Virus record (IMG/VR): IMGVR_UViG_3300050132_000504
Coordinates: 62,001-126,000 of that record
Length of the DNA stretch: 64,000 nucleotides
From: a virus
Reading direction: 5' to 3' (one strand)
Made by a program: the position numbers and the translations under genes. Positions 1 through 64,000 of this stretch are shown piece after piece; position 1 is the first letter of the stretch, and each line of letters begins with the position of its first letter. The notes beneath the pieces are model-generated. The model was not told the DNA's origin. It did not search any database and saw only the letters and a program-made list of their open reading frames with translations.

Positions 1-1689
1 CTTTTCGTCCTTCAAGGCTTCTTCGGCTGAGACTGCATCGTATCCATCCACCGAATCGATCAGTTTGACGTGAACAGCCAGGGCCTTCAGTTCGTCACTG
101 ATCTCGGTGCCCCCGGCGGCCGTGGTATTGATCTTGTCTTCGGTCTTGGAGGCTACGGAACACTTCAACGTCTTGCCCTTTCTCTCAACACAGGCCCGGA
201 TCTTCTCCTTGGCGCCGTCGCTGATCTTGGCCCGGCCCAGCAGCCGGAGGGCTGCGGTGTGATGCGCGCAGTCCTCCACGGGGAAGGTGCGGTTCGGGCC
301 ACAGAAGGACTTGCCACCCAATTTCTTGCGGGCTTCCGTATTTAGCTTGGCGTCCTTGATCTGTTCGTCCTTGAGTTCGCCGCCGGTGCCTCCGGCATCC
401 ATCTCGGTGCAAAGCTCGTCGTAGACTTTCTGCTCGTCGGCGAAGAACACCTGGTCCTCGTCGGTCAGGGTGAACCCTGTCCAATCGCAGACCCCGTCCA
501 CGCACTCGGTTGCCTCAGCAACCGCTGTCGTAATGGCAGCTGCATCGTTCACGCCATCCGCTACTGCGGGAACCGCAGCGAGATCGGCGCTCATGCTGGC
601 ATCCTCGATCGCGGCCAAATCGGCAGTTTCTTTCCGCTTCCAACCGTTCTTGCGGATCTTGGCGGTGAGAGTCGACTGCAGGCTGCGCCGGGAGGTCTTG
701 TCGTCGTCCGATTCCGGTGCCCAGGCCGTGAGCTGATCCTGAAGATCGAATGCTGTTTCTGCCGTCAGATCAAGGCTCTTGAGAGTCTTCCCAACAGCGG
801 CCACGTCAATCGTCATCTTTGGTTCCTCGTATTCAATCACGATGTCCGACTCGTACAGGCTGTCGGTCAGTTTGAGGCCCCTGTCGATAGCAAATTGCTG
901 GTCATCGAGAGGCAGACCAAGGAAGAACATCTTCTCGAGGGAATCCTTCAATTCGTAGGACTTCACCTGAGCAAACGGGTCGGCTCCAAAGTTGACGAAG
1001 CTGAGTTCCTTGTACTTGAACCTTCCCGAGATCAGGAAGGCCATGCGCCCATCGACGATCTCACCGGGGCGGTGTTCGCACTTGTCCTCCGACGCCCAGT
1101 CGGTGTGGCAGATGGAGCAGGTGGCCGAGTCGGTAATCGCACCGGCCGAAACGCACAGATACTCGTCACGGAGTATCTTCTGAATCGCTTCAGGGTTTGT
1201 CAGAGTCAAACCCAGTTCGATATGACCGATTCCCTGGTAGCCCTTCACGCGGGCCAGGTTGTCCTGAATCCAGTCCACCGTCTTGAACACGTTGAACTTG
1301 CCGCCGGTCTTCGAATCACGGTTATAGAAGACTGAGTCCTTCAGAACCGGAAAGTCTCTGGCGTATTTCCAGGAGTCGTCGATGTACTTGGCCTCACGAA
1401 TCCGGCCCAGCACGTCGCCTTCTTTGTCGTGCCCGCGAAGAACGGGAAGCGGTGCGACCCCTTTGGGAACCCAGGTCTGAACCGCGTCCTGCATGCAATC
1501 GGGACGGTAGAACTTGCGATTGCCAGTAACGATGCCGGCGTGAGTCGCGTCCACGCGAACGAGCAGGCTGTGGCCTGTCTCGGACTTCGAGTCTTTGCAT
1601 TCCCAGAGAAACCGTTTGTTGTCCAAAACCTCAGAAGGTCTGAATGTGAGGAAGTCATGGATTTTAAGCCAGCGCCGTTCGCTCAACAT
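1..1689 (-). CDS. Prohead-protease-like protein (C-terminus beyond window)
   Basis: An open frame of 563 codons on the minus strand runs off the left edge without a stop. The ATG at 1689 follows an AAGGA ribosome site and overlaps the end of the upstream GIY-YIG gene by 26 bases. Residues 87 (His in RGHDKEGDVLG) and 181 (Ser in LCVSAGA) sit where a caudovirus S78-type prohead protease has its His and Ser. C191, C194 and C204 form a small Cys insertion. Around residues 455-505 a segment with GKSFCGPNRTFPVEDCAHH resembles the DUF6582-type tail seen on some phage proteases. Its position two genes from the portal fits head maturation. The protease call is inferred from motif and context. Confidence 0.6.
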   Translation of the reverse strand, partial: MLSERRWLKIHDFLTFRPSEVLDNKRFLWECKDSKSETGHSLLVRVDATHAGIVTGNRKFYRPDCMQDAVQTWVPKGVAPLPVLRGHDKEGDVLGRIREAKYIDDSWKYARDFPVLKDSVFYNRDSKTGGKFNVFKTVDWIQDNLARVKGYQGIGHIELGLTLTNPEAIQKILRDEYLCVSAGAITDSATCSICHTDWASEDKCEHRPGEIVDGRMAFLISGRFKYKELSFVNFGADPFAQVKSYELKDSLEKMFFLGLPLDDQQFAIDRGLKLTDSLYESDIVIEYEEPKMTIDVAAVGKTLKSLDLTAETAFDLQDQLTAWAPESDDDKTSRRSLQSTLTAKIRKNGWKRKETADLAAIEDASMSADLAAVPAVADGVNDAAAITTAVAEATECVDGVCDWTGFTLTDEDQVFFADEQKVYDELCTEMDAGGTGGELKDEQIKDAKLNTEARKKLGGKSFCGPNRTFPVEDCAHHTAALRLLGRAKISDGAKEKIRACVERKGKTLKCSVASKTEDKINTTAAGGTEISDELKALAVHVKLIDSVDGYDAVSAEEALKDEK

Positions 1690-2281
1690 TCTCAATCCTT
1701 CTCTTGGCTGCCCATGCCGCTTTTCTTCCTTGCGACATCTTTAGCTTGGTTTCTTCTGAACGCACAATACCGAGAGCGTTTTGGTGACCTTTTGCAGAAC
1801 TCGCCATCAGAGTCTTTGTTTCTTCAGTGTGATAACGACCGAGCATCGTTCCAGGTCGGCCGATATTGGACTGGCTAATCTGTTGTCGGGCTGTGAGCGA
1901 CTGTGTCTTGCCGAGTCGGCTATTACCATGTCGCGCAGCCTTGATCTTTTGTTTGTGTCCTTCAGTCAATGGCCGAAAATAGCCACGAGGGCCGCCGCGT
2001 CCTCCATCAGCCAGGTTGTAACCAAGTTCAGGCTGGTTTGACTGGTATGTTGCAATGTACTTCCGTTCGGCTTCATCCAAATCAACCTGGTTATCAACCG
2101 TGGCCAGCACTGCAATCTCGAAAGCTTCTTTGCCATACTTGCGGATGGCATCGTAAAGATGAAGCCCTCTTCCTCGTTTGGCAGTCGAAAGATGACCGCT
2201 CCAACGCTTTGCTAGAGACTGAATCGTCTGTCCGACATACTTCTTGCCGTTGACGTTGTTCGTTACGAGGTATACGAGCAT
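1664..2281 (-). CDS. GIY-YIG homing endonuclease
   Basis: 205 residues. The N-terminus has the GIY-YIG core (LVYLVTN followed by KKYVGQT), then an Arg (KRW) and a Glu (DEAER) at typical catalytic spacing. The C-terminal half carries NUMOD3-like repeats (GKTQSLTARQQISQSN, GRYHTEETKTLMA) that bind DNA. It is a free-standing mobile endonuclease lying between the portal-linked gene and the protease, and its last codons overlap the start of the protease gene. It is related to the GIY-YIG protein at 48574 on the other arm, so the family has probably moved within this genome. Confidence 0.9.
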   Translation of the reverse strand: MLVYLVTNNVNGKKYVGQTIQSLAKRWSGHLSTAKRGRGLHLYDAIRKYGKEAFEIAVLATVDNQVDLDEAERKYIATYQSNQPELGYNLADGGRGGPRGYFRPLTEGHKQKIKAARHGNSRLGKTQSLTARQQISQSNIGRPGTMLGRYHTEETKTLMASSAKGHQNALGIVRSEETKLKMSQGRKAAWAAKRRIENVERTALA

Positions 2282-2342
2282 GTTGTAAAACCAACTGTTA
2301 GTTAGTCGCCCGGGTAACAGGTACTGTCCGGCGCCCCACTAC

Positions 2343-2531
2343 CTAACGATTGAGAGGAATCTCAAGCAGGAAGGGACCTCCCTGCGGGATGGGCTGAATC
2401 GATGCGTTGCTCTGGAACAGAGCGGACGCATCCTGCGCAAGTGCCTGTTGCAGCGGAGCCACTCTGGAGTTCTGCATCCCAGGACCGTTAAGCTGCACGA
2501 CCGGCAATGGCATATTCAAGTTCGGCATCAT
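2343..2531 (-). CDS. Small protein overlapping the portal 3' end
   Basis: 62 residues, Gln/Pro/Asn-rich, no recognised domain. It begins with two ATG codons after a GAGG ribosome site and overlaps the last 44 bases of the portal gene in another frame. A CTAGTATAGG motif lies about 110 bases upstream, inside the portal gene. The ribosome site and the otherwise empty spacer make it plausibly real. Function unknown. Confidence 0.5.
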   Translation of the reverse strand: MMPNLNMPLPVVQLNGPGMQNSRVAPLQQALAQDASALFQSNASIQPIPQGGPFLLEIPLNR

Positions 2532-4704
2532 CTACCTCGTCTTCCAATTCCGCTCGAAGAAGCACAGAAAGAAGCTCAGGATCAGAAGTTTCAGCAATCA
2601 CGGACTTCAATGAACTCAGTCCGGCGGCTCGTTCCTGTCTAGTATAGGAATCACCAACTGAATCGGTGATTTCGCGCTCGTTGAGTCGTGCAACGATCTC
2701 ATCGATGATCTGACCGCTTGCTTTGCGCCAGTTCTTATCCACATTGAGACCATCGGCAATCAGTCGGTCCCGACCTTGCACCAAGCCTTCATAGATCTCG
2801 CTCATGAGGCTGTCACTGTTCTTGCCTGGGCCCAGCTTCGATCCATGCTGGTTGGTCGGGCGCATCTTATTGGCGGTTGCCGCGGCGGTCTGGGTTGTCT
2901 TCTTGGCCGTGCCTCCGCGCGGGTGACCGGCGCCGGTGCCCTTGCTGGCCCGGCGTGAGCTGGCATTGGCCACGGCTACCTTCGCCTTGGCAATGACAGG
3001 CAGGTGTTTCGCCTGTGCTTCGAGACTCTGTTGTTCGTGGCTGGCCTTGACCTCGGACAGTTTGGCCTGGGCTTCCATCAGCTTCATCTGGGTTCCGGCC
3101 AACGCCTTTTGGTTCGTCACGTCCTGTTGGCCGATCTCAATGGCCGATGCGGTCTTGTACTTCTGGATCTCGCGCTCAAGACGCAGCACGTGGAGAGCGA
3201 AGTGGGTATCGTTCTGCTCGGTCTTGCTCATCGGCTTGAGGTTCATCCGCTTGCGGGCTTCCGTCTCGGTGAGCAGGTGGGAATTGAAGAGAGCCATCAC
3301 ATGCGTCTCTTCCTTGATCCGATTGTCGAGATCGAGTTCGTGGAATGCCAGCTTGGTGCGCGCCACGCCCTTTTGCACAGAGGTGGAGTAGTTGGCTTCC
3401 TGGAACCATTCCTTGAAGATGAACATCCGGATCTGATCGGCCAGCTCGTCGAGGTCGGCCTTGATCGAATCCTTCAGGTTCTGCGAGATGTTGTCGGCGG
3501 TGGCGCGAGTGGCGTCGGCGCCCTCGCCCATGTCGATGGCGCTCATGCCCAGGCCGATGTAGACCCGGGATTTGAAGTGCTCCACCAGGGCCTTGAAGTC
3601 GAGAGACTTGCCGTTGGCGCCAACGGCGGTGACGGTGACGCGCTCGTCGGTTACGAACACGCCCTCCTTGGGCATGTTCTCGATCTGGAAGCGCACCATA
3701 TCGATCTCGGACTCGCCGCCCGGGCCGTAGGTGCAGGGTGCCTTCTCGTTGCCGACCTGAACGTGAAACAGCGGGAACAGGTGATTGATGAACAGGAGTT
3801 CGATGTTCTCTTCAAGCCGGCGCAGGGCGAAGATGTCATCCCGGACGGCGATGGTGCGCGGCGTTCCGAAGATGTGGCCAGGCTTGACGTCCCACTTCAG
3901 GTGGATGATGTCCTCAACCGGGTAATCGATCCACGGAATGCCATGGTCGAAGATGCGGCGCCACTTGCTGATCTTCCCCTTCTCCAGATAAGGGTGCATC
4001 GTGTGGGCGGGGATGATCACATAGGCAGCGACTGGAATTCTGCCGCCCTTCTTCTTGCTCACCGGGGAAGCGTCTTCCTTGCGGATCTTGAGGAGGAAGC
4101 AGTTGGAGCACAGGAACAGGTTGCGCAGAACGCCCTTGATGAAGCTCTCGAAGCTGCGTTCGGTGACGAATTCAAACGCATTGATGCGAGTCTGGATGTA
4201 ATCGGCGTCTTCCTCGCGGTCGCTCATGATCTCGTATCCCGCGCGCGCGGCGAGTGCCAGCTTGCGGGCCACGGCCTGCTTGACGTAGACCTCGGTGTCA
4301 GAGATGGCGTGCGGTTCGCGCATGTCATACTCCGGCATCAGGATGCCGTTCCACATATAGTAGGTGCCGATGTAATCGGCTGCCTTGTCGAGCTTGATCT
4401 TGTTCAGGTCGCCGTTCAGCATCTTGCCGGCGTCCTCGATCTTCATGCCTTCCATCAGCTTGTCGCTGATGTTGCGTTCTCCAGTCGACCGTTCAACAGG
4501 CTGAAAGCCTTTATCGGTATACGAGGCAGTCCTGCGCCCCAGCCCTTTGATGTTGGGCTCGATGACCTGGCCGGCGATCATTCGGCGGATCACAGCGGCT
4601 TTGCCGGGCTTGGCCTTGGTGGACGTGCCGTCAACAAAGGCCATAAGCCGTTCCTGCCGGGCCGCTGCGTTGTCCTGAAGAGTGGTGTCTGGTGTGCGTG
4701 GCAT
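2488..4704 (-). CDS. Phage portal protein
   Basis: 738 residues from the ATG at 4704, which overlaps the stop of the preceding gene by one base. The open frame continues upstream but that extension is the out-of-frame shadow of the next gene. Portal-like features are ADYIQTR and FVTERSFESF early, a central DIIHLKWD and DIFALRRLEE block (the usual portal wing/stem signature), and a Gln/Lys-rich coiled region around residues 540-600. The C-terminus is low-complexity and acidic. It lies in the expected place next to the terminase cluster. It would form the dodecameric vertex through which DNA is packaged. Confidence 0.8.
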   Translation of the reverse strand: MPRTPDTTLQDNAAARQERLMAFVDGTSTKAKPGKAAVIRRMIAGQVIEPNIKGLGRRTASYTDKGFQPVERSTGERNISDKLMEGMKIEDAGKMLNGDLNKIKLDKAADYIGTYYMWNGILMPEYDMREPHAISDTEVYVKQAVARKLALAARAGYEIMSDREEDADYIQTRINAFEFVTERSFESFIKGVLRNLFLCSNCFLLKIRKEDASPVSKKKGGRIPVAAYVIIPAHTMHPYLEKGKISKWRRIFDHGIPWIDYPVEDIIHLKWDVKPGHIFGTPRTIAVRDDIFALRRLEENIELLFINHLFPLFHVQVGNEKAPCTYGPGGESEIDMVRFQIENMPKEGVFVTDERVTVTAVGANGKSLDFKALVEHFKSRVYIGLGMSAIDMGEGADATRATADNISQNLKDSIKADLDELADQIRMFIFKEWFQEANYSTSVQKGVARTKLAFHELDLDNRIKEETHVMALFNSHLLTETEARKRMNLKPMSKTEQNDTHFALHVLRLEREIQKYKTASAIEIGQQDVTNQKALAGTQMKLMEAQAKLSEVKASHEQQSLEAQAKHLPVIAKAKVAVANASSRRASKGTGAGHPRGGTAKKTTQTAAATANKMRPTNQHGSKLGPGKNSDSLMSEIYEGLVQGRDRLIADGLNVDKNWRKASGQIIDEIVARLNEREITDSVGDSYTRQERAAGLSSLKSVIAETSDPELLSVLLRAELEDEVDDAELEYAIAGRAA
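2636..2653 (-). promoter_or_regulatory. CTAGTATAGG motif, copy 1 (inside portal gene)
   Basis: TGTCTAGTATAGGAATCA is identical over 18 bases to the copy at 11230. On the minus strand it reads CCTATACTAG, containing TATACT, a good sigma-70 -10 box for leftward transcription. It could drive the small gene at 2531 and the endonuclease and protease downstream. No clear -35 box is visible, so a phage-specific factor or an operator role is possible. Confidence 0.4.
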
Positions 4705-6344
4705 TAGCTCACTGCTCCGATGGTGGGTGCTTGTACAGTCGACGAGGAAGCGACGATCAGGTTCACGCCGCCCTTGGTCAGAACCGTTTGCACGTTGCTG
4801 GGCGGTGCGGGGACTGTGGGAGAAACTGCCTGCATCTGGCCGTTGGTGACAACGAAGGAAGTGCCTTTCGTCGAACTCATGCCGTTGAGGATCTGGCTCA
4901 CGGCCGCGGTCTGAGTGACAGAGTTTGTGGCGCCTACCGCCGGCTGGCTGCTGTTGTAGGTCATGACGGCCTTGGCCAACTGGGTCAGTGTGTTCAGGGA
5001 CTGTGTGCTGGCGATGATGTCCATCTGGGCATTCATGTCGCCAGTCCGGCGGTTCATCAGCTTCTGGAACGATTCCTGAAGCACCATGACCCGGTGGCTG
5101 ACTGTTGTGTTTGCCCAATCGAGGTGGGTAGCCAACGTCACCAGGCCGGGAGTCATTGGCCCCGCCCCGGGAACCTGGAAGGTGCTCGCCGGCACCAGCG
5201 CAGACGAACTGACCGGCGCTGTTGGCAGGCCGCTGTTGTAGGCCAGGGAACAACCCTTGAGTCCGCCGGTGGTGTTCACAAAACTCTGTCTTGCTCCGTT
5301 GACCACCACGTTGGCCATGGCCGCGGCTGCCTGGATCTGCGAGACCATCTGGCCGATATTGGATGTGCTGCCTTTGAGGGGCTGCACCGCGGTCTGCATG
5401 AAACGGTCGGCCATGATGACCATCCCGGCCGCTTCAGCGATGAGTTGAACGAACACCGTGCCAGTCATCCCGTTGACGATCAAGTCCAGACGAGGCCTTT
5501 GTGAGAAGCCTTGAAGTGCCTGCAACATCGGGATCATCCTCACCAGATTGGTGGGAGGTTCCAGGAAGAACTGGTTCAGGACATTATTGACGTCCTGAGC
5601 GACGACTCCTACACCCGCAGTCAGTTGGTAGACCGACGCATAGGAGCTTTGGAAGGAATCGAGCGAGCTGTTCATGGTGCTCGCCAGTGCCGGCGAAACG
5701 TCCTGTCCCAGAATTGAGATCTGGTTTGGATTGTTGGTGGCGATCGAAGGGGTTCCCGGCGATGCAATGACCGGATACTGTGACAGCTGGGCTGTCATGT
5801 TGTTGAAGAGGACCGCGTCCCCTTTCAACGGCCCCAGAAGCAGAGCGGTCTGGTACTGGGATTGTCCGCTGTTGACCAGGCCGCTTTCGATGGTCTGGTT
5901 GATTTGAGTGACGGCCGACGTCTGAAACGGATTCGTCTCGTAGGCAGTGCCGGTTCCCAGGCCCGATTCGATCTGCAATGCCGTCATCTTGGCATCGAGC
6001 ATCCGGTTGTACATACTGACGGTAAGCGAGGTCGGCACCGGCAGGTTTGAATAGATCGTCTGCAGTGCCCGCGCGGTCTCCGGATCCACGGAAGGATCGA
6101 ATTCGATGCCCAGCCCCGTGCTCATCGCAAGGATCACTTGCTGCAGATACTGATTGGTGTCCAGCAGGTCTGCCAGTCTGGCGATCAGCTTTCCGGCGGC
6201 CGATGCGCTGGCCGTGGCATTCCCGAAATTCGCCAGGCTGCCACCCGTGGCCAGACTCACAGGCACAGCAGCCTGTGCGGCGGGAATCGCCGCAGAGACA
6301 GTGGGCGGAGGGGTGTACTTGAACTGGATCGACTCGAAGGCCAT
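4704..6344 (-). CDS. Probable virion protein, Ala/Thr/Ser-rich
   Basis: 546 residues, rich in Ala, Gln, Ser and Thr with few charged residues. It has no signal peptide or recognised domain. It sits between the terminase-linked gene and the portal with one-base overlaps on both sides, so it is co-translated with packaging genes. Composition and position suggest a structural or scaffold-like virion component. This is inference only. Confidence 0.6.
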   Translation of the reverse strand: MAFESIQFKYTPPPTVSAAIPAAQAAVPVSLATGGSLANFGNATASASAAGKLIARLADLLDTNQYLQQVILAMSTGLGIEFDPSVDPETARALQTIYSNLPVPTSLTVSMYNRMLDAKMTALQIESGLGTGTAYETNPFQTSAVTQINQTIESGLVNSGQSQYQTALLLGPLKGDAVLFNNMTAQLSQYPVIASPGTPSIATNNPNQISILGQDVSPALASTMNSSLDSFQSSYASVYQLTAGVGVVAQDVNNVLNQFFLEPPTNLVRMIPMLQALQGFSQRPRLDLIVNGMTGTVFVQLIAEAAGMVIMADRFMQTAVQPLKGSTSNIGQMVSQIQAAAAMANVVVNGARQSFVNTTGGLKGCSLAYNSGLPTAPVSSSALVPASTFQVPGAGPMTPGLVTLATHLDWANTTVSHRVMVLQESFQKLMNRRTGDMNAQMDIIASTQSLNTLTQLAKAVMTYNSSQPAVGATNSVTQTAAVSQILNGMSSTKGTSFVVTNGQMQAVSPTVPAPPSNVQTVLTKGGVNLIVASSSTVQAPTIGAVS

Positions 6345-6763
6345 TAAGAACTCGGAAGATTGTTGGCAACGACTGCGCTGCCTGTTGAATCGGAAAGATC
6401 GTCGGGATTGACGGCGAAAGTCTGCTGGAAACCGACCAGTTGCTGGAAGGCATTGCCGACCGTTCCCATCGAATCCGTCGTGTACAGGTTTTTCTGCACA
6501 TCCAGGTTGAGGGGCACTCTGGGCTGGATGAGCTGCCAGGCAATCTGCAGGATGTCGGCGGCGCTCGAATAGGTCGTCATCTCGTCGAAGAAGTCTTGCA
6601 ACCCGAGGAATCCTCCCTTCAACCAGTTCAGTTGGCCGTTGTAACCCAACTGCTGGAGGAACGGGAACTTGGACAACTTCTCAATGACCGAGACCGCGAT
6701 CGGCATATCGTAACTGGCTGCCACACTCGCCGCGATGTTGTCCTGGGGATCTCCGTTGGCCAT
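6344..6763 (-). CDS. Conserved-context protein between terminase and portal
   Basis: 139 residues, no recognised domain, mostly helical-looking with several aromatic patches (LQDFFDEMTTY, ILQIAWQLI). It overlaps the terminase stop and the next start by one base each. The tight coupling suggests a role in packaging or head assembly. Function unknown. Confidence 0.6.
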   Translation of the reverse strand: MANGDPQDNIAASVAASYDMPIAVSVIEKLSKFPFLQQLGYNGQLNWLKGGFLGLQDFFDEMTTYSSAADILQIAWQLIQPRVPLNLDVQKNLYTTDSMGTVGNAFQQLVGFQQTFAVNPDDLSDSTGSAVVANNLPSS

Positions 6764-8871
6764 TAACCACCACCAAAACGACGACCGGCACTGCCAAATC
6801 CGGGCCGGGTTGAATTCTGAAAGAAGCTGGTGCGGGATGGAACGCGACCATTGCCGGCGGACCCAGGTGAGTTGACAGGCGCCACGGTGTAGCTCTGCCT
6901 CGCCATGTGAAGCAGACGATACTGCTCCTGCAGGCTGCTTTCCGGTTTGGTACGCGCAGGAACGCCGGCTGTGTCGCGCTTGAGTTCGCGCATTCTCTCG
7001 GTGGCGGCCGGGGCCGGCGGCCCGGGTGCCTGAACAGGTGACACCGTCTGCTGGCTAATCACAGTGGACGGCAATCCCCAGCCTGACACATGGGCGATTT
7101 GTACCAAACGCCGGACGGTTTCCTTGGTGTGCCAGAGACCGTAGTTCAGCTCGATTCCCAACATCGACAGCATGAAGGCATCGAGATCGTGATCGCCTGA
7201 GTCGGCATCAGTCGAGTAAGTGTCGGCAGCTCCGCCCTTGGTCCAGGTCTTGACCCGGAAGCCACGAAGCTGTTCTTCGAGCAGTGCATACTCGCGCGAA
7301 ACCTCCACCAGTTCCATCTCGAAGGCCATGACCACACCCTCGACCATGAACGGCTTGGTGCGCCGTTTGAGAATGTCGTCCTTGGGATTGGGCAGGTACT
7401 TCGAGTCTGGGTCCCGGTTGGGGACAAGAGCATTGGTTTCCAGCTTGGCGCCGAAATCGACGACGTTGATGTACTTCAGCTTCGCGGTGTCCGAATCGAA
7501 TGTGCCGGCTTGAACGCCGATGTCCTTGATGAGTTCGTCCTGAACGAAGCCGAAACCGGCATCGACGTACACATAGTCGCAGTGCCAGAGCTTGTTCAGC
7601 TCCACGATCCTGTTGAAGGACTTCTTGGTCGTTGCCTTGTCGTCGTCGATCGCCTCGTGGTGAACCACTCGCCGCTTGCGGGTGGTGGGGTCGTATTGGG
7701 TGACCACAATCCGGGTGCCGGTGCCCTTGCCATTCCAGTCGATTCCCATCACATGACGCTTGTTTGCGTCGTAGACGAGAGTCTTGAGGCTGTAGGGCTT
7801 CATGGCCCAGTCAACGAAGGCAGACTTGAACACGCCGGCGGTTGGGTCGCCGAACTCGGCCAGCCATTCGTGACGATACTTCTCGAGGGTCTGGGCCTCG
7901 GCCAGGCAGACCTCTTCATTCAACTGATCGGTCCCCCAGTTCGGGTGATCCATGATCGGGTGGAAGAACTCTTTGTAGTCGGGCAGCTTGTTGCACATCT
8001 GCCAGAACATCCCACGCAGGCCGGTTGGGGTCGAGGAGCCGTGGAAGGTGATGTTCTTGAACCGGCGCATCAGCGGCATGATGGCCTGGTAATCCTTGTC
8101 CGCCAGGTAGTCCTGCTCCTCCAGCCGGATACGCCGCGGGGATTGGCTACGGACGGAATCTGCGCCCTTGCCGGACTTCGATCCGGCCGTGAAGATCTTG
8201 ATGACCGATCCGTTGCCGAATCGCATGTAGTAATAAGGTTGCTGCTTCTTCGAGATCAGGAAGTCGTTGCCGCCGAGCGCCGGCGAGTTCTCGATCTGGA
8301 AGACGATCTCATCCCACCACAGTTGGGCTTGCGCCTGGGAAGGCGCCACCACCATGACTTCGGTGTTCTTGTTGATGCTGATGAAGTGGAGTTCTTCGAT
8401 GACGCCGCAGAGGGTCTTGCCCAGGCCACGGCCCCACCTGTCGACCTTGCGCGGGGAAGTGCAGCGGAGCGCCTCTTCCTGGTATACGCGCGGCGCGCAA
8501 GGCTCGATGTTGCCCTGATCGTCGCGCAGAACCATGTACCTGGTGGACCAGAACGCCGGATCGTAGATCTCACGGATCTCGTCCAGCTCCATGTCATCAC
8601 CACGGGCGTGCAGGTCAGCCTGCATCGCCTCGTAATCGGGAGTGTCATAGACACCGAAGCACTTGATTCCGAATGCTTTGCCAGGATGCTTCTGCTTGTA
8701 GCCTGCGACACAGTCCTGGCACTGCTTACAGCCCAAGATCCGGCGCAGGACTCCCTCCTGGTCGGTGCCTGTAGCTTCGTGATCTCGTTTGATGGTGTTG
8801 GCAAAGAAGGTCTGATCATCCGGCGTGAGGCCGGCAACCAGATCCGCCAACGGAACGAATCCGGTACTCAA
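6763..8871 (-). CDS. terL: Terminase large subunit
   Basis: About 702 residues using a TTG start at 8871 behind AAGGA. The frame is open further upstream but that part is Arg/Ser-rich shadow of the neighbouring gene, and no ATG precedes the conserved part. Features in order: a C48-x2-C51-x2-C54 cluster, a Walker A-like WGRGLGKT at 146-153, a Walker B-like RIRLEEQD, a coupling motif GSSTPTG, and RNase H-type nuclease acidic motifs GIDWNGKGTG, VYVDAGFG and GDHDLDAF. The C-terminal tail is Pro/Ser-rich. It powers DNA packaging and cuts the genome concatemer. The start is the least certain point. Confidence 0.88.
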   Translation of the reverse strand: MSTGFVPLADLVAGLTPDDQTFFANTIKRDHEATGTDQEGVLRRILGCKQCQDCVAGYKQKHPGKAFGIKCFGVYDTPDYEAMQADLHARGDDMELDEIREIYDPAFWSTRYMVLRDDQGNIEPCAPRVYQEEALRCTSPRKVDRWGRGLGKTLCGVIEELHFISINKNTEVMVVAPSQAQAQLWWDEIVFQIENSPALGGNDFLISKKQQPYYYMRFGNGSVIKIFTAGSKSGKGADSVRSQSPRRIRLEEQDYLADKDYQAIMPLMRRFKNITFHGSSTPTGLRGMFWQMCNKLPDYKEFFHPIMDHPNWGTDQLNEEVCLAEAQTLEKYRHEWLAEFGDPTAGVFKSAFVDWAMKPYSLKTLVYDANKRHVMGIDWNGKGTGTRIVVTQYDPTTRKRRVVHHEAIDDDKATTKKSFNRIVELNKLWHCDYVYVDAGFGFVQDELIKDIGVQAGTFDSDTAKLKYINVVDFGAKLETNALVPNRDPDSKYLPNPKDDILKRRTKPFMVEGVVMAFEMELVEVSREYALLEEQLRGFRVKTWTKGGAADTYSTDADSGDHDLDAFMLSMLGIELNYGLWHTKETVRRLVQIAHVSGWGLPSTVISQQTVSPVQAPGPPAPAATERMRELKRDTAGVPARTKPESSLQEQYRLLHMARQSYTVAPVNSPGSAGNGRVPSRTSFFQNSTRPGFGSAGRRFGGG

Positions 8872-8962
8872 GTGGGGTTCCTTGGAGAGATCCGCTGATT
8901 GGCCAGGCTGGCTCAGCGGACGAAGCCTTTGTAGGGTGCCTACTCTGGGTAAACACCAACTC

Positions 8963-9415
8963 TTAGCCGGTGCGGCGAACCGAGAGGGTGATGGAGCCGG
9001 CACCGTCGTAGTTCGAGACCTGGAAGACCAGGGAACCACCGCCGATGAGCTTGCGCTGCTCGGCAAAACCGGCATACAGGTTGCCGCTGTTGAGAGTCGA
9101 CACATTGTTCCAGGTGGCGACGACTGTTTCGCCGTCCGCGAGGAAGACCGTGATCGTGCAGCTGGTGTGCAGATCGCTGAAGGTCGCATCCAACTCGATT
9201 GCGTTGGCGGCAACGTCGATCAGCCCCGAAGTTGCATTTGCCGTGATGGCCGTGAACACGGCAAGGCCTGACTCGAATTGGGTGGGCAGATCACCCACGC
9301 CGAAGCCGGCAAGGTTCCCGCCATAGACAGGATGGGGGGTATTCAACACAGCACGCGGGTAGTTCAGGTACGAACAGCCCGGAGCCGGGTTGGGAATGGT
9401 GACGGGGGATCCCAT
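8963..9415 (-). CDS. Probable virion protein, beta-rich
   Basis: 150 residues. The sequence is rich in Thr, Ala and Gly with alternating beta-like segments (SCTITVFLADGETVV, GGSLVFQVSNYD). No domain is recognised. It lies directly upstream of the terminase in the same operon, so a head decoration or neck protein is possible. Confidence 0.55.
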   Translation of the reverse strand: MGSPVTIPNPAPGCSYLNYPRAVLNTPHPVYGGNLAGFGVGDLPTQFESGLAVFTAITANATSGLIDVAANAIELDATFSDLHTSCTITVFLADGETVVATWNNVSTLNSGNLYAGFAEQRKLIGGGSLVFQVSNYDGAGSITLSVRRTG

Positions 9416-9448
9416 GAGGCACTCACTTTCCGAAGGTTGAAGGTTGGG

Positions 9449-9724
9449 TTAGACGCGCTTTGCGAGGGCACGAGCTCCGAGCACAGAACCTGCTCCAAGG
9501 ACGCCGAGGGTTGCGCCGATCCGGGCGGACCGGGCTTTGTCCTGATTCCCGCCAATGGACCAATTCTTGTAGGCGCCGCCGACTCCGCCGGCAATGCCGG
9601 CACCGGCGACGATACCTGTGCCAATCGCGGCATTCCTTGCAATTCCAGGTTGTGACACCCGGCCAGCCGTCCATTTGGCTGCCGAGCTGAGAGAACTCCA
9701 AATAGCATTGAGTGGGTTGTTCAC
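9449..9724 (-). CDS. Small Gly/Ala-rich hydrophobic protein (MNNP family)
   Basis: 91 residues starting MNNPLNAIWSSL. Two Gly/Ala-rich hydrophobic stretches (around 32-50 and 68-85) could span a membrane or pack in a virion. The start resembles that of the protein at 10964-11212 (MNNPFNPIMSTL), and the two look like paralogues. Function unknown. Confidence 0.55.
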   Translation of the reverse strand: MNNPLNAIWSSLSSAAKWTAGRVSQPGIARNAAIGTGIVAGAGIAGGVGGAYKNWSIGGNQDKARSARIGATLGVLGAGSVLGARALAKRV

Positions 9725-9734
9725 TTTGTCTCCA

Positions 9735-10268
9735 TTACCGGTGAAGGAAGTAGGCCTCTTGGCCCAGGTAACGGCGGGCCGCCGAAGTGGCGCCGCTCAT
9801 CTCATAGAAAGCCTGCATACGCAGGCGTTGGGCAGTCTCCGTGTCGGTGTAGTGCCCACCAAACTCCAGATGGCGGATCTGCCGGCCGAGGTCAGTCAGG
9901 GCGCGCACCGTATTTCTGGCACCTGCTCCTATTGCTGCATCCGGATAGAGAGTTGCCAGCCATGCGAGAGTTCCAATCCCAGGTATTGAAAGGCCGATTG
10001 CAGCTGCAGCAGTTGAGATACCCATTGCCATCGCCTTTTGGAGTACCGGAGATACGGCCATACCGGCTCCGACCCCCAAAGTCGTAGGAACTACCTCGCC
10101 ACGCTGGGCAGAAGACATTTCCTGTGCCATTGTTTGGACATTGAGGGAGGAACCGGGAAGTCCTACATAAAGAGCGGCTCTTTTCCAATAAGGTCTTGGG
10201 ATCGATCCGATGAACTGAACGGTGTTGGTGAAGTTGCTCTGCGCAGACTGAGTGAGCGTCGCCAGCAT
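9735..10268 (-). CDS. Virion-cluster protein with conserved C-terminal Arg/His motif
   Basis: 177 residues with a central Ala/Gly/Ile hydrophobic block (about 85-115). The C-terminal helix reads RLRMQAFYEMSGATSAARR followed by LGQEAYFLHR. This is the kind of end (small residues, Arg pairs, terminal His-Arg) seen on some head-cluster phage proteins. Overlaps the next gene's stop/start by one base. Function unknown. Confidence 0.55.
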   Translation of the reverse strand: MLATLTQSAQSNFTNTVQFIGSIPRPYWKRAALYVGLPGSSLNVQTMAQEMSSAQRGEVVPTTLGVGAGMAVSPVLQKAMAMGISTAAAAIGLSIPGIGTLAWLATLYPDAAIGAGARNTVRALTDLGRQIRHLEFGGHYTDTETAQRLRMQAFYEMSGATSAARRYLGQEAYFLHR

Positions 10269-10942
10269 TAGTGGCGCCTTGAATGGAGACCAAAGACCAC
10301 GTCTCCTGTGGCATTCATCGAAGCCATGCGCCGGCGAACACCGGGCTCTGTCTCGTAGCCTCCGGAACCGTCACTGACAGCGTGATCCTCGGCGGCATAG
10401 GAATCTTCGTGCGTAAAGGCACGCGTTGCAGTGCCTGCTCCAATGGCAGCGGCTGCCACCAGGGCAGCCTTCGCATACCAGGGAGATCCGCCCCAGAGTT
10501 TCGTTGCTCCGCGGGCAGCCAGAGTCGTTACGCCCCCGATGGCCGCGCCGGCGGCAGTTCCCCTGACGGGGTCGTCACTCAACTTGGAACCGATCAAGCC
10601 CCCAGCGACCGCGCCGAAGCCAACCATGGTGAGAGGGTGACTCAGCATCCCGGTAAGTCCCTTGGTCTGAAAGGCCCGGCTCATGGACTGGGCGGCACTC
10701 TCGCCGATGCCCCTGGCAGTTCCCCAGGCTGCGGGAGCCAGGATGTCGCGGCTCTTCCACGCGAACGCTCCGACGCCGGCGGCCACGGCGGCCGTGGCCC
10801 CGCCTTGAACAATCGAGAATCCAAGCCGTTCAGGAGCAGGATCATCCTGAGCAGCGGCACTGGCGCGCGAAAAGCCGAATGCTCCGCCAAGAACTGCGGA
10901 GCCGGACATGACGGCGAGTGTTGCTGGAGCAAATCTGGGCAA
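10268..10942 (-). CDS. Gly/Ala-rich hydrophobic protein of the virion cluster
   Basis: 224 residues with four or more Ala/Gly-rich hydrophobic segments and a basic C-terminus (RMASMNATGDVVFGLHSRRH). It shares glycine-zipper composition with its neighbours at 9449 and 10964. It may be a membrane-interacting virion or injection protein. This is inferred from composition and position. Confidence 0.55.
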   Translation of the reverse strand: MPRFAPATLAVMSGSAVLGGAFGFSRASAAAQDDPAPERLGFSIVQGGATAAVAAGVGAFAWKSRDILAPAAWGTARGIGESAAQSMSRAFQTKGLTGMLSHPLTMVGFGAVAGGLIGSKLSDDPVRGTAAGAAIGGVTTLAARGATKLWGGSPWYAKAALVAAAAIGAGTATRAFTHEDSYAAEDHAVSDGSGGYETEPGVRRRMASMNATGDVVFGLHSRRH

Positions 10943-10963
10943 ATGGCCTTCCGAATCTACTGG

Positions 10964-11212
10964 TTACGCCGCGGCCCGGAGAGCGCGTTGGGCCCATACA
11001 GAGAAGCCCGCGGCACCTACGGCGCCGGCTGCACCTCCATACAGTGCCCCTCTTCCCATGGCGCTGACTTTGTGGTTCTTCCGTCCGACGATGGCACCTA
11101 CCGCTGCGGAGCCGGCAGCAAACTGAGCACCTCCAGAAGCCGCGGCAAACCCGGCAGCTCGCCAGTTCGTTGCCCTCAGTGTGCTCATGATCGGATTGAA
11201 GGGATTGTTCAC
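10964..11212 (-). CDS. Small Gly/Ala-rich protein (MNNP family, paralogue)
   Basis: 82 residues with a GTG start at 11212 behind CAGGAG. Begins MNNPFNPIMSTL like the protein at 9449. Gly/Ala-rich hydrophobic segments fill the middle. A CTAGTATAGG motif lies 18 bases upstream of the start. Function unknown. Confidence 0.55.
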   Translation of the reverse strand: MNNPFNPIMSTLRATNWRAAGFAAASGGAQFAAGSAAVGAIVGRKNHKVSAMGRGALYGGAAGAVGAAGFSVWAQRALRAAA

Positions 11213-11229
11213 TTCGGACTCCTGGAAGC

Positions 11230-11247
11230 TGTCTAGTATAGGAATCA
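11230..11247 (-). promoter_or_regulatory. CTAGTATAGG motif, copy 2
   Basis: TGTCTAGTATAGGAATCA is repeated exactly from 2636. On the minus strand TATACT is placed to start transcription just ahead of the gene at 11212. The palindrome GACTCCCCGGAGTC lies immediately upstream and could be an operator or a terminator stem of the preceding gene. Confidence 0.45.
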
Positions 11248-11403
11248 GACTCCCCGGAGTCGGCGGGAGCCTGTGGCCACGGTTGAGCGAGAAACCCCGC
11301 CTACGACAGTCCGGCTTGCGCCTGCCTTCATGACCCGGGTAGGCATCGAAGCCAGTCCAGCTTTTCGTGCGGGCTTCTTGATCTGTGCGGAGAAGGGTTT
11401 CAT
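11245..11403 (-). CDS. Small basic protein
   Basis: 52 residues from the ATG at 11403 behind AGGACAGGACC. It is rich in Lys, Arg, Ala and Val (KKPARKAGLASMPTR), with no recognised domain. It fills the space between the metallophosphoesterase and the Gly/Ala-rich cluster, and its stop overlaps the CTAGTATAGG motif. It could be a small DNA-binding or virion-packaged peptide. Confidence 0.4.
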   Translation of the reverse strand: MKPFSAQIKKPARKAGLASMPTRVMKAGASRTVVGGVSRSTVATGSRRLRGV

Positions 11404-11479
11404 GGTCCTGTCCTACCGATGCGACAACAGCGCGCCGGTGATAGGCACGCTGTCGAGTAGTGTTCCTATCTGATGTGGG

Positions 11480-13096
11480 TTAGGCCGCCCTCGACCGGTT
11501 CTTGATGTTGAAGCCGACGGTGGTCCGGTTCTGGCGCGCTGAGACGACGAAGTTGGTGGGACCGTCCTCTTCGTCGAGAACGATCGCGGCCATCGCCTGG
11601 CGGTTGAGGTTGTAGCCGCGGCCTTCATGCCACCGATCTGCAGCCGACAGCGACGGGCAGGTATAGTGCATGATGCCACCGTCGTCCTCAAGCACTTCGC
11701 CATGAGTGTGTCCGGTGACAAATATCTGATGGTCGGTCTGGGCCCATTCCTGGCGGCGTTCATTGGCCATCAGGGTGGGCAGGTCAGACAGGTTGACATC
11801 GTTGCCGTGGGTGGCGCCGATCAGCGTGTTGTCACAGACGTAGTAGTTGCGGCTCATCAGGCTGTCGATGATCTCCACATCATCGTCATTGCGGTACCAG
11901 GCTTGCAGGTACTTCATCAAGGCAATGTCGGAGTGGTGATCGTGGTTGCCGGGGCAAGGAAGAAGCACGATCGGTGCGACTTGACGAAGCCAGTCGCAGA
12001 ACTCGACTTTGAATTCGAGTCCCTCGCTCAGGATCATCTCGGGTGTGCCATCCAGGTCCTGAGGCGTGCCGCGCGTGGTGCTGCCGAACTGATTGTCCAC
12101 ATGGAACCAGTCCGAGCCGAAGGGAACAACGATCCGAGTCGGACGTCCGCGAACCACCAGGCTGTTCAGGATGTTCTCAGCGTGGAACCTCAGAAGATCC
12201 TTACAACTCTGCCGTGTGTAGCTGTGGCCGGCTTCGTCGAACCAGGACCCCTTGCCATAGTGGAAGTCCATCGGCAGGACCACGGCCGAGAACGGCCTCG
12301 ACGCACGCACAATGTTCACCAGTTGTGGGCGGTAGTCTGGAACGAAGCGGTTGGCCCAGTCGTCGACAACCCGTGACACCGAATGCTCAAAGTTGTCCCA
12401 CAAGGCAGCCCGTTTCTTGATCTCCTTCCAGGACTTCTCGTTCATCGCGGTGAAGACCGCCCGGCGCTTCATGTTGTAGAGATCTTCGACCAGGTCGTCG
12501 GTGGTCCGCTCGATCAGCTCTTCGGCTGAGAACGGTTCCTTGTCGTGAGTGATGCCGTGGATGTGCAGATACTGGATCAGCCAGGCTCTGGGCATGCCGA
12601 AGTCGCGCGCAATCTCATTCAGGGTGGAGCTCTTCCCAACCATGTTGGAATAGGCTTCACAGATGGCGCGGTGCTCGGCGCCGGAGGTCACGATCGGCTC
12701 ACCGACGCCACGGATCACCGTGATGTAGCGATCCTGGTCCTTGTTGTACCAGTACCGTTGGCGGATGTCGTTGCCCACCACCTTGGAGAGCAGCCACTGC
12801 CGTCCATTGACGGAAGTGGTGGGCTGCGCATCCGACTTGGCCGAATCATCAGCCTCATTTCCGGCGGTGGTCTTGAAGGTTCCAATGTCGACAGGAGAAG
12901 GGGAAGGCTTTGCGGCGGAAGCGCCATGATGCCCTACACGCTTGTCTTTCCTGCCTGTAGGGTTCGCCCTGCGCTCGACTGTGTCAGGAGAGCAGTTGTA
13001 CTTCTTGGCGATCTGTTTGACGTTCAACCCAGTCTTGAGTTCGGCTGCAACCTGCTCGCTGGTAATGCTTGCCCTTGGTCTGCCGCGTCCTGACAT
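11480..13096 (-). CDS. HTH-metallophosphoesterase fusion
   Basis: 538 residues. An N-terminal helix-turn-helix (about 9-40, EQVAAELKTGLNVKQIAKKY) is followed by a linker, and the C-terminal half is a calcineurin-like metallophosphoesterase. Visible metal-site blocks are MDFHYG, GSDWFH, PGNHDHH, GATHGND and TGHTHGE. Family members hydrolyse phosphomonoesters, phosphodiesters or nucleic acids using two metals. It lies upstream of the head genes in the same direction. The HTH could be a small-terminase-like DNA-recognition part or a regulator, which I cannot decide from sequence. Confidence 0.8.
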   Translation of the reverse strand: MSGRGRPRASITSEQVAAELKTGLNVKQIAKKYNCSPDTVERRANPTGRKDKRVGHHGASAAKPSPSPVDIGTFKTTAGNEADDSAKSDAQPTTSVNGRQWLLSKVVGNDIRQRYWYNKDQDRYITVIRGVGEPIVTSGAEHRAICEAYSNMVGKSSTLNEIARDFGMPRAWLIQYLHIHGITHDKEPFSAEELIERTTDDLVEDLYNMKRRAVFTAMNEKSWKEIKKRAALWDNFEHSVSRVVDDWANRFVPDYRPQLVNIVRASRPFSAVVLPMDFHYGKGSWFDEAGHSYTRQSCKDLLRFHAENILNSLVVRGRPTRIVVPFGSDWFHVDNQFGSTTRGTPQDLDGTPEMILSEGLEFKVEFCDWLRQVAPIVLLPCPGNHDHHSDIALMKYLQAWYRNDDDVEIIDSLMSRNYYVCDNTLIGATHGNDVNLSDLPTLMANERRQEWAQTDHQIFVTGHTHGEVLEDDGGIMHYTCPSLSAADRWHEGRGYNLNRQAMAAIVLDEEDGPTNFVVSARQNRTTVGFNIKNRSRAA

Positions 13097-13117
13097 TCTT
13101 ACCTCTTGGGGGATTCA

Positions 13118-13143
13118 CCGGGCCAACCTTTCAGTTGGCCCGG
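13118..13143 (-). terminator. 10-bp hairpin between genes
   Basis: CCGGGCCAAC and GTTGGCCCGG form a perfect 10-bp stem with a six-base loop. It lies between the Cys-cluster gene and the metallophosphoesterase. There is no strong T-run on either side, so it may pause transcription or protect RNA ends rather than act as a classic terminator. Confidence 0.5.
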
Positions 13144-13186
13144 CGAGTACGGGTGGATTTGGGTCCATCTCCGTGTGGGGATCCGT

Positions 13187-13906
13187 CTAATCCTCGTTGC
13201 TTGACTTGATCGCTCTGAGCTTGTCGGCCCGTGCTGATTGCTTGCTGGCTATGTCCTTGCCAGATCCCTTGCCTTCCGCCTTCTCCCTCTTCCACTTCTG
13301 CTCAGGAGTCAGCATCCAATCTTTCAAGATCATTCTGCGCTGGGTCTGCAGTGTTACCAAAAGCTCGACGTTCGGGTGGATGACTTTCTCCCAGGAGATA
13401 GGAAGGAAGGTCTCAGGGTGAACATCCTTGGGATTGGTCACCGTGAGGCGAGCTTCATCTCCCTTGCTCAGGATGTGCAGCGAACGCTGCATCTGCAGGT
13501 CGATCCAGCAGAGATCGGAGATAGCGACCCGGTCAGATTCTTTCGCCAGAATCGGGTCGGTGGAAAGCTCTCTGCACCATGCGTTGAAACGCTCTTCGAC
13601 AATCATGCGCTCCACGGGGCACATCTTGTCCTCGGGAGCCTTGTGCATCCGGAGCAAGGGACACTTCGACGAGTACGGACACTTGTCCTCGTCCGCTACA
13701 TTCTCCTGGTTGCCGGGACACATGAGCACAGCTCCGGCTGCCGGACCAAGAATCCGCAGCGCAGACTGGTAGTTGTCGAGTTCCTGCTTTTCCTCAACAG
13801 TGAGGCCAAGGTCCTCGCTGGTGGCGAGGAGGCCATTCACATTCTCGGTGGGGACGGGGAAAAGGGCCAGGTCTTCCGGAATCGGAATAAGACCAGGAGT
13901 TGCCAT
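13187..13906 (-). CDS. Cys-cluster protein of the packaging region
   Basis: 239 residues. The middle holds a Cys pattern, CPGNQ, then CPYSSKCPL and CPVERM about 15 residues apart, which could bind zinc or an iron-sulfur cluster. The C-terminus is Lys-rich and charged. ATG at 13906 follows GGGAGG. Its place just upstream of the HTH-phosphoesterase and within the packaging arm would suit a DNA-binding packaging factor. No family is recognised. Confidence 0.55.
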   Translation of the reverse strand: MATPGLIPIPEDLALFPVPTENVNGLLATSEDLGLTVEEKQELDNYQSALRILGPAAGAVLMCPGNQENVADEDKCPYSSKCPLLRMHKAPEDKMCPVERMIVEERFNAWCRELSTDPILAKESDRVAISDLCWIDLQMQRSLHILSKGDEARLTVTNPKDVHPETFLPISWEKVIHPNVELLVTLQTQRRMILKDWMLTPEQKWKREKAEGKGSGKDIASKQSARADKLRAIKSSNED

Positions 13907-13916
13907 ACATACCTCC

Positions 13917-13926
13917 CTAGTATAGG
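13917..13926 (-). promoter_or_regulatory. CTAGTATAGG motif, copy 3
   Basis: The motif lies inside the 13-base palindrome CCCTAGTATAGGG, directly before the ribosome site of the gene at 13906. On the minus strand TATACT ends only 13 bases before the start codon. A normal -10 box here would place the transcript start inside or after the ribosome site, which argues for an operator or unusual promoter. Confidence 0.4.
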
Positions 13927-13977
13927 GATTATTGCGGGCAGTTAGTCCATTGAGTGAAAGGCTCTTATAGAGAGGAA

Positions 13978-13999
13978 CTCGCCGGCGGGAACCGGCGAG
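13978..13999 (-). terminator. 8-bp GC hairpin
   Basis: CTCGCCGG and CCGGCGAG pair around a six-base loop, downstream of the exported protein gene at 14015 on the minus strand. It has no T-run after it. Probably a transcript-end or stability hairpin. Confidence 0.45.
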
Positions 14000-14014
14000 T
14001 CGGGGCAGTGCAGA

Positions 14015-14362
14015 TTACTTCTTTGGCGTCTCAGCGGGCTTGGCAGCTTCGGCCGGGGCATCGGAAACGATCGTCAAAGTCTTGAAATCCAGGTGGTGGC
14101 CAGGATGATCGGCGATGATCTGCTCAGCCAGCTTCTCGCCATCCTGATTGACCGAGTCTTCCTCGCGCTGCAGGTCCACCTTGTGCTGGGTGTAAAGGCT
14201 CAGCTTGAGCTTGAGGTTTTCGATCTTGAGATCCTCGACCTCGCTGGGCTTGACCAGCGCCGTCGAAGGTTGAGCCGGCGCGGCCGCGAGTGCAGGCTTC
14301 TGCGCGATCGCCGGAACAGCCAGCAGCAGAAGGAACAGAATTGAAAGCAGTGTTTTACGCAT
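14015..14362 (-). CDS. Small exported coiled-coil protein
   Basis: 115 residues from the ATG at 14362. A signal peptide is clear (MRKTLLSILFLLLLAVPAIAQ, likely cleavage after AIA). An Ala/Pro linker follows, then a charged coiled-coil-like helix (SEVEDLKIENLKLKLSLYTQ) and an Ala/Glu/Pro tail. It could be a periplasmic spanin-like lysis protein or a cell-envelope factor. No Cys lipobox is present. Function inferred from architecture only. Confidence 0.55.
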   Translation of the reverse strand: MRKTLLSILFLLLLAVPAIAQKPALAAAPAQPSTALVKPSEVEDLKIENLKLKLSLYTQHKVDLQREEDSVNQDGEKLAEQIIADHPGHHLDFKTLTIVSDAPAEAAKPAETPKK

Positions 14363-14385
14363 TGGTGCCTTTCTTTGAGACGGGT

Positions 14386-14868
14386 TCATCTGCCTGCAGT
14401 GTGGATGGCAAGCGGGGAGATACCAAAGGCCCGCTTGGCACTGACCAGGACGACAGGTGCAGGCTGCACGATCGGGCGCTGGGCCTTGATGCGGCCGAGC
14501 GCACGGTCGAAGTCGAAGCCGCAGGTGTAGAGATAGGTCGCAACCAGCACCGGAGACCGGCTGATGCCAGCGTGGCAATGGGCCAGGACGGTGCCTCCGC
14601 CGAGCAGCGCGCGGCGAATCCAATCGACAGCCGAGTAGAGCTTCTGGACATCCCAGTCGTGGCCGTCGAGCTGGTCCATCTGGATGATGCTGGTGACGCA
14701 TCTGGACGGAATCGTGAGCGGTTCAGTGGTGCAGTTGCAGATGTGGGTGATGTTGTGTGGGTTGCCGGACCTGAGGTCCTCAGCGTCCTTGAAGCCGCCC
14801 AGAAAAAGGCGGTCAAGGACTTTGGTGAGCGGGAAGGTGTTGCGATAGCCGGTTTGATCGAGGGGCAC
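14386..14868 (-). CDS. Dual-specificity protein phosphatase-like
   Basis: 160 residues. The Cys-phosphatase signature HCHAGISRS lies at 97-105, with nucleophile C98 and Arg104, and a possible general-acid Asp lies in MDQLDGHD near residue 68. The overall size fits the DUSP core. The family removes phosphate from Ser/Thr/Tyr or from RNA or lipid. Such enzymes are known in large phages and may modify host signalling. Confidence 0.85.
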   Translation of the reverse strand: MPLDQTGYRNTFPLTKVLDRLFLGGFKDAEDLRSGNPHNITHICNCTTEPLTIPSRCVTSIIQMDQLDGHDWDVQKLYSAVDWIRRALLGGGTVLAHCHAGISRSPVLVATYLYTCGFDFDRALGRIKAQRPIVQPAPVVLVSAKRAFGISPLAIHTAGR

Positions 14869-15006
14869 GGATTCTTCCTAAGGGTTGTGGAACGGGAGGT
14901 CTGCGCTTGCGCGCCATTCCTCCCGTCTTGTACTGAGGCTTGGGATGGGGAACAAAGACGGGAGAGATACAACTGAGAAAGGGCCTCTGGCGTACAGAGA
15001 GCAACC

Positions 15007-15468
15007 CTAGATAGGAAAGACCCGGTGCTCGGAAACATCGGAAAGCGCCGGCGGGACGTGGATCAGACAGCGGTGGGTCCGCATCAGCATGTCCTTCCCG
15101 AAGGCAACCACCCACTCGGCAACCTGGTCGCACTGGACAGCTTCGTGGTTCTTGTACTCGCACATGGGAGCCACATCACGATCCCAGCAGCCTTCGATGG
15201 TTCCTGGCCGGTGGCAGAGTGCGACGTACTTGCCAGCCTTGCGGCGCAGACGGTACTCCGGCGCCTCGGTATCGTGGCAGTAGAAGCAGAACAGCGGCGT
15301 GTCCGGAGGCACCAGGACGGTTCGGAAGCCGGCGGCCGCTGCCGCGGCGAAATCGGTCAGCTCTGCAAAAAGATGACCGAAAGGTGGATCGCTGAACAGG
15401 TCAGCAGGCGTCTCCACAGCATGAACACCCTGCTGGGTGACGGCGGGATTGTCCGAGTTCTCGAGCAC
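15007..15468 (-). CDS. Cys-containing hypothetical protein
   Basis: 153 residues with a GTG start that overlaps the preceding stop (TAGTG). A possible metal site is formed by CFYC near the middle plus later Cys residues (CHRPG, C near WDRD, MCEYKNH, QCDQ, HRC). No family is recognised. It is probably translated together with the gene at 15815. Confidence 0.5.
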   Translation of the reverse strand: MLENSDNPAVTQQGVHAVETPADLFSDPPFGHLFAELTDFAAAAAAGFRTVLVPPDTPLFCFYCHDTEAPEYRLRRKAGKYVALCHRPGTIEGCWDRDVAPMCEYKNHEAVQCDQVAEWVVAFGKDMLMRTHRCLIHVPPALSDVSEHRVFPI

Positions 15469-15815
15469 TACACCACCTCCGCAGCAGCGAGCAGCTTGAC
15501 GCCGGTGAGAACGAAGTCGGTCATGCGCAAGCCAGCTTCGAGTTCCCGGTTGAGGACGTACTCACGGACCCGATCCACCGACACCTGGGCATCAGGACCG
15601 CCAAGGACGGTGACGGTGTCGGCAATCACCCGTGCATTCTCCAGGCTGGGGTCATGAACCACGCCGCAATAGGGGCACTTCAAATCTTCTTCGGTGATCA
15701 GCTCAGCCGGCATCTTGGCTTCAAAGTCAACTGCCCAGATGCGGTCCGCTGTGGACACGTTGTCAGCTGCAAGCAGCTTGGCGACGTCGATGGCTGTAGT
15801 GGTGTGGGCGCTCAA
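15468..15815 (-). CDS. Hypothetical protein with CPYC motif
   Basis: 115 residues from a TTG at 15815, chosen because AGGAG lies eight bases upstream. The frame upstream of it has no ribosome site. CPYCG near residue 45 could be half of a zinc site. Function unknown. Confidence 0.5.
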   Translation of the reverse strand: MSAHTTTAIDVAKLLAADNVSTADRIWAVDFEAKMPAELITEEDLKCPYCGVVHDPSLENARVIADTVTVLGGPDAQVSVDRVREYVLNRELEAGLRMTDFVLTGVKLLAAAEVV

Positions 15816-15874
15816 ATGAATTCTCCTGTGGCCGGTTTCCGGCCTCATGTTGAGAATGCGATTCGAGAGCGATC

Positions 15875-15882
15875 TACCAAAG
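15875..15882 (-). promoter_or_regulatory. CTTTGGTA motif
   Basis: Minus-strand CTTTGGTA, 60 bases upstream of the TTG at 15815. The same octamer precedes several other genes (17084, 18791, 20109, 28225, 47630, 53050), making a shared promoter or leader element likely. Confidence 0.35.
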
Positions 15883-15920
15883 GGAGGGCTGGGCGATTCT
15901 CGGTTCAACCCTGCTGCTTT

Positions 15921-16023
15921 GAGTAATACTCAATATAAGAGTAGCTCTATAAGAGCTACTCTCTTTTAAGTGTAAACTCAATAGTAAGTAATACTTACAA
16001 TTAACAATTGAGTGAAACTCACT
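15921..16023. promoter_or_regulatory. Cluster of five AT-rich palindromes
   Basis: Five short inverted repeats follow each other in about 100 bases: GAGTAATACTC (15921), AGAGTAGCTC/GAGCTACTCT around TATAA (15938-15962), GTAAGTAATACTTAC (15984), CAATT/AATTG (15998-16010) and AGTGA/TCACT (16011-16023). The patch is strikingly AT-rich in a GC-rich genome and contains no gene. Repeated GAGT/ACTC and AGTA/TACT arms suggest one protein binding several sites, or a replication-related region. The second palindrome followed by CTTTT could also terminate rightward transcripts. Confidence 0.5.
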
Positions 16024-16194
16024 ATTAAGAAGCATCGCACCTCGACCGGCAGGTGTCAAAGGTTCAAAGGGTTTGTGGGTCAAAATAGAGGTCAATCTAA
16101 GGTGTTCACCCTACTGGACAGATATGTGAGTAGACCTCAAGCATTGAGTATCCGCCCACCCATCCCCAGTTCCGCCGGTCCCCTTCCCTCCCAC

Positions 16195-16222
16195 CAAAAG
16201 GAAACCCCGCCCGCAGGCGGGG
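16195..16222 (-). terminator. Rho-independent terminator
   Basis: CCCCGCC and GGCGGGG form a 7-bp GC stem with a four-base loop. On the minus strand the stem is followed by TTTCCTTTTGG. It lies 20 bases after the stop of the gene at 16243 and closes that leftward transcript. Confidence 0.7.
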
Positions 16223-16242
16223 CCAGGTGTCGAGCGAGGAGC

Positions 16243-16665
16243 TTACGCGTTCTTCGCAGCCCACTCCGCGGCGGTGTAGTGAGTCAGGGGCGGCCCATTG
16301 TAGGCGGCCAGGCCCTGGGTCTGGCAGATCTCCTGGCACTCGTTGCTGAAGCGCACCATGACGTCGGCGTGCTCGCCCGTGGCGTGAAGCACCGTGCCAT
16401 CGCTGAGAGTCACCTTGAACTCGACGATCGTCGGCTTGGGACCTTTCGGCGCTCCAAGGGCTTCGCCTGTAGCTGCTGGAGCGTTCAGGGTATGCTGCTG
16501 CCGCAGCTGGAGCGCCTTCCGTACGAGATCGCCGGCCGTAAACTTCGGTGCCTGCGGTGCTACGACTGTCGGTGCCGCCGCGGGCTCAGTTTTCGCCGTC
16601 GGCTTCACCGACGCCGGCTTGGACTTCGCCGTGGCTTTCTTGAGTTGGTTCTTGCGAGGTGGCAT
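16243..16665 (-). CDS. Basic Ala/Lys/Pro-tailed hypothetical protein
   Basis: 140 residues from the ATG at 16665 behind AGGAG. The first 50 residues are Lys/Ala/Pro-rich and probably disordered. The rest looks like a small folded domain (IVEFKVTLSDGTVLHATG). Ends just before a strong terminator. Function unknown; a nucleic-acid-binding role is possible from its charge. Confidence 0.5.
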   Translation of the reverse strand: MPPRKNQLKKATAKSKPASVKPTAKTEPAAAPTVVAPQAPKFTAGDLVRKALQLRQQHTLNAPAATGEALGAPKGPKPTIVEFKVTLSDGTVLHATGEHADVMVRFSNECQEICQTQGLAAYNGPPLTHYTAAEWAAKNA

Positions 16666-16765
16666 TGTGTTGTTGCTCCTTCTTGGCCCTGTGGGCATTG
16701 AACTCGGCGTCGAGTTCGGTGGTATCGAAGAGATCGATCTTGTTGAGAGAGATGCCAGTCAACAT
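16586..16765 (-). CDS. Small hypothetical protein overlapping its neighbour
   Basis: 59 residues from the ATG at 16765 behind GAGG. It overlaps the next gene by 80 bases in another frame. Its N-terminus (MLTGISLNKIDLFDTTELD) looks protein-like, and its tail is Glu/Gln/His-rich. The long overlap lowers confidence. Confidence 0.35.
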   Translation of the reverse strand: MLTGISLNKIDLFDTTELDAEFNAHRAKKEQQHNATSQEPTQESHGEVQAGVGEADGEN

Positions 16766-16770
16766 TTGGC

Positions 16771-17055
16771 TTACCTCGTCGCGGCCGGGCCAGCACAACT
16801 GACAGAGTGCTGTGCCACCGGAGCATCGGTGAACCGGCCCTTTCCGTTGCACCGAGCCTGGCGGAAGGCTTCTTCCGCCGGCATCTTTAGACAACGGCGG
16901 ATCTCGCAGAGCTTGTTCAGCCAGCCGCGGTCATCGGTCTTGGTTTTGGTGATGGTGATGAGGTGGCCGTTGACACGCCAGGCTTCATGCTTGTTGTGCC
17001 TGATCTGCTCGCCGTATTCCTTGAGGAGCTTATATGCTTCTTTCTGGGCATCCAT
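16771..17055 (-). CDS. Hypothetical protein
   Basis: 94 residues, charged, starting MDAQKEAYKLLKEYG, with two Cys near KLCEIRRC and two more toward the C-terminus. A CTTTGGTA motif with flanking palindrome (GTACCTTTGGTAC) lies 29 bases upstream. No family recognised. Confidence 0.5.
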   Translation of the reverse strand: MDAQKEAYKLLKEYGEQIRHNKHEAWRVNGHLITITKTKTDDRGWLNKLCEIRRCLKMPAEEAFRQARCNGKGRFTDAPVAQHSVSCAGPAATR

Positions 17056-17072
17056 GTGCCCAGAATGAACGG

Positions 17073-17597
17073 CTAGTAAGAAGTACCAAAGGTACAGAGG
17101 ACTCCGCAGAGGAAGTCCGTTACTGCTTTACGCAACTTGTAATAGAGACCTCTCCGCCGAAATCGCGGATGGGTGCAAGAATCCTGGTCGAGTCGTTGAA
17201 GCGCAAAAGTATCGTCCCCACTTTCTCGATCGTTGCGAGAAAACGCTTCTTGGCAGAGGCTTCGGTCTTCTCGGGAACAATCATCTGATCCTTGATAGTC
17301 AGGACGTCTGTTCCCTGCTTGAACTTGACCTCGAATGTCAAAAGAAACAGCTTCATGTCCGGACTCCTTGTTCAGGACTGCAATCAGATGCTGAATGTAG
17401 CCACCACGGCGTACATCGATAGTGACGCCGCAGGAACACGCCTTATTCCACAGCAGTCCATTCTCTTCACAGATCATGTCGCACTGGTGGTGGGAGAACA
17501 GGTGAACCATCTGATCACGAGGGGTGAGCCAGCCGCGCGCTTCACACATCTCGGAGAGTTCATTGATCGCTTCTTGCTGAGCGGCAGACATGGTCAT
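17073..17597 (-). CDS. Hypothetical protein with CSCG motif; C-terminal extent doubtful
   Basis: The first 80 or so residues look real: MTMSAAQQEAINELSEM, then HHQCDMICEE and KACSCG, a possible zinc site. After about residue 85 the translation becomes Arg/Asp/Ser-rich and overlaps the 78-residue gene in another frame, so it looks like a shadow. A sequencing frameshift, a programmed frameshift, or a true overlap could explain the lack of a stop. Only the N-terminal part is supported. Confidence 0.45.
   Translation of the reverse strand: MTMSAAQQEAINELSEMCEARGWLTPRDQMVHLFSHHQCDMICEENGLLWNKACSCGVTIDVRRGGYIQHLIAVLNKESGHEAVSFDIRGQVQAGNRRPDYQGSDDCSREDRSLCQEAFSRNDRESGDDTFALQRLDQDSCTHPRFRRRGLYYKLRKAVTDFLCGVLCTFGTSY
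17084..17091 (-). promoter_or_regulatory. CTTTGGTA motif
   Basis: Minus-strand CTTTGGTA within the palindrome GTACCTTTGGTAC, 29 bases before the ATG at 17055. A small hairpin (GGACT/AGTCC) lies just upstream, as at other copies of this motif. Confidence 0.4.
17120..17356 (-). CDS. Small hypothetical protein
   Basis: 78 residues (MKLFLLTFEVKFKQGTD at the start), mixed alpha/beta composition and clearly protein-like. It lies wholly inside the tail of the longer open frame 17073-17597 in a different frame. I treat this as the real gene in the shared stretch. Function unknown. Confidence 0.55.
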   Translation of the reverse strand: MKLFLLTFEVKFKQGTDVLTIKDQMIVPEKTEASAKKRFLATIEKVGTILLRFNDSTRILAPIRDFGGEVSITSCVKQ

Positions 17598-17607
17598 AAG
17601 GGAGGCA

Positions 17608-17946
17608 TTACTTGCCCCCCAGAATCAGTGAAGACTCCTCGGTGATGATGCCGATGACGTGCGACTCGTCCGACAGGACGAGGCAGTCTTCGCCATCGTA
17701 CTCGACAGTGATCTCGACCTTGGTCTGCAGGACGTAGACGCGATCGCCAGCCTTCAACTGCGGAGGAATGATCTCGCCGCCGGCAGTGACGAGGCCGCGG
17801 CCAACTGCACGGACGGTGCCCATCCGCTTGGGGACGTTGTAGGCCTCATTGAGCTGGCCCGGTGCAATCAACTTGCTGTTGCCGATGTTCTCATCGGCCG
17901 GATCGAGCTTGATGATGAGGTAGTTGCTGATGGGTTGGATCTTCAT
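17608..17946 (-). CDS. groES: GroES-like co-chaperonin (cpn10)
   Basis: 112 residues, somewhat longer than the usual 95-100. The cpn10 pattern is visible: IQPISNYLIIKLDP at the start, a mobile-loop region, then MGTVRAVGRG, PPQLKAGDRVYVL and a C-terminal DGEDCLVLSDESHVIGII. It would cap a GroEL ring, host or phage, to help fold virion proteins, as T4 gp31 does. No GroEL is in this window. It stands in a run of small late-arm genes. Confidence 0.8.
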   Translation of the reverse strand: MKIQPISNYLIIKLDPADENIGNSKLIAPGQLNEAYNVPKRMGTVRAVGRGLVTAGGEIIPPQLKAGDRVYVLQTKVEITVEYDGEDCLVLSDESHVIGIITEESSLILGGK

Positions 17947-17990
17947 TCCAGAATGCCTTTCCTGATCAACTGCTGGGACTCGGTTGTGGT

Positions 17991-18212
17991 TTAGTGCTTT
18001 CCAAAAATCAGGTCGAACAGGCCGATCACTTCCGTATGCGAGGTCTCCGGCTCAAACTCTTCCGGTGCATGAAACGCACGGGGGAATTCGTGGAACTTGC
18101 CTTCCGTTACGAGGGAAAGTGACGATGTGCCTGCCGGCAGGTTGACTGTCACGGGCTTCCCGACAATCAACCTGGCAATAATGCGCGGTGTGAGTTTGAC
18201 CCGAGCCTGCAT
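17991..18212 (-). CDS. Small hypothetical protein
   Basis: 73 residues. It begins MQARVKLTPRIIARLIVGKP and then has a beta-like PVTVNLPAGTSSLSL and an acidic/aromatic end. No recognised family. Separated from GroES by 44 bases and in the same direction. Confidence 0.5.
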   Translation of the reverse strand: MQARVKLTPRIIARLIVGKPVTVNLPAGTSSLSLVTEGKFHEFPRAFHAPEEFEPETSHTEVIGLFDLIFGKH

Positions 18213-18214
18213 GA

Positions 18215-18466
18215 CTAGACATGCACCTCGACGTGGACATTCACGGCCGGAGGCGGTTCAATCGCCGCAAGGCCGTGAGCCATGGCGAAGCAACCGTTGG
18301 TCGTGGTCTCGGGTTCGTCGTAGACCTCGGGGTTCTCGATCTCAAAGATTGCATCGAGACCTTCGTTGACGGTATCCACCAGATCCTCGGCGGGGACAAA
18401 GGTGCGAAACGTGACTGCGTTGTTGTCCTCGGTCACGACGGTGCCAGTTACTTCCCAAAATGCCAT
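18215..18466 (-). CDS. Small acidic hypothetical protein
   Basis: 83 residues from the ATG at 18466 behind AGGAA. Beta-like N-terminus (FWEVTGTVVTEDNN) and acidic centre (EIENPEVYDEPETTT). The open frame extends a little upstream but without a ribosome site. Function unknown. Confidence 0.5.
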   Translation of the reverse strand: MAFWEVTGTVVTEDNNAVTFRTFVPAEDLVDTVNEGLDAIFEIENPEVYDEPETTTNGCFAMAHGLAAIEPPPAVNVHVEVHV

Positions 18467-18522
18467 TGCGGAATTCCTCTCAAAACGGGTTGATGATTGG
18501 GACAATGTCAGCAGACAGCTGA

Positions 18523-18729
18523 CTACTTCGGCGCCTGAACCTGGTTGAGGGTCAGTTCATAGAACTCACCTACCCGGTAGTCGTCGACGATCTCTTCCTG
18601 ACCCACCAGGACAACCTTGCTGGTGCCCTTGGCGTTCGCGCTCTCAAACGTGACCGTGCCTACGCGGCCAGCTGCCTTGTCACGAACCTTGGTCTCGGTG
18701 ACGGCAAACAGAATTGCTTCCTTCGACAT
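18523..18729 (-). CDS. Small hypothetical protein, beta-rich
   Basis: 68 residues, beginning MSKEAILFAVTETKV, with a VGTVTFESANAKG segment. It has a small beta-barrel look but no family match. A CTTTGGTA motif lies about 62 bases upstream. Confidence 0.5.
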   Translation of the reverse strand: MSKEAILFAVTETKVRDKAAGRVGTVTFESANAKGTSKVVLVGQEEIVDDYRVGEFYELTLNQVQAPK

Positions 18730-18790
18730 GCTTCATTCCTTACAGCCCTGGCTGGGCCGTCAATTGCGAGTATGTGGAGGCTAGAGAATG

Positions 18791-18826
18791 TACCAAAGCT
18801 ACGAAGCCCGCCAGGGCGGCGGGCTT
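18791..18826 (-). promoter_or_regulatory. Hairpin plus CTTTGGTA motif
   Basis: On the minus strand a 9-bp GC hairpin (AAGCCCGCC/GGCGGGCTT, 18804-18826) is followed after a few bases by CTTTGGTA (18791-18798). The hairpin lies after the stop of the gene at 18854 and may terminate it. The octamer may then start the next transcript. Confidence 0.45.
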
Positions 18827-18853
18827 GTAAGGCTTTCACAAAAATGTGCTGTT

Positions 18854-19501
18854 TTAGCTGGCTGCGGGAGCAGTCGCAGAGGAAGTCGGAGCACTCGTCG
18901 TGGAAGAGGTCGTCTCGGCGACAACAGGAGCAGCGGTCTGGGTCGATGCGGAAGGATCTACCGTGAGGGTCTTCCGTCCACGTCCACCGGGCTTCAGTGT
19001 CGGAGCGGAAACTTCCTGCTGAGTCGTGGTCGTCGTGTCAGTGACGGCCGTGGTGGCAGCAGGTGAGGCAGTCGCATTGATGACGGACGGAACGGCTGTC
19101 GTGGTCTCAGTTGCGGTGCTGGTAGCAGGAGCTGGCGTGGCAGCAACCGTTGCGGCAACAACTGGAGCCGCGGCAACCATAGGAGCTGTAGCAACAGCAA
19201 CCGGCGCCGAAGTAGAAGCGGCAACAGTATCTGGGACCAAGGTGATGTTGGTGACAGAAACAGTCCGGATCGCCCCTGGGACATTCGGAGCGGCAGAACG
19301 AAACAGGGTATGCACTCCGTTGATCATCTTGGAGGACATCCCGGAGCGGCCATAGAACTCCTGGATCAGGGCCTGGGCATCGGTCACATTGGCAGCCAGG
19401 ACAGCAATGACGAAGGTCGAGGTGGCGAGAGGGGTCTTGTTGTGCATCACGGCATCCGTTACCTGGACGTTCGCTGTGTAGTGATTGAGGCTGGAACTCA
19501 T
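18854..19501 (-). CDS. Protein with folded N-terminus and long Ala/Thr/Pro tail
   Basis: 215 residues from the ATG at 19501. The first 90 look folded (SLNHYTANVQVTDAVMHNKT, TFVIAVLAANVTDAQALIQE). The remaining 120 are almost only Ala, Thr, Val, Pro and Ser, with one basic patch (GGRGRKTL). Such tails are often flexible, surface-exposed or glycosylated. Function unknown. Confidence 0.55.
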   Translation of the reverse strand: MSSSLNHYTANVQVTDAVMHNKTPLATSTFVIAVLAANVTDAQALIQEFYGRSGMSSKMINGVHTLFRSAAPNVPGAIRTVSVTNITLVPDTVAASTSAPVAVATAPMVAAAPVVAATVAATPAPATSTATETTTAVPSVINATASPAATTAVTDTTTTTQQEVSAPTLKPGGRGRKTLTVDPSASTQTAAPVVAETTSSTTSAPTSSATAPAAS

Positions 19502-19511
19502 TGAAACTCCT

Positions 19512-19646
19512 TCAAAGGGTTGGGGTTCGGATGATGAACCGGGACATGGTGCCAGCAAGCATGATTGCCCCGCAGGCCAAGATGACATGGCCAGTGCAGA
19601 GCAGAACTACTGCCGCAACGACAAGGATGACGACAAGGAACTTCAT
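19512..19646 (-). CDS. Small membrane protein
   Basis: 44 residues starting MKFLVVILVVAAVVLLCTGH. Two hydrophobic segments probably span the membrane. Its ATG overlaps the stop of the upstream gene (ATGA), so the two are translationally coupled. A holin-like role is possible but unproven. Confidence 0.5.
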   Translation of the reverse strand: MKFLVVILVVAAVVLLCTGHVILACGAIMLAGTMSRFIIRTPTL

Positions 19647-20122
19647 CTTCCAAACCAGGAAGTGAAGAAGGGCCGAGACTTGGTGGCAATCCACCAGTTC
19701 CGGATGTCCTCGAAAAGTCGAGCCCTCCAGGAGAGCTGGTAGCGAACCCACTCCTTCTCATTGCACAGATCAGGAAAGAACCGCAGTGTCGGCAGCGTTT
19801 CCAGTTCCTCGGCAACGAACATTCCCTCGAGCAGATACCGCAGGGCATTGCTCTGGAAATATGTGGGCCAGGGATTGAGAGCGCCATCGTAGCTGTGTGG
19901 CAAGAGGATGCCAGCCAAGATCGCGCGCTTCACGCACTCAACGGCCGTCTCCTCATTGAGGGCCTCAATTATGAATGTCGTGGGAGGAATCCCGTAGTGA
20001 TTGGGGTTCACGGCCGTGACCTTGAAGAAGATGTGCGAGTTCGGGCCTGTTGCAGGCCAAGGATCGATGGGTTTGACCATGTTCCCAGCGTGGTCCCGAT
20101 CCTCGATGTACCAAAGGCCCAC
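19643..20122 (-). CDS. Hypothetical protein at the leftward arm head
   Basis: Up to 159 residues using a GTG at 20122. A later ATG at 20081 (MVKPIDPWPATG) is an alternative. The sequence has many aromatics (NPWPTYFQSNALRY, WWIATK) and no known domain. It is the first gene of the leftward arm next to the divergent control region. Confidence 0.5.
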   Translation of the reverse strand: MGLWYIEDRDHAGNMVKPIDPWPATGPNSHIFFKVTAVNPNHYGIPPTTFIIEALNEETAVECVKRAILAGILLPHSYDGALNPWPTYFQSNALRYLLEGMFVAEELETLPTLRFFPDLCNEKEWVRYQLSWRARLFEDIRNWWIATKSRPFFTSWFGR

Positions 20123-20138
20123 ACGTGAGGCCTTTTTT
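20109..20138. promoter_or_regulatory. CTTTGGTA motif fused to a T-tailed hairpin
   Basis: AAGGCC and GGCCTT (20114-20134) form a 6-bp stem followed on the plus strand by TTTT, a small terminator shape for rightward transcripts. On the minus strand the same stem runs into CTTTGGTAC (20109-20116), repeating the hairpin-plus-octamer layout. It overlaps the first codon of the leftward gene if the GTG start is used. Confidence 0.4.
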
Positions 20139-20392
20139 GCTTGTGTTCTGAGCAGGTTTCAGGATTCGTGTAAGAGATTTGCCACATTTATCTGACAGCC
20201 CACCCGGGTCTAATTCAGCGACTCATAAACAGAGCAGCAACTGGTCATGTGGCTCGTTCATGGGGCTTCGTGCGAGGCGCCGCAAGTGATGGGGATGAAG
20301 ATACCAGGTAACAAGTAGTACAGGGAGGCTGGCCTATTTGGGTTTTAGCCCACCCGGTCCTAATTCGCTTGCTGCCATTCAAGGAGAATGAA
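20139..20392. promoter_or_regulatory. Divergent intergenic region with direct repeat
   Basis: No gene seen. It separates the leftward and rightward arms. AGCCCACCCGG followed by TCTAATTC or TCCTAATTC occurs twice, at 20197-20216 and 20347-20366, 150 bases apart. The second copy ends just before the ribosome site of the first rightward gene. It probably holds promoters for both arms and binding sites for a regulator. Confidence 0.5.
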
Positions 20393-20665
20393 ATGACCAC
20401 GAAGAAACAGCTCACACCTGAACAGCGTGCCATGTTGAACGAAATCGTCAACGGAGCATTCAGCTCCATCGCCATTCACTTCATCGGCGACAACCTTGCC
20501 AAAGGCATTCACTATGCCGCCGATGCCACGCAGCGCACCACCGATGTGACGGCCCGTGCGGCTGGCACCGCTCAGGTCTGTGCGATCCCGGCAGCCAAAC
20601 AGGCATGGACTGGGTTCACTGGCCTCTTCGCCAAGAAGACGGCCGCAACGCCTGCCTCCCTCTAA
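20393..20665 (+). CDS. Small first gene of the rightward arm
   Basis: 90 residues from the ATG at 20393 with a strong AAGGAG at 20381. Starts MTTKKQLTPEQRAMLNEIVN, mostly helical, with Ala-rich and Lys-rich parts. No domain recognised. The strong ribosome site and place suggest an early, abundant protein. Confidence 0.6.
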   Translation: MTTKKQLTPEQRAMLNEIVNGAFSSIAIHFIGDNLAKGIHYAADATQRTTDVTARAAGTAQVCAIPAAKQAWTGFTGLFAKKTAATPASL

Positions 20666-20799
20666 GACTACTCAACGACGCAAAGAGGGCATGGGAACTG
20701 ACTGGCAACAGGAAGCCCATGCCCGCGGCTTCTGCGCACAAGACCCAGCACAACTCATTCGTACCCAACCGACCCCGTGGAGGGGGAAGGAGAATCACC

Positions 20800-23700
20800 A
20801 TGTCTAACGACAAGAATCTGTTGAGCGAACTGATCGCTCTAAGCCACAGCCCAACTCACAATCATCTCGAGGAGGAAGACGTGAAGGCATTGCGTCTCGA
20901 AGATGAGCAAACAGCAGAGGAGTTCATCTACTCTGACGGCGAAGCGACTGAGGTCGAAGTTCCCTTGTGGAACCACGACAGCCGAATGGCTTTCCACATT
21001 CTCTATGACGCAACTGACGTAGAGATCATCACTCGCGTACGCCGGCCGTATCCCGGCAAGCCTGTCCTCTATCAGAAGGACGAGCACTTCATGCAGCATG
21101 AGACCCGTCAGGTTCTCGATGCACTGATGCCCGAAGGTGCCAGGTATGGCATCGTCACATTCGAAGCGTCCGGCAAGGACGGATGCAAGAACATGGCCGA
21201 AACGGCGAAGTTCCTTTGCCGTCACGGCTGGACTGAAGGTGACGAACGCTTCCGCGTCGTCTATGCCGATGTCAATGGCACCGGGACCATGGTCCTGGTG
21301 TCTGCCTCGGCCAATGTCAAGCGCCTCAAGGATCTGGGAGTGTTCATCTCCTCTGATCCCAAGGCGCCCAAGCGGATGCGCCGTACCATGGCTGCTCACC
21401 AGTCCATGCTGGAAGCTCAGATTGTATCAAGCTATCCGGCACCGACAGGCCAGGTCACCATGGCCAAGCTGAAGAATGGGAGAGTCATCTCCATTCTCAA
21501 CTTCAACATGAAGCTGCTCAACGATCAGGAGACGGCCTTTCTGGACGGCTCTGGCGTCATCAACTTACCCGGCTTTGACGGGTGCGCTGCAACCCTGGTC
21601 GGACCATTCGGTCTCGGCAAAGGTATTTACGCAGCAAACGAGAGGATGGCAGATTATGACATCTATCTCTATGGCTCCAAGGACGAGGTCGTCTTTCATG
21701 GCGACCGCATCTACATCGGGCTGCTGTTGAAGACCAGCAAGCACGAACTCATGACCGATCTTCAGACCATCACCAATGCTGGGTTCTTCGAAGAAGACCT
21801 CTGCGTACGGTATGGCCTTGAGGTCATGGACGAGCGTGCCAAGATCCTCTTCGGCGACGACGAAGATGCCATCACTGACTACTTCGCCACCCTGGTGAAT
21901 GTGTCAGATGCTGCTCGCCGCGACATGGATATGCCCAAGCCCGAATGGGCGCTGGTGCGTGCCATGAAGCTGCAGCATGAATCGAAGACGCTGCCGGTGC
22001 TCTATCGGCGGATCTTCAAGCATGGCTTCCAGGATTCTCTGGACATTACCCGCGGCCGCATTCCTCTGAAGGGTGCGATCCGCGTCTATGCTCGACCCAA
22101 TCCACTGGTCATGATGCCCAACGGCATGCCCGACTTCACACTCGACACTCTCGGTGGCGAGCGGGATGGGTTGCCTACGGTGTGCATTCCGGATATCCCG
22201 GAAGGCCCGGTGCTCGTTGGGCGCAATCCCAACACCAACTCAACTGAGATGGTTCTTGTCTGCAACATCCTGGTTCCTGAACTCCTGGAGTCCAAGGGAC
22301 AGGGCTGGTGCTACTTCGGCGCCAACGCCGGCGAGGTGCTCGGCAAGCTGAATGGTGGGGATATGGATGACAACCTGTTTGCCATCCAGGATCCTGCCTT
22401 CATCGCCAAGTGGCAGACGATGGACTATCCCGTTCAACCCAAGCTGACTGTCAAAGTCCGTGAGGTATCCGCATTCGCCAAGACCAACCGCGAGAAGTGG
22501 CTGGGCATCGGCGATGAGTGGAACTTCAACTGCTTCGCACAGCAGCTCAGGGAGTTCACCGAGTATTCGGAATCCCTGGGTTCCTTCATCAACAACGGCT
22601 GGCTGGACACCCTGTTGTCTGGCGAACACCGGATCACCATCGGTGAGAGCCTGCAGGCCAAGACGTTCATCGTGCCTGACAACTTCATCGCTCCGCAAAG
22701 GCATGAGCTGATTCAGCTGCTGCCTGAGGGACTGGCGAAGATCGTGCCGATCGAGTATGAGCCTACGCTGGACTGGTTTGTCTATGTGGCATCGCTTGTC
22801 AACGCCGCCAAGCCAGACTTCATGTGTGCTCGTGCAATGTCCAATTCGGACCTGGTCATCGATTACACCCAGATGCGTAAAGGCGACAAGCTGACAGTGA
22901 TGTCGCTCTTCGCTGAGGCTAAGGAAGCTCTGAAGACCCTGGTCTTTCCGATCTCCTTCGCCAACCGCATGCCCCGTGATCGCAAGAACATGGGCAACTA
23001 CATCCTGGTGGAAACCAAGCTGTGCAAGGCGCTCAATCTGCTGAACACGCGTCGTGACCAGCTGCTCGAAGAGAGCCGTCAGGTGGAACACATGATCAAG
23101 CGGCCACTGGCAGCCAAGCTACTCAATGCCAATCCGGAGGATGAGGCTATTCTCTCGATGGTCAGAGACCTTCGCAGCTGGTGGATCCGTCAGTTCCAGG
23201 AAGCCAAGGCCGACAACGGCGGCGTGCTCCCTGACAACGTCTATGACCGTATTGCCAATGGCTTCACCGAGACCATCCTGGTCAAGGACGCCACCGGCAA
23301 GGTCACCAGCATGGAGGAAGTTCACACTCCAGGCCTGGTTGATTTCTACACCAACCAGTTCTCCGTATCGGGCACCACTCTCAGTGTGTCCGGACGGCCA
23401 TGGTCTGTGGAGACTCGGCGCAAGTTCGGGATCCACTGGCTCAACACGGTATACAACCGCAACACCGACCCCCTCGTTGGGGAGGACAAGTTCACGCAAT
23501 CCGTCGGTGACGGTGTGCCAAACTACATCCTGGATGACGTCCTGTCGGCCGAGGAGGATCTCGGCCTTACCGGTTGCGTCGCATTCATCGACCTCAACGG
23601 CTATGCAAATCGCAGGCTAATCAGGCCAGTGGCTGTCAAGGCTCTCGGTGGCAACATCTACCACCGCAGCAATGACAAGCTCCTGTCCCGCACGGCCGAT

Positions 23701-23853
23701 CCAACCATCCCTGACGGCAGCTACATGATGTCGCCCAAGGGCGTGATCCACGTCTATGACTCAGTTCCTGAGCTGCACTCGGACTACAAGTCCAACCTGG
23801 TGGCAGAGATTGCTTCAGAGGACTTTGAGTTCGACGAAAGCACAGACTTCTAA
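20800..23853 (+). CDS. Two-barrel (cellular RdRP/QDE-1-like) polymerase
   Basis: 1,017 residues from the ATG at 20800 behind GGAAGGAG. The centre follows the order seen in RNA-dependent RNA polymerases of the double-psi-barrel class: a RGRIPLKGAIRVYARPNP block, then EGPVLVGRNPN (compare the family's VxRNPxxHPGD), then NAGEVLGKLNGGDMDDNLF at about 509-527, aligning with the catalytic SGxDLDGDxYF. Downstream ASLVNAAKPDF resembles the conserved helix after the catalytic loop. Here the usual DxDGD reads DMDDN (521-525), so the last Asp is Asn. Relatives include eukaryotic RDRs, QDE-1 and the phage YonO/crAss-like enzymes. It probably transcribes the phage genome. The family call comes from motif order by eye; a search is needed. 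Confidence 0.7.
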   Translation: MSNDKNLLSELIALSHSPTHNHLEEEDVKALRLEDEQTAEEFIYSDGEATEVEVPLWNHDSRMAFHILYDATDVEIITRVRRPYPGKPVLYQKDEHFMQHETRQVLDALMPEGARYGIVTFEASGKDGCKNMAETAKFLCRHGWTEGDERFRVVYADVNGTGTMVLVSASANVKRLKDLGVFISSDPKAPKRMRRTMAAHQSMLEAQIVSSYPAPTGQVTMAKLKNGRVISILNFNMKLLNDQETAFLDGSGVINLPGFDGCAATLVGPFGLGKGIYAANERMADYDIYLYGSKDEVVFHGDRIYIGLLLKTSKHELMTDLQTITNAGFFEEDLCVRYGLEVMDERAKILFGDDEDAITDYFATLVNVSDAARRDMDMPKPEWALVRAMKLQHESKTLPVLYRRIFKHGFQDSLDITRGRIPLKGAIRVYARPNPLVMMPNGMPDFTLDTLGGERDGLPTVCIPDIPEGPVLVGRNPNTNSTEMVLVCNILVPELLESKGQGWCYFGANAGEVLGKLNGGDMDDNLFAIQDPAFIAKWQTMDYPVQPKLTVKVREVSAFAKTNREKWLGIGDEWNFNCFAQQLREFTEYSESLGSFINNGWLDTLLSGEHRITIGESLQAKTFIVPDNFIAPQRHELIQLLPEGLAKIVPIEYEPTLDWFVYVASLVNAAKPDFMCARAMSNSDLVIDYTQMRKGDKLTVMSLFAEAKEALKTLVFPISFANRMPRDRKNMGNYILVETKLCKALNLLNTRRDQLLEESRQVEHMIKRPLAAKLLNANPEDEAILSMVRDLRSWWIRQFQEAKADNGGVLPDNVYDRIANGFTETILVKDATGKVTSMEEVHTPGLVDFYTNQFSVSGTTLSVSGRPWSVETRRKFGIHWLNTVYNRNTDPLVGEDKFTQSVGDGVPNYILDDVLSAEEDLGLTGCVAFIDLNGYANRRLIRPVAVKALGGNIYHRSNDKLLSRTADPTIPDGSYMMSPKGVIHVYDSVPELHSDYKSNLVAEIASEDFEFDESTDF

Positions 23854-24690
23854 ACCATTAACAACTTGGCGGTTCGGCCCTGCTTTAAGGCCGAAATGTC
23901 AGGATCATTCCACTCTGGAACGATTCTGACATTGATGGGTCATGCCCATCCTGATGACTGGGATTCGTCCTGGGAATCGGCAAGTTGGAACCATACATGG
24001 GATCGACTGCCTCAGTGGGCTCAGCCCAGGGTCAGTCAACACCTATATATGGATATGCCAACGCTTACTGCACGCCGCTGGGCAACCAGCCGCAGAACAG
24101 CCGCTATGTCCCGAGGGGCTTCGCCCTCGGGTAGAGGCGTGTCAAGCGAGGTGGTGAGTGAGTCAGGTAAGGGTCAGCAAGTGTATGTCAGTCAGATGCT
24201 TACAGTGACCCACACCCACATGCACCGCATACCGGATGCTCAGATCACGTTAAAGAGCTTTGGAGCGCCGGATGCATTTAAGCCCATAAAAGCCAGTCAT
24301 GCTGAAACTACCGCCTATTGAACGGTGGTGAAGCTTGACCGCAGCCTATTGTGGTTTGGCTATTTAAGGGCAATCCTGAGAACCAGCTCCCGCGTGCGCG
24401 CGTGTATGTGTTGGTGTCAGGCAGGACGGAGAGACCTAGTGTAAATCCACTTCTGGCTGTATTCAGGAGTGGTGGGTGAGTGTAAACCCCATTATCGGCT
24501 TTGCTGAAAGCGGAAAGCCGGTTATACACCAGAGTCGCTATATCCTGCTCGATCAAGCTTTGTGCCATCTGTGGCACCCATGGGCCTGGTACTCCACTAC
24601 CGGGCCCATGGCTTTGCTGTAAGGTCTTCTCTCTATGGACTTTACGTCCTGTCTCTCATCCACTCGGTACAACCTGTGTGTTCAAGGAGA
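23854..24690 (+). other. Structured non-coding stretch after the polymerase gene
   Basis: An 837-base gap without a convincing gene; the open frames in it look non-coding. Three notable hairpins: 23895-23933 (AATGTCAG...CTGACATT, extended inwards with near-complete pairing), 24110-24131 (CCCGAGGG/CCCTCGGG) and 24578-24611 (14-bp arms starting CCATGGGCC). It may be a long leader or trailer RNA, or hold small RNAs. Confidence 0.4.
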
Positions 24691-24696
24691 ATGCTC

Positions 24697-24831
24697 ATGC
24701 TGGAGATGCTTGGTTACATCGCTGCTCGTGTCATTGCCGGGGTACTCACTGCCCTGATTCTCGCTGCCATTTTTAACGCCCAGTGCAACAAGGCCATGCA
24801 GGCTGCCGGTGCATCGGCTGCCATCTGCTAG
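24697..24831 (+). CDS. Small membrane protein
   Basis: 44 residues from the ATG at 24697, seven bases after AAGGAG (an ATG at 24691 is too close). One hydrophobic helix (YIAARVIAGVLTALILAAIF) followed by a short Cys/Ala-rich tail. Function unknown. Confidence 0.5.
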   Translation: MLEMLGYIAARVIAGVLTALILAAIFNAQCNKAMQAAGASAAIC

Positions 24832-24840
24832 GAGACTGCC

Positions 24841-25092
24841 GTGCTCAACGGTGATGTCATCATTCTCAATCCGCCGAAGGATCCCTCGTGGTTCTCCGAT
24901 GCGTCACAATCTATCTCCCTGTTCTTCTGGGAGCACAGTGACTTGATTCCTTTGCTGATGGCCGAGGTTGCCTTGGCCGTTCTGATCTTCGCCGGTTTTT
25001 TCTGGTGGGAGCGCCGCAAGAACAAGCAGGCCTTTCAGGTCGGCGAGTTGGAGCGGATGTATTCTGATGAGCCCATACCCTGGCCACGGTAG
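24841..25092 (+). CDS. Small single-span membrane protein
   Basis: 83 residues with a GTG start at 24841. One transmembrane helix (LLMAEVALAVLIFAGFFWW) with a basic Arg/Lys patch after it, so the C-terminus is probably cytoplasmic. The hairpin GGCCACG/CGTGGCC (25082-25103) overlaps its stop. Confidence 0.55.
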   Translation: MLNGDVIILNPPKDPSWFSDASQSISLFFWEHSDLIPLLMAEVALAVLIFAGFFWWERRKNKQAFQVGELERMYSDEPIPWPR

Positions 25093-25103
25093 TTATCGTG
25101 GCC
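25082..25103 (+). terminator. 7-bp hairpin at gene end
   Basis: GGCCACG and CGTGGCC pair around an eight-base loop that contains the stop codon of the membrane protein. No T-run follows. It may be a weak terminator or a stability element. Confidence 0.4.
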
Positions 25104-25232
25104 GGGAACATCATTCACTCTCAGGTGGCAGATTGAACCTTGTTGTTCTCTGATGCCGCGGTTCCCAACTCCCTCTGTTTCAAATCCCAACAATTCAACC
25201 TCTTCCACCAGGCTTCAAGGAGAGCCTCGTCT

Positions 25233-25427
25233 ATGCCCATGCCTCATGCTCGCACTCGTCGCGGTTCCACGTTAGGACAGGACCGCCTGCACTCCATCCA
25301 CGAAGACCGGATGATCCGCACTCTCATGCCCCGGACTTTCCAGGCATCGAGAGAAGCTCTGCTCAGCGGTTCTGATACCGGTGACACGCTGGCCTATTCG
25401 ACCGGCTTGATCGGCCGGAAGTTCTAG
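25233..25427 (+). CDS. Small basic hypothetical protein
   Basis: 64 residues from the ATG at 25233 behind AAGGAGA. Arg/His-rich start (MPMPHARTRRGSTLGQDRL), no known domain. Ends with an aromatic-basic GLIGRKF, similar in style to the next gene's DKLKF end. Confidence 0.5.
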   Translation: MPMPHARTRRGSTLGQDRLHSIHEDRMIRTLMPRTFQASREALLSGSDTGDTLAYSTGLIGRKF

Positions 25428-25473
25428 CCCTCAGCCCAACCTCAACATCGTCAACCGCAATGCGGAGTTCGCC

Positions 25474-25773
25474 ATGATCGATGTTCAAGCTCTCGACAGG
25501 ACCGGCCGTCGGCAGGTCCTCCATGGACTGCTGGCCCAGTACAACCTGGGCTCGGAGTCCGCCAAGGTTGCTCTCGGTATGGCTCACCAGAACCTTCCGG
25601 GATTCACTGCTCTGATGGAGCGCAACGTCCGCCTCATGCGGCCGGGTGCTGCGATGGAGAAAACACTGCAAGCGGTTCTGGCTCGACCGGCCAAGCCCAA
25701 GTTCCACCGGGTTGCACCGGAAGTCAACCACAACTCAGTCCGCTGCATTGGACTGGACAAGCTGAAGTTCTAA
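25474..25773 (+). CDS. Hypothetical protein
   Basis: 99 residues starting MIDVQALDRTGRRQVLHGLL. Helical-looking first half, basic second half (ARPAKPKFHRVAPE). Unknown family. Followed by a hairpin-rich gap. Confidence 0.5.
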   Translation: MIDVQALDRTGRRQVLHGLLAQYNLGSESAKVALGMAHQNLPGFTALMERNVRLMRPGAAMEKTLQAVLARPAKPKFHRVAPEVNHNSVRCIGLDKLKF

Positions 25774-26049
25774 CCTACGGTGTTTGCCGTAGTGCTTCAC
25801 TGCTCGACCCCATCCACAATGCAGTTGGGGCAGGGTGCGTGCATCCTGAAAAGCGGAGCTGCTCCGCGATAGAAATGCAGACAGCTGGCCGGATTGTGTT
25901 CGGCCACCCTTTGGAGCGTCGAGCTTGCTCCGCTCAATCCACAGAGATTCCCTCGCACTCCACTGCAGAGGGCGCCGGGCAGTTTCATCTCCTTGACTGC
26001 CCGGTGATCTTTCACGCAACAACAACCCGTTGGGTCTGGAGGACTCACC
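25774..26049 (+). other. Hairpin-rich spacer
   Basis: No gene seen in 276 bases. CTACGG/CCGTAG lies directly after the stop at 25773. GCGGAG/CTCCGC and a 9-bp stem CCGGGCAGT/ACTGCCCGG (25975-26004) lie further on, the last about 45 bases before the next start codon. It probably combines transcript end, processing and leader functions. Confidence 0.4.
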
Positions 26050-26508
26050 ATGAATACTGGTCTACTCAATTCCTTTGCCAGCATGGTTAAGGGCAGCATT
26101 CTTGTCACCGATGCGATCAAGGCTGCCTTTTCCAAGTTCGAGGGTGGAATCCCTTCGGATGACCAAGTGCTGGTCGCCATCAGTGAGGTCGTCTTCACTG
26201 TCACCCTGAACAAGGATGCACGCCAAGTGCTGTCCTTCTACCTGATCCAGCTCTACGCCAACCAACTGTTCATCAGCGATCCGAGCAGTGAGTTCGGTGT
26301 CTGCATGCGCATCGCGCGCAGGGAGATCGACACGCTGCTGAGCTTCTCGGTCCTCGACCGTATCGCCAAATACGTCTGGGAGCATCGGGAACAGTTCCTC
26401 ATGCTCTGGACGGTGTTCGCCGAGAACTCCGCTGCTCATCCGGAAAGCACCTCAGACATCCTGGGAGCAACACTGACTGAAAGCATCCAGCTCCTTGAGG
26501 CTGCCTGA
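26050..26508 (+). CDS. Hypothetical helical protein
   Basis: 152 residues, mostly helical with hydrophobic faces (MVKGSILVTDAIKAAF, VLSFYLIQLYANQLF). No signal peptide and no recognised domain. Its stop overlaps the next ATG by one base (TGATG), so the two are coupled. Confidence 0.55.
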   Translation: MNTGLLNSFASMVKGSILVTDAIKAAFSKFEGGIPSDDQVLVAISEVVFTVTLNKDARQVLSFYLIQLYANQLFISDPSSEFGVCMRIARREIDTLLSFSVLDRIAKYVWEHREQFLMLWTVFAENSAAHPESTSDILGATLTESIQLLEAA

Positions 26509-26885
26509 TGCCCAGCGACTTCAACGACTTCGAGTGCAATGACTTCGAGAAGCTGTTGTTTGCTGATCCCGGCTCGACCGGCGCCTGCAAGCTGATCGTT
26601 GCCTACCATCCTGGATTTCCATTGGCTCTGGGCCGGATCGAGTGTGCGTCCGGCCTGCCCATCGATGTCCGGGTCAATGTCCTTGAATCGACGCCTGTGC
26701 TGCACACAGCCGAGCTGGTATTCACCGGCAAGACCACTGATCTTTGTGAGCTGCAGATGCGGCTTACACAGTGGGCTGCTCAGTTTCCGCATATTCCACC
26801 CATGCCTGAGGAGGCGTTGTATGCAAGGGACAATCCGTCTGCCCCGTTCGGTCCTCCCGAGGGAGTTGACCAGTCCGGAGTCTGA
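26508..26885 (+). CDS. Hypothetical protein
   Basis: 125 residues beginning MPSDFNDFECNDFEKLLF. Coupled to the gene before it. Acidic, with a Pro-rich end. No family recognised. Confidence 0.5.
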   Translation: MPSDFNDFECNDFEKLLFADPGSTGACKLIVAYHPGFPLALGRIECASGLPIDVRVNVLESTPVLHTAELVFTGKTTDLCELQMRLTQWAAQFPHIPPMPEEALYARDNPSAPFGPPEGVDQSGV

Positions 26886-27165
26886 CCTCACCAAGCTGGT
26901 TATCTTTGCCGGCGACATGAGGCCTGACGAACCGAACCGCCAGGTGATTGTGGCCAAGACCAGGGACTTCCTGCGTCGTGCCTGCCACAGCTACCGCCCA
27001 TCTTTCGGCAACCTCGAAGTGGTTTGCCGTTCTGGTGAGGACAACCAAGGCAAGCCATATCGTGGCGATGCCTGTGCCCAATGCCAGGTTGGACAGTTCT
27101 CTTCCAACATGGTGTTCGTTGGCGCCATCGCTCCGGCTCCTCGGAGACCTCAAGCTCACCAGTAA
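26821..27165 (+). CDS. Hypothetical protein overlapping its neighbour
   Basis: 114 residues from the ATG at 26821 behind GAGGAGG. It overlaps the previous gene by 65 bases in another frame, but the sequence after it (DLTKLVIFAGDMRPDEPN, ACAQCQVGQF) is clearly protein-like. The CAQC pair could bind metal. Function unknown. Confidence 0.5.
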   Translation: MQGTIRLPRSVLPRELTSPESDLTKLVIFAGDMRPDEPNRQVIVAKTRDFLRRACHSYRPSFGNLEVVCRSGEDNQGKPYRGDACAQCQVGQFSSNMVFVGAIAPAPRRPQAHQ

Positions 27166-27231
27166 CTGCCTCGGTCTTCGCCGATGCACAACCTCAACCA
27201 ACAACGCAAATGCCCAAAGGAGGGCAATCAA

Positions 27232-27717
27232 ATGGCCAGCTCTTTTGTTAGCCGCCAGCGCAATCAGCAGCGCAATACGCCGCCCGTGGCGATCAAGCCG
27301 TTCGTCCGTGCCGCGCAGAACTTCGCACTTCAGACCAAGCAGAACCGTGAGATTCTGGATGGCCAGGGTCTGTCCGTGGGCACCGAGGTGTACACCGAGA
27401 TCCGGATGCAGGGCACCGTGCTCGCCGTCCGTGACGAGGGCATCGAGGACGAGTTCGGTCGTCAGTACATCGGCCTCGTGATCCAGATCAATCCCGACAA
27501 GGACCGGTTCGTTCAGACCGCCGACCCCACCCTGCATGCCCAGATTCTGGCGCTGAAGCAGGGCGATCTGGTCTATGTGACCAGCGAGTGGCATCGCAAC
27601 TCCAGTGGCCGCGGATTCCATGCGCGCGCCAAGACCATTACGGTCCTGGCGCCGGCGTCCACGCCCGGTCCGGTCGCCGTCGAATCCACTGCCGACGCAT
27701 TGGCATCTGCAGCCTAA
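27232..27717 (+). CDS. Possible OB-fold-like protein
   Basis: 161 residues from the ATG at 27232 behind GGAGGG. After a basic Gln/Arg-rich N-terminus, a run of beta-like segments (GTEVYTEIRMQGTVLAV, RQYIGLVIQINPD, GDLVYVTSEWHRNSSGRG) has the feel of an OB or small barrel fold. Ends in an Ala/Pro-rich tail as single-stranded DNA-binding proteins often do. That role is a guess. Confidence 0.5.
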   Translation: MASSFVSRQRNQQRNTPPVAIKPFVRAAQNFALQTKQNREILDGQGLSVGTEVYTEIRMQGTVLAVRDEGIEDEFGRQYIGLVIQINPDKDRFVQTADPTLHAQILALKQGDLVYVTSEWHRNSSGRGFHARAKTITVLAPASTPGPVAVESTADALASAA

Positions 27718-28195
27718 TCTCCTGCGGATTCAATCCCGCATCGAGGTTCTGGTTTTTGCACGTGAGATGTCGGGACATCCCTAGAGTTCCGATCGAGTCT
27801 TGATACTTTCGACACACTTTGCCTTTTTTCTGGTCTGGGATTTCCCGCTCTAGTATAGGCAAATATGTCCCAAGTGGTTAATTCACGATTCCGTTAATCG
27901 CTAAATGGAGCGATTGATGTCCCGACAAGCGGCAGGATTCCACCGGCTGATGGCCTACTCGACCATTCACCGGCGTGATTCGACCGATTCGCGCTGAATG
28001 TACCTCTCATTGGAGCGAAGATGTCCCGAGCACCGCCCGCTTAACGCATCACGGATGTTCTGAAGCAATACCATGTGCGTTTCACGATGTTGAACACCGC
28101 CTGTTCGGCCACAGCGTGCCGGTGTGCGGCGTAGGCAGCCTGCCGAAGGAGATGGATTATGCGCTTGTAGCCAAAGACTACAGCATGGACGGAAC
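27718..28195 (+). promoter_or_regulatory. Non-coding region with iteron-like repeats
   Basis: No gene seen. ATGTCCC-type repeats recur: GATGTCGGGACATC (27764, a palindrome), ATGTCCCAA (27865), and a longer pair TGGAGCGATTGATGTCCCGA (27906-27925) and TGGAGCGAAGATGTCCCGA (28011-28029). AATCGCT/AGCGATT (27896-27915) is a hairpin. A CTAGTATAGG motif lies at 27850. Candidate control region or origin. Confidence 0.45.
27850..27859. promoter_or_regulatory. CTAGTATAGG motif, copy 4
   Basis: Same ten bases as the three copies in the left arm and in the same orientation, but here among rightward genes. That weakens the view that the motif is simply a leftward -10 box and favours a protein-binding site. 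Confidence 0.35.
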
Positions 28196-28232
28196 AGGCT
28201 GGTCGAAAGGCCAGCCTGCCATGCCTTTGGTA
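28196..28232 (+). promoter_or_regulatory. Hairpin plus CTTTGGTA motif
   Basis: AGGCTGG/CCAGCCT (28196-28217) is a 7-bp hairpin followed after seven bases by CTTTGGTA (28225-28232), 54 bases before the GTG at 28286. Same layout as at 18791-18826 on the other strand. Confidence 0.45.
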
Positions 28233-28285
28233 CTTTCATGAGTTTCTGCACACTGGACTTGAAGTTACAACTTCAGGAGAAATGC

Positions 28286-28945
28286 GTGCCAGTATCCAGA
28301 ACCAGAACGCCCAAGAAGAACAGAAACAACCTCGCACCCAAGAGCAAGGAAGCCCAGCGCAAGATCCGTCGCTGGTCGTTTGTGGTCGAAGTCACCGTGG
28401 GTGATACCACGAAGACCTTCCAGCCACCGGCTCTGACCATCGGCAACCTGGGTTCGGCGCGCGCCGCTGCCGAGACCATTCGCGCCGACATTGCCTCGCT
28501 CGACCAGTTCAAGGATGCCAAGGTGGTTGTTAAGCCCAGGGCTGAAGAAACGGTCAGCCTCACCATCCTGAACCAGATCAACGGGCTCAACGAGCAGTCC
28601 AGACTGCTTACCTTCGCACTGAAGCGGGCCGTCACCGATGTCGTCAAGCTCGACACGGTCGGCTGTCCCTGCCACGAGATCGAGGACGAAGCTGCTCGTC
28701 AGGTCGAATTCGACCGCCATGTCACGGAACGCCTCGGCAAGTACGTGATGGAGGAACAGCAAGCCATGCGCCGTCAACAGATGATCGATGCAGGCATCGA
28801 CCCCGATCAGGTGCTCAACAACCAGCTTCCTGCCGAGCAAGTTCCGGCCGAGTTCCAAGCAGCGCCAGCCGTCGAAGAAGCTCCCGCCGAACATGTCAAC
28901 ACAGATCCTTTCCCCGACGGGGAGTTCGGTAAAGAGGCCGCCTGA
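28286..28945 (+). CDS. Basic-start, Glu/Ala-tailed hypothetical protein
   Basis: 219 residues from a GTG at 28286 behind AGGAG. Basic N-terminus (PVSRTRTPKKNRNN), a folded centre with DTTKTFQPPALTIGN and a CPCHEIEDE motif, and an Ala/Glu/Pro-rich tail. No family recognised. A 17-codon ORF overlaps its stop (28945-28998). Confidence 0.55.
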   Translation: MPVSRTRTPKKNRNNLAPKSKEAQRKIRRWSFVVEVTVGDTTKTFQPPALTIGNLGSARAAAETIRADIASLDQFKDAKVVVKPRAEETVSLTILNQINGLNEQSRLLTFALKRAVTDVVKLDTVGCPCHEIEDEAARQVEFDRHVTERLGKYVMEEQQAMRRQQMIDAGIDPDQVLNNQLPAEQVPAEFQAAPAVEEAPAEHVNTDPFPDGEFGKEAA

Positions 28946-29005
28946 TGGCCGAGTTCGCTCCGATCGAGCGGATGATCAATACCGATTGCACTAGGTAGTT
29001 CCCCT

Positions 29006-29037
29006 GAGCCCCGGCCAATGGTCGGGGCTCTTATTGT
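29006..29037 (+). terminator. Rho-independent terminator
   Basis: GAGCCCCG and CGGGGCTC form an 8-bp GC-rich stem around a nine-base loop, followed by TTATTGT. It closes the transcript of the gene at 28286. Confidence 0.75.
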
Positions 29038-29057
29038 GGAGTCATAAGAGGAGCAGC

Positions 29058-29534
29058 ATGGCCGCAGTCATCACCGCAGAGGTTTCTACGCCCTGGTTAC
29101 AACAGGCGGGCCTCAAGATTCGCTCCTGGCACGGAACGGGCATGAGCACGTTCAACGCCTGGCGCCAGCATCGGGATCAGGATGCTCTTGAAAAGGCTCT
29201 GGCCCGAATCATCGAGACAGCCAATGGCCACCAGGCCAAGGGACTACCCAAAGGATCGCCTGCGTACTTTGCCCTGCGGGACAAAGCCACGGCCAAGATC
29301 GACACCTTCTGCAAGAAGTGGAATGTTGATCGGACTGTTATCGAGGCGGAAGCACCCGCACTCAGGGAGATGTATGCCCTGACCATTCCGGACAAGCAGG
29401 CACCTGCAAGTCTCAAACTGCTGGCTGCCTTCCTGGGAGGGATTCTTTCCCTTGTCCTGATTGGCGCGGCGTCTGGCCTCGTCAATGTCGGCCATAACTG
29501 GGTGATGCATCTCTTCACCCATGTCATTCACTAG
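29058..29534 (+). CDS. Hypothetical protein with C-terminal membrane anchor
   Basis: 158 residues from the ATG at 29058. A charged cytoplasmic domain (about 1-120) is followed by one transmembrane segment near the end (LAAFLGGILSLVLIGAASGLV) and a short His-containing tail. Tail-anchored topology. Function unknown. Confidence 0.55.
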   Translation: MAAVITAEVSTPWLQQAGLKIRSWHGTGMSTFNAWRQHRDQDALEKALARIIETANGHQAKGLPKGSPAYFALRDKATAKIDTFCKKWNVDRTVIEAEAPALREMYALTIPDKQAPASLKLLAAFLGGILSLVLIGAASGLVNVGHNWVMHLFTHVIH

Positions 29535-29543
29535 GAGCTGAAC

Positions 29544-29819
29544 GTGTTCGGATTTCATCGCAGGCCCAAGTGCTCATGCACAGGAGACCATTGGAGTTGG
29601 CCAACCACTCGCGCCCACGAGAACTTTCATGGACAGGTGGTGACAACAACCACCTGCCTGAAGCACGGCACCGTGCGTCTCTACAACTTCGATGAAATGC
29701 GAGTTGCAACCATGGCCGAGGAATATGCGGTCCTGGAAGAGATTCAAGCGTATCTCAACCGGCATCATCAGGAAGGAACCCATGCCAATCTGGCTATTGT
29801 GGCTCCTGCCGTCGTATGA
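29544..29819 (+). CDS. Small Cys/His-containing protein
   Basis: 91 residues with a GTG start. The N-terminus FHRRPKCSCTGDHWSW and a later CLKHG supply Cys and His residues for a possible zinc site. The C-terminal half is helical. Unknown function. Confidence 0.5.
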   Translation: MFGFHRRPKCSCTGDHWSWPTTRAHENFHGQVVTTTTCLKHGTVRLYNFDEMRVATMAEEYAVLEEIQAYLNRHHQEGTHANLAIVAPAVV

Positions 29820-30111
29820 AGCAGGATTCTGGTCCGCCCTCATTGCCGGCAAGCTCCGCGACCGTGGCAAGACCCGAGAGCTCCTTGTCTACGGACGTCC
29901 CGCACGGACGTGTCTGCCGATCCTTGATGAGCGGCTCCGCAAAGCTGCGGGAACACCGACGAAGTCGCAGGCACTCGTGGCCCGATGGATTACCACCAGC
30001 TTGCGTTGGCTTGCGAATACCCGAGCCATGGAATACGCAATTCTGCTCGGCCTGAAACGGGTCTGGCCAAAAGGCCAGACCATTTGCACGGAGGTAAAGC
30101 TGTGCCTGTAG
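29782..30111 (+). CDS. Hypothetical protein
   Basis: 109 residues from the ATG at 29782 behind GGAAGGAA. Hydrophobic N-terminus (MPIWLLWLLPSYEAGFWSA), then basic. Overlaps its neighbours at both ends. A 9-bp hairpin GGTCTGGCC/GGCCAGACC with an AAAA loop (30060-30081) lies inside its 3' coding part. Confidence 0.45.
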   Translation: MPIWLLWLLPSYEAGFWSALIAGKLRDRGKTRELLVYGRPARTCLPILDERLRKAAGTPTKSQALVARWITTSLRWLANTRAMEYAILLGLKRVWPKGQTICTEVKLCL

Positions 30112-30215
30112 GCTTCAAGATCGCATTACTGCTGTCCTTCGTAGCCATGTACGCCTTCTGCATGTACAAAGCTCGCCACTGTGAGGAGAACACGGATGAT
30201 TCTGACCCCGTCTAA
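30102..30215 (+). CDS. Small membrane protein
   Basis: 37 residues from a GTG at 30102 behind GGAGG. One transmembrane helix (FKIALLLSFVAMYAFCMY) and an acidic tail. Function unknown. Confidence 0.45.
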   Translation: MPVGFKIALLLSFVAMYAFCMYKARHCEENTDDSDPV

Positions 30216-30543
30216 TACCGGTAACGTCGCGGCCGGTGTCGGTGTCGGCATCTTCGCCTGGGGCGCCTTCCTGAAGGCAGACAAGATTCCCTGGATTCAG
30301 AAGCTGCTGACCACCAAACGCAAGGACGCAACCCTGAAGTGGATCGACAAGAACAAGGGCATCAGCCTGCTCGGGCTGGAGACCATCAACTTCGGCATTC
30401 ACGGGATCACCGAAGCCAATTCGGTCATGTTTGCGCTCGGCAATACGTTGCTGAATGTGCTCATGCTTTGGGTCTACCTACCTTTCCGGCGGATGAAGCT
30501 CAACAAAGAACACACTCAGAGCGTATTGAAGGGAACCGCATAG
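30196..30543 (+). CDS. Membrane protein
   Basis: 115 residues from the ATG at 30196 behind GAGGAG. One Gly/Val-rich segment near the start (NVAAGVGVGIFAWGAFL) and one hydrophobic segment near residue 90 (ALGNTLLNVLMLWVYLPF). Basic end. Unknown function. Confidence 0.5.
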   Translation: MILTPSNTGNVAAGVGVGIFAWGAFLKADKIPWIQKLLTTKRKDATLKWIDKNKGISLLGLETINFGIHGITEANSVMFALGNTLLNVLMLWVYLPFRRMKLNKEHTQSVLKGTA

Positions 30544-31166
30544 TGACCTATCCCTCCAAAAGACGACTGCGTTCTTCCACAAAAGGCTTTGTTGGCAATT
30601 TCATCGGCAAGCTGGAAGTCATTTGCAAAGGCGGAAAGAACAAGCGAAACGAACAGCTTTGGAATTGCAAATGTTCCTGTGGAAACGCAACCACAGCTTC
30701 AACAAGCCAGCTGGTAAATGGACAAAAGAAGAGCTGCGGTTGTCTTAACAGGTCGGGAAACCCACTTAGAGGTAAACCTCGTCCTTCCGCCAGCCTTGGC
30801 GAGGGAATTGCGGCTCGTAACAAGCTGATCGCACATTACAAACGGCAAGCTAAAAGCCGAGGTTACCTGTGGAATTTGTCCCAAAATCAATGCCTCGAAC
30901 TCTTTGCCGGCGATTGCTACTACTGTGGCTGTGTTCCAGCTCAGAAGTTCACCACAGGAGTTTCCAACTCCTTCACGGGTGCTTTCGTTTATAACGGCAT
31001 CGATCGCTGGAACAATGACCTCGGCTATGAGCCCGACAATGTCGTATCGTGCTGTGGCAAATGCAATGAGGCCAAAAGCACGCTATCAGGCGACGATTTC
31101 ATCGCCTGGGTTCTTCGAGTTCATCACCATTTGCATTCAACTGTTCTCAAAAGAGAGGCAGCATGA
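30543..31166 (+). CDS. HNH homing endonuclease with Cys-rich N-terminal module
   Basis: 207 residues with a GTG start overlapping the previous stop (TAGTG). The N-terminal half has the CxCG/KSCGC module (WNCKCSCGNAT, KKSCGCL) common in free-standing phage endonucleases. The C-terminal half is the nuclease: CYYCG, then YNGIDRWNNDLGYEPDN and VVSCCGKCNEAKSTLS. It probably cuts DNA to spread its own gene. A relative lies at 39613. Confidence 0.85.
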   Translation: MTYPSKRRLRSSTKGFVGNFIGKLEVICKGGKNKRNEQLWNCKCSCGNATTASTSQLVNGQKKSCGCLNRSGNPLRGKPRPSASLGEGIAARNKLIAHYKRQAKSRGYLWNLSQNQCLELFAGDCYYCGCVPAQKFTTGVSNSFTGAFVYNGIDRWNNDLGYEPDNVVSCCGKCNEAKSTLSGDDFIAWVLRVHHHLHSTVLKREAA

Positions 31167-31327
31167 CCAAGCTCTCAATTCTTGCAATCTTGTCACTCGC
31201 CTTCATCGGAGTGACCCGTCTTGCTCAATTCGTTTTGTCCTTGTTCGTCATCGTGTTCTTCGGATTCACGACGTTCGAGCTCATCCGTACATTCAGACAG
31301 CCGGCTCGCAGACAGCAAGCCGCGTAG
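31163..31327 (+). CDS. Small membrane protein
   Basis: 54 residues; its ATG overlaps the endonuclease stop (ATGA). Hydrophobic almost throughout (LSILAILSLAFIGVTRLAQF, FVIVFFGFTTFEL) with a basic C-terminus. Function unknown. Confidence 0.5.
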   Translation: MTKLSILAILSLAFIGVTRLAQFVLSLFVIVFFGFTTFELIRTFRQPARRQQAA

Positions 31328-31350
31328 CACCCGTCCTGGAGGGACGCACC

Positions 31351-31587
31351 ATGAAGCTGATCTTTGGATTCCTGCTGTTTGTTGCCATCGTCGCCATCAC
31401 AGGCGGGCTCTACCTGATCATCCGCAAGGAAGACGACAAGAAGTGTGACCTGCAGCGCCTGTACTCCCTACCCAGCCAGATCGCCCGGCGCGTGCAATCG
31501 CTCGGTGACTATCTGTTCAGCCTCTTCTGTTCCAAGCCAGAGGCCAACAACGAGCATCCGACAGCCGGAGTAACTGCCGCGGCATAG
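31351..31587 (+). CDS. Small membrane protein
   Basis: 78 residues from the ATG at 31351 behind GGAGGG. N-terminal hydrophobic anchor (KLIFGFLLFVAIVAITGGLY), then a charged tail. Unknown function. Confidence 0.55.
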   Translation: MKLIFGFLLFVAIVAITGGLYLIIRKEDDKKCDLQRLYSLPSQIARRVQSLGDYLFSLFCSKPEANNEHPTAGVTAAA

Positions 31588-31605
31588 CCCCGGCCTGGAG
31601 TTGAA

Positions 31606-32043
31606 GTGAATCAGCCAGCCAAGAAGTTGGATCAGTACGCCGTTCAATGGCAAACCAGCATGAACAACAGTCGTGTCGAAGACTATCTGGACAACGCAAA
31701 TAACATCAAGCATGATTCTGATCGTCCAGCTCGTCTCAAGGCATTCCTCTGTGTTCTCTGCCACTATCTTGGATCGGGCATTGGCGGAGCTGCCATGACT
31801 ACGCGGCCCTGCGCCATCTGTCACAAAGACGTGCTCTATGGCAGCACCTGCACAGACGTTCTCTGTGATGAATGTGCCAGGCTTCACGACCTGTGCAAGC
31901 ACTGCGGGGCTGACAGAGAACTGCGCCGCAACAGACGCAAGTTCGCCTGGATCACTCCAGAACCGAGAGGGACTGTCCCCGCCAAGGGTGTGGTCCAAAT
32001 GGCTCCGATGATGCTCTTGCCTCGGAGGAACTCATGCGAGTAG
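31606..32043 (+). CDS. Zinc-ribbon-like protein
   Basis: 145 residues with a GTG start at 31606. The middle carries a Cys pattern typical of treble-clef or ribbon folds: RPCAICHKDV, LCDECARLHDLCKHCGAD. Likely binds two zinc ions. The partner is unknown. Its end overlaps the DUF4326-Lar gene by 10 bases. Confidence 0.6.
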   Translation: MNQPAKKLDQYAVQWQTSMNNSRVEDYLDNANNIKHDSDRPARLKAFLCVLCHYLGSGIGGAAMTTRPCAICHKDVLYGSTCTDVLCDECARLHDLCKHCGADRELRRNRRKFAWITPEPRGTVPAKGVVQMAPMMLLPRRNSCE

Positions 32044-32561
32044 TTCACTGCAAGCGCGAACCGTCCACCAAGTACATTGGTCGCGGCAGCATCTACGGCA
32101 ATCCGTTCACGCACCTGCCCGTTGGCAGCACCAAGGCATCTGTTCAGGTTGGATCGATCGACGAAGCAGTCGACTCTTTCGAGGAGTGGCTGCGTGGCGA
32201 TCCGAAGTGGGCCCATGTCGAACCCAAGCGCAGGCTTCAGATCCTGCAAGCTCTATCCACAGATGGGACATTCAAAGACGACGACATTCTCGGCTGCTTC
32301 TGTCGGCCGGCGCATCGCTGTCATGGCGATGTGCTCGACAAGCTCTGGCAGGAGATTCACTTCGACATTACAGACGGCCGCAATCGCTATGTGCCATGCC
32401 CCGTCTGTCACAGCGTCGTCGGAATGGGCATCAGCACACGCAACGGTTATCAGTTTGTTCGCTGCACATCCTGCGATCACGAAGGTCCAATGATCCAGTG
32501 CATTCAACCGTCCTCCGGTATAGACAAACTGACGTTCGATGCCTGGAACCAGCAGAGCTAA
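32034..32561 (+). CDS. DUF4326 domain fused to Lar-like zinc ribbon
   Basis: 175 residues. N-terminal part (1-105) follows DUF4326: KYIGRGSIYGNPF, a central EEWLRG, then LGCFCRPAHRCHGDVL. C-terminal part (about 118-175) looks like the Lar restriction-alleviation zinc ribbon: CPVCHS, then VRCTSCDHEGP and a final FDAWNQQ. DUF4326 proteins are small phage proteins of unknown activity; Lar proteins weaken host type I restriction. The fusion suggests a counter-defence role, which is inference. Confidence 0.7.
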   Translation: MRVVHCKREPSTKYIGRGSIYGNPFTHLPVGSTKASVQVGSIDEAVDSFEEWLRGDPKWAHVEPKRRLQILQALSTDGTFKDDDILGCFCRPAHRCHGDVLDKLWQEIHFDITDGRNRYVPCPVCHSVVGMGISTRNGYQFVRCTSCDHEGPMIQCIQPSSGIDKLTFDAWNQQS

Positions 32562-32573
32562 CTCAGGTATTCG

Positions 32574-32708
32574 TTGAAGGCATTCGCGTTCCTTTTCACG
32601 CTCATCCTTGCACTCGGCGCAGCCGTGTGCCTGTGCATGGTCAGCTCCGCTCGTCTGAAACGTCAAGTTTCGGAGCTGGCTGCCTTGCGTCCAGCGGAGG
32701 CTCTATGA
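32574..32708 (+). CDS. Small membrane or lipoprotein-like peptide
   Basis: 44 residues from a TTG at 32574. One hydrophobic helix (FAFLFTLILALGAAVCLCMV) containing a lipobox-like LGAAVC, then a basic tail. Its stop overlaps the next ATG (ATGA). No strong ribosome site. Confidence 0.4.
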   Translation: MKAFAFLFTLILALGAAVCLCMVSSARLKRQVSELAALRPAEAL

Positions 32709-33133
32709 AACCAATCGTCATGTTATGGGCCGCCGCGATTGCGATTGTCGGTAGTTGTTTATTCTGGCGCAACCGAAGGCGCTACCGTCGGAAGGCATTC
32801 CTGTGGGTTGCCATGAAGTCCGCGGTCGAGCTGCTCATCCTGTTTCTTGTTGCAGCTCTCATGCCGGCGCTCCTGATCGTGTGGCTTGTCGTCTGGGTCA
32901 CCCGACCCATCAAGACGCCCTGGGTTCGCACCATTGTCGGTGTGCTCAGTGGCGTTGTGTTCGGGATATTTTCCAGCTTCGCGCTGGAGGCGCTGATCTT
33001 CTTTGGCATCTTCGCCATCGATCTGAAGACAGGCGCCCACGACGGCGGCTTCCTGCATTGCTGGAAGCGTGCCCGCGAGGAAGATGCCGATCGCCACTCA
33101 ACCATGCTGGTGCCTGAAGCGAAGGCCGCATAG
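32705..33133 (+). CDS. Multi-span membrane protein
   Basis: 142 residues from the ATG at 32705. About four hydrophobic segments (IVMLWAAAIAIVGSCLF, LLILFLVAALMPALLIVW, IVGVLSGVVFGIFSSFAL, ALIFFGIFAI) with Arg-rich loops. Function unknown. Confidence 0.55.
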   Translation: MKPIVMLWAAAIAIVGSCLFWRNRRRYRRKAFLWVAMKSAVELLILFLVAALMPALLIVWLVVWVTRPIKTPWVRTIVGVLSGVVFGIFSSFALEALIFFGIFAIDLKTGAHDGGFLHCWKRAREEDADRHSTMLVPEAKAA

Positions 33134-33457
33134 GAGCTTCCCTCTATTCAGCCTGCAGCCCATCCATCCTACTGTAGACACAGCTTGAGACGCACCAACG
33201 AACACATCATGCAGTGGCAATGATCCCAGCGCCACGCCTCAGTCCTCGAGGGTGTCCGGTGTTCGACTCGGCTTTAACAAGACGCCCGTAAAACGGCAGA
33301 TCCAGCACGACTGGGACCTACAGCGAGTATGCCAGGTTCAGGACACACAGATTGCCTGAAGCTGTCCTAAGCTTACCGACTGCCAGAGAATTGCTGGACA
33401 TCAAAGTGGGCGGCGTTGGAAGGCGCCGCCCGCTGAGAGAGCGAGGAGCATTCGGCT
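33134..33457 (+). other. Non-coding spacer with strong hairpin
   Basis: No gene seen. GGGCGGCG/CGCCGCCC (33408-33431) is a perfect 8-bp GC stem 27 bases before the next start. The rest shows weak repeats only. Confidence 0.4.
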
Positions 33458-33700
33458 ATGAGAATCGATATTGACACAGCGAGGAAGAAGCCCTCGCGGA
33501 TCAACCTCAAACGGCATGGGACCGCATTCAAGCACCTTCTGTGCCTGATTGGCTGCATTGGGGCAGCCATCACACTGCACTTCGGAGTGCTGCTCATCTT
33601 CCCGAACATGCCGTTCTTACTGGCGCTGGTGTTGCTGATCGTTCTCATCTTCGCGTGTGTTTACGGGTATCTCTACCGGGAAACGAGGCCAGCCCAATGA
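33458..33700 (+). CDS. Small membrane protein
   Basis: 80 residues. Basic N-terminus (TARKKPSRINLKRHG) then two transmembrane helices (LLCLIGCIGAAITLHFG, FLLALVLLIVLIFACVYGY). The end overlaps the next ATG. Function unknown. Confidence 0.55.
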   Translation: MRIDIDTARKKPSRINLKRHGTAFKHLLCLIGCIGAAITLHFGVLLIFPNMPFLLALVLLIVLIFACVYGYLYRETRPAQ

Positions 33701-33801
33701 CCTGGCCCGAAGCATTTCTAGGAGCTTTCATCGTTGTGGCCGCTGTCCTTTTCTTTGGATTTGTCACAGACGCAATCAAAATCAACATCGGCGGAAGATA
33801 G
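33697..33801 (+). CDS. Small membrane protein
   Basis: 34 residues, ATG overlapping the previous stop (ATGA). One hydrophobic helix (AFLGAFIVVAAVLFFGFV). Unknown function. Confidence 0.45.
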   Translation: MTWPEAFLGAFIVVAAVLFFGFVTDAIKINIGGR

Positions 33802-33817
33802 CCGAAATGGAGACTTC

Positions 33818-34318
33818 ATGAGCCAGGGTAAAGGCATTTCAGACGCCGTCCGTGAATCGATCCGCGACTGGATCACTCCAGACGTGGCTGAGAAGATTCG
33901 CATCGCAGCGAAGACGGACTACCACAACTTCATATACCAGCTACGAGACGCCAAGAGCTGGGTTCGTCGTGTCCGCCGTGGCATTGCCAACGGCTGGGAG
34001 CGGGACTACGACTGCAAGCAGATTCCCGGCGGCCGGGTGGGCCTGCGGGTCCACACTGACTCGGCCGATCGCTACATCAAGTACGTCACCTTCCGCGTCG
34101 ACGGCAAGCTGATCGGCGGCGGAGTAGTCAACGTGCCCAGTGTTCTGGTCGGACAAGCAAGTCTGATGGGCCGCAGAATCCAGAACGCATCGTTCGCGGC
34201 AACTGAGGCAACGCCGCGGTTCCGTCCATTCACAGCCAGCGAGCTTGCCAAGCTGACCACCGAATTGGAGTACGGTGACAGCGGCATTATCGACAGCATG
34301 TTCGAGGAAAGAGCCTAG
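33818..34318 (+). CDS. Hypothetical protein
   Basis: 166 residues from the ATG at 33818. Alpha/beta mix (IRDWITPDVAEKIRIAA, VGLRVHTDSADRYIKYVTF), ends acidic. Three bases before the DUF2135-like gene, so they are probably one operon. No family recognised. Confidence 0.55.
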   Translation: MSQGKGISDAVRESIRDWITPDVAEKIRIAAKTDYHNFIYQLRDAKSWVRRVRRGIANGWERDYDCKQIPGGRVGLRVHTDSADRYIKYVTFRVDGKLIGGGVVNVPSVLVGQASLMGRRIQNASFAATEATPRFRPFTASELAKLTTELEYGDSGIIDSMFEERA

Positions 34319-34321
34319 CCA

Positions 34322-36349
34322 ATGTTCAGTGTCTTAAAGAAGGCGGTTGCCTTGCAGTTCGATGTCATGAAGGGGCATCAACTGTACCGGGTGCAAGTCG
34401 ACAAGGATCAGCTGTGGGATGTCTATCTCAGCAGCTTCCCGGCGGGCTCGAACCCACTCTACAAACAGCGGACCGAGCATGACTGCCAGTGCTGCAAGAG
34501 CTTCATCCGTGCAGTAGGCGGTATAGTCGCCATCATTGACGGACAGCTCGTGAGCCTCTGGGATGTTCGTGTCGGCAATCCCTACCAGCCGGTGGTTGAT
34601 GCGCTGTCCGCCCTGGTCAAGTTGTCTCCGATCGACAACATCTTCCTGCATACCGAACGCACTGCAGGGACGGATGGGAACCTTCAGCAACTTGAATCAA
34701 AGGAAGTTCTGGCCTGGGAGCACTTCTTCATCACGCTTCCAACAACCTGTGTTGTCCGTGGCGATGCCATCGGTCCACAACTGTCGGACTTCCGAAGTAC
34801 CAAGGATGTGCTTCTCCGTGGTCTCAAGGAGATCACACTGGAATCGATCGACACTATTCTTGAGCTGATCAGCCAGAACTCGTTGTATCGCGGTGAGGAG
34901 CACACTTTCGAACTGACCAGCTTCCGCAAGCTGAAGGTGGAGTTCGCCAAGGTGCGCAGCGTGGAAGCGCAGGATCTGTTCGCCTGGCTGCATGCCAAGG
35001 CTGTTCCGGCTGCGGTATCAAGGATACGTGGCAACGTCATCGGATCGCTGCTCACAGACTTGTCCGAAGGCCGGGAAATGGATGCAGCCGTAGCTTCGTA
35101 CGAGTCGAAGGTCGCACCCACCAACTACAAACGGCCGACTGCTCTGATCACCAAGGGAATGATCGAGAAGGCGCGTACCACGATTGAGGATCTGGGGTTC
35201 ACCTCTGCTCTGGATCGTCGCTACGCCACCATCGAAGACATTACCATCAACAACATTCTCTTCGCGGACCGCAAGGCCAAGAAGGCCATGAATGTCTTCG
35301 ACGGTCTGGCCAGCGCAGTTCCTGAGAAGGTACCCAACCTGGACAAAATCGAGACGGTGTCCATCGAGGACTTCCTTGCCAACGTGCTGCCCAAGGCAGA
35401 GTCGTTGGAAGTGATGTTTGAGAACCGTCACGCCGGCAACCTGCTCAGCCTGATCGCACCTGTCGACCCGGCGGCCAAGACCATGTTCAAATGGCCGAAC
35501 AACTTCTCCTGGTCCTATGCAGGAGAACTTGCTGATTCCATCAAGGAACGTGTCAAGCGTGCCGGCGGCGCCGTAGACGGCGACCTTCGCTGTTCGCTGT
35601 CCTGGTTCAACTATGACGATCTCGATCTGCATCTCATCGAGCCTGGAGCATCTCGCACGACAATCAATGGCGAAGAGATCTGCTTCAGCAACCGGCGGTC
35701 AAGAGCGGGTGGTGAACTCGATGTGGACATGAATGTGGGATCTGGCGGTAGCCGAAGCGCGGTCGAGAACATCACATATCCCGATCGTAGGACTATGCGC
35801 GAGGGCCTTTACAAGCTATTCGTTTACAACTACAACAAGCGGGAGACCGTGGACGTTGGGTTCGAAGTTGAAATCGAATTCGATGGCGTCGTTCGCACGT
35901 TTGCTCATCCGAAGGCTGTTCCTGCCAACACTGCTGCGGTCGTGGCGGAATTCAATTACACCCACAAGGGCGGATTGGAGATCGTCAAGTCGCTTCCTTC
36001 ATCGCAGGCGGCCAAGAATCTCTGGGGTATTCCAACCCAGACCTTCCACAAAGTGTCCGTTCTCATGCTCTCGCCCAACTACTGGGATGAGAAGACCGTC
36101 GGCAACAAGCATTACTTCTTCATGCTCGACGGCTGCCTCAATGATGGCAAGGCCCGCGGGTTCTTCAACGAGTTCCTGACCGACAGCCTCAACGTGCATC
36201 GCAAGGTGTTCGAGGTTGTTGGCTCGAAGATGAAGACCGAGGAGTCGGATCGCCAACTGAGCGGCATCGGCTTCTCATCCACACAGCGGAACTATATATT
36301 GTGCCGCGTGAAGGGCAGCTTCACCCGTACCCTCAAGATCACCTTCTAA
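34322..36349 (+). CDS. Large conserved-type protein with DUF2135-like domain
   Basis: 675 residues. Early Cys/His cluster (EHDCQCCKSFIRAVGG). A central domain (about 420-510) matches the DUF2135/YfaP-like pattern: LSWFNYDDLDLHLIEP, then SRAGGELDVDMN and GLYKLFVYNYNKRE. The C-terminal 130 residues contain FFNEFLTDSLNVHRKVFEV. No signal peptide. The mRNA overlaps neither neighbour but is followed 25 bases later by a helical partner gene. A binding or assembly role is likely; the exact function is unknown. Confidence 0.55.
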   Translation: MFSVLKKAVALQFDVMKGHQLYRVQVDKDQLWDVYLSSFPAGSNPLYKQRTEHDCQCCKSFIRAVGGIVAIIDGQLVSLWDVRVGNPYQPVVDALSALVKLSPIDNIFLHTERTAGTDGNLQQLESKEVLAWEHFFITLPTTCVVRGDAIGPQLSDFRSTKDVLLRGLKEITLESIDTILELISQNSLYRGEEHTFELTSFRKLKVEFAKVRSVEAQDLFAWLHAKAVPAAVSRIRGNVIGSLLTDLSEGREMDAAVASYESKVAPTNYKRPTALITKGMIEKARTTIEDLGFTSALDRRYATIEDITINNILFADRKAKKAMNVFDGLASAVPEKVPNLDKIETVSIEDFLANVLPKAESLEVMFENRHAGNLLSLIAPVDPAAKTMFKWPNNFSWSYAGELADSIKERVKRAGGAVDGDLRCSLSWFNYDDLDLHLIEPGASRTTINGEEICFSNRRSRAGGELDVDMNVGSGGSRSAVENITYPDRRTMREGLYKLFVYNYNKRETVDVGFEVEIEFDGVVRTFAHPKAVPANTAAVVAEFNYTHKGGLEIVKSLPSSQAAKNLWGIPTQTFHKVSVLMLSPNYWDEKTVGNKHYFFMLDGCLNDGKARGFFNEFLTDSLNVHRKVFEVVGSKMKTEESDRQLSGIGFSSTQRNYILCRVKGSFTRTLKITF

Positions 36350-36374
36350 CCAATTCACCCAGGAGAAAGAATCC

Positions 36375-36764
36375 ATGTTCGAGAAAGCAGCACGTTTGAA
36401 GCTGCGGTTCGATACGTCCAAGGGCCTCGTCACCGTCGAGGACTTGTTTGATCTGCCGCTGACCGTTCGCAACGGGGGCGCCAGCCTCGACAACATCGCC
36501 AAGGGCATTGCTCGTCAGATCAGGGAAACCGAGACTGAGAGCTTCGTGCTGACCACGACCAAAGCCGACACGATCCTGCAACTCAAGCTGGAGATTGTCA
36601 AGCACGTTATCGCAGTGAAGAAGACCGAAGCCGAAGAGGCCGAGCAGGCCGCGAATAAGAAGGCCCAGAAGCAGAAGATTCTCGGGATTCTCGCCAGGAA
36701 ACAGGACGAGGCGCTCGAAGGCGCATCCGAAGAGGATCTGAAGAAGCTGCTCGAGACGCTGTAA
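36375..36764 (+). CDS. Coiled-coil protein following the DUF2135-like gene
   Basis: 129 residues. N-terminal folded part (KLRFDTSKGLVTVEDLFDLP) and a long charged helix toward the C-terminus (EAEEAEQAANKKAQKQKI, LEGASEEDLKKLLETL). This type of small protein is common in large phages. Probably co-expressed with the upstream gene. Function unknown. Confidence 0.6.
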   Translation: MFEKAARLKLRFDTSKGLVTVEDLFDLPLTVRNGGASLDNIAKGIARQIRETETESFVLTTTKADTILQLKLEIVKHVIAVKKTEAEEAEQAANKKAQKQKILGILARKQDEALEGASEEDLKKLLETL

Positions 36765-36772
36765 CCCACCAG

Positions 36773-36798
36773 CCAGGGCCGTTAGATGACGGCCCTGG
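36773..36798 (+). terminator. 10-bp hairpin
   Basis: CCAGGGCCGT and ACGGCCCTGG form a perfect 10-bp stem with a six-base loop, nine bases after the stop at 36764. There is no T-run, so it may be a stability hairpin or rho-assisted end. Confidence 0.5.
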
Positions 36799-36811
36799 GC
36801 TGAAGGAGCTT

Positions 36812-37051
36812 ATGAAATACCGCAGCTGGCAGAAGAGACCACATGTGGTCTCAGCCGAGGAGTGGCCGATTCTCAATCACGAACGCGGCCTTCTGATTGA
36901 CAAGAACATTGCAGGCAAGCTGACTCAAGAAGAACAGTACCGGCTGAATCATCTGAACTCTGTCGGCGATCGCTATCTCGACCACTGGTTTACTCCCCAA
37001 AGAATCAGGGAACTGAAGGAGCTGGAACATGCAGTTAGTCGAACTGCTTAA
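36812..37051 (+). CDS. Small hypothetical protein
   Basis: 79 residues, Trp/His/Arg-containing (MKYRSWQKRPHVVSAEEWP), helical. Overlaps the next gene's start by about 20 bases. Function unknown. Confidence 0.5.
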   Translation: MKYRSWQKRPHVVSAEEWPILNHERGLLIDKNIAGKLTQEEQYRLNHLNSVGDRYLDHWFTPQRIRELKELEHAVSRTA

Positions 37052-37286
37052 CAAGGCCAATTCGGCCTACCCGGACAACTACCTCTCCGAGTATTTCGAC
37101 GACAAAACCGGAGAGCCCACAACTCCCATCGCCGGCGATACGTTGGCCAAGTTCATCGTTGCGGAGCTGCGGGAAACCTTTGACCCTAATGCCACCGATG
37201 AGCAGCAGCATGAAGTGGCCCGCAGGGTATTAGACAGGGCTGGTGACACTTTGTACGAAGTGTCGATTGCTCTCGGCACTGACTAA
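37029..37286 (+). CDS. Small acidic hypothetical protein
   Basis: 85 residues, helical and acidic (MQLVELLNKANSAYPDNYL, IVAELRETFDPNATDEQQ). Overlaps the previous gene. No known family, though small phage helical proteins of this kind are common. Confidence 0.5.
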   Translation: MQLVELLNKANSAYPDNYLSEYFDDKTGEPTTPIAGDTLAKFIVAELRETFDPNATDEQQHEVARRVLDRAGDTLYEVSIALGTD

Positions 37287-37314
37287 CCACGTTTGCGAAC
37301 CTGCAGGGAGAAAC

Positions 37315-37524
37315 ATGTTCTTCTGGATGCAGTTCTTCGCCTTGATCTTGTTGGTCGTCCACGCGCCGCCCACTATGGATATTGGGCGCCGTACAACTAG
37401 ACAAGGTGCCGCGCGATGCGGCATATCCCTACCAGCCGAGCGGAGTAAGGGCCGCGCCAGTCTCCAGGACTGGTCAGCGCCCACCGGTGGAGCTGTGGGT
37501 CACAATGCCGCCCCAACAAGGTAA
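37315..37524 (+). CDS. Possible small membrane protein with odd tail
   Basis: 69 residues from the ATG at 37315 behind GGGAG. Hydrophobic start (FFWMQFFALILLVVHAPP), then an Arg/Gly-rich part that looks little like a conserved protein. The 3' half coincides with a region of strong RNA pairing (GCGGCAT near 37419 with ATGCCGC near 37505), so the sequence may be RNA rather than protein there. Confidence 0.35.
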   Translation: MFFWMQFFALILLVVHAPPTMDIGRRTTRQGAARCGISLPAERSKGRASLQDWSAPTGGAVGHNAAPTR

Positions 37525-37544
37525 TGAGAGATGTACAGGACGAA

Positions 37545-37565
37545 GGGTCCGTAGACTGCGGACCC
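37545..37565 (+). terminator. 7-bp hairpin
   Basis: GGGTCCG and CGGACCC pair around a seven-base loop, 22 bases before the next gene. No clear T-run follows. Confidence 0.45.
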
Positions 37566-37586
37566 GCCTGTTCTGTTGGAGTAGTC

Positions 37587-37835
37587 ATGGCAGCTGACCG
37601 TTTCTTCGAGTTCAATACCGTGCCTGAATGCAAGGCATTTATGGAAGGTGTTCGCTATGTCAACGACAGCGCCATCATGATTCTGGGCATCTATTCTGTT
37701 CCCGGCAAAGGCAACCGGCGTGTCATTGACAGCAAGCTGTACGTCTGGCTGGCCGACATCGATAAGAGTGCAAGGGAATCCCACAAGGATCCGCCGCGCT
37801 GGAAATCCCGCCAAGAAGTTGACGCCGATGCCTGA
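37587..37835 (+). CDS. Small hypothetical protein
   Basis: 82 residues from the ATG at 37587. Alpha/beta pattern (FFEFNTVPECKAFMEG, MILGIYSVPGKGNRRV). Overlaps the next start by 8 bases. Unknown function. Confidence 0.5.
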   Translation: MAADRFFEFNTVPECKAFMEGVRYVNDSAIMILGIYSVPGKGNRRVIDSKLYVWLADIDKSARESHKDPPRWKSRQEVDADA

Positions 37836-37989
37836 CATGAAGACCGCGACCTGCACGCACTGCGGCAAACCGATTCAGTTCGTCGACGGCGAGTGGCATC
37901 ACACCAAACCGGAACCCGGGCTGAGAAGCCAATTCTGTCGGTCCATCAACGTTGCTACTCCTCAACGCGGCACCATCACCAAGACCTAA
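37828..37989 (+). CDS. Small zinc-ribbon-like protein
   Basis: 53 residues. CTHCGK and WHHTK suggest one zinc knuckle, with another Cys later. Starts 8 bases inside the previous gene. Possibly a DNA or RNA binder. Confidence 0.45.
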   Translation: MPDMKTATCTHCGKPIQFVDGEWHHTKPEPGLRSQFCRSINVATPQRGTITKT

Positions 37990-38017
37990 ATCAAAACCAT
38001 TCCAACGCGGAGGGCGT

Positions 38018-39616
38018 ATGGGCTTTATCAGAACGCTGGCCCGCGCCGCCATTCTTTGGGGCCAGGAGAACGCATTGGATGTGCTGAGTGCCGTTGTTCT
38101 CCCCGGCACTAGCAGTGCAGTCACACGCGCGCTTGGACGTACCCCGAGCCGCTGGATTACAAGGAACCTCTGGAATGTCAGGACGGTTGATGGAGCTATC
38201 CTTGGTGGATTGGCACCTGTTCAATCAGGTGCTAAATACACTCTCCCAAAAGGCCTGCCCAAGGTCAGCTCACGCGTCCTCGCCATCGAGAACGAACCGC
38301 ATACTGTTGATGGGTTCAGCGGAGTGATCGCATCGGGTTATGGTAAGGGGACTAAGACACTTCTAGCCGACGAGACCGTGGCCGTGAAGATCGGGACCAA
38401 GATGTTTCTGTCCCGAATGAACTATCACTTTCATGAGGCTGACAAAGCCGGCCCTCATTTCGACCTGGTGGTTGCCGATGTGCCTCCCGGCACAGAGCAA
38501 TGGGAGCTGAACATTCCCCGCGGCGATTACAAAGGCCGGTACGCGTTTATCACGACCGAGAAGGGCGTGATCGTAATTCCTATGGTCGAAGAAGGTGCGC
38601 TTCTTCCTAAGCCGGACTACAAACTGCTCGCAGAAGAGGCCCTAAAGGGCCTCGATCCAACACAGGTCTTTCTCGAACGCAAGATGGATGGCAGTCTTGG
38701 AAACTGTGTGATTCGTGAAGGCCGGGCGTTCTTTCGATCACATCGGGATACCGGTCAGGTTTACTTTGATCGAATTCCGGCAGTTGAGCGGCTTTCCAAT
38801 ACCTCTCGTGTCTGGTCCTTTCGAATGCTCATGCCGTATCCCGATCAGAAAGGAACTGTCCTTCAAGGTGAACTCGTTCATCCCGATGGTGCCGCGCGCG
38901 TCTCGGGGATATTGAACGCATTGCCGGACCGGGCCCAAGCAACACAGAAGACCCGCGGACCCGTTGAATTCTACGGATGGGATATCCAGAAGTATCGTGG
39001 TCGGGATGTGTCCCATTTGCCGTACCACGAGCGTCGGCGTCTTCTCGAATCCGTTATCGACGAAATCCGGCCATTCAACAAGAACTGGCATACCGTCGAG
39101 GCAATGAAGCCGGGACAGGATCCGACTGAGTTCTACAACCGGATCATCAATGATCCTCGCGGTCTTCCCTGGTCCGAAGGCATTGTCGTCAAGAACAGGT
39201 TTGCTCCCGAAGGTGAACTGTGGACGAAGATCAAACGCCATGACCTGCTCGACTTGGAGATTCTACCTGATGGTTTTGCCGAAGGCCACGGCAAGTATGC
39301 TGGTACGCTCGGCGCCCTCACCGTGATGGATCCCAAGACCGGCTCTATAGGCGAAGTCGGTTCAGGCTTTTCAGACTACGAGCGCGACTGGATCTGGCAA
39401 CATCAAGATTCACTGAACGGCGCCGTGATCAAAGTCAAAGTCATGGAGGAAACAGGCAAATCGTTTCGTGCGCCTGTATTCCACTCATTTCATGAAGGCA
39501 AGGGCAACACCGAGGCCGGCCTGATCATGTATGCAGAGTCCCTGGCTGGCCTAGACCCAGAGGAGATAATGAGAACAAAATACAAACTCATTTCCTCTGC
39601 AGGTTGGAAACGATGA
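38018..39616 (+). CDS. ATP-dependent DNA ligase with LigD-PE-like N-terminus
   Basis: 532 residues from the ATG at 38018 behind GGAGGG. The ligase core has nucleophile motif KMDG at 222-225 (ERKMDGSLGN), a LQGEL motif, EFYGWDI, EGIVVKN (motif IV) and WTKIKRHD (motif V), then an OB-like region. Before it, at about 110-190, MNYHFHEADKAGPHFDLVV and EQWELNIPRG resemble the 3'-phosphoesterase (PE) domain of LigD. It joins nicks in DNA using ATP and may also trim damaged 3' ends. A HNH endonuclease gene begins at its last codons. Confidence 0.82.
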   Translation: MGFIRTLARAAILWGQENALDVLSAVVLPGTSSAVTRALGRTPSRWITRNLWNVRTVDGAILGGLAPVQSGAKYTLPKGLPKVSSRVLAIENEPHTVDGFSGVIASGYGKGTKTLLADETVAVKIGTKMFLSRMNYHFHEADKAGPHFDLVVADVPPGTEQWELNIPRGDYKGRYAFITTEKGVIVIPMVEEGALLPKPDYKLLAEEALKGLDPTQVFLERKMDGSLGNCVIREGRAFFRSHRDTGQVYFDRIPAVERLSNTSRVWSFRMLMPYPDQKGTVLQGELVHPDGAARVSGILNALPDRAQATQKTRGPVEFYGWDIQKYRGRDVSHLPYHERRRLLESVIDEIRPFNKNWHTVEAMKPGQDPTEFYNRIINDPRGLPWSEGIVVKNRFAPEGELWTKIKRHDLLDLEILPDGFAEGHGKYAGTLGALTVMDPKTGSIGEVGSGFSDYERDWIWQHQDSLNGAVIKVKVMEETGKSFRAPVFHSFHEGKGNTEAGLIMYAESLAGLDPEEIMRTKYKLISSAGWKR

Positions 39617-40425
39617 AACCAAGGATCAAGAAGCCCGGCTACAAGATCAAGGACATAACAGGCCAGCCTTTTGGGCGTTGGACCGTTCAACGGTTCGTGC
39701 GAGTTGAGAAATGTACAACCAAAACGGGCAGATCTCATATGAAGTATTTCTGGGAATGTCTGTGCGGATGCGGTTCGACAAAAGAAGTGGAAGCATCACA
39801 TCTGCGGTCTGGTCGGTCACAAAGCTGTGGCTGTATCAGTCATCAGAAACCTATTATCGGTGAGCGACGCGGAATGCTTGTCATTTCTGGCGGAAAGCCC
39901 GATGGCAAACACTGGAAATGGATTGCGGATTGCGATTGTGGAGGACAAAGGTTGGTATTGCCTTGGACCTTTATGGCCGGCAACAACACAAACTGCGGTT
40001 GTCAAAGAAACCTGAATCTTTCAGGATACAAAGACACCTTCACTCGCTACAAGGGACAGGCAAAGCGCCGGCACATCCCGTTCGAACTGACATTTGAACA
40101 GTTCATGGCTCTGATGAGGGGAGATTGCCACTATTGCGGTAGAGCACCTTCGCAAGTCTGCTACAGACATCAGATGACCAATCCCGTTAAGGCTCTCTAT
40201 TCCGGCGTTGATCGTCTCGATTCCCAGTTGCCGTACAGGCCTGACAATGTTGTCAGCTGCTGCAAGAACTGCAACTGGGCAAAGAAGGAAACGCCTTACG
40301 ACGAGTTCATCCAATGGATCATTAGTTTGGCGACCAATCACCTGAAGGATCCGGAACGATTGCTCAAGACTACGAGTCTAGGCAATTCACCCTATGCACA
40401 TCTCGAAGAAGCTACGCGACACTGA
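39613..40425 (+). CDS. HNH homing endonuclease with two Cys-rich modules
   Basis: 270 residues; ATG overlaps the ligase stop. Two N-terminal Cys modules are seen (WECLCGCGSTK, SQSCGCIS; WIADCDCGGQR, NTNCGCQ), then a HNH-like domain with CHYCGRAP, YSGVDRLDSQLPYRPDN and VVSCCKNCNWAK. Free-standing homing endonuclease of the same family as the one at 30543, with one extra Cys module. Inserted directly behind the ligase. Confidence 0.85.
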   Translation: MKPRIKKPGYKIKDITGQPFGRWTVQRFVRVEKCTTKTGRSHMKYFWECLCGCGSTKEVEASHLRSGRSQSCGCISHQKPIIGERRGMLVISGGKPDGKHWKWIADCDCGGQRLVLPWTFMAGNNTNCGCQRNLNLSGYKDTFTRYKGQAKRRHIPFELTFEQFMALMRGDCHYCGRAPSQVCYRHQMTNPVKALYSGVDRLDSQLPYRPDNVVSCCKNCNWAKKETPYDEFIQWIISLATNHLKDPERLLKTTSLGNSPYAHLEEATRH

Positions 40426-40473
40426 ATGCGGATCAAGTGCGCATTGATTGCGTCCGCTGAATGGAGGCATTCG

Positions 40474-40737
40474 GTGCCAAAGAACTGTATGGCAACCTAC
40501 ATGAAGCATTGGTTTGCCAACCTGTGGATTGCCATCAAGACTTTCCGTATTCACACGCAGGAAAACCGCTTGGGGTTCCCGCTTGAGATCTTGCCTGACT
40601 ACGCATTCAAGTGGACCTGGGATACTCGGCGGATGTATTTCTTCCGTTCGTACATGGGCTGGAGCAATCTCTCGGACGGTCACCGCGCCGATCAGTGTCA
40701 CGATGCGGCGTATTGCCAGTGGCACGGAAGTTTGTAG
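40474..40737 (+). CDS. Small hypothetical protein
   Basis: 87 residues from a GTG at 40474 behind GGAGG. An earlier ATG at 40426 lacks a ribosome site. Aromatic-rich (MKHWFANLWIAIKTFRI, WDTRRMYFFRSYMGW), with His/Cys near the end (QCHDAAYCQWHG). Unknown. Confidence 0.45.
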   Translation: MPKNCMATYMKHWFANLWIAIKTFRIHTQENRLGFPLEILPDYAFKWTWDTRRMYFFRSYMGWSNLSDGHRADQCHDAAYCQWHGSL

Positions 40738-40746
40738 GAGGGCGCT

Positions 40747-41061
40747 ATGCACTTCCTCGTCTTTGTTGTGCTGGTCTTGGGTTTCATCTGGATCGTGCGG
40801 GGCCTGGCGAAGGCAGATCAGCGTCGTCAACAGGCCCGGCAAGCTGGTTTCACAGAGGAAGAGATCAATCGGATCGACCAGAAGAATCTGGCGATCCAGA
40901 CCTTCCTGGCAGGGCTTATTGTTGGCCCGGCAACATTCATCGGAATGATTCTTCTGACCTGCCTGTTGGCCTGGATTCTCTTTCCAGTAGGCCTGCTTGC
41001 CACGCTGGCCCTTTGGTCCTTCTACCTGAAGTGGTTACGCTCTTTCTACCGGGGGGAATGA
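40747..41061 (+). CDS. Membrane protein
   Basis: 104 residues behind AGGAGG. N-terminal hydrophobic helix (FLVFVVLVLGFIWIVRG), charged loop, two more helices (FLAGLIVGPATFIGMILL, LAWILFPVGLLATLALW). Holin-like size and topology but no firm match. Confidence 0.55.
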   Translation: MHFLVFVVLVLGFIWIVRGLAKADQRRQQARQAGFTEEEINRIDQKNLAIQTFLAGLIVGPATFIGMILLTCLLAWILFPVGLLATLALWSFYLKWLRSFYRGE

Positions 41062-41062
41062 C

Positions 41063-41269
41063 ATGTCCGCATCACACGCCACAATTGCTGCCGGGTATCT
41101 CAGCTTGGCAGATCAGGAACTCGAGCGGGATCTTGCTTCGACCATAAAGACGGCCCTCGACAGCGACCCCAGCATCTCACACCGCGCGCTCGTCTTCATT
41201 CTTCAGGACGAGTGTCTCGTGACCTTTCAGAAAGCAGACTCTTACATCAAATCGCACCGGGAGGTGTAG
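41063..41269 (+). CDS. Small hypothetical protein
   Basis: 68 residues, helical (SLADQELERDLASTIKTAL). One base after the membrane gene, so co-transcribed. Unknown function. Confidence 0.5.
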   Translation: MSASHATIAAGYLSLADQELERDLASTIKTALDSDPSISHRALVFILQDECLVTFQKADSYIKSHREV

Positions 41270-41271
41270 CC

Positions 41272-41505
41272 GTGTTCACAGAGGGAGATGCAATCGTTGG
41301 CATAGACGCCAAGGAACTGTTTGACTTCTTCGATGACCTGCTTGACGTAGACCCAGACCTGAGCGATGCCGATCTGGTGGAAGAAGTCAGCGACGAATAC
41401 GACCTGGATTACGAGGACGCGTTGGAAGCTGTTGCTCAATACAACGTCCACATCGAAGAAGAGTCGGACTTCGATGACGAGGAAGACGAGGAAGAGGACT
41501 TCTGA
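41272..41505 (+). CDS. Small very acidic protein
   Basis: 77 residues from a GTG at 41272 behind GGAGG. Extremely acidic; ends in a run of Glu/Asp. DNA-mimic proteins that block host nucleases often look like this, but that is only a suggestion. TGATG couples it to the next gene. Confidence 0.5.
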   Translation: MFTEGDAIVGIDAKELFDFFDDLLDVDPDLSDADLVEEVSDEYDLDYEDALEAVAQYNVHIEEESDFDDEEDEEEDF

Positions 41506-41885
41506 TGGAGATCTTTGTCTTTGGATCGAATCTCGCCGGCAGGCATGGAGCTGGGGCGGCACTGGCTGCTCTGAAAGATCACGGCGCTATCTACGGCTGT
41601 GGTGAAGGCATCCAGGGTCAGTCGTATGCCATTCCAACGAAGGACCGGACGCCCTGGCCCTCCAAGCCAAAGACACTGCCGCTTTACGTGATTGCAGAGT
41701 ACATCACCGAATTCCTCCAGTTCTCCCAGCTTCATCCGGAGCTGACCTTCAACATGACGCGGATTGGCTGCGACCTGGCCGGTTACAAGGATCACGAGAT
41801 CGCTCCCATGTTTTGCGGGGCTTCTCCCAATGTGATCTTTCCTCCTGAATGGCTGCCTTATGTTGAGCGCAGCAAGGCCGCCTGA
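41505..41885 (+). CDS. A1S_2505-type phage non-structural protein
   Basis: 126 residues. The signature FGSNLAGRHGAGAA at the start, followed by QGQSYAIPTKD and FNMTRIGCDLAGY, fits a family of small phage non-structural proteins with macro-domain-like features. The biochemical activity is not established. It shares an operon with a SLOG protein, another nucleotide-binding fold. Confidence 0.65.
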   Translation: MEIFVFGSNLAGRHGAGAALAALKDHGAIYGCGEGIQGQSYAIPTKDRTPWPSKPKTLPLYVIAEYITEFLQFSQLHPELTFNMTRIGCDLAGYKDHEIAPMFCGASPNVIFPPEWLPYVERSKAA

Positions 41886-41886
41886 C

Positions 41887-42471
41887 GTGGACGAGCTGGC
41901 AGTTGCCATCATCGGAACTCGAAACCCTGACCAGCGTCAGGAGCGAAAGGCCCGGTTCCTCGCCTACCACCTGAGCCACCATTACGGCTGCAGGATCAAG
42001 ACAGGCGGAGCTTACGGGATTGACCAGGCAGCCATGCTGGGCGCACGGATCGACATGCTGGACATCTGTCTCCCTTGGGTCTCCTACAACAAGGAGATCA
42101 TTCCCAAAGGCGCGCGCCTCATCATTGCTGACCGTTTTCGGACTGCTGAATGGTTCGAGTCTGTTGAGAACTACCATCCGGCACCTGACAAGCTGACCAA
42201 CGGCGCAAGAGCACTCCACGCACGCAACTTCGGTGTCATCCAACCAGCACATCTGGTAATTGCTTTCCCGAATGCAGATGGTGGCGGCGGAACAGGACAG
42301 GGGATTCGCATCGCCGAGGCTCTGAACATTCCGGTAATGCAGTTCAACAAAGGGGCTGAGGCAGTCCTGATGAATCAGACCCTGCTCACGGCCGTAAACC
42401 ATCTTGGCCTTATTCCCGGCGCCGGCTTAGTCCGTGTCACCGAAAGCGAGAACGTCGATGTCTATGTTTGA
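41887..42471 (+). CDS. SLOG/DprA-like nucleotide-binding protein
   Basis: 194 residues using GTG at 41887 (an ATG at 41860 is possible). IIGTRNPDQR, TGGAYGIDQAAM and the later VIAFPNADGGGGTGQG fit the SLOG superfamily (DprA/LOG-like Rossmann fold). DprA loads RecA on ssDNA, while other SLOG proteins bind nucleotide signals. Located after the A1S_2505-like gene. Confidence 0.72.
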   Translation: MDELAVAIIGTRNPDQRQERKARFLAYHLSHHYGCRIKTGGAYGIDQAAMLGARIDMLDICLPWVSYNKEIIPKGARLIIADRFRTAEWFESVENYHPAPDKLTNGARALHARNFGVIQPAHLVIAFPNADGGGGTGQGIRIAEALNIPVMQFNKGAEAVLMNQTLLTAVNHLGLIPGAGLVRVTESENVDVYV

Positions 42472-42883
42472 AATCGTCCCACCGGAGCCGGTTGTCGTTT
42501 CCGACAAGTTGGCTCAGAAGATCCTGCAGTTCATCGGATCCTTTATGCACGCAGACTGTTCTTCCATGGCTGAGGCGTTGTTCGCAGCAGTTCCTGAGTT
42601 GAAACTGGTCGACAACGCGCTCACCACGATGGAAACGGTCTACAACGACTGCCTGCTGACCCAGCAAGGCATCACCGACCTCGACGGGAAGAACCTGGCT
42701 GAGACCATGGACAACCTGCAAGAGGGCTTCCGTGCGCTTACGGGCCACGATTGCCGGCCATGCGACTTCAACATGGACCCCGGCGCCGGCAGAGAGCCGG
42801 AAGACGGCGAGGACGAAGACGAAGACGCCCAGCAGTCAGCGGGCGAAGACGGCAACCAAGTCGCACATCCTGCCGAAGACTGA
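42458..42883 (+). CDS. Hypothetical protein with acidic tail
   Basis: 141 residues from the ATG at 42458. Folded first 100 residues (VVSDKLAQKILQFIGSFMH, CLLTQQGITDLDGKNL) and a Glu/Asp/Gln-rich tail. Overlaps the SLOG gene by 14 bases. Unknown function. Confidence 0.5.
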   Translation: MSMFEIVPPEPVVVSDKLAQKILQFIGSFMHADCSSMAEALFAAVPELKLVDNALTTMETVYNDCLLTQQGITDLDGKNLAETMDNLQEGFRALTGHDCRPCDFNMDPGAGREPEDGEDEDEDAQQSAGEDGNQVAHPAED

Positions 42884-43038
42884 AACGGTTAGGTGTTTCA
42901 CCCTATAGACAGATTCTGCCTATTGGCCGGCAAGGCCCACGCCATCCGCGCGAGATCCTCCTTGAGAAAGGCGGGAGCGAGGACTGCAGTGCGCAGGACC
43001 GGGTGAACAGTTCTGAACTCATAGTCAGGAGAAACACA

Positions 43039-43389
43039 ATGTCAGTGAAGACTTCGCTCACGAAGATTATGCCGACGTCGGACAAGGACTGGTGCGCCGA
43101 CGTAACCAACTACCCAGGTGCGGTTCTGGTGTTCTTCGCCGCCGCCTGGTGCGGTCCTTGCAAGCAACTGAAGGCTGTGGTTGAGACCGTTGCCGAAAAG
43201 CACTCCAACTTAAAGGTTGTCGAGTACGACGTGGATGCAGAACAGGGCCAGACCATTGCTTATGGTGTCAGGGGTATTCCTACCCTGATCCTGTTCAAGA
43301 ACGGCAGCCGTGCCGAGACGGTCACGGGCTATCAGTCTGTGGCGTCGGTGGAGCGGATGCTCGTCAGGCACCTGGACAAGGCGGCTTAG
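43039..43389 (+). CDS. Thioredoxin
   Basis: 116 residues from the ATG at 43039 behind AGGAG. W37-C38-G39-P40-C41 active site, the cis-Pro region GIPTLILFKNG and normal thioredoxin length. Reduces protein disulfides; in phages it may serve as electron donor for nucleotide reductase or as a polymerase clamp. No reductase lies in this window. Confidence 0.9.
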   Translation: MSVKTSLTKIMPTSDKDWCADVTNYPGAVLVFFAAAWCGPCKQLKAVVETVAEKHSNLKVVEYDVDAEQGQTIAYGVRGIPTLILFKNGSRAETVTGYQSVASVERMLVRHLDKAA

Positions 43390-43779
43390 TCGGCACTTAT
43401 TAGAAGCTACAAAAAGCATATTCAATATTCAGAACCCGCAGCGTGCCCGGCTGGGCCGCTACCGGCCCTAGAATGCCATTATTTGCCCCATCTCAAAGCT
43501 ATTTCTCAGGTATCCTTCCTCAACTCCCCTTCATCAATCAGATTGGTTTCGTCTGGCTGCCGCGTCTATCCGGCCGGCAGCGGCAAAGTCACCATCCGGC
43601 GCAGCATGCGTTCAAACAAGTGTCGCGTGAGATGACTCTCCGCCATGCCTGATCAGGTGTCCGCCCGTCTTCACTTTCAGCGGCGGCGAACTGGTCGGGG
43701 ACCATGTTCCGAACCTTCGCTCGCCGGGACCAATCTCGGTCATCCAGCTGTCCAAAACAGGAAACGCAATTCAAGGGCA
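43390..43779 (+). other. Spacer after thioredoxin
   Basis: 390 bases without a convincing gene. GGGCCG/CGGCCC (43453-43468) is a short hairpin. The rest shows no clear repeats or ORFs. Confidence 0.35.
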
Positions 43780-44040
43780 ATGAACATGTGCGTATGTCGA
43801 AAGTGCTCGTCGAAACGAATGCGACGGACTATTTGCGCTGATTGTCACGAACAGATGATGACACGATTAGGAACCGAAATCCGCAGGCTCCAAGGAGAAA
43901 TCTTGGAGTTGCGGATATCAGCAAAGCTTCTGCGTGTAATTGGCCAATCTGCTGTTCGTCGATTCAGACAAGGAAACGCCGATCCAAGCTTTGGTAGTTC
44001 AACTGATCTTGTCAAACTGACGGAAGGTCAAACGCCATAA
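43780..44040 (+). CDS. Small zinc-ribbon protein
   Basis: 86 residues from the ATG at 43780. MCVCRKCSSKRMRRTICADC gives a four-Cys ribbon at the very start, followed by a coiled helix (LGTEIRRLQGEILELRI). A CTTTGGTA octamer occurs near its end (43989). Likely nucleic-acid binding. Confidence 0.5.
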   Translation: MNMCVCRKCSSKRMRRTICADCHEQMMTRLGTEIRRLQGEILELRISAKLLRVIGQSAVRRFRQGNADPSFGSSTDLVKLTEGQTP

Positions 44041-44153
44041 GGGCTTTCCCTGATGGTGCAACCGGTTCTTGGCCAGTAAAACCAAGGAGTGGTCCTGATC
44101 CACGAAACACATCAGGTGGTGGAGGATGTCACGAGTTCAACCGTGATGCCCCA
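44041..44153 (+). tRNA. Degenerate tRNA-like element (weak)
   Basis: CTTGG/CCAAG could be an anticodon stem (loop contains GTA), CCTGAT/ATCAGG a long variable stem, and TCACG/CGTGA a T-stem around AGTTCAAC. The ends pair only over GGGC/GCCC, and an encoded CCA follows. The D-arm is poor. It resembles a class II tRNA that has decayed, or an RNA mimic of one. Confidence 0.3.
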
Positions 44154-44376
44154 AAAGATGCCTACGACGCAGTGCCAGCGAAGCCAGATTGTACGGCTTC
44201 ACCTAACACTCGGATCGGGCATTAAGACCGGTGGGAGCGAGTCCGGCGGAACAAAACGCTCATGACTGGACCACACAGGATGGATCCCGTCAGTCTCGAT
44301 CCTGAACACGGTGAAAGAGACAGGAACAACAGTCCTGTGTGGCTCAATCATTAACCCAACCGAAAGAGGAATTCGA

Positions 44377-44607
44377 ATGGCAAAGAAAGCCAAGAGCTTT
44401 GAGCAGTACCTGGTGGAATACATTGCAACCGCAACCGTCGAGCAAACCCAGACCGCGCTGAACTTCTTTACCGCGATCGCCAGCCAGAAGATCGCCGCCA
44501 ACGCGCCGGCGGCCGCTGCGAAGCCCGCCAAGACAACCAAGGCCGCCAAGGCCGCCGCTTCGGCGCCGACCCCCATCAGCTCGGTCACGCTGACTGCCGC
44601 GGCCTAA
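44377..44607 (+). CDS. Small Ala/Lys-rich protein
   Basis: 76 residues from the ATG at 44377 behind AGAGGAA. Folded first 40 residues (AKSFEQYLVEYIATATVEQ), then an Ala/Lys/Thr-rich basic tail similar to histone-like C-termini. Possibly nucleic-acid binding. Confidence 0.5.
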   Translation: MAKKAKSFEQYLVEYIATATVEQTQTALNFFTAIASQKIAANAPAAAAKPAKTTKAAKAAASAPTPISSVTLTAAA

Positions 44608-44663
44608 CAAGCTCTTCAACCGGAAGGTTGGCTTGATAGCAGCCATCCTCCAAGGAGTGAGTC

Positions 44664-44798
44664 GTGACACGGGGACTGCCGGAGACGTATCGGAATGGTA
44701 TGCGTGGCAGTTCGGGGTGCAGAGATGAAGCAGGCCGGCTGCTCGCCGGGAATTGCTGCATTCACGCCAAACGCTATTGGCACGCGGGCCGCAGTTGA
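44664..44798 (+). CDS. Possible small basic ORF
   Basis: 44 codons from a GTG at 44664 behind AAGGAG. Arg/Gly/Cys-rich with CRDEAG and NCCIHAKRYWHAG. The ribosome site is good but the protein has no clear character. It lies in a 780-base stretch that otherwise holds tRNA-like sequences. Confidence 0.3.
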   Translation: MTRGLPETYRNGMRGSSGCRDEAGRLLAGNCCIHAKRYWHAGRS

Positions 44799-44885
44799 AA
44801 CGTTTCTTGCTACGCAAACTGCGACTGGCCTGGTAAGGCGAGATATGGACTCTTCAGCGTAACAGCACACCGGTTGAAGTATTGA

Positions 44886-44971
44886 GTCGGGAGTAGCTCA
44901 AGAAGTAGAGCGGCCTGCGGAGACGCGTTAATCCGCCGGAGAGATGACGGTGACAAATCCGTCCCCTGGCA
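44886..44971 (+). tRNA. Degenerate tRNA-like element (weak)
   Basis: The 5' half is strongly tRNA-like: an acceptor-like strand, then GTAGCTC...GAGC forming a D-stem. GACGG/CCGTC is a T-stem with an eight-base loop instead of the usual seven. GCGGA/TCCGC could be an anticodon stem with a ten-base loop, so no anticodon can be named. The acceptor pairs imperfectly and CCA is not encoded. Confidence 0.3.
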
Positions 44972-45242
44972 CGAGATCGGTTCTTCGGAACCAACGAAGC
45001 AGAGGTGGGAGAATGCCCCAACCAGCCGTGGTACGCGCTCTGGTAAGCCTTCGGGCGGCCCAGGAAGTGAGCTGTCAATTCATAGCGCGCATGGAGCTAA
45101 TCGGTGAATCACAGCATTCTGGCGATTGTGGGTGGCGAACGCAGTGTAACCCTCTGATGGTTTGATAGGTGACCCAATTTCGGAACCTTCGGAGCCGGGC
45201 CCGGGCTGGCCTAATAAGCCTTCTGGACTCGGCTCCTTAAAT

Positions 45243-45373
45243 GGGGCGATGGTGAAACTGGTAGACACACCGGACCGATAATCCGGCGCAACAGTGCTCA
45301 ACCCTGCAGGATAAGCGCAGCCGGGCTGCATGACCGGCGTTGCATGGAGGTTCAAGTCCTCCTTGCCCCACCA
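45243..45373 (+). tRNA. Leu-shaped class II tRNA with giant variable arm, anticodon reads GAT
   Basis: Acceptor GGGGCGA/TTGCCCC, discriminator A and encoded CCA (45371-45373). D-arm GTG-AAACTGGTAGA-CAC is typical of tRNA-Leu. Anticodon stem CCGGA/TCCGG encloses CCGATAA, which places GAT (Ile codons) at 34-36 with C instead of U at 33. A two-base slip would give Leu TAA. The 59-base variable region folds as GCAAC/GTTGC enclosing GCCGG/CCGGC. T-arm GGAGG-TTCAAGT-CCTCC is perfect. Anticodon identity and function are uncertain. Confidence 0.7.
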
Positions 45374-45387
45374 TGAATGGAGAAACA

Positions 45388-45735
45388 ATGCAGGACGAGT
45401 ATGCGTTAAAGAACGGCATCAACTATCGAGCTGATGGGTATGCGTTCTGCGATCGCTGCGGCTGCAATCAGATTGTCAACGACCGCTGTCTCAAATGCGA
45501 TGTGACGCCGACTGAAGCGGATCGGAAATTGGCCGACGAGATCAGAAGCCGTTGCTATCGGACAAGCGCGGGAAGAATTCCAGGCTGTTACGACGGCCGT
45601 CCCGAGAGCTTTGATACAGAACGGGCTGCTTGTATTCTCGCGGCGATGAGAGTGTCGGGAAGCAAATTTGTTCCGGTGCAGCCGGAGCCACAAGCGGGCG
45701 TGAATACGGGTTGTGAATCCCGTCCTGATGCGTAA
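45388..45735 (+). CDS. Zinc-ribbon-start hypothetical protein
   Basis: 115 residues from the ATG at 45388 behind GGAGA, 15 bases after the tRNA end. FCDRCGCNQIVNDRCLKC supplies four Cys for a zinc ribbon. The rest is charged. Likely nucleic-acid binding; no family recognised. Confidence 0.5.
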   Translation: MQDEYALKNGINYRADGYAFCDRCGCNQIVNDRCLKCDVTPTEADRKLADEIRSRCYRTSAGRIPGCYDGRPESFDTERAACILAAMRVSGSKFVPVQPEPQAGVNTGCESRPDA

Positions 45736-45770
45736 GCTCAGGTCGTCCAAGATCAAGGACAACGCCACCC

Positions 45771-45811
45771 CTCCCGCCGGGTTAGCCCGGTGAACCCTTT
45801 CCCGGCGGGAG
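45771..45811 (+). terminator. 11-bp hairpin
   Basis: CTCCCGCCGGG and CCCGGCGGGAG form a perfect 11-bp stem with a 19-base loop that can itself pair (CCGGG/CCCGG). Located after the stop at 45735. Strong transcript-end structure without a T-run. Confidence 0.55.
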
Positions 45812-45920
45812 ATTTGAACCAGAAAGTGAGTGCCAAATGCAACTTGGAAGCGCATTCGTTTGCGATTGTCGTGTGAAGATCTTCGGGTTTATCCCAACCC
45901 CATGGGTGTGTGGCGGCATC

Positions 45921-46850
45921 ATGAAGCCCGTTACCCCCGAGCGCACCAAGCTGCGGTGCATTGAGTGTGGACATGAGAAGGCTTTTCCATGTGCCCTCAG
46001 TCAAGTCAAGAGACTCTGCCGCGGCCTTGGCTTTGCTGTGGCCGTTGCCATGGTCGCCCTGATCCTCGCACCCACTGTCTACTCAGCTCCTCCAGAACAG
46101 CCCCTCAGCTCCTGTCATCAATTCGTTCCCTATGGGACACCTCTGACCATCAGGGGAGAATTGCTCCCGGCTGACAGTACGCACGCCTACATTTGCCGGC
46201 GAGCCTATCTGGTATACAGCGATGAGGTGGCCAAGATTCCGGAGTGGGTGTCTTACACCCTGACGCCTGAACATGCGGTTGGCTGCGAAGTGCGCAGCAA
46301 TGCCTTTGCTGCCGACGATACCCTCCCGGAGGGCGGTCGCGCCAAGCCGGCTGACTATGTGGGCAGCGGATTCGATATGGGCCACATTGCTCCGGACGGC
46401 GACATGCGCTGGGATCCGGATGTGGAACGGGAGAGCTTCATGCTCTCCAATATGACGCCTCAGCTCCCGGGTTTGAACCGAGGGTTGTGGAAGCTGCTCG
46501 AGACGGCGGTTCGCGCCGGCGCCTACGAGAGCGGTCATACCTATCTGATCTATGCCGGGCCAGTCTATGACGTGGCCACGGACAAGAAGATCGGCACCGA
46601 CCAAGTGGATGTGCCCACGGGTTTCTACAAGATCGTGGTCGATACCGTGACGGGCCAGTACGTCGCCTTCCTGTTTCCTCAGGCAAGCGATCTGGGCAAC
46701 GACCTGGAGAGCGTCCACACGATGCTGACCAACGTCGAAGCCAGGGCTGGGATCACTTTCCCATTGCCGCCGAATGCCGTCGAGTCGAAGATCTGGGTCT
46801 ACGACTTCAAGAAACTGACCGTGGACACGAAGGCCAAATGTCACAAATAG
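45921..46850 (+). CDS. Exported DNA/RNA non-specific endonuclease
   Basis: 309 residues from the ATG at 45921 (an ATG at 45837 is possible). A CIECGHEK pair near the start is followed by a hydrophobic signal or anchor (GFAVAVAMVALILAP). The nuclease core has GFDMGHIAPDGDM, where the usual DRGH reads DMGH, and FMLSNMTPQLPGLN with the conserved Asn. The NUC1 family cleaves DNA and RNA using one metal. Periplasmic action against host or competing DNA is possible. The missing Arg may alter activity. Confidence 0.78.
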   Translation: MKPVTPERTKLRCIECGHEKAFPCALSQVKRLCRGLGFAVAVAMVALILAPTVYSAPPEQPLSSCHQFVPYGTPLTIRGELLPADSTHAYICRRAYLVYSDEVAKIPEWVSYTLTPEHAVGCEVRSNAFAADDTLPEGGRAKPADYVGSGFDMGHIAPDGDMRWDPDVERESFMLSNMTPQLPGLNRGLWKLLETAVRAGAYESGHTYLIYAGPVYDVATDKKIGTDQVDVPTGFYKIVVDTVTGQYVAFLFPQASDLGNDLESVHTMLTNVEARAGITFPLPPNAVESKIWVYDFKKLTVDTKAKCHK

Positions 46851-46861
46851 GCGAGATTCCC

Positions 46862-47194
46862 ATGAGCTGGGTGAGCTTCAGTTCCCATGGACGATGGGAC
46901 GCTCCGTTCTGGCTCAAAGTGGCCAATGTTCTGGCTGCTCGCGTGAAGGGCCGTCCCTTCACCGAAGCAGAAGTCAAGAGTGTGGTTGAAGAGATCGAGA
47001 CGCGCAAGGAGTTTCCTGGCGGCTCGATGCTTCGACCGTTACCAACACATGTGGAGTGTCCGAAATGCCTCAGCTGGAATGTAGATTCAGTCGAGATAAC
47101 CATCCGGACAACCAAGAATGATGTGCGGACCACCGAGACCGCGGCACAATACAACTGCCGTCAGTGTCTCAACGAGTGGACAGCACAGGGGTGA
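46862..47194 (+). CDS. Zinc-ribbon C-terminal protein
   Basis: 110 residues from the ATG at 46862. N-terminal domain (FSSHGRWDAPFWLKVANVL) unknown. C-terminal CPKCLSWN and YNCRQCLNEW form a transcription-factor-like zinc ribbon. Its stop overlaps the tRNA at 47187 by eight bases. Confidence 0.55.
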   Translation: MSWVSFSSHGRWDAPFWLKVANVLAARVKGRPFTEAEVKSVVEEIETRKEFPGGSMLRPLPTHVECPKCLSWNVDSVEITIRTTKNDVRTTETAAQYNCRQCLNEWTAQG

Positions 47195-47276
47195 TGTGCA
47201 ATCCGGTTCGGCACAGTGGTCTCCAAAGCCACGGAACGCAAGTTCACTGCAGGTTCAAATCCTGTCGCCCCTGCCA
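47187..47276 (+). tRNA. tRNA with CCA (Trp) anticodon and class II variable arm
   Basis: All parts pair well: acceptor AGGGGTG/CGCCCCT, G discriminator, encoded CCA (47274-47276); D-stem GTGC/GCAC with GG in the loop; anticodon stem GTGGT/GCCAC around CTCCAAA with CCA at 47223-47225 and U33; T-arm GCAGG/CCTGT around TTCAAAT. The variable region is 16 bases with a GAAC-GCAA-GTTC stem, although tRNA-Trp normally has a short one. It begins inside the last codons of the gene before it. Confidence 0.85.
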
Positions 47277-47291
47277 ATTTGAAGGAGCACG

Positions 47292-47624
47292 ATGCCAGAC
47301 AATTGTGATTTCTGCAGCCAGCACTTAGCCACACGACATTATGACGCGGGCCGGGACATCTTGGTTCGCATGTTTGTGGAGTCCGGGCCGGAAGTCGGCC
47401 CCGCTCACAACTACACGCGTGTCTGGGCTGCCTGCGAGCGGTGCTCGGAGTTCATCGACCGTGGCGACATCGCCGGCCTCAAAGCGCTGGTCTTCAGCCT
47501 GTGGAACGAGAGTCCAGAGTTCCTGGTACTGATGGCCGATCTGGATGGACGGGCCTTAGCCAAACAGATGCTGGATACGGTTTACGACACCCTCGCTACA
47601 ACGACGATGGTGCGAGTGAAGTGA
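47292..47624 (+). CDS. Hypothetical protein with Cys pairs
   Basis: 110 residues just after the tRNA. CDFCSQHLATRH near the start and CERCSEFID in the middle could jointly bind zinc. The C-terminal half is helical. Unknown function. Confidence 0.5.
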   Translation: MPDNCDFCSQHLATRHYDAGRDILVRMFVESGPEVGPAHNYTRVWAACERCSEFIDRGDIAGLKALVFSLWNESPEFLVLMADLDGRALAKQMLDTVYDTLATTTMVRVK

Positions 47625-47744
47625 GATGACTTTGGTATCCCATCCTGTTGGATGAAGCCTGCTTGCGCGAAGGCGCGCGCCGCTTCCTGATGATGGCCGA
47701 CGACCTTCACGAAGCCTACGAAGTACCCTGCAACGGAGGAACCG

Positions 47745-47987
47745 ATGGCAAGGTTTGAGATCGAAGTACCCGAGCTTCACTGGGCCACCAAGGAAGTGGA
47801 AGCCGAGACCATCGAAGAGGCTTTCAAGAAAGCCCTCGAAGGTGACGAGGACGCGGAAACAGCGTGTGAATACAGCCGAACCTTTGAGCCCAGCGAAGTT
47901 CACTGGGAAGGCCGGCAGCTACCCAAGACCATGAAGGCTGAACCCGCAACACACGTTTGGACGGGCACTGAGGTTAAACCTCGGTAG
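47745..47987 (+). CDS. Small hypothetical protein
   Basis: 80 residues behind GGAGG. Acidic, with an EVEAETIEEAFKKALEGD helix and a Trp-containing end. A CTTTGGTA octamer lies about 110 bases upstream. Unknown function. Confidence 0.5.
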   Translation: MARFEIEVPELHWATKEVEAETIEEAFKKALEGDEDAETACEYSRTFEPSEVHWEGRQLPKTMKAEPATHVWTGTEVKPR

Positions 47988-48115
47988 CCTCAAGCTGCGG
48001 AAAGAGACTGCGTAGCGGTCGCGCCAACGATCCGGTCTCACCGCCCGTGCCCTGTGTTTCTGACGGGAACGTTTGGCGATGCTCCTATCGGGGCACAGGG
48101 ACGGAAAGGTTGAAG

Positions 48116-48574
48116 ATGATTGATTCATTCATGGGCGAATATCGCTGGCTTTCGAACTTCCATGAGGCGCCGCTCTGGCATAGCGGCCACCTGTACCAAA
48201 ACAGCGAGAGTGCGTATCAGGCAGCCAAATTGTTGCCGCGGGACGAGGAATACAGGCTCAAGTACGAGAGCACGGATGGCAAAGGCGCCAAGAAGCTTTC
48301 GAAGGAGCTGAAGCATCTCACGCGGCCGGACTGGAAAGAGATCAGTCTGATCGTCATGTCCGAGGTGGTTCATGCCAAGTTCGCCCAGAACAAGGACATT
48401 CGCATTCAGCTGATCAACACCTATCCACAGGAATTGGTTGAAAATAACACATGGGGAGATGTGTTCTACGGTGTTTGCAAAGAAACCGGCCAGAACTGGC
48501 TTGGAAGAATCCTTATGGCAGAACGGGTCTATTGGCTCGATTTGATGGCAAACGGAAAGTATAAGGGGCATTAG
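48116..48574 (+). CDS. NADAR-family protein (YbiA/RibX-like)
   Basis: 152 residues from the ATG at 48116. GEYRWLSNFHEAPLWH, the SESAYQAAK block and a C-terminal GQNWLGRILM match the NADAR (YbiA-like) fold, whose members act as N-glycosidases on riboflavin intermediates or reverse ADP-ribosylation of nucleic acids. In a phage this may counter host ADP-ribosyl toxins. The stop overlaps the GTG of the following endonuclease. Confidence 0.85.
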   Translation: MIDSFMGEYRWLSNFHEAPLWHSGHLYQNSESAYQAAKLLPRDEEYRLKYESTDGKGAKKLSKELKHLTRPDWKEISLIVMSEVVHAKFAQNKDIRIQLINTYPQELVENNTWGDVFYGVCKETGQNWLGRILMAERVYWLDLMANGKYKGH

Positions 48575-49284
48575 TGCTGGTTTATCTGATTACCAATCTG
48601 ATCAATGGAAAGCGGTATGTTGGTCAGACAACTCGGTCAGTGGAAGCAAGGTGGAAGAGCCACACGTGGGCATGCACCTTGGTGAAGCCAACAATGCCGG
48701 TTACCAAGGCCATCAAGAAGTATGGGAAGAGCAACTTCAAGATCGAGATCCTGCAACATTGCACCTCTCAAGAAGATACTGATGCAGCCGAAATCCACTT
48801 CGCAACCACTTTGAGCACCTTTGTTCCTAAGGGTTATAACCTACGTGCCGGGAAGGCACGAGGTGTCATGATCGAAGAAGTTCGCTTACGAATCGGACAG
48901 GGAAATCAAGGCAAAATGCCGTCTCTAGCTGCACGACAGAACATGTCTAAAGCACATACAGGTGTTCCTTTGAATGCTTTGCAGCTGAAGAAACTGAAGG
49001 AACGCAGAAAAGGTAAATCGCTTTCACCGGGTGCGCAAGAACGGGCTGTAGATGTCGTAACTGCTAAGAGTGCGAGGACGTTTATAAGTCCTGATGGAAA
49101 CCGGATATTCATCAAGAACATGGCAGCCTTCTGCAAAGCAAACAATCTGACCAAAGGAAAGATGTGCGAACTCGGTACTGGTAAACGGAAGATGTATCGA
49201 GGTTGGACTTTGGCGAACAAGAGTTGGGAGCGCAATGATCAAGGCATTTCTGGAGTGGTGGCGCTGGAACAAACTGCGGCGTGA
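48574..49284 (+). CDS. GIY-YIG homing endonuclease with HTH-like tail
   Basis: 236 residues with a GTG start in TAGTG. GIY-YIG core (LVYLITNLINGKRYVGQT), catalytic-type Arg and Glu following, NUMOD3-like GQGNQGKMPSLAARQNMS repeats and a C-terminal KNMAAFCKANNLTKGKMCE HTH-like segment with a YRGWTL end. A second copy of the family at 1664. Inserted right behind the NADAR gene. Confidence 0.9.
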   Translation: MLVYLITNLINGKRYVGQTTRSVEARWKSHTWACTLVKPTMPVTKAIKKYGKSNFKIEILQHCTSQEDTDAAEIHFATTLSTFVPKGYNLRAGKARGVMIEEVRLRIGQGNQGKMPSLAARQNMSKAHTGVPLNALQLKKLKERRKGKSLSPGAQERAVDVVTAKSARTFISPDGNRIFIKNMAAFCKANNLTKGKMCELGTGKRKMYRGWTLANKSWERNDQGISGVVALEQTAA

Positions 49285-49330
49285 ATACAGCCGCAAGGTG
49301 AAACGCGCGAACAAGTGGTGGACCGGATGA
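49235..49330 (+). CDS. Small Trp-rich cationic peptide
   Basis: 31 residues (MIKAFLEWWRWNKLRREYS at the start) from the ATG at 49235 behind GGGAG. It overlaps the end of the endonuclease in another frame. Four Trp and many Lys/Arg give a membrane-active look. Could be a lysis or antimicrobial peptide; not proven. Confidence 0.4.
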   Translation: MIKAFLEWWRWNKLRREYSRKVKRANKWWTG

Positions 49331-49358
49331 AACGGTACCGCGACTAGGAGAGAACCAC

Positions 49359-49799
49359 ATGGCAAATTGGTACGGCAGTGCACGCAGCAACTACTTTGCG
49401 GTAAAGGATGAGGCTGCTTTCCGCGCGTGGGCAGCCAAGCGCGGTCTGGAGGTTTGGGAAGAAATGGAAGAGAAACCGGCCAACGGCAAAGATCCCAGAA
49501 AGCTGTTTGGAGTTGCGCCGGATGACGCTGTCAACGACAGCGGCGGTTGGCCGACGGTCGATTTCGGTGCAGACGAGGACAATGATGAAGTCGATCTTGT
49601 AGCCGAGCTGGCAGAACTGATTCAGGACGATCAGATCGTTGTCTTTGAGCAAATAGGCAGTGAAAAGCTGCGCTACCTCAACGGGCATGCAACGGCCTTC
49701 AACAGCGCCGGCGAACGAATCGATCTCGACCTGAACGACATCTACGACGAAGCCAAGCGCCGGTTCAACGTCACGGAAATCACACTCGCTCAATACTGA
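49359..49799 (+). CDS. Conserved-type hypothetical protein
   Basis: 146 residues. Starts MANWYGSARSNYFAVKDE and carries a GWPTVDFGADEDNDE acidic patch and a VVFEQIGSEKLRYLNG beta region. Proteins of this pattern are common on phages and plasmids without a known activity. Probably a small nucleic-acid-related accessory factor. Confidence 0.6.
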   Translation: MANWYGSARSNYFAVKDEAAFRAWAAKRGLEVWEEMEEKPANGKDPRKLFGVAPDDAVNDSGGWPTVDFGADEDNDEVDLVAELAELIQDDQIVVFEQIGSEKLRYLNGHATAFNSAGERIDLDLNDIYDEAKRRFNVTEITLAQY

Positions 49800-49805
49800 G
49801 GAATC

Positions 49806-50447
49806 ATGGCAACTGACGCACTGAGAGCTGAGAAATGCGGATGTCTGTTTGAAAGCAAGAAGGTACTCAGGCGTTGCCTACAGCACGGCGCCCGGCTGCC
49901 GCTGCAAGGCAGCGGCGTCGTTCTGGTGAACCCGAAATACGTCCGCAATGTTGGTGGTGTCCTGCGCACCTGTTCCTGCACGGGAATTGACAACCTGCTG
50001 TGGACAGGAAAGCGGGTCAATCCCCATGACTATGACAGGCTGCCGCGAGAAGAACGCATGCGCGGGTATGCCGATGTTCAATGGGGCACCAGCGATAAGC
50101 CTCTCGACCTGTTCGAACCGGGGATTACACCGGTGGCGATCGAGGTCGTAGAGAACGCAGAACCACTGAACGACTTCATCCATCCCGACCGGGGAGTTTA
50201 CCTCTTCGGCCCCGAGGATGGTTCCATTCCGCAGGTCTACCGCGCGCTCTGCCATCGGTTCATCAAGATCCCGGCCTACCACTGCTTCAATTTGAGTGTG
50301 GCTGTCGGAATCGTCTTGACCCACAGGCTGTGCCAACGAATCACGATGGGCATACAAGACCCGGTGACGGTCGGCCAGGCAGAGCTTCGCGGTTACGAGC
50401 ATCACGATACCGATGTGATCGAACAGATCGGCTGGGATCCCCAGTAG
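49806..50447 (+). CDS. SpoU/TrmH-type SPOUT RNA methyltransferase
   Basis: 213 residues. Motif 1 LVNPKYVRNVGGVLRTC (Asn, Gly, Arg), motif 2 YLFGPEDGSIP and motif 3 IPAYHCFNLSVAVGIVL match SpoU methylases, which form the trefoil-knot SAM site. Typical substrates are 2'-O positions in tRNA or rRNA. It lies in the middle of the tRNA-like cluster, so a tRNA substrate (its own or the host's) is likely. Confidence 0.8.
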   Translation: MATDALRAEKCGCLFESKKVLRRCLQHGARLPLQGSGVVLVNPKYVRNVGGVLRTCSCTGIDNLLWTGKRVNPHDYDRLPREERMRGYADVQWGTSDKPLDLFEPGITPVAIEVVENAEPLNDFIHPDRGVYLFGPEDGSIPQVYRALCHRFIKIPAYHCFNLSVAVGIVLTHRLCQRITMGIQDPVTVGQAELRGYEHHDTDVIEQIGWDPQ

Positions 50448-50455
50448 GAGCACAC

Positions 50456-50800
50456 ATGTCGGAAAGCATTTCGATCATTCGCAGTTATCAAGATGGTGTT
50501 TGCCCAGACTGTGGTCTGGAAATCCCTCTTGAGGTCGTGGCCGGCCAGGCATGCCAAAACTGTGGCCATGTATTTGTTCCGCCACACCCTTCAGATGATG
50601 AGGAAGCCTCCATGCTAGACGAAGCGAAAAGCCTGATCAAGGCCATCAAGAGGTTCGATGTGGCCAAGGAAGGCGACTCTGGCGATGCGGAATACGATGC
50701 CGCATTAGAGATGGAAGACGCATCGAAAGCATTTCTGCGCGCAGCGAGCGCCCGGAACATCGAGCTGGCAGAGCTGATCGATCAAGAGCTGCCGGAATAG
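50456..50800 (+). CDS. Zinc-ribbon hypothetical protein
   Basis: 114 residues from the ATG at 50456. CPDCGLE and CQNCGHVF form a classic zinc ribbon, followed by an acidic helical tail. Directly upstream of the tRNA-like element at 50806. Likely RNA or DNA binding. Confidence 0.55.
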   Translation: MSESISIIRSYQDGVCPDCGLEIPLEVVAGQACQNCGHVFVPPHPSDDEEASMLDEAKSLIKAIKRFDVAKEGDSGDAEYDAALEMEDASKAFLRAASARNIELAELIDQELPE

Positions 50801-50805
50801 ATGTG

Positions 50806-50947
50806 GGAGATGATGGGCGGTGGTATCGGATAGCCCGCCGGTCTTGCGCCGGTTTCCTGGGTCACGCATGGTGACCGCGAGCGATAATGTTGCGGGGCAA
50901 TGCCGCTGACCTGGGAATTGCAGATTCAAATCCTGCCATCTCCCCCA
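50806..50947 (+). tRNA. tRNA-like RNA with 66-base variable region, anticodon reads TTG
   Basis: Acceptor GGAGATG/CATCTCC is perfect, C discriminator and encoded CCA (50945-50947). D-stem GGGC/GCCC. Anticodon stem GCCGG/CCGGT encloses TCTTGCG, placing TTG (Gln) at 50844-50846 with C at position 33. The T-stem GCAGA/CCTGC has one mismatch. The variable region contains GGTCAC/GTGACC and other pairing. Could be a decayed tRNA, one holding an intron, or a tRNA mimic. Confidence 0.55.
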
Positions 50948-51021
50948 AGACCTAAGCAGTTTCCCTTATCCCAATTTGCAAGCTCACAGTTCAGTCTGGT
51001 TGTAGCCAGACAAGGAGACCC

Positions 51022-51642
51022 ATGCTTCGTCCAAACAAATACAAGAGTCCTGCCTACGTGCTGTGCAAGCACGTTTGGAACAGGAATCAGGAGGCCACAC
51101 CCGGACATGCGTGGCAACGCCTAAACCATTCCATGCACTCGGCAGTCGTGCTTGCGATCACCAGCGGCATGAGATTTATGAAGTGCGACTTCAAGAAACT
51201 CATGGACGACTTTCGGGGCGGTTATTGGTTTGGCTGTGAGCACGAGCGGTTTTACAGCGCCGCGGTGGACGTTCGCAACATCTCCGCCTGCCAGGCATAC
51301 GAAGAATGGGCCGGTCGGAAGCCCTTCATCCTCGAGGGTGAGCGTATGTTTGTCGGCCGCCAGTTCATCTGGGATGGACATCGAGTGACCTGCACCAGTA
51401 TCACGCCAGACCACTTCATCGCCGTAGAACCGCGGGGAGCAACAGAGGATCATGTGTGGGTCGATAAGATGGAACGATTCACTCGATATGACCGCACACC
51501 GAAACGGCGATTCAAGATCACCCGTCCGATGGTGAAGGCTCTCAAACGCACCTTGAAGGCCGTAAAGTGCTCTCGAAAGCAGATTGAAGGCGATGGTCCA
51601 TTTTGCTACGGGACGCTACGGGAACCGTTTGGTAGATTTTGA
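51022..51642 (+). CDS. Basic hypothetical protein
   Basis: 206 residues, basic, with many Arg/Lys toward the C-terminus (MVKALKRTLKAVKCSRKQ). The middle (FGCEHERFYSAAVDVRNIS, WDGHRVTCTSITPDHFI) looks folded. No family recognised. A DNA- or RNA-binding function is plausible. Confidence 0.55.
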   Translation: MLRPNKYKSPAYVLCKHVWNRNQEATPGHAWQRLNHSMHSAVVLAITSGMRFMKCDFKKLMDDFRGGYWFGCEHERFYSAAVDVRNISACQAYEEWAGRKPFILEGERMFVGRQFIWDGHRVTCTSITPDHFIAVEPRGATEDHVWVDKMERFTRYDRTPKRRFKITRPMVKALKRTLKAVKCSRKQIEGDGPFCYGTLREPFGRF

Positions 51643-51761
51643 GGTGAATTTGCGGCAGCCCGCATCTGCTGCGGAGCGAGGTGTCCACCTTAGAGCAGTA
51701 TTCAAAGAATAGTTGCCGCTGAGAAATGCGGGGCGCGACCTTCAGGCAAGCTCTGGGAGGT

Positions 51762-52640
51762 TTAGCGAGAGAACAGACGATCCCAAAATCTTCTTGCGCC
51801 GGTCTTGGGAGTGTCTTCGCCCGTTTTGGTAGGCCCGGTCTTCCTGGACGCAGGTTCAGGGTCGTCAGCATACCTCTTCGCATTGAACTTCAGCGGTACA
51901 TGTTTCCACAAGCCCACAGGATCGGGCTGTTCCGGCCACCTGGATCCCTCAAGAGCGGCCTGAGGATTGATGAGACACAGTCGCCGCGCCGTCTCCTCGC
52001 CTGCTCGCTGAGCCACATACTCAAAGCCCTTTTTCAGATGCGGGGGCCTCCACGCAGGGTGGTGTGCGTCGGTGGCAATAAAATGGATCCAGTTACGCTC
52101 CAGCAGTTCATTTGAAAAGGCTTCCGCCATCTTGCCGAATCGCCCATATAAGGAGCTGGAGGTTACCTGAATCAAACACCCCTGACGCATGAAATCGGCA
52201 AGCAACTCAGGCTGGCGATGCAATGCCAGGTACCGCTCCGGATGGGTGATGATCAGGGTATAGCCTGCCAACTGCAACCTGAACATGGCGTCGGTTAATT
52301 GGGGAGGAATTGCCACGTTGGGAAACTCGATCAGCAAGTACCCTTTACCGTTGATCGAGTAGCGCAAAGGGTTAGCCACCGCTTCGAAAATGTTCTCCGC
52401 GGTCAGGTGAAAGTCGCACCCCAAACTCAATCCGACACTGTCCTTCAGCAACTCGCGCAACTCGGCCAAGCGCTCTTCGATGACCTGAGCCTGGTAAGGA
52501 TACCTGTCACTTGCGTGAGGGGTGCAAACGATGTGTGTCACGCCTTCGTCAGCGGCCTCACGTGCCATGGCTAGAGATGTTTCAAGGTCCGGCGACCCGT
52601 CGTCCACCCCGTAGATCAGGTGCTCATGAATGTCAATCAT
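51762..52640 (-). CDS. CpsB/YwqE-type PHP tyrosine phosphatase
   Basis: 292 residues on the minus strand, alone against the plus-strand arm. [13 protein letters not shown] (H5, H7), CTPHAS, a central GCDFHL, ITHPERY and IATDAHHP are the PHP metal-site motifs of CpsB/YwqE phosphotyrosine phosphatases. The C-terminal 60 residues are Pro/Lys/Thr-rich. Hosts use such enzymes to control capsule export, so a phage copy could reshape the cell surface. A cargo gene picked up from a bacterium is likely. Confidence 0.82.
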
Positions 52641-52893
52641 CGCGTTTCGCTTTCCAGTTCCTGCCACAAGAGCTTGAATGAGCTGCGAGAGTCTCAATCA
52701 TCGAGGCAAAGAGATTCCAACCATGCATACGATCCTAGCAGCACGTGATGCAATGGGACAGGTTTAGCATGGTTTCGAACCTAAGGGGATGGCGGTCTTC
52801 GATGTGGAGATGACCCAGCACTGCATCGCGTGCCACTTGAACAGGTAGCGGCCTGATGGCGTCAGTCACGTACTGATCCAACTGGAGAGAAAG

Positions 52894-53049
52894 ATGATTC
52901 AACCGATTGATTCAGCCGAGCACGCTCTGCATGAAGCAGATGCGCTGCCCAGCTTCTTTCATCCTGAGACACATCTGATCTTACGGGTGCTGATCTACTG
53001 CGCGTTCATGCTGGAGAAGATCTACGCCAAGGTGGAACCGCTGCGGTAG
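52894..53049 (+). CDS. Small hypothetical protein
   Basis: 51 residues from the ATG at 52894 behind GGAGAG. Helical, with a hydrophobic ILRVLIYCAFMLEKIYA segment. Preceded by 250 bases with nothing recognisable. Function unknown. Confidence 0.45.
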   Translation: MIQPIDSAEHALHEADALPSFFHPETHLILRVLIYCAFMLEKIYAKVEPLR

Positions 53050-53057
53050 CTTTGGTA
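53050..53057 (+). promoter_or_regulatory. CTTTGGTA motif
   Basis: Plus-strand CTTTGGTA directly after the stop of the gene at 52894 and 39 bases before the ATG at 53096. Same spacing class as other copies. Confidence 0.35.
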
Positions 53058-53095
53058 GCCGGCGAGACTCTGCTGTACTGAACACCGGAGAAATC

Positions 53096-53401
53096 ATGGG
53101 TAAACAAGTCGTATTCACAGACCTCGAATGGGAGTTCTTCCAGCAGCAGACCCATCAGGGTCTCCTCAATCTGGCCATGGACGCCTATGCCCCAGGATTG
53201 CCCACATCTGCGCTCCCTCCTTCGCGGGAGGAACTGGTGGAAGACAACCTGGCTGAAAACTGCTTGGCCCGGTTGGCAGCGGCAATCACAGTACCAGATC
53301 CAGGACCCCCGGTAGCATCTCCCGGCGCTCCGCAGGCAATGGGGCCTGAGGTGGTTGGCTATGTGGCGCCTCCGCCGGAGCCGCCTCCAACCTTTTACTA
53401 A
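53096..53401 (+). CDS. Hypothetical protein with Pro-rich tail
   Basis: 101 residues from the ATG at 53096. Helical first half (DLEWEFFQQQTHQGLLNLA), Pro/Glu/Ala-rich end. A small AGCGAT/ATCGCT hairpin follows the stop. Unknown function. Confidence 0.5.
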   Translation: MGKQVVFTDLEWEFFQQQTHQGLLNLAMDAYAPGLPTSALPPSREELVEDNLAENCLARLAAAITVPDPGPPVASPGAPQAMGPEVVGYVAPPPEPPPTFY

Positions 53402-53441
53402 GCGATTGAAATCGCTCAATTGGTTGGATTGGGAGAAGACG

Positions 53442-53654
53442 ATGGATTTCGACATTGAAGTTGCAGGTACTGGGTTTTACTCAATTCAAGGCCGAAGCGA
53501 AGAAGGGGCCGCCTGGGTTCGGAAGAATGTTCAAGATTCCGATCCTCAAGGTTTAGCCTATACCGACGATTCCCGACTCGCGTTGGAAATCGTGAAAGGC
53601 GTATCGAACGATGGCCTTTCTGTTTCGATCGACGGTCGCAAATACACGGAGTAA
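53442..53654 (+). CDS. Small hypothetical protein
   Basis: 70 residues from the ATG at 53442 behind GGGAG. Beta-alpha-beta look (FDIEVAGTGFYSIQGRSEE). No family recognised. Ends seven bases before the structured element. Confidence 0.5.
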   Translation: MDFDIEVAGTGFYSIQGRSEEGAAWVRKNVQDSDPQGLAYTDDSRLALEIVKGVSNDGLSVSIDGRKYTE

Positions 53655-53660
53655 TCGAGT

Positions 53661-53874
53661 TTGGGTGCGGATGGGTAGCGGGCGACGGGTTGATATTCCC
53701 GCCGGCGAAGTCAGGGCAGGAGCCGAAAGACGTTGACTGCAATGACTTCGTGGCTGACCAGTGCACGGGAAACCAAGAGTAGGCCAAACGCAAAGTAGAT
53801 TCAGTTCGAAACGCAAAGTAGCCCAGACGGAAGTACCTTCGACACACAGCGGACGAGGCTTTGGCTGCACCCAA
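53661..53874 (+). ncRNA. Structured RNA of unknown class (214 nt)
   Basis: No gene. The ends pair: TTGGGTGC (53661) with GCACCCAA (53867). Inside, CGAAGTCA (53706) pairs with TGACTTCG (53743), and CGGG/CCCG makes a further hairpin near 53685. AAACGCAAAGTAG is repeated near 53790 and 53811. Closed terminal pairing with internal helices resembles an RNA domain. It lies about 630 bases before the tmRNA. Confidence 0.45.
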
Positions 53875-53938
53875 TTAAGTGTTTTCACCTATTTTGCATT
53901 TTCCAAATTCATCGCATTCTCGGATCAAGGAGAAAAAC

Positions 53939-54511
53939 ATGATTTACGGTTGCAAATGGCCTAATGGCGACCTGTCGTTTGTGGTAGCGCCTGACAAAAT
54001 CACAGCAATCATAACTCTTGATGAAGAGGGTGGTGCGGGTGAAGAAGATCTATTTCAGATTCCAACCAATGTCGGTAACGGCATTGCAATCCATCTGAAA
54101 GCTGCTGATCCTTCAGTAACAGAAGGCGCGGCCTTCGTGTTGGAAGGCTTCAGCGAGGCACTGAGTGATATTCTCCGTGCTCAAGAGATTGTCACATACC
54201 GGGAGCCGGAGGAAAACGACATTCAATCGGAAGCTGTCTACCAACTTACCGTTCGTGACACCCTCGTTGACACCATCGCTGCAACCATTCTGTTCCGCGA
54301 TCCAGAAGAGCGACCCATCCTTGCATTCACCAAAGAAGCAACGGAGAAAGCTGAGGAAATATTCGCCCGGTACAAGGACGAATTTCACAGTTTCCATGTG
54401 GACTTTGTTGTTCCTTCAGAGGAAGCAGTTATTGCAGGTTCCTGGCCAGATGCCATCAAGCTGATCGAGGCCAAGGCGGAAGAACTGCTGACCTGCGATC
54501 TGGATGCGTAG
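53939..54511 (+). CDS. Hypothetical protein
   Basis: 190 residues from the ATG at 53939 behind AAGGAG. Acidic, alpha/beta (LSFVVAPDKITAIITLDEE, VRDTLVDTIAATILF). No domain recognised. Its stop codon lies inside the first helix of the tmRNA acceptor piece, so the two genes overlap by three bases. Confidence 0.55.
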   Translation: MIYGCKWPNGDLSFVVAPDKITAIITLDEEGGAGEEDLFQIPTNVGNGIAIHLKAADPSVTEGAAFVLEGFSEALSDILRAQEIVTYREPEENDIQSEAVYQLTVRDTLVDTIAATILFRDPEERPILAFTKEATEKAEEIFARYKDEFHSFHVDFVVPSEEAVIAGSWPDAIKLIEAKAEELLTCDLDA

Positions 54512-54960
54512 TTTCAAACAGATTGGGTACCGCATAGAGCTTCCCTGGCAACAGGGAGTGTAAAGCTTGTGAAACTACTGCAGTCGAAGACATTTTCGGA
54601 CCTCGGTTCAACTCCGAGCGGGTCCACCATAAGCCCCTGAGAGGGATCGTACAGCCGTTAATGTCGGCAGTCATCGGTCATCCGACCTCAGAGGCTTATG
54701 TTGGGCCCGTCACGGTTTCGACGGAAACAGTTGACGATGTGCAGACAAGCCGGATCGGTCGCCCACGTTACGGGAGGCCAGACGCATATATGCCAACACT
54801 GGGTATGTCGCCAGCATGACGTTTGAGGTCTTCGAACCGGCCACGGCCGCGGAGAACACCCTGGGCGTTCTTGCTGCTGTCTAGTCCGAAAGACTAGACG
54901 GGGCCAAGTCTGCTTGGCCTGGCAACAGAAGGGCGCCTTCGGGCGCCCAGCAGGCCGGAC
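54509..54960 (+). ncRNA. ssrA: Circularly permuted (two-piece) tmRNA
   Basis: The acceptor piece comes first: T-arm CTCGG-TTCAACT-CCGAG (54602-54618), then CGGGTCC and encoded ACCA (54626-54629). A 73-base insert (54630-54702) can fold back on itself (ATAAGCC/GGCTTAT). The coding piece then begins GGGCCCG (54703), pairing fully with CGGGTCC, followed by the tmRNA hallmark CACGGTTTCGACGG. Both pieces pair through UUGAC/GUCGA and UGCAG/CUGCA (P2). A tag frame ends at TAG 54882 (last residues VLAAV) inside the 8-bp hairpin GTCTAGTC/GACTAGAC. Two GC hairpins follow (54902-54948). tmRNA with SmpB rescues stalled ribosomes. The 5' and 3' ends and the tag start are estimates. Confidence 0.88.
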
Positions 54961-55010
54961 GCGAATTATACAGAAACATTATGTGTTCTATATCACAATC
55001 GATTCATAGA

Positions 55011-55025
55011 GGCTTTCCCCTATCC
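55011..55025 (+). promoter_or_regulatory. GGCTTTCC[CT]CTATCC motif, copy 1
   Basis: GGCTTTCCCCTATCC lies 50 bases before the response regulator start. A near-identical 15-mer at 55910 lies 47 bases before the next start. Common spacing suggests a promoter or regulator site. Confidence 0.45.
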
Positions 55026-55074
55026 TCAAAGTGGCCATCTTCCGGCCTGATATTAGCTGAGAGGAAAAAGGCCA

Positions 55075-55698
55075 ATGATTCGATGTGTAATGGCAGACGA
55101 CCATGTTCTGGTCCGTGAAATTCTGTGCAAGATCATGGAACAGACTTCCACGATCCGAATCATCGGGGATCATGGAGATGCGCGCGAAGCAGCAGAACAT
55201 GCTGTCGACCAGAAGGTCGATGTTCTCATCCTCGATGTGAATATCCCAGGCGCTGATCCATTTGAAGCGGCTCGATGGGCCAAGTCTTCTCACTTTCCGT
55301 TGAAAGTGATGTTCCTCACCGGATCGACTGAAGAAGAGCACATTCTCAATGCGATCGAAGCCGGCGCTTCCGCGTACATGACAAAGACGTGCGGTTTCGA
55401 TGAACTGCTACAAGCAATCACAAGGGTTCACCGCGGCGATTCCTATCTTCCCATCCTGCCCAAGTTCACGGGCCAAGGACACTCTGCCGGCTTCCATCGG
55501 CTGTCTCCTCGGCAGAATGAGGTTCTGAAGATGCTCGCCGAGGGAAACAGTGTCAAGGAAATCTCCATCCTCCTCGGTTTGAGTGCAAAGACCGTGGAGG
55601 TACACAAATCGACCATGATGGAGAAACTTGGGATCCACAATAAAGTTCAACTCGTCATGTACGCGGTACGCCACAAGCTGGTCGCCGTCAGTGTCTGA
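55075..55698 (+). CDS. NarL/FixJ-type response regulator
   Basis: 207 residues. Receiver domain with acidic pocket D8-D9, phospho-acceptor D54 (LILDVN), T82 and K104. The C-terminal LuxR-type HTH (about 142-205) reads LSPRQNEVLKMLAEGNSVKE and KTVEVHKSTMMEKLG. A cognate kinase is not present, so it probably plugs into host signalling. Such full-length regulators are unusual on phages and suggest host origin. Preceded by a GGCTTTCC motif. Confidence 0.9.
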   Translation: MIRCVMADDHVLVREILCKIMEQTSTIRIIGDHGDAREAAEHAVDQKVDVLILDVNIPGADPFEAARWAKSSHFPLKVMFLTGSTEEEHILNAIEAGASAYMTKTCGFDELLQAITRVHRGDSYLPILPKFTGQGHSAGFHRLSPRQNEVLKMLAEGNSVKEISILLGLSAKTVEVHKSTMMEKLGIHNKVQLVMYAVRHKLVAVSV

Positions 55699-55716
55699 CG
55701 AAAGCGCGAGGCAGCG

Positions 55717-55872
55717 ATGAAACTGAAGATTGAACAGCTCGACTCTTCTGTGAAGGGCCGGGTAATCAGGAAGACGTACAAGCGGCGCAATGCCAAGTTG
55801 AATCGACGCCTGGCAAAGGCCGATCCAGAGAATGCACCGACCAAGCCTCGATACCGAGGGTATGTGTCGTGA
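55717..55872 (+). CDS. Small basic protein
   Basis: 51 residues, very Lys/Arg-rich (GRVIRKTYKRRNAKLNRR). Follows the response regulator by 18 bases. Possibly a nucleic-acid-binding accessory. A strong hairpin follows its stop. Confidence 0.5.
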   Translation: MKLKIEQLDSSVKGRVIRKTYKRRNAKLNRRLAKADPENAPTKPRYRGYVS

Positions 55873-55877
55873 GCCAG

Positions 55878-55895
55878 GGGCGCCTTCGGGCGCCC
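55878..55895 (+). terminator. UUCG hairpin terminator
   Basis: GGGCGCCTTCGGGCGCCC forms a 7-bp stem with a stable UUCG loop, followed by TTCGTACGTTT. The identical 18-mer is part of the tmRNA region at 54931-54948. Confidence 0.65.
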
Positions 55896-55909
55896 TTCGT
55901 ACGTTTAGG

Positions 55910-55924
55910 GGCTTTCCTCTATCC
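55910..55924 (+). promoter_or_regulatory. GGCTTTCC[CT]CTATCC motif, copy 2
   Basis: GGCTTTCCTCTATCC differs from the 55011 copy at one base and lies 47 bases before the ATG at 55971, just after a terminator hairpin. A terminator followed by a promoter would be a typical unit boundary. Confidence 0.45.
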
Positions 55925-55970
55925 AATTCCAGCCAACAATTCCGTAGGATGCAGTTGTATCGGAGAAACG

Positions 55971-56585
55971 ATGAGACAGTTCAGCGAGGTCACCTTGAAG
56001 GTGACCGTTGAAAAGCCGTATGTGGGCGAAACCCGGCAGTTGCTGGTGCAAGCGGTCGATACGATCCACGAGAGCAACTACGTCTTCGAGCATCGGGTGA
56101 CGGACATAGATGTGCCGGCCCCGGCAAATGCGGACGAAGGGACTGAAGCTGAGGAGATCTCGGAAGAGCGGATCTATGTGATCGTTCCAGAAACCGTTCA
56201 GGTCACTCCGCCCGACAGTTCGCCGCGATCGATTTTCATGGGGCCCGGCCGGCTGATGGTGCAGTGCGCCCAAGTCGTATCGGCCATGCGCGGATGCGAG
56301 ATCATTAACAACGGCGATGAAGCCATTCTTGAGCCAATCACGACGATCGTGCTCAGCGTGCGAAACAGCCGGGAACTGAAGATGATTCGGGAAGCCCTCG
56401 TTCAGGATTCCTTGACGGGAACCGCCGGAATCGAAGGCAACTGCCGCTATCGCGTCCAGTCGTTCCAGGACAGCAATCCTCCGTTCTATGGAACGGAAGA
56501 GAGTGTCCTGACTGCCATTTGCACCACGCCTGTTTGCAAAGCCGATGTAGACGCCGTAATCGGCCACCTGGAGCTTTATGCCTGA
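55971..56585 (+). CDS. Hypothetical protein
   Basis: 204 residues from the ATG at 55971 behind GGAGAAA. Beta-rich N-terminus (FSEVTLKVTVEKPYVGE), central PDSSPRSIFMGPGRLMVQC, C-terminal TAICTTPVCKADVDAVIGH. No family recognised. First gene after the promoter-like motif. Confidence 0.55.
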   Translation: MRQFSEVTLKVTVEKPYVGETRQLLVQAVDTIHESNYVFEHRVTDIDVPAPANADEGTEAEEISEERIYVIVPETVQVTPPDSSPRSIFMGPGRLMVQCAQVVSAMRGCEIINNGDEAILEPITTIVLSVRNSRELKMIREALVQDSLTGTAGIEGNCRYRVQSFQDSNPPFYGTEESVLTAICTTPVCKADVDAVIGHLELYA

Positions 56586-56657
56586 CAAAGAACTGTAGAT
56601 CCCTGTGCCAGCACTTCATCAAACGGAACAATCTAGCCCTCGGTAAAGGAGAGCCAT

Positions 56658-56816
56658 TTGAAGAAGCCAAAACTGCTGAAACCGGGCTGGCAATGCGGTA
56701 TGTGCAAGAAACGCAATCCTGCCCGTAATCGCGCGCGCTGCAATGCTTGCGGCGCCGTCAAGGGAATGGGAATATCTTACCGGGAAATCCCGGGCGAATT
56801 GGTGGATCAACCATGA
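56658..56816 (+). CDS. Small RanBP2-like zinc-ribbon protein
   Basis: 52 residues from a TTG at 56658 behind AAAGGAGAG. WQCGMCKKRNPARNRARCNAC matches the W-x-C-x2-C...N...C-x2-C layout of RanBP2-type zinc fingers, which often bind single-stranded RNA or ubiquitin. Its end overlaps the next ATG (ATGA). Confidence 0.5.
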   Translation: MKKPKLLKPGWQCGMCKKRNPARNRARCNACGAVKGMGISYREIPGELVDQP

Positions 56817-57022
56817 AACAGTTAGTGGTCAAAGTCGACATTGGGATTCTGGAAACCGGCATCAATCTAGGCGACGCTATCCAGGCCATTCAGACTTCTC
56901 TCGAACCGATCAAGGCCAAGGCCTTCGCAGACGATGCGATCTCGACGATGTCGGGCGAGATCATCGACGAAGTGAATGGCGGCGAGCTGATCGGATTCTG
57001 GGAGCTCGGAGACCGGAAGTAA
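56813..57022 (+). CDS. Small hypothetical protein
   Basis: 69 residues coupled to the zinc-finger gene by ATGA. Helical/acidic (LVVKVDIGILETGINLGDA). Unknown function. Confidence 0.5.
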   Translation: MKQLVVKVDIGILETGINLGDAIQAIQTSLEPIKAKAFADDAISTMSGEIIDEVNGGELIGFWELGDRK

Positions 57023-57172
57023 ATGGGCATCCTCGACGCAAAGACGAAAGCGGCAATCCGCCGCGGCGCATGGTACAAGACCGTCAACGATCCGATCCCA
57101 GAGCACCTGAAACCGCAGATGTATCCGGGGTCGGTCAGTCTCGAAATCACGAAAGCGAATCCCCTTGGATAG
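57023..57172 (+). CDS. Small hypothetical protein
   Basis: 49 residues immediately after the previous stop (TAAATG). Basic start, Pro-rich centre. Overlaps the next start by eight bases. Function unknown. Confidence 0.45.
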   Translation: MGILDAKTKAAIRRGAWYKTVNDPIPEHLKPQMYPGSVSLEITKANPLG

Positions 57173-57494
57173 CACAGATCGTTGCCAGTTGATTGCCGAC
57201 ATCGCAGAGTACCTGAGCTTCAGGATGAGTGAAGGTGTTGTGATTGGTTCCAACGCCTGGTTCGATCTGGCTTGGGTGATCTTCCCGGCCATCGCTCAAG
57301 ACAAGGTGTGCTACTTTCCATCGGTACGCATGAAGATTCTTGCCCTGCTGAAGAAGAACCCACCTCTATATGCCCGCTTGACTGAGTTCATTCAGATTAA
57401 CTCGGCGGCCTATCCCTTGCTCGAACGGAAGCGCGTGAACGGCGATCCCGACATGAGTAAGTACCTCGATAGCTTAGGCATTCCATCTGCATGA
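57165..57494 (+). CDS. Hypothetical protein
   Basis: 109 residues from a TTG at 57165 (TTGGATAGC), overlapping the previous gene. Hydrophobic, helical (FDLAWVIFPAIAQDKVCYF). No family recognised. Confidence 0.45.
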   Translation: MDSTDRCQLIADIAEYLSFRMSEGVVIGSNAWFDLAWVIFPAIAQDKVCYFPSVRMKILALLKKNPPLYARLTEFIQINSAAYPLLERKRVNGDPDMSKYLDSLGIPSA

Positions 57495-57517
57495 ATTCAA
57501 TCCTGTAAGGAGGCACC

Positions 57518-57898
57518 GTGCCCCAGTTTAAGCGCTCCGTTTGCGTTTTGATTCTGTGCCTGTTCTTGTTTGTTACGGCAACAGCAAGAGCAGTCACAAG
57601 AACCGTTAAGACCGTGGTTGGCATCGCCAGTTATTACGGGCACGTCCACCAGGGCCGGCGCATGGCCAATGGCCAGAGATTCGACGAGAGCAAGCTGACA
57701 GCGGCCAGCAGGACGCTGCAGCTGGGTACGCGTGTGAAAGTCACCTCGCTGCGAAACCAGAAGTCTGTCATCGTCACCATTACCGATCGAGGCCCCGCTG
57801 TAAAGACGAGAGTGATCGATCTGTCTACCGCAGCGGCGCGCGCCCTCGGAATGATTTCTAGTGGGGTGGACAAGGTCAGAGTAGAACCTCTGTATTAA
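57518..57898 (+). CDS. RlpA-like exported double-psi beta-barrel protein
   Basis: 126 residues with a GTG start behind AAGGAGG. Signal peptide (SVCVLILCLFLFVTATARA), then the RlpA barrel: GIASYYGHVHQGRRMANG, LGTRVKVTSLRN and VTITDRGPAV with the conserved Asp. RlpA proteins are septal glycan lytic transglycosylases or peptidoglycan binders. A lysis or envelope role in the periplasm is likely. Confidence 0.82.
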   Translation: MPQFKRSVCVLILCLFLFVTATARAVTRTVKTVVGIASYYGHVHQGRRMANGQRFDESKLTAASRTLQLGTRVKVTSLRNQKSVIVTITDRGPAVKTRVIDLSTAAARALGMISSGVDKVRVEPLY

Positions 57899-57943
57899 GG
57901 GATTCCCCTGATACCGCAGGCTACCAGGAAAGGAAACACTGAA

Positions 57944-58150
57944 ATGGATGTGACCGCACGAAAGCTCGCGGCTTATCCCAGGATTCTGGCTGTAGCCAAG
58001 CGTGCCGAATTTGGACTCGGCATCTACAGTTGCTGTCCAGAATGCAAGGGGTGTGAACACCACGACCCAACCTGCGAACGCGGTCAGTTGTTTGCCATGG
58101 CCGCGACGATTGAGAAAGACGAGAAGGAAGCATGCCCAAGTTCCGAGTGA
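57944..58150 (+). CDS. Small Cys-rich protein
   Basis: 68 residues. The middle carries CCPECKGCEHHDPTC, a compact metal-binding cluster. Overlaps the next gene by 19 bases. Unknown function. Confidence 0.5.
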   Translation: MDVTARKLAAYPRILAVAKRAEFGLGIYSCCPECKGCEHHDPTCERGQLFAMAATIEKDEKEACPSSE

Positions 58151-58314
58151 AAGTAACAACGGAAGCCCTGGTCACCACCAATATGGAGATCGAGGCGCTG
58201 ACCGAGAACGACGCCATCGAAGAAGCCGCAACGCAGGCACGGGAAAACGGCGGCGATCACATCTGGGCCTATGACGGCTTGATCGAAGACGCCCCGATCA
58301 CGGCAACGCTATGA
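58132..58314 (+). CDS. Small hypothetical protein
   Basis: 60 residues with beta-alpha-beta pattern (KFRVKVTTEALVTTNMEIE, ENDAIEEAATQARENGG). Unknown. Confidence 0.5.
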   Translation: MPKFRVKVTTEALVTTNMEIEALTENDAIEEAATQARENGGDHIWAYDGLIEDAPITATL

Positions 58315-58339
58315 CCAACAAAAGGTTTGAGAACTGACC

Positions 58340-58933
58340 GTGCCACGACTGACGATCGAACTTGTGCCCGCCTCCTGCTGGTTCTCGAATGTGAGATCCA
58401 GCGTTCCTCTTTCCGTGTGGGAAGTTCTGAAGAAGCAAACCTCGAAGCTGACCCGGCACCGCTGCGAGATCTGCGCGGGCCGTGGCCGCCGCTGGCCTGT
58501 TGAGTGCCATGAGGTCTGGCTGTACGACGACAGGACGCACACCCAGACTCTGGTGAGGCTGATAGCCCTGTGTCCCATGTGCCACAAAGTCAAGCACATC
58601 GGATTAGCCAGCGTGAATGGCGAGTTCGAAGAAGTCCGTGCCCACCTGATGAAGGTGAACCAGTGGCCACAACAATCGACTGCTGAGGCCTATATCGCCA
58701 GGGCATTCGAGATCTTTGAGGAACGCAGCCGGCACGAATGGACTCTGGACATCTCGTATCTGAAGCAGTTCGGGATCGATCCGGCAACAATGAAGCGGCC
58801 TCTCGCTGGCACCGTTCGGTTACTTCCTGTGATGTCACCGATCAGTGTCCTACCAAATAGTGATGTGCCCTTTGTTTCCGAAGCGGACTTCGATCCGTTC
58901 GACCACATCATCAACAACGAAAGGGTTGCATGA
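58340..58933 (+). CDS. HNH endonuclease-like protein
   Basis: 197 residues with a GTG start. CEICAG, then WPVECHEVWLYDD and LCPMCHKVKHIGLA give a HNH motif of the type found in phage and bacterial proteins. The C-terminal half is unrelated to the nuclease and may hold DNA. It may be a homing or restriction-like enzyme. Confidence 0.75.
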   Translation: MPRLTIELVPASCWFSNVRSSVPLSVWEVLKKQTSKLTRHRCEICAGRGRRWPVECHEVWLYDDRTHTQTLVRLIALCPMCHKVKHIGLASVNGEFEEVRAHLMKVNQWPQQSTAEAYIARAFEIFEERSRHEWTLDISYLKQFGIDPATMKRPLAGTVRLLPVMSPISVLPNSDVPFVSEADFDPFDHIINNERVA

Positions 58934-58934
58934 C

Positions 58935-59114
58935 ATGGCTGAATTGGAAGATGTCTGGATTCTGCTGGACCGTAGGAAGAAGGGGCCAATGCTTTTGGTT
59001 CTGCGTTGGTTTTCATCCAGAGAAGAAGCAGAAGGTTTTGCCACGAATATGCTTGGTCTCGGTCCTTTAGGGTTTCAGACGTATCACTTGAATAATGAGG
59101 ATCGCGTTGCCTAA
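58935..59114 (+). CDS. Small hypothetical protein
   Basis: 59 residues from the ATG at 58935, one base after the previous stop. Mixed alpha/beta (EDVWILLDRRKKGPMLLVL). Precedes the tRNA-like element by five bases. Function unknown. Confidence 0.45.
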   Translation: MAELEDVWILLDRRKKGPMLLVLRWFSSREEAEGFATNMLGLGPLGFQTYHLNNEDRVA

Positions 59115-59119
59115 CCAGA

Positions 59120-59202
59120 ACGTGCGGTAGCGAAGTGGTCAAACACGGCAATCTGCAAAACTGCTGGCTCAAGCCTTCGTGGGTTCGAATCCAACCGCCG
59201 TC
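59120..59202 (+). tRNA. tRNA-Cys-like element, imperfect
   Basis: Anticodon stem GCAAT/ACTGC (one mismatch) around CTGCAAA gives GCA (Cys) at 59155-59157. T-loop TTCGAAT with GTGGG/CCAAC has one mismatch. The acceptor pairs only if one base bulges (ACG-GCGG with CCGC-CGT), CCA is not encoded and a GGCT/AGCC stem sits in the variable region. Probably a decayed or specialised tRNA. Confidence 0.5.
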
Positions 59203-59217
59203 AAACTTTGGAGAAAC

Positions 59218-60405
59218 ATGGCAGACACCCCAATGAACGAACACACTCATCCCCCTGAATGGTGGCGGGAGCAGGAGCGGATCGCTGGTTTAACCACAGC
59301 GACAGCGCTTGAGCCAGATGAACCATGCAGCCATGTCGGCTGTTTATCCCACACCAGCCATCCTTGCGAAGGGTGCGGCCGTACCGGCGACGCAGTTGCA
59401 CATCAGGAAGATATTCCTGACATGAGTGACTACGACCCCTCGACAGATCGGTTCGCAGAGTTCGGCGCGCCTGGTTCACCAGAGCGCCATGAGTTTTCTC
59501 TTGCCATGATGAAGGCAAGTATAGCCGCCGGGGAAGAGTGGTTGAAGAAGCCCGAGTCGGAGAGATACAAGCCCAAGGGACCCATCTGGGATGTGTCATG
59601 GCCGACCTACATCGAGAGCTGGCCGAATGCTTTGCACAGCTTGTCAGTTCCCTCAGTAAGGGTTCAGATGACGCTGGAAGAAGCGCGCGTCATGGGCAGC
59701 TACATCATCGAGCTGGGCGAAGGCTTTACCGAGGGTGTGCCCGAGAACCACGAGACGGTAAAGGATCATCTGATCGCACGGCTGGACAAGGCCGTTCAGC
59801 AGTTCCCAAAGGGTATCTTTGTCCGCCTTGGCTCGCGCAGTCCGAAGGATGCTTTCTACTGGGGATGTGGCCTAGGCGAAGGCGTTCAGTTGCCAAATGG
59901 CCAGATCAGCTCAGGCCGGATGGCTTTCGATCTCCTGACCTGCTGTTCCGAGGGCATCTATGACGACCTGCACATGCAGATCGCCATGAACTACCCGCCC
60001 AGTGTTTGGATTCGTGAAGGTCTGGACCTGCCCGAGTGGTCAGAGTTCCGTTGCTTCATGCAGGACCGCAAGCTCGTCGGGATCAGCCAATACTACTACC
60101 GCGGAGTGTACTCGGAGATTACCGAAGACGCCGCCGGCATCAAGTGGGCGATCGAGCAGTTCTTTGACAAGGAATTGCGAGATACTTCTCATCTCGATTC
60201 AGTAGTCTTCGATGTGTTCATCAAGCGCCGGCGGAGTCTTTCTGACAGCTATAACCAGTATGGTGTCAAGCTGTTGGAAATCAATCCCTTTTACAACCTG
60301 AGTGATCCGTGTCTGTTCGATTGGAACCGGCCGGAGGAATTGAAAGGTCAGATCCGATTCAGGACTGAGCTTGGCGGCCACCGTTCCGGTGTAACCGATC
60401 TATAG
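59218..60405 (+). CDS. D123 (Cdc123)-like ATP-grasp protein
   Basis: 395 residues from the ATG at 59218. After a Cys/His-containing start (CSHVGCLSHTSHPCEGCG), the core has FPKGIFVRLGSRSPKDA, LPEWSEFRCFMQDRKLVGIS, and VVFDVFI with LLEINPFYNLSDPCLF. This order (EFRCFV, then DxN-type EINPF) fits the Cdc123/D123 family, an ATP-grasp group. Eukaryotic Cdc123 helps assemble translation factor eIF2; phage members are uncharacterised. Next to a tRNA-like element. Confidence 0.75.
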   Translation: MADTPMNEHTHPPEWWREQERIAGLTTATALEPDEPCSHVGCLSHTSHPCEGCGRTGDAVAHQEDIPDMSDYDPSTDRFAEFGAPGSPERHEFSLAMMKASIAAGEEWLKKPESERYKPKGPIWDVSWPTYIESWPNALHSLSVPSVRVQMTLEEARVMGSYIIELGEGFTEGVPENHETVKDHLIARLDKAVQQFPKGIFVRLGSRSPKDAFYWGCGLGEGVQLPNGQISSGRMAFDLLTCCSEGIYDDLHMQIAMNYPPSVWIREGLDLPEWSEFRCFMQDRKLVGISQYYYRGVYSEITEDAAGIKWAIEQFFDKELRDTSHLDSVVFDVFIKRRRSLSDSYNQYGVKLLEINPFYNLSDPCLFDWNRPEELKGQIRFRTELGGHRSGVTDL

Positions 60406-60438
60406 CCAACATCAACAGCCCATTGGGCAAGGACAACC

Positions 60439-61026
60439 ATGTTCACAGAACTGATGCCGATTCTGAAGAGTCGGCCCGTGACGATTACGATCACCGCGGT
60501 TGACAAGACCAAAATCAGGGTCAACGTCATCCCCAAGGCGGTCGACAGTGACAGCCAGCTGACCCGCGACGTGACCCAGAAGGAAGGCGTGACAAAGGAA
60601 GATGTTGCAGCCTTGATCACACCCCTATCCTTGGTGGGCACACCCGAAGAGATCGACGCTGAGCTGCCTCAATTGCTGGCCAGCTACTCCGACGGCCACA
60701 CAACCGTTCTGGAAAGCCTGAAGGAACTCCAGGAGACGCTTGCCGAGGTTGCCAAGTCAGCCAAGGAAGCAACGGCGAAGGCCAAGACCAAGGTGACGCC
60801 GGCGAAGGCCGACAAGAAGGATGAAGGCAAGCCTGCCGTTCATCCAACCAAGACAACGGCTGGTACTGCCCAGGCCCCGGATACCTTCACACTCTGGGAG
60901 GCCGCGGGCGATGCCAATGCCGCTGCCGCCGTTCACGCCGAGGAGCCCGCCGCGGCGCCGCCGGCAGAAGACGGCGAACTTCCCGCTGAACTACCAGACG
61001 GATTCGACGAAGGCGAGGCCGAATAA
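60439..61026 (+). CDS. PRTRC system protein E
   Basis: 195 residues. MFTELMPILKSRPVTITI and ITPLSLVGTPEEIDAELPQL match PRTRC-E. A Lys/Ala-rich coiled segment and an acidic Ala/Pro tail follow. PRTRC loci occur on bacterial plasmids and phages; the role of E is unknown. Its stop overlaps the start of PRTRC-C by one base. Confidence 0.82.
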   Translation: MFTELMPILKSRPVTITITAVDKTKIRVNVIPKAVDSDSQLTRDVTQKEGVTKEDVAALITPLSLVGTPEEIDAELPQLLASYSDGHTTVLESLKELQETLAEVAKSAKEATAKAKTKVTPAKADKKDEGKPAVHPTKTTAGTAQAPDTFTLWEAAGDANAAAAVHAEEPAAAPPAEDGELPAELPDGFDEGEAE

Positions 61027-61235
61027 TGGCAGTCAAAGTCGAGAAAATGACGCGGGAGTTCGTGTTCGATGATGCAGTGTTGCCGGATCCCAATCCGGAA
61101 TTCACCATCGAGCAGGTGCGGGCGATGTACGCTCCGCAGTACCCCGAGATCACCACAGCAACAGTTGTGGGCCCTGAAGCCCGCAACGGCAAGCTGCGGT
61201 TCCGCTTCGGTCGGGCAGTGGGCGCCAAGGGGTAG
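61026..61235 (+). CDS. PRTRC system protein C (ubiquitin-like candidate)
   Basis: 69 residues. VFDDAVLPDPNPEFTIEQV, ARNGKLRFRFGRAVGAKG match PRTRC-C, which ends in Gly after a compact beta-grasp-like domain. Published proposals place it with ubiquitin-like proteins; a C-terminal Gly would suit transfer by the ThiF and B proteins encoded nearby. Activity here is inference. Confidence 0.85.
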   Translation: MAVKVEKMTREFVFDDAVLPDPNPEFTIEQVRAMYAPQYPEITTATVVGPEARNGKLRFRFGRAVGAKG

Positions 61236-61239
61236 TCAG

Positions 61240-61452
61240 TTGACCAGATCATCAAAGAAGGTTGCCTTGATCCGCATGCTCAATGAGTTTGCGGATCAGG
61301 GTGATCCCGCTTCGATTGCCATTGTTGGCGAGGTTGTGAAATGCGAATCCGCGCGAAAGATAGGGCAGGCTCTGCACGTGCTGTTCGACAGAGGTCAAGG
61401 AAACAAAGAGCTGCTCACTCCCGCCGCGAGTCTGATCCATCCGTTGGTCTGA
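61240..61452 (+). CDS. Small protein between PRTRC C and F
   Basis: 70 residues from a TTG at 61240 behind AAGGGG. Helical (KKVALIRMLNEFADQGDPA), overlapping the next gene by 112 bases in another frame. Not part of the usual PRTRC set as I know it. It may be real or the shadow of a longer N-terminus of F. Confidence 0.4.
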   Translation: MTRSSKKVALIRMLNEFADQGDPASIAIVGEVVKCESARKIGQALHVLFDRGQGNKELLTPAASLIHPLV

Positions 61453-62447
61453 TCGCGCCGGCCAACTTTCTCCGCCTGCCAAGTCTGCGCGGGGTGCAGT
61501 TCCAGTACACGGTTCGCCGCGATATGGAGCTGGCTCTCAAACCACTGGAAGTTCTGGTGGACAAGGGCTACGTGAAAAATGAACACATCGAGGGCGCCAA
61601 AGATGTTATTGAAGTCCTGATCCGGGCGCTGAAAGACATGCTGGCTTCCTGTTGGTGCGATGAAGGGTTTGAGATTCACTTCGAGCTGAGCAGTGAAGAA
61701 TGGATGCGGAAGGCAAAGACGGAACCGTTGTACTTGTGTTTCTCCTGGACCAATGGGTCGATGCAATACATGGCACTGGACACGGTGGTCCAGCGCCTGG
61801 GCAATGCTCCTGAGTACGAGAAGCTGATGGCGACTTTCTACTGGCTGATCTATGGCGCAGCCTGTGCCGTGACGATGCCTTTCTCTTTGAATGAAGCCAA
61901 AGCAGAATATGAAATACGTCAGGATTACCTGGCTGAAGAGAGGGAGCAAGGGGAAGAGCCTCTGGCTGAGGAACTCGCCGATCCCAATGACTGTCCGGTG
62001 TATCTCAAGGAAGCCAGCCGGTTAAAGTTCGCCGAGCGTCGCATCAAAGCAGCCTTCGACACCATTCCTGATGAGGAATGCAAGGCACTCTTCCTGACCT
62101 GCTTGGAAGCCTACAAGCTTTCCAAGACGATCAAGTTGTCGAAGACAATCCCCGAGCTGGAATACTCCGTCGGGAATGCCCGGTATTACGACGGCGCTTC
62201 GCAGATCGGTCTTGCCCTCGGTGTCGACAGGAAGGACAACATCACCGCCTGGATCGATGAATACCAGCAAGACCTGTACAACAGCGGCTGTGACCCGGCG
62301 CCAACCATCGTCCGGGGTTACCGGCCTGATGACTACCAGGCATTCGCGCAGCTGTTCGAAGCTCTGCCTCGGATGGTCAAGCTGATTGGTCTTCTGAACA
62401 AATGCGTGATGACGGTTGAGGAGTGGGAGAAATGCACCTCGAAGTAA
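61341..62447 (+). CDS. Probable PRTRC system protein F
   Basis: Up to 368 residues. The first 33 residues are Arg-rich and overlap the small ORF before it, so the true start may be later (for example near the ATG at 61524). Later parts, with YWLIYGAACAVTMPFS and an acidic linker, plus the place between C and B, fit PRTRC-F. Role unknown. The assignment depends mainly on neighbourhood and length. Confidence 0.55.
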   Translation: MRIRAKDRAGSARAVRQRSRKQRAAHSRRESDPSVGLIAPANFLRLPSLRGVQFQYTVRRDMELALKPLEVLVDKGYVKNEHIEGAKDVIEVLIRALKDMLASCWCDEGFEIHFELSSEEWMRKAKTEPLYLCFSWTNGSMQYMALDTVVQRLGNAPEYEKLMATFYWLIYGAACAVTMPFSLNEAKAEYEIRQDYLAEEREQGEEPLAEELADPNDCPVYLKEASRLKFAERRIKAAFDTIPDEECKALFLTCLEAYKLSKTIKLSKTIPELEYSVGNARYYDGASQIGLALGVDRKDNITAWIDEYQQDLYNSGCDPAPTIVRGYRPDDYQAFAQLFEALPRMVKLIGLLNKCVMTVEEWEKCTSK

Positions 62448-63145
62448 ACATTGGGATGCGCCATGAGTACACCCTGAACAAGGTGCTGCTCTACTATGCT
62501 GGCGGAACCGAGAAGGACAAGTCCGGATTCTTGACTGAACATACGCCGGTTTGCCTGGATGGGGAGTTGCAGGTCGGCCCTGGCAGCCTCATCTCGATCG
62601 AGTTGTTGACTGAACTCCTGGAGACTCTTGGCCAGAAGACCGGTCTGGTTTACCTGCCGCCGAATGTCATCGCCTGCAACTCCAACGCGATTGTCTGGTG
62701 GACGCCGGCAAGAAAGCGGGCCATGTTCTTCCACAAGGAAGAGGCTGCAGCTCTGAATGGCCAGGTGTTTCCTCACCCGTCTTTGATCTGGATCGTCAAC
62801 CGCGGCCGCTTATCCTTGCGCGCTCTGGCTGGAGATCACCGTCCTGATCCGGAAGATCCACTCTTCGTGGCTCCCTACTGGAACACCGAACCAGGTCGAG
62901 GAAGTGTCTGCTCCGGCAGCATGAAGCGGCCGAGGGTCACCGACGTGTCCACGTTGGAAGTCTGGGAAGAAGGCTTTTTCGATAGCGAGTTCACCCATCC
63001 CAGTGGAGCTGGCGTGCTTACCAAGCACCCCGGAGGTTTCCTTGGGCTGTGGACGGAGCTGGCCGGCGCTGAAGCCTTCGGCATCGAGTATCTGCACTCC
63101 TCCAAACAGACAGTTCGTGACTTGCTGACTGAAGGATGCCAATGA
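62432..63145 (+). CDS. PRTRC system protein B (E2-like)
   Basis: 237 residues from the ATG at 62432 (a GTG at 62423 is possible). KVLLYYAGGTEKDK, NAIVWWTPARKRAMFF, VFPHPSLIWIVNRG and APYWNTEPGRGSVCSGS, with C160 placed where E2 enzymes carry the catalytic Cys, followed by WEEGFFDSEFTHPSG. Strong match to PRTRC-B by pattern. Works next to ThiF, so an E2-like ubiquitin-type transfer is proposed for the family. Confidence 0.85.
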   Translation: MHLEVNIGMRHEYTLNKVLLYYAGGTEKDKSGFLTEHTPVCLDGELQVGPGSLISIELLTELLETLGQKTGLVYLPPNVIACNSNAIVWWTPARKRAMFFHKEEAAALNGQVFPHPSLIWIVNRGRLSLRALAGDHRPDPEDPLFVAPYWNTEPGRGSVCSGSMKRPRVTDVSTLEVWEEGFFDSEFTHPSGAGVLTKHPGGFLGLWTELAGAEAFGIEYLHSSKQTVRDLLTEGCQ

Positions 63146-63426
63146 AGAACACAATCGCTGTTACCGTTGGGTTGCGTTATCGCTTTCAGGACTTTGAAAT
63201 CGGAACCATCCTGGAGTGCAAAGGCAGCTTCTACATCAAGACCACGGGCAAGTATCCGCTGGTCGATCTAACGACTGGGGTGAGCCTTCACTACGCCCTG
63301 GTCGAGAAGATGGAATTCTCTCTGCTGAACATGGGCTCGCGGTTGACGATCACAATCGTCAACAAGCAGAGGCTACGTCTTCGCAACAAGTACAAGCGAG
63401 TCAAGAGATCGGTGGCAATCCCTTGA
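63142..63426 (+). CDS. Extra small gene between PRTRC B and ThiF
   Basis: 94 residues; ATG overlaps the previous stop (ATGA). Beta-rich (TVGLRYRFQDFEIGTILE, GVSLHYALVEKMEFSLL) with a basic C-terminus (RNKYKRVKRSV). Not a PRTRC member I recognise. Could be a phage-specific partner. Confidence 0.5.
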   Translation: MKNTIAVTVGLRYRFQDFEIGTILECKGSFYIKTTGKYPLVDLTTGVSLHYALVEKMEFSLLNMGSRLTITIVNKQRLRLRNKYKRVKRSVAIP

Positions 63427-64000
63427 ACCACAAGCTGGATCACAGATGCTCACGGACCCGCGTCGCAGTGGTGGGATGTGGAGGGACAGGTAGTGCGCTG
63501 GCCGGCGGCTTGCCGTACATCAACCAGTCCCTCCTTGCCGAGGGACAGCCAGGTCTCAATGTCATCTTCGTCGATGGCGATCGCATCTCCTCCACCAATT
63601 GTGTAAGGCAGCCTTTCTCCCAGTCGGAGATCGGCCTGTACAAGTCACTGGTTATTGCCAACAGGCTGAACCTCTTCTGGGGACTGAAATGGAACGCCTC
63701 CACTGGGCACTTCACAGAGAAGACAGATGGGGTTGTAGACATCCTGATCACCTGTGTGGATACGCGGGCGGCCAGGCTGGCCATCAGCCGGTCTCCAGCC
63801 TTCAAGAAGACGCTCTACTGGCTGGACATCGGGAACAATGCCGACAACGGCCAGTTCGTTCTGGGCCAGCCCCGGAACCGGCGCAATCAGCATGCCAAGT
63901 ACCGTCTGCTTACGGTCGCGGAACTCTACCCGGAGATCATCGATCCCAGACAGGACGGCGAGGACACGCTGCCCTCCTGCAGCTCCGTCGAGGCGTTGAA
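63423..64000 (+). CDS. PRTRC ThiF-family protein (E1-like, C-terminus beyond window)
   Basis: Open frame of about 192 codons from a TTG at 63423, overlapping the previous stop, to the right edge with no stop. VAVVGCGGTGSALAGGL (G18, G20, G21, G23) is the ThiF/E1 nucleotide-binding loop. VDGDRISSTNCVRQPF, VDTRAARLAI and a late SCSS region follow the E1 pattern. It should adenylate the ubiquitin-like partner. The rest lies outside the window. Confidence 0.88.
   Translation, partial: MNHKLDHRCSRTRVAVVGCGGTGSALAGGLPYINQSLLAEGQPGLNVIFVDGDRISSTNCVRQPFSQSEIGLYKSLVIANRLNLFWGLKWNASTGHFTEKTDGVVDILITCVDTRAARLAISRSPAFKKTLYWLDIGNNADNGQFVLGQPRNRRNQHAKYRLLTVAELYPEIIDPRQDGEDTLPSCSSVEAL

Follow-up and report, generated by a model that had tools for sequence, protein, structure and literature searches.

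A complete circularly permuted tmRNA gene, recovered by ARAGORN, Rfam and RNA folding, occupies positions 54537-54960 (+) of the window, the whole 64,000-nt stretch of DNA analysed here, which was taken from a virus record of 178,101 bp (its positions 62001-126000). With high probability, the best explanation overall is that this locus represents an intact permuted (two-piece) phage ssrA, which would be used in a host-dependent manner and belongs to a phage group in which the tRNA-like block appears to be exchanged. The record belongs to a tailed phage, as it encodes a portal, major head (capsid) protein, tail sheath, terminase, ribonucleotide reductase and integrase. The tyrosine integrase gene (G000:C1:1-1563, -; L002) is located at the left end of the record, the rest of which looks like a large myophage.

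Architecture of the permuted tmRNA gene

The permuted tmRNA predicted by ARAGORN spans 54537-54975, and the Rfam model tmRNA_permuted (RF04321) is matched over its full length at 54565-54819 with 67.7 bits (gathering score, 47 bits). None of the cut-offs of the lineage models RF01849, RF01850 and RF01851 is reached; the best of them, beta_tmRNA (RF01850), matches over its full length with 44.8 bits, under its cut-off of 84, and scores 47.6 and 43.9 bits on the tmRNAs of two related phages described below. No related tmRNA DNA was detected by blastn among INPHARED phages. The gene and its surroundings contain the following features:

54537-54629 (+): 3' (acceptor) piece of the tmRNA, with leader hairpin, P2 3' strand, T-arm, CGGGTCC, A and CCA (ARAGORN, Rfam, two-piece fold)
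54565-54570 (+): P2 distal strand GCTTGT, partner of ACAAGC at 54745-54750 (Rfam alignment, two-piece fold)
54602-54618 (+): T-arm, CTCGG-TTCAACT-CCGAG (sequence, Rfam)
54619-54629 (+): acceptor 3' strand CGGGTCC, discriminator A and encoded CCA, with a G3-U70 wobble against GGGCCCG (sequence)
54630-54702 (+): 73-nt intervening sequence with hairpin TAAGCC/GGCTTA, presumably absent from the mature RNA (sequence, fold)
54703-54960 (+): 5' (coding) piece of the tmRNA, its 3' end approximate, to 54975 in ARAGORN (ARAGORN, Rfam, RF01850)
54703-54724 (+): acceptor 5' strand GGGCCCG and D-analogue with GTTTCGACGG (sequence, Rfam)
54745-54750 (+): P2 distal strand ACAAGC (Rfam, two-piece fold)
54792-54884 (+): tag reading frame ANTGYVASMTFEVFEPATAAENTLGVLAAV and TAG stop (ARAGORN; one residue changed in the sister phage)
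54879-54899 (+): hairpin GTCTAGTC-CGAAA-GACTAGAC, containing the stop codon (P5-like; sequence, fold)
54902-54919 (+): hairpin GGCCAAG-TCTG-CTTGGCC (fold)
54931-54948 (+): hairpin GGGCGCC-TTCG-GGCGCCC, close to the 3' terminus of the coding piece (fold)
53875-54793 (+): segment unlike the sister phage, comprising ORF 53879-54511 and the tRNA-like, insert, P2 and pre-tag part (sister comparison)

The gene shares with the permuted tmRNAs described by RF04321, in addition to a score above the cut-off, the order of 3' piece, insert and 5' piece, the T-arm and encoded CCA, an acceptor with the G3-U70 pair, which is the alanine identity pair of tmRNA, the GTTTCGAC motif, P2, and a tag whose stop codon lies in a hairpin. 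It departs from the three lineage models both in score and in its tag of 30 aa ending in LAAV. The insert is exactly 73 nt long, with CCA ending at 54629 and GGGCCCG beginning at 54703. The initial annotation of this DNA, which had been made from the letters alone, had described a permuted tmRNA carried by a phage, with the 3' half placed before the 5' half, a 73-base self-folding insert between them, a perfect T-arm, CCA, and pairing of the halves at the acceptor (GGGCCCG with CGGGTCC) and at P2; the covariance-model and ARAGORN searches that it proposed, together with the phage genes on the record, bear out this description in every part.

The fold of the insert (54630-54702) has a free energy of -28.4 kcal/mol (z = -3.9), a stability attained by none of 200 shuffled sequences, and the precursor (54537-54950; z = -6.1) is more stable than all 100 of its shuffles. 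When folded as a dimer, the mature pieces form the acceptor helix, the T-arm and a long P2, and the two-piece fold of the trimmed domain has a moderate advantage over shuffles (z = -2.7).

The RF04321 score alone proves little, because one-piece genes of Acidobacteriota also score 54-72 bits: the model exceeded its cut-off in nine of 297 genomes of this phylum (L198-L206). We rejected these nine 'permuted' matches, since ARAGORN reports a one-piece tmRNA in eight of them and the ninth, L204, for which it makes no tmRNA call, has the same tRNA-Val/tRNA-Asp neighbourhood. Such a tRNA-Asp/tRNA-Val pair adjoins eight of the nine matches, L204 included, the exception being L200; RF04321 apparently takes the T-arm of the upstream tRNA for the tmRNA 3' half. 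No true permuted tmRNA gene was found among the 297 genomes. That a tRNA just upstream of an ordinary one-piece tmRNA likewise mimics a permuted gene in the window would be in line with these above-cut-off scores, mostly behind tRNA-Asp, but the probability of this reading is practically nil. ARAGORN finds no complete tRNA upstream of the window locus, P2 pairs across the insert, and the downstream acceptor half is missing, which already refutes it: no second T-arm with CCA follows the gene, the sole T-loop-like word downstream being GATTCGA at 55077, which belongs to the beginning of the next gene. A caution applies to the new Rfam permuted model, which can place one-piece tmRNAs, mostly those behind a tRNA, above its cut-off.

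Tag, predicted function and likely host

The tag consists of 30 residues (ANT...LAAV) and ends in LAAV rather than in LAA, the usual degron end of tmRNA tags, a difference that may alter proteolysis. It differs at one residue from the tag of the sister phage, and the distant relative has a related tag of 32 residues, ANTTGYLASKTAEVLAFPAPAAAFEAAYLAAA. The tag pattern matched only these two known relatives in IMG/VR; none of the other viral permuted tags compared has the LAAV end, and a few end in LAV or FAV.

The initial annotation had proposed a search for SmpB elsewhere in the genome, but no match to PF01668 was found in the 178-kb, possibly incomplete record. Phage trans-translation is thus not self-sufficient by gene content, and the tmRNA would depend on the SmpB of the host. 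Judging from the gene structure, host tRNA-processing enzymes would excise the 73-nt insert, yielding two RNAs held together by acceptor and P2 pairing; host AlaRS would then charge this two-piece RNA, host SmpB would deliver it to stalled ribosomes, and the ribosome would append the 30-residue tag. The phage would most likely benefit from the recycling of ribosomes in the course of infection, using a tag that differs from the host's. Alternatively, the tRNA-like domain might act as a decoy, binding host SmpB or AlaRS and inhibiting host trans-translation. The LAAV end, which makes a weaker degron possible, would fit this role, and so would the existence of TLD-only phage tmRNA, an RNA related to that of mycobacteriophage DS6A having been reported to inhibit trans-translation (PMC4131195, PMC11915505). 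Nevertheless, we consider a decoy unlikely, given that the full tag frame and stop hairpin, for which a decoy would have no need, are retained.

A CpsB/CapC-type phosphatase gene (51762-52697, -), probably host-derived cargo, belongs to a segment that the sister phage lacks. Among 84,980 species genomes, it matches only Acidobacteriota, namely, seven Acidobacteriaceae (65-70% identity) and two other members of the phylum (55% and 65%). This single accessory gene provides moderate evidence for an Acidobacteriaceae host. Several of the matched genomes bear isolate names of the fen, palsa or bog type, and the samples of these related host genomes point to soil or peat as the probable source of the phage. 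When 398 genomes of the putative host family were searched with the portal protein, a single marginal match and no confirming prophage emerged, and the DNA of the first 20 kb of the window yielded only short weak matches to this family.

Eight of the nine Acidobacteriota genomes matched by the phosphatase gene contain an above-cut-off tmRNA, in all eight cases one-piece, and tags in this group include ADYSLPLAA and ANDNLALAA. Thus, the comparison with host ssrA advised at the outset sets a two-piece phage gene against a one-piece form in the likely host group, and the expectation that the lineage of the gene could point to the host is not supported, with the beta model nearest, albeit below its cut-off, and the accessory gene pointing to Acidobacteriota. 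If the host assignment is right, the phage introduces a tmRNA that is foreign to its host in form and carries another tag. The integrase encoded on the record, and the common use of tmRNA genes as integration sites, could instead speak for a decayed or host-derived relic of integration at ssrA, functionless in the phage. However, nothing is missing from either piece, the insert or the tag frame, the tag half and its sister counterpart are 98% identical with the tag almost unchanged, and the integrase lies ~115 kb away. Furthermore, with one-piece tmRNA in the likely host group, the phage gene is no copy of that group's ssrA. Taken together, these observations make a relic very unlikely and favour an intact phage gene.

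Proposed exchange of the tRNA-like domain among related phages

A permuted tmRNA was found in 2 of the 20 related records searched, most of which are short fragments. The comparison set therefore has three members, the window phage, its sister (L138/G004; 97% portal identity to the window phage) and a distant relative (L150/G008; 62%), and the tmRNA architecture is the same in both related phages. The window and sister sequences are collinear, with ~97% identity over 53009-53874 and ~92% over 54693-56596. Within the gene, the tag half, from the resume codon onward, is 97.9% identical to that of the sister phage, the 5' piece before the tag 69.7% and the 3' piece 62.9%. The edge, at ~54793, is sharp, with matches at 42 of 70 alignment positions in the last bin before 54800 and at all 50 positions of the bin that follows. 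As to which phage was altered, the similarities to the distant relative point both ways: in the 3' piece, the sister phage is closer to it (70% versus 51% for the window), and in the pre-tag segment, the window is slightly closer (73% versus 65% for the sister).

Base pairing is kept within the divergent part. The T-stem pairs are changed on both sides (CTCGG/CCGAG in the window, GAGGG/CCCTC in the sister phage), P2 of the sister phage has different sequences with pairing retained, and the inserts differ in sequence with complementary ends kept in both. Furthermore, in both the window and the sister phage, a piece forms its best pairing with the partner from the same gene. In the simplest reading, the block replaced would consist of ORF 53879-54511 and the complete tRNA-like domain. 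This suggests that the domain was exchanged as one cassette, with the break inside the gene, just before the tag. Since the permuted gene keeps these parts contiguous in DNA, one intragenic breakpoint moves the whole domain with its helices unbroken. Among these related phages, the unit that appears to have been swapped en bloc comprises the T-arm, the acceptor, the insert and both strands of P2, whereas the tag half is conserved.

Since the two sister records come from metagenome assembly, in which reads of different phages could have been joined at the conserved GGGCCCGTCACGGTTTCGACGG stretch, an assembly chimera might account for the within-gene difference between the sister phages. We assign a small probability to this explanation. 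Collinear sister sequence flanks the segment to the left and to the right, and a chimera would therefore take two false joins; the right edge (~54793) lies outside the conserved GGGCCCGTCACGGTTTCGACGG stretch, and the best pairing of each piece with its own partner also argues against a chimera and in favour of a block exchange.

Three other genes of the window were also noted. The ORF at 53879-54511 (+; 210 aa), beside the swapped tmRNA half, has no counterpart in the sister phage, and searches of Pfam, PHROGs and IMG/VR found nothing related to it. Directly 3' of the tmRNA lies a gene for a LuxR-type response regulator (receiver and HTH; 55075-55698, +), the protein of which occurs within IMG/VR in the sister phage only. 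Farther upstream, a 128-nt tRNA-like gene (45243-45370, +), scoring 47.4 bits with the Rfam tRNA model and missed by ARAGORN, carries a ~55-nt insert in the variable region, has a predicted anticodon loop CCGATAA (GAT) and is 98% conserved in the sister phage.

Place among known phage tmRNAs

Permuted tmRNA in phages is an already known kind of gene, to which the window gene adds one more. Phage Melnitz carries a two-piece tmRNA, and a 2021 survey counted 53 predicted two-piece genes among 133 unique phage tmRNAs (PMC9004378); elsewhere, the sequences listed comprise 79 phage tmRNAs and, in total, 11,946 permuted tmRNAs (PMC11915505). Using one DNA pattern, we found more than 120 permuted tmRNA stretches in IMG/VR, nearly all with recognisable tags, mostly ending in ALAA. 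Of the initial suggestion that a phage copy would be notable, carriage by a phage stands and novelty does not, because such genes have been published (PMC9004378, PMC11915505) and are common in IMG/VR.

As in the OM43 phage Melnitz and in SAR11 and other marine phages, the permuted tmRNA of the window phage is complete, and its lineage is mismatched with that of the host (PMC9004378). However, the ssrA of Melnitz is of the alphaproteobacterial type and lies under a glutamine riboswitch (PMC9004378), whereas Rfam detects no riboswitch in the 64-kb window; moreover, the window phage probably derives from soil or peat, and its likely host group has a one-piece tmRNA. The permuted layout is also shared with the long-tag tmRNAs of IMG/VR, such as L092 (AKNTDSAKNAKVLAFPARPAVALQMAA), the best sequence match to the window tmRNA within the viral set, and L050, which have tags of ~27-31 aa, albeit different from that of the window.

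With our results, the carriers of permuted tmRNA come to include a phage group from soil whose hosts are probably Acidobacteriota. The results also suggest that phage and host can differ in tmRNA form, which would make this form a poor host marker. More tentatively, phages of bacteria with one-piece tmRNA might keep a foreign two-piece tmRNA in which the tRNA-like domain is an intact cassette set against a fixed, phage-specific tag half, and the single intragenic breakpoint that the permuted order allows could be one reason for mobile genomes to favour it. If cassette exchange holds in more genomes, it would provide a testable reason for the success of permuted genes in mobile DNA.
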